A stretch of DNA of 5,837 nucleotides. It comes from a bacterium (GTDB lineage Bacteria; UBA9089; CG2-30-40-21; SBAY01). Made by a program: the position numbers and the translations under genes. Below, in pieces: positions 1-5,837 of this stretch. The stretch covers positions 1-5,837 of the forward strand of contig JBFLYA010000232.1 of the NCBI GenBank assembly GCA_040757115.1. Direction: 5' to 3'. The notes below the pieces were generated by a model that saw only the letters and a list, made by a program, of their open reading frames with translations, made no database searches and was not told the origin of the DNA. The number at the start of each line of letters is the position of its first letter. Position 1 is the first letter of the stretch.

Positions 1-249
1 AATAAATTATCAAAGAGCAGATTATGTTAACAAGATTTATCTCAATTTTTAGTTTTTTTAAATTTAGTTATATCTTGCTGGGGGATAGTCTGTCTTTTTT
101 TACTTGACATTATACCGCACATCTTTATCGTCAGGAAATGTCAAAAACTTTCGACCTGGATGATTAGAATTAGGCTGAGAGTTTAAACTCTATATCACCT
201 TCATCAAACCATTTTTTAGCCTCATTGTTTCTAGAGGATGTCCTAATCT
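1..249. other. No recognisable gene left of the IS256-like element
   Basis: I identify no gene in this stretch. On the plus strand, frame 2 is open from the window edge to TAG at 50-52 (ending ...DYVNKIYLNF), which could be the last 16 codons of a gene cut by the edge, but it is too short to judge. On the minus strand one short frame reads NEAKKWFDEGDIEFKLSA before a stop, and another reads RKFLTFPDDKDVRYNVK before a stop at about 100. Neither has a start or a recognised family. A perfect 14-base palindrome, AGAGTTTAAACTCT, lies at 178-191. This is the left flank of the IS256-like element and may contain the remains of the gene or element it entered. Confidence 0.4.
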
Positions 250-281
250 CTGTTGAAATTCTCTGAGCGGCCCCCTCATAT
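250..281 (+). repeat. Left terminal inverted repeat of the IS256-like element
   Basis: Begins CTGTTGAAATT and continues through AGCGG and CCCCTC. It matches the inward sequence of the opposite end (1587-1617, minus strand) at roughly 22 of 31 positions after the first base. It lies 17 bp beyond the predicted transposase stop (299-301), the close spacing expected at the 3' side of an IS256 element. Confidence 0.6.
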
Positions 282-298
282 TTTAAGCCACCTTCTTC

Positions 299-1530
299 TC
301 AAGAGATGGCAATTTTGTTTTTAAGAGTCTGGATGAGAAAAGGTATCCTTTTGAATCATTTTTCTGCCTCTATTAAAACCCTACCACTGCCCATCTGAGA
401 ACCATTGAATCATTTCTCCAACATTTTACATTCCCAGTTATATCTCTTATTCCAGAGAGAGTGCTTTCAATCACATTAGTTGTCTGTAGAGATTGGCGAA
501 GCCTCTTTGGAAGTATAAGTTCAATTACCGTAAAAGTCTCCTCTAATCCTTCACGAAGACTTGTATCCGCTCCCGGGTAATCTTGCTCAAGACGCAAAGC
601 AAGATTGCTAATAATTTTCTTTGCTGTATCCAAACTCTCACTTTGATAAGATTAACGCATACTCATCTCTACAGAGATCTGTAAGCCTTTTGGCAGATGA
701 CTCTTTACATTCTCTATTTTATGGCGTTGGCATTTCTGAATACGAACATCACCAAAAGATTCTCTCACTGCTTTATAGAGTGCCTTGGAACCATCAATTA
801 CTACAAGAGTAAATTCTTTATTCACCCTCACATCACGCTCAACCAGATTGTTATCAAGGACTGGACTACCTGGGCATTCTCTGGTGAACCTTCATATACT
901 CCTAAAACATGCTTTATATCCTCTTTGATTCACTCCTACCGCTACAACAATAGTATGTTTCCCAAAGATAACTCCATCTATGTAGAGAATACAAATATCT
1001 AACTCTTTTAGTGGTCTGCTAAGCCATTCTATAAATCTTTTGGTAGTCATAGCTACAAAACAGCCACTTATGGTACTCTTACTTGTTGCCCTTGAAACTA
1101 TTGAATGAATATTGGTCTCTAAAGAATCCCCATATCTTCTGGTACTTACCCTTATCAATATCTGATTTAGTACCCTCTCCTTAAGTGGGTCTTTATCTTT
1201 TAGATGTTCATAGGAAAGAAGAGAAAGTTCTTGTTTATTTTTTTCCCTTACTCGTGGCCTCTCTATTTGTACTTTTTGGCCTCCAAGGATTATCTCTCCT
1301 TTTGTATTACCCCAATGAAAGGCATTCCTAACTTCTTGGTGTTGATAACAAGGACCACATAAAGTATCTACATCCTCTTCAAAGAGAGCTCTTATAACCC
1401 GGAATCCTGAAGATATAGCTAACTCTAAAAACTCTGCCTTAACATCTATCGATATCTCTAATGGTATTTTTCTCTTTCCTCCTTCATAAACTTCTTGCAA
1501 TTTCTTCTGGTTTATGGTATTATTTTTCAT
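299..1530 (-). pseudogene. IS256 family (mutator-type) transposase, degraded
   Basis: DDE transposase that would cut and join the ends of its own element. The ATG at 1528-1530 is preceded by AGGAGG with 8 nt spacing. Intact reading would give about 410 codons, the usual IS256 length. All three catalytic motifs are readable: ILYIDGV (Asp 185), then VVIDGSKALYKAV with FGDVRIQKCQRHK, then TTNVIEST (Glu). Five lesions break it. A frameshift near 912 and an opposite one near 855 leave about 18 codons out of frame. A TAA at 652-654 falls in what reads as MR*SYQSESLDTAKK. A frameshift near 376-382 ends the main frame at 373. A TGA at 356-358 replaces the Trp expected in EAEKWFKRI. The natural end is TGA at 299-301. 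The family call is firm and the gene is non-functional as read. Confidence 0.88.
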
Positions 1531-1531
1531 A

Positions 1532-1601
1532 AGCGGTTCCTCCTTTTAAAGATTTTTTATCGACCCCTGATTATTATAATATATCAGAGGAGGTAACCGC
1601 T
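1532..1601 (-). promoter_or_regulatory. Leader hairpin masking the transposase ribosome binding site, with internal -10 box
   Basis: On the minus strand the leader contains AGCGGTTACCTCCT (1588-1601). It is complementary to AGGAGGAACCGCT (1532-1544) over 13 pairs with one bulged base, leaving a loop of about 43 nt. The downstream arm contains the Shine-Dalgarno sequence AGGAGG (1539-1544) and ends one base before the start codon. A TATAAT box lies in the loop (1573-1578), but no good -35 hexamer is visible upstream of it. An RNA started from this box would lack the 5' arm and keep the binding site free, whereas read-through RNA from outside would fold and mask it. The pairing is seen in the sequence; the regulatory role is inferred from IS10 and IS50, which block translation from external transcripts in this way. 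Confidence 0.55.
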
Positions 1602-1617
1602 ACTAAAATTTCAACAG
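1587..1617 (-). repeat. Right terminal inverted repeat of the IS256-like element
   Basis: On the minus strand this end reads CTGTTGAAATT, then AGCGG and CCTC, matching the end at 250-281. Its inner part doubles as the 5' arm of the leader hairpin that pairs with the transposase ribosome binding site. Confidence 0.6.
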
Positions 1618-1622
1618 TCAAC

Positions 1623-1840
1623 GGGACAATTTCAAACAGAGGGACAATGTTTTTCGCTTTACGCACTTCCCAAAGAAAAAGTCATAGAAGTGCTCCAACG
1701 TTTAGTTGAAGGTAATGGTATTAGAGCTCCAGAGCGTATCACTGGGTTGAGTAAAGATACGGTCAACTCGTTATTAGATAAGGTAGCACAACATATAGAG
1801 AAGGTTTCTGAGTTAATTCTCAAAGACATTGAAGCTAAAG
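1623..1840 (+). pseudogene. IS1-like transposase, N-terminal helix-turn-helix fragment
   Basis: The clearest part is frame 1 from about 1657 to 1840: YALPKEKVIEVLQRLVEG followed by NGIRAPERITGLSKDTVNSL. This is the DNA-binding helix-turn-helix typical of IS1-like transposases (compare the 'EGCGTRATSRLVGVDKNTV' stretch in the other IS1-like element here). Upstream, frame 3 reads SNRGTMFFALRTS, which fits the segment just before this region, so a frameshift near 1665-1675 is likely. The zinc-ribbon N-terminus is missing where the IS256-like end begins. The whole catalytic domain is missing after about 1840, where the sequence switches to IS66. The GTG at 1690 is the first usable start in frame 1 but is probably not the original start. 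This is a relic with no expected activity. Confidence 0.65.
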
Positions 1841-1841
1841 A

Positions 1842-2525
1842 ATCCTCATTAGTTTTGGTGTTTTTACAAATAAATTACTTACCTATTATACCATAGATAG
1901 ATCAAGGGGTTCTCCAGTCATCAAGAAAGTTCTTGGTAAAGTATTTGGGAGTGTTTTGATCTGTGATTTTTTCAGTGCCGATGGGAAGATAGTCGCCTGG
2001 GCTAAACAGAGGTATATTGTGCATTTATTTGGTGATTTAGAAGAGATATCCACCAAGAATAAAAGAATCCTGAATGGTTTAAGTTTAGAAAGAAACTTAA
2101 ACCATTACTAAAGGATGCTCTGCGTCTTTCTAATAAGCAGAAAGAAATAGAACCCAATGTTTATATGTCAAAGAGCAATAACTTGCATAAGCGACTTGAG
2201 ATAATATACAACCAAGAATATAATGATGCTGACTGCAAGCGTTTGGCTAAACGACTCATGAGATACAAAGATGAAATATTCACCTTTGTAGATCATCCTC
2301 AAGTAAGTGCCCACAACAACCATGCTGAAAGACAGATAAGACCCGCAGTCATTATGAGAAAAAACTCTTATTGTAACCGTTCTCACCAAAGTGCTGATAC
2401 CCAAGCAATATTAATGTCAATATTTAGGACATTACATCCTCGCCAGATTGGTCCTATTTCTGCATTAAGTAATTCACTTTCTGAATGGATCAAAACAGGG
2501 AATGTTATCCCATTGTCCAATATTT
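1842..2525 (+). pseudogene. IS66 family transposase, C-terminal catalytic part, interrupted
   Basis: Pieces of an IS66 DDE transposase in order. The first is WCF/TNKLLTYYTIDRSRG, crossing a frameshift near 1863. Then comes SPVIKKVLGKVFGSVLICDF with FSADGK (second catalytic Asp; the usual FSAY has become FSAD). A second frameshift lies in the A-rich stretch 2059-2066. The frame then continues as NPEWFKFRKKLKPLL through to SAHNNHAERQIRPAVIMRK (catalytic Glu) and AILMSIFRTLHPRQ. The last continuous piece is open from 2165 and runs into the inserted IS1-like element at 2526. Full IS66 transposases are around 500 residues and the N-terminal third or more is missing, replaced by the IS1-like fragment. 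A TAG at 1850-1852 stands where Trp is expected. Family call firm, gene dead. Confidence 0.82.
2518..2525 (+). repeat. Target-site duplication, left copy (CAATATTT)
   Basis: CAATATTT lies immediately left of the GGTGGTGTCTG tip of the IS1-like element and is repeated in the same orientation immediately right of the other tip (3796-3803). IS1-family elements typically duplicate 8-9 bp, so this supports both the family and the exact boundaries. A 9-bp reading, CCAATATTT, is possible if the right tip is one base shorter. Confidence 0.85.
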
Positions 2526-2546
2526 GGTGGTGTCTGAAAATAGCTA
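2526..2546 (+). repeat. Left terminal inverted repeat of the IS1-like element
   Basis: Begins GGTGGTGTCTGAAA and ends AGCTA. It matches the inward sequence at 3775-3795 at 19 of 21 positions, the two differences being adjacent at repeat positions 15-16. Confidence 0.88.
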
Positions 2547-3314
2547 GTCTCCTCTAACTGAATAGGTAAGCCATTCCTCTATACTCCAAACATGGTCAGT
2601 TAGTCCAGCAGCCATGGCCGGAGTTCGCTTCTGCCAGTATCCCTCTATGTCCTTTATTCGTAATGTTCGCACTACCCAACAAAAATTGTAGCTGAATCCA
2701 ATGAAGTAAGAGATTGCATTATGTAGATTCCAGTCCTTCGAAAAGCAATAAGTCTTACGCTTCTTTCGTGAGTTCTTCCCACGATCCGTACCATTGTTTC
2801 GTTCCACAAATGAGGTATTAATTGTAGTACTAACCCTAAACCGTGCAAGCAATCTCTCCAACAATTTCACTGTGCCAAATACAATCGTTTTCACCACTTT
2901 GACTACACGACCTTTCTCCCGCTTTTTGCTCACTGTAGCATAACACAAATCCTCTGGCATTTTTTTCTCAGGCTTTGAGGAATTTCCCAAATCACCATCT
3001 TCAAATGGCTCTATTTCATAACTATAACTTTGTTCAATGGCGCAAGTGTATGCTGAATAATCATCACTGGTAATTAACAAATCTGTTCGTCCACCTGTCC
3101 GCTTTTTGACATCTTCAACCACCTGACACCAGTTTTCTTTTGTCCGCTTCCCAGACACCAGACTTAACAAAAGACGATGTTCAGGGTCTACGGCAGTATG
3201 GTCTCCCTCATCACCTCGAAAATAATCCAGAGGATCTTCCTGATTACAATTAGTTTCCTTTTTTGATACAAATCCCCACTTCTCATCAAGTTGTATCTCT
3301 TTAGTCTGAGGGGG
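2544..3314 (-). CDS. IS1-like transposase, catalytic part (orfB frame)
   Basis: DDE catalytic domain of the IS1-like element. The frame opens just after a stop at 3324-3326 and has no convincing start of its own, so it is presumably expressed joined to orfA. Reading from the T5C5 run: PPQTKEIQLDEKWGFVSKK gives the first catalytic Asp (3285-3287). LLITSDDYSAY gives the second (about 3063-3065, if the first Asp of the pair is used). SFVERNNGTDR gives the Glu (about 2802-2804), followed by RKKRKTYCFSKDW and FSYNFCWVVRTLR. This layout is the IS1 pattern (DE.W, T/SD...AY, ER.N...R). No internal stop or further frameshift is seen over about 256 codons, so the domain looks intact. A TTG at 3168-3170 could initiate a shorter product, but that would lose the first Asp. 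Confidence 0.78.
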   Translation of the reverse strand, partial: PPQTKEIQLDEKWGFVSKKETNCNQEDPLDYFRGDEGDHTAVDPEHRLLLSLVSGKRTKENWCQVVEDVKKRTGGRTDLLITSDDYSAYTCAIEQSYSYEIEPFEDGDLGNSSKPEKKMPEDLCYATVSKKREKGRVVKVVKTIVFGTVKLLERLLARFRVSTTINTSFVERNNGTDRGKNSRKKRKTYCFSKDWNLHNAISYFIGFSYNFCWVVRTLRIKDIEGYWQKRTPAMAAGLTDHVWSIEEWLTYSVRGD

Positions 3315-3660
3315 AAAAAGCCACTAATTCATCATGCACCTTCTTAGCATAATCTCCAGCTAATCGTGCATATCGAGTTACTGTGTTTTTGTCCACTCCC
3401 ACCAACCGGCTGGTGGCACGCGTCCCACAACCCTCCTGAATATGTTTCATTACCGATATTACCACTTCTGCTGGCAATCGTGCATAATTCAACATTGTTC
3501 CTTTTCGCTCCGAAAAATGAGCACCGCAACTCGGACAATAAATCAGCCGAATCCGTTTCCCTTTTCCACTCCATCCAGAGAAAGAAAGATTTTCTTTACC
3601 GCGAATATTGTAATTCGGACAAGAAAAATTCTGACAACAAAAATGTTCTATTGGATGCAT
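3301..3660 (-). CDS. IS1-like transposase, DNA-binding part (orfA frame)
   Basis: 119 residues from ATG 3658-3660, chosen because GGAG lies 8 nt upstream on the minus strand; a longer upstream frame (to 3717) lacks this. The zinc-ribbon-like N-terminus has Cys 8, 9 and 14 and the pair Cys42-x2-Cys45 (YCPSCGAHFS). It is followed by ERKGTMLNYARLP and a helix-turn-helix at about residues 65-100 (EGCGTRATSRLVGVDKNTV). The frame ends FSPSD* at TAA 3301-3303. The next expected residues (QTKEIQLDEKW) lie in the +1 frame, entered at a TTTTTCCCCC run (3310-3319). With one C fewer, orfA and orfB would be a single frame of about 370 codons. The protein should bind the element ends; alone, as in IS1 InsA, it might act as a repressor (inference from IS1). 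Confidence 0.78.
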   Translation of the reverse strand: MHPIEHFCCQNFSCPNYNIRGKENLSFSGWSGKGKRIRLIYCPSCGAHFSERKGTMLNYARLPAEVVISVMKHIQEGCGTRATSRLVGVDKNTVTRYARLAGDYAKKVHDELVAFSPSD

Positions 3661-3741
3661 CGTTTTCTCTCCTTTGTAAAATTTCGGTACCCCAAACCTC
3701 GCTCCTGATAGACCCACAAGTTAGTCTTGAATACTTACCTT

Positions 3742-3770
3742 ATTATAATTATCGAGACGATGCATCCTAA
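3742..3770 (-). promoter_or_regulatory. Possible promoter of the IS1-like transposase
   Basis: On the minus strand a perfect TATAAT (3742-3747) lies 17 bp downstream of TTAGGA (3765-3770), which matches TTGACA at only three of six positions. It sits inside the element between the right terminal repeat and the orfA start at 3660, where a transposase promoter is expected. The -10 is strong and the -35 weak. Confidence 0.4.
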
Positions 3771-3774
3771 ACTT

Positions 3775-3795
3775 TAGCTTGTTTCAGACACCACC
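3775..3795 (-). repeat. Right terminal inverted repeat of the IS1-like element
   Basis: On the minus strand it reads GGTGGTGTCTGAAACAAGCT from 3795, matching 2526-2546 at 19 of 21 positions. It is directly followed by the second CAATATTT copy. Confidence 0.88.
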
Positions 3796-3803
3796 CAATA
3801 TTT
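3796..3803 (+). repeat. Target-site duplication, right copy (CAATATTT)
   Basis: Same-orientation copy of the octamer at 2518-2525, immediately outside the right tip of the IS1-like element. Confidence 0.85.
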
Positions 3804-3838
3804 CACTTCAGATGGTTAAATCGTTACTTTTATTTTAA
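3796..3838 (+). pseudogene. Possible C-terminal tail of the interrupted IS66 transposase
   Basis: If the IS1-like element and one copy of its 8-bp duplication are removed, the IS66 frame reads through the target as GNVIPLSN-ISLQMVKSLLLF and stops at TAA 3836-3838. The frame continuity is seen in the sequence. Whether these last residues are IS66 protein or chance readthrough into the flanking PHP gene, which ends at 3816, cannot be told. The overlap of about 20 bp suggests the IS66 relic is truncated against the chromosomal gene. Confidence 0.35.
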
Positions 3839-5348
3839 TTGGATTAGAATAAAACCATTTATCTGTCGAAGACTTACCTCGAATCCTTACATAAAAATCA
3901 TTGTCAAAATTTGTAATTTTGTAGTTCATGATAAGATAACCATCTTTTTCTATCCAGTCTTTTGAAGTAAATACTTTTGTCAATTTTGGTTTCCCAGAAA
4001 TATTTGAGATGAGTTCAATTTTAGTTATTTCTTCATTAAATCTTACTTTAATAGATACCACAACAGGATCTCTATTTTTAATCTGTAACACTTCACCCAT
4101 CATAACTCCACTCATCATCTCAGAGGAAACTGTAAACTCTAAATCTGTAATTATATCTCCATGGACACAATACATACAACCACGTCGCAATCCTTTTATT
4201 ACACCTTCATAACTCTTTGTCGGACAAAAGACATATGTCTTTGAATATTCACCCGGATAATAATTAAAAAAAGGATTATGGAAATCACTTTCAACACGAA
4301 TCCAGAAATTTCTCTCCTCACTTAAGAGAATATCCCAAGTACCACCAATTTCACCCACCATTGGATCATAACCATCAATTAAATCATATCCTGGAATATG
4401 AATCTTCTGATAGCCTGGTGCCCCTGCAAATCCTATAAATACATCCCCCACCTTATCATACGCTCTTAATTCTTCAATCGTGTAAAGGCCAATTCTACTA
4501 GGATGGTTTAGACTACAAATTGGTAATACTCCATTAGCCCTTTGAGAATTAAGCCATCTTAATCCTTCTATTGCATCATTAAGTTCTGTTTTACCAGAAA
4601 CAAGACTATCATAGTTAAGCCTAAATTTTTTTATTATTTCATGTTCATTAGGGACATTGGTCACAAGTATAGTAGCATGTTCACCAGCAGGAATGTTCCA
4701 TTCCATCCCATCAAAGATTACTATGTCAGGACAGGTAAATCTTGCATTTTTTATTGCTTGATAATAACTTAAAGTCCCAATTTCAGCCTCTCCATGAGGT
4801 GTAATTGCGATAAAGTCACAGCCAAAAAATTTTGCTTTTTTAACAATTTCTGTTTCAGGATAATCTCCCTCACTCATAACTGTATGCACATGTATATCTC
4901 CCATTAACCATACTCCTTTATCATACCAAGGTAATTTACTTTCTCCTCTTTGCCAATGCCTAATAAATAATTTTCCAGAGGCATAAGTGCAGACTGGAGG
5001 ATTAATTCCATCATCAATTATACCATAAATATAGTAGTTTCCTTCTGAAATATCTGAAGTATTCCAAAGATAAATATTAGTATTTTCATCTTCGTCTATA
5101 TTTTTGACTATTAAGGTTGCATTAAAGGTTCCGGTATTATCTTTGTTAAAGTAAAGGGCAATTTTTGCATTATTATCTGGATCACTATCATCCCAACTAA
5201 TGATATAGGATTCATCTGCTTCTCCTCCTGGAGCAAAAGGAGTAATAATAGTCATAGATGGTTGGATGTTGGTTCCCATTACTTTTGTTACAAAAAGTAT
5301 TCCCCCAATAATGATTATTATACTTAATAAATATCTACTTATTTTCAT
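3816..5348 (-). CDS. Secreted PHP-domain metallohydrolase (CehA/McbA-like) with N-terminal beta domain
   Basis: 510 residues and the only intact chromosomal gene here. Residues 1-25 form a signal peptide (MKISRY, then a hydrophobic run of Leu and Ile to about 20, then VMG), so the protein is exported. Residues about 28-130 look like a beta-sandwich domain: SWDDSDPDNNAKIALYFNKD, NIYLWNTSDISEG and YYIYGIIDDG are typical of exoproteins in IS-rich environmental bacteria. The PHP metallohydrolase domain spans about 145-400, with probable metal ligands GDIHVHT (His153, His155), ITPHGE (His185), GMEW (Glu216), GEHATIL (His224), NHP (His282) and SDFHNP (Asp355, His357). Then come YSKTYVF and CVHGDIITDLEF, usual in CehA/McbA relatives. 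Residues about 405-510 form a beta-rich tail. The family hydrolyses phosphoester or other ester and amide bonds; the substrate is unknown. No Shine-Dalgarno is visible at the ATG. It stands alone, with no operon partners. Confidence 0.87.
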   Translation of the reverse strand: MKISRYLLSIIIIIGGILFVTKVMGTNIQPSMTIITPFAPGGEADESYIISWDDSDPDNNAKIALYFNKDNTGTFNATLIVKNIDEDENTNIYLWNTSDISEGNYYIYGIIDDGINPPVCTYASGKLFIRHWQRGESKLPWYDKGVWLMGDIHVHTVMSEGDYPETEIVKKAKFFGCDFIAITPHGEAEIGTLSYYQAIKNARFTCPDIVIFDGMEWNIPAGEHATILVTNVPNEHEIIKKFRLNYDSLVSGKTELNDAIEGLRWLNSQRANGVLPICSLNHPSRIGLYTIEELRAYDKVGDVFIGFAGAPGYQKIHIPGYDLIDGYDPMVGEIGGTWDILLSEERNFWIRVESDFHNPFFNYYPGEYSKTYVFCPTKSYEGVIKGLRRGCMYCVHGDIITDLEFTVSSEMMSGVMMGEVLQIKNRDPVVVSIKVRFNEEITKIELISNISGKPKLTKVFTSKDWIEKDGYLIMNYKITNFDNDFYVRIRGKSSTDKWFYSNPIKIKVTI

Positions 5349-5359
5349 TTTATTTTCAT
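5338..5359 (-). promoter_or_regulatory. Tandem start-region repeat with a five-codon overlapping minicistron
   Basis: On the minus strand ATGAAAATAA occurs twice, 11 bp apart. The upstream copy (ATG at 5357-5359) encodes only Met-Lys-Ile-Lys and then TGA, which overlaps the PHP gene ATG (5346-5348) as ATGA. A weak AGAG lies about 7 nt before the upstream ATG, while the real start has none. Coupled initiation is possible but unproven; the duplication could equally be neutral slippage in AT-rich DNA. Confidence 0.3.
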
Positions 5360-5398
5360 TGAAAGTCTCTAAAGTTATAAAGTTATTATGTACATTCT

Positions 5399-5551
5399 AC
5401 TAGTGCTCTGTCGCCATTCAAATGATTGATTGGCCGTTGTCCCCGCTGGCGGGGGTAGGGGGGTGGATTCTTCTATTTCAGATTTCATATTCCACCCCCT
5501 TAATCCCCCCGCCAGCGGGGCACATCAATTGAGTAGCGACAGAGCACTAGT
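5399..5551. mobile_element. Non-autonomous IS630-type element (MITE) A
   Basis: About 150 bp bounded by a perfect 16-bp inverted repeat: ACTAGTGCTCTGTCGC at 5399-5414 and its complement at 5536-5551. It encodes no protein. The right-end 28 bases (5523-5550) match the complement of the end of the adjacent IS630 element (5697-5724) at 26 of 28 positions. This indicates a shortened derivative mobilised by that kind of transposase. TA in the CTAG at each end fits the TA target preference of IS630/Tc1-like transposases. The interior holds a GC-rich palindrome. It lies 50 bp upstream of the PHP gene start and may affect that gene's expression. Confidence 0.72.
5441..5520. repeat. GC-rich long inverted repeat inside MITE A
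   Basis: Left arm CCCCGCTGGCGGGGG, then TA and GGGGGGTGGA (5441-5467). Right arm TCCACCCCC, then TTAAT and CCCCCCGCCAGCGGGG (5491-5520). The arms pair over about 25 bases with a small internal loop, leaving a loop of about 23 nt. Each arm is also nearly self-complementary (CCCCGC-TG-GCGGGG), so two small hairpins or one long one can form. Its G+C is far above that of the AT-rich surroundings, suggesting an independent dispersed repeat captured in the element. A strong RNA hairpin here could also stop or slow transcription. Confidence 0.75.
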
Positions 5552-5702
5552 GCACTCTCACATAAGTTTTTAATAGTCTGCTTCCTCTCCGACTCTCTGT
5601 TCTTGCTTCAGTGGCAGCCGCAACCTTTAGGTTGCGAAATGATCGCAGGCTGAAACCTGCGGCTACCAATCTATTAGAAATTTCTGTGACAGAGCACTAG
5701 TG
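5547..5702. mobile_element. Non-autonomous IS630-type element (MITE) B
   Basis: About 155 bp between CTAGTGCACTCTCAC (5547-5561), a 13-of-15 match to the intact terminal sequence CTAGTGCTCTGTCAC, and the complementary intact end GTGACAGAGCACTAG (5686-5700). It shares CTAG with MITE A on the left and with the IS630 element on the right. There is no open frame of note. The interior carries the cloverleaf repeat at 5612-5668. The left end is degraded, so this unit is less certain than MITE A. Confidence 0.5.
5612..5668. repeat. Cloverleaf palindromic repeat
   Basis: Outer arms TGGCAGCCG (5612-5620) and CGGCTACCA (5660-5668) pair with one mismatch. Between them are two hairpins: CGCAACC-TTTA-GGTTGCG (5619-5636) and CGCAGG-CTGAAA-CCTGCG (5644-5661). 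Together they can form a three-way junction in single-stranded DNA or RNA. The sequence resembles the short dispersed REP/MITE-like repeats of IS-rich environmental genomes; copy number cannot be judged from one window. Confidence 0.68.
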
Positions 5703-5711
5703 CTCTGTCAC
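5686..5711. repeat. Perfect 26-bp palindrome at the junction of two IS630-type ends
   Basis: GTGACAGAGCACT (5686-5698) is followed directly by its exact complement (5699-5711), centred on the TA of CTAG. It is the right end of MITE B and the end of the IS630 element placed back to back, sharing a single TA. Confidence 0.9.
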
Positions 5712-5837
5712 TACTTAATTGATGGATAAAGTCGTTTCAGTTTAATCCTTGCATCTGGGGTCGTAAATTGCCAATCCACTTTAGCCCCTGCATCATTTCT
5801 TTCTGATTCCCAAGCCGCTACTTCTCTTTTCATCTCA
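5697..5837 (-). mobile_element. IS630-family insertion sequence, 3' end (continues past the window)
   Basis: The terminal sequence CTAGTGCTCTGTCAC at 5697-5711 borders the C-terminal coding end of an IS630-type transposase. Only the transposase 3' side of the element lies in this window. It abuts MITE B, and its first 28 bases are almost the same as the end of MITE A. Confidence 0.75.
5711..5837 (-). CDS. IS630 family transposase, C-terminal fragment (cut by window edge)
   Basis: The last 41 codons, open at the edge, read in part MKREVAAWESERNDAG followed by KVDWQFTTPDARIKLKRLYP and SIK, then TAG at 5711-5713 and TGA at 5708-5710. The 'AAWE..RN..GAKVDW.FTT.DARIKLKRLYPSI' ending is characteristic of a group of IS630-family DDE transposases, which act at TA targets. 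Both stop codons are supplied by the terminal inverted repeat itself, so the coding region runs right into the element end. The catalytic residues lie beyond the window, so whether the gene is intact is unknown. A likely source of transposase, in this or another copy, for MITEs A and B. Confidence 0.8.
   Translation of the reverse strand, partial: EMKREVAAWESERNDAGAKVDWQFTTPDARIKLKRLYPSIK

Follow-up and report, generated by a model that had tools for sequence, protein, structure and literature searches.

Why do three IS630-type units stand end to end at the edge of a bacterial contig, with nothing but a shared CTAG between neighbours? The stretch of DNA analyzed here (the window) is a complete contig of 5837 bp (C232) in a draft genome of 4.3 Mb and 462 contigs. 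As an earlier note on the sequence had proposed, positions 5400-5837 hold three such units joined by shared CTAGs, and the final junction is a perfect 26-bp palindrome. The features of the array are:

5400..5550, plus strand: unit A, a 151-bp MITE without a transposase gene, with CTAG at either end and GTGCTCTGTC terminal inverted repeats
5547..5550, no strand: CTAG common to A and B, read from the sequence
5547..5700, plus strand: unit B, a 154-bp MITE with imperfect terminal inverted repeats of ~30 bp and a palindromic (REP-like) middle
5686..5711, no strand: B/beta junction, the perfect 26-bp palindrome GTGACAGAGCACTAGTGCTCTGTCAC, read from the sequence
5697..5700, no strand: CTAG common to B and beta, read from the sequence
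5697..5837, minus strand: 3' end (last 141 bp) of beta, an IS630-family insertion sequence
5714..5836, minus strand: last 41 codons of the beta transposase, ending FTTPDARIKLKRLYPSIK; a reading frame in the window whose C-terminus matches the ORF of a relative on contig C59

Neighbouring units overlap by exactly four bases, CTAG. The terminal sequence CTAGTGCTCTGTC or its complement is intact at 5400-5412 (plus), 5538-5550 (minus), 5688-5700 (minus) and 5697-5709 (plus), and recurs with two mismatches at 5547-5559 (plus), the left end of B, which bears out the four intact occurrences and one degraded occurrence within 310 bp that the note had counted. Dinucleotide shuffling of the window (200 replicates) never gave five such matches. 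Since the contig stops at 5837, only the last 141 bp of beta are represented, and the 41-codon fragment, too short, gave no Pfam match by itself.

To place the three units in their genome, we searched for further copies of each. Exact matches to the CTAGTGCTCTGTC end motif number 51, and tolerating one change raises the count to 63, with no occurrence in a reversed control. For unit A we found nine copies of full length (150-151 bp, including that of the window), which are 93-99% identical to the window copy, as well as longer relatives; solitary copies lie in unrelated DNA at C33:8452, C109:1921 and C291:207, among others. We refer to any element having GTGCTCTGTC ends as alpha. Unit B has two copies, the second of which (C32:4346-4736) is solitary with CTAG on both sides, measures 391 bp because ~230 bp interrupts it, and has the left end CTAGTGCACTGTC, one mismatch from the consensus. 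The 3' end of beta recurs with 99% identity at C265:4969-5109 and C139:38-178 and with 82% identity at C59:11108-11248, where the relative encodes a DDE_3 transposase (Pfam, E 2.9e-28). This end reads GTGCTCTGTCGCTACTT in C265 and C139, and in the window copy an A replaces the second G of TCG. The beta 5' end, GTGCTCTGTCGCCAATG, precedes the transposase start in C82 and C66, so that short terminal inverted repeats are present, and a 268-bp sequence at C66:17988-18255 looks like an internally deleted beta, since it has both beta ends.

The earlier note had proposed searching the genome for isolated and for abutting copies, with absence of both pointing to one larger rearranged element; both kinds were found. 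One larger rearranged element is ruled out, since A, B and beta are each present elsewhere as separate copies. A and B are shorter than about 300 bp (n = 2 for B, whose other copy is the 391-bp one), lack a transposase, carry the ends of resident IS630 elements and are present in more than one copy, as expected of MITEs. A and B are probably non-autonomous and beta autonomous elements of the IS630/Tc1-mariner type, which insert in the TA of CTAG. Judging from the shared ends, A and B would be moved in trans by a beta-type transposase.

An unrelated repeat family provided a view of the insertion event itself. M1, a MITE with IS1-type ends and more than 70 copies, carries CTAG 15 bp inside one end (75 inner halves), and this CTAG is a landing site for alpha, beta and gamma elements (gamma is described below). 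The intact sequence is GGTGGTGTCTTAAT-CTAG-CATAAAGG with a single CTAG, and most copies are flanked by direct repeats of 7-8 bp; in M1 copies holding an element, CTAG is present on each half. An outer half of M1 in C8 and an inner half in C132 share the same 8-bp target duplication, gaaattcg, and adjoin opposite element ends; the simplest reading is therefore that they flank a single insertion in which one CTAG became two. The inserted element in this case is an alpha element with the same ends as beta, and the comparison is with a paralogous empty site. The alpha insertion in M1, with one CTAG becoming a CTAG on each half, is what insertion at TA with duplication of the TA requires, and it agrees with the TA duplication by IS630 elements described in PMC2170065. 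To seek an empty site of the window in relatives, we searched the family's four genomes for an orthologue of the PHP-domain gene beside the array and found none.

Three A-type copies (C33:6306, C62:4952 and C261:2648) have an M1 half on one side only, the opposite flank being unrelated DNA, so either copies have recombined or contigs were misjoined; the sequence to the left of A in the window could have a similar origin. We also observed that the 8-bp repeat gaaatccg is common to the M1 outer half beside A in C261 (L031:2786-2812) and the inner half beside beta in C139 (L026:166-197). A longer stretch from A to beta may have been inserted whole, splitting one M1 copy, although chance agreement is possible, such repeats being AT-biased. 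Elsewhere in the window, an IS1-like insertion sequence at 2526-3795 has GGTGGTGTCTGAAA ends related to those of M1, and positions 373-2557 contain two broken transposase sequences, one of Mutator/IS256 type on the minus strand (Pfam Transposase_mut) and an IS66-like fragment on the plus strand (from ORF reading only).

We then classified the first bases past CTAG at 64 element ends, finding unique DNA at 34, M1 halves at 15, the own family at eight, gamma at five and delta at two. Gamma (end CTAGTGTCGTGTTGA) and delta (end CTAGTRTAKCGTTCTCTAA) are a second and a third CTAG-using family, whose ends are without the CTAGTGCTCTGTC-type repeat. The eight own-family ends correspond to four junctions: A/B and B/beta in the window, a direct pair in C27 and an inverted pair in C66. 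The longest chain, in C265, comprises four units, gamma (860-2075), A (2072-2222), a gamma-ended unit (2219-4972) and beta (from 4969), with CTAG common to each adjoining pair; the gamma copy encodes a frameshifted DDE_3 transposase, and the second gamma-ended unit contains another transposase gene. Further chains are gamma/A/delta in C339, alpha/gamma in C168 and alpha/delta in C261. Immediately outside CTAG, T is slightly in excess (17 of 34) in a check for a wider target consensus.

CTAG itself is scarce in this genome. In a 1.16-Mb sample (60 stretches, 27% of the genome, chosen nearly blind to elements except for C10 and C27, which were placed over known copies), we counted 227 CTAGs against 2523 expected from trinucleotides (9%). 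The genome is also strongly short of ACGT (14% of expectation), GATC (15%) and GGCC (26%), and the four deficits resemble what restriction avoidance or mismatch repair would leave. Using a simple ORF caller on the same sample, we divided the 189 CTAGs outside recognised mobile elements into 160 coding and 29 non-coding ones, and found that 31 of the 38 on mobile elements are non-coding. Mobile elements thus hold 31/60 (52%) of non-coding CTAGs, or 38/67 (57%) when ORF calls that run across element ends are ignored.

Ordinary IS630 target choice combined with renewal of the CTAG site probably explains the array. An element that starts with G and ends with C would convert a C-TA-G target into C-TA-[G...C]-TA-G, and each insertion would double the target, leaving CTAG at both element ends and consuming none. 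Later elements of the same or another CTAG-using family could land on these end sites, giving chains that share CTAG, and the scarcity of CTAG elsewhere together with selection against gene hits would steer later insertions to element-borne sites. Because CTAG is depleted and mobile elements carry more than half of the non-coding CTAGs, chains accumulate as target availability alone predicts, and two ends that have a repeat in common necessarily form a palindromic junction. Separate units, common CTAGs, mixed chains and insertion into another family's CTAG are documented here, as are the depletion and a junction number close to that expected (see below); the order in which the window's units inserted we infer.

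To look for such junctions beyond this genome, we searched a named genome collection that excludes the window's own genome. The exact 22-bp junction is present in 12 stretches, which belong to Acidobacteriota, Bacteroidota, Planctomycetota and the cyanobacterium Leptolyngbya sp. PCC 6406. When as many as three mismatches are allowed, 31 junctions occur in G005, a Chitinophagales (Bacteroidota) genome with 207 exact ends, nine in G007 and seven in G009; these rates are not representative, because the genomes were picked for having a junction. Within the window's own family there is a single imperfect junction, in a second genus, and a search of a plasmid collection gave one short match only. 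We also noted mini-palindromes of ~29-36 bp in which two element ends stand almost back to back (L249:380-415, L251:367-401 and G006:C11:80918-80946).

Like the draft assembly, with its junctions near contig ends and the mismatched flanks of three A-type copies, the dimers of G005 count against target choice with site renewal as the best explanation. They favour another, in which a dimer forms once, by recombination or by transposase end-joining, and then spreads as a unit. All 19 dimers in G005 with two recognisable units (L218-L240; 165-bp MITE) are head to tail with one CTAG shared and none is inverted, which has a probability of 4e-6 assuming random orientation and independent dimers and does not follow from random insertion. 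These dimers lie at unrelated loci and several have sister units; in two dimer pairs, both the left units and the right units are related. The window and C265 likewise show A and beta in the same order and orientation, with their closest A and beta copies, although the middle units differ. On the other hand, most joined neighbours in the window's genome differ in subfamily or family, and pairs are found in direct as well as inverted orientation, which tandem duplication cannot yield, and loss of long inverted palindromes would equally leave G005 with direct dimers only. In G005, then, either such palindromes are lost or pairs arise by a different route. The sequences flanking a junction in G007 and Leptolyngbya have little or no similarity, whichever way they are compared, and this is what insertion of different units should give. 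Taken as an account of the window, spread of a preformed dimer is unlikely.

A related possibility is that the palindromic junctions are themselves active. The window copy of beta differs from the C265 copy at one of 141 bases, position 14 (window 5710), where A replaces G; G is also found in C139 and in the C66 MITE, and T in C59. It is this A that makes the 26-bp B/beta palindrome perfect. Template-switch correction of a near-palindrome would give that A and is possible from the sequence, though one base represents one event. That palindromic junctions are generally corrected to perfection in this way, and that some hosts form head-to-tail-only pairs, possibly made by the transposase, and not by independent insertions, we regard as doubtful.

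IS30 is known to target sites bearing its terminal repeat, and a transposase with the same active preference would also build arrays. If all CTAGs were equally acceptable, 1.3 own-family junctions would be expected against the four seen (P = 0.035), and shared junctions are also found in six other genomes. The premise fails, however: after scaling to the genome, only 5/601 coding CTAGs are occupied versus 21/129 plain non-coding ones, so coding CTAGs are clearly not equally acceptable (21 of the ~26 unique insertion sites look non-coding and up to five coding). The ends of the family's own elements are occupied at 4/~60 and the unrelated M1 site at 10/76, with no significant difference among these two and plain non-coding CTAGs; insertion into own ends thus does not exceed the rate at other acceptable sites. 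Moreover, gamma and delta ends, which lack the repeat, also adjoin these ends. When we simulated the insertion of 34 elements step by step, with ~280 acceptable sites, 3.6 self junctions were expected against the four seen (P(≥4) = 0.50). An own-end preference of ~0.3 to 3 times neutral fits this simulation and a five-fold preference does not, and since the number of acceptable sites comes from a simple ORF caller, is extrapolated from 27% of the genome and is partly built on the observed insertions, these figures rule out strong preference only. The note's suggestion that element ends are preferred targets that build arrays therefore survives in part: ends do serve as targets, and chains reach four units of mixed families (C265), but a preference for them over other acceptable CTAGs is not supported. 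Active targeting of the terminal repeat is accordingly very unlikely. Chimeric joins inside repeats of a draft metagenome assembly are less probable still, for although three of the four own-family junctions (C27, C66 and B/beta) sit 127-144 bp from contig ends, where repeats halt assembly, and some A copies have mismatched flanks, the A/B junction involves the low-copy B and is separated from the contig end by 287 bp, more junctions lie inside contigs in C265 and C339, the exact junctions of Leptolyngbya sp. PCC 6406 are inside a 5.47-Mb scaffold, and those of G005 are mid-contig in contigs of more than 100 kb.

Together, these results provide good support for the array as a real and ordinary outcome of the way IS630 elements choose targets where CTAG is scarce. 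A transposon directed to a rare tetranucleotide can thus go on renewing the sites at which it lands, which unrelated families share, and element-borne CTAGs pull insertions from genes into mobile DNA. We found no description of CTAG-linked MITE chains in the open literature that we searched. The IS630 element of Shigella offers the closest precedent for the target: by their titles, Tenzen et al. 1990 and Tenzen and Ohtsubo 1991 reportedly describe site-specific IS630 transposition, preferentially to TA in 5'-CTAG-3', as in the window elements, although the sequence families differ and multi-family chains are not described for IS630 in the available texts. ISY100/ISTcSa of Synechocystis is likewise an IS630/Tc1-mariner element that moves by cut and paste and duplicates its target TA, but it targets TA in general, and the accessible part of its report describes no CTAG-linked chains (PMC2170065). 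RUP of Streptococcus pneumoniae (IS630-Spn1-type) resembles A and B as a 107-bp MITE with IS630-like ends, and its association with insertion sequences was not upheld by later counts (PMC3049150). MITE clustering near insertion sequences, debated for pneumococcal RUP, can be understood as target supply and tested by counting sites; in the window's genome, unlike in those counts, the association is present, and the supply of CTAG accounts for it.
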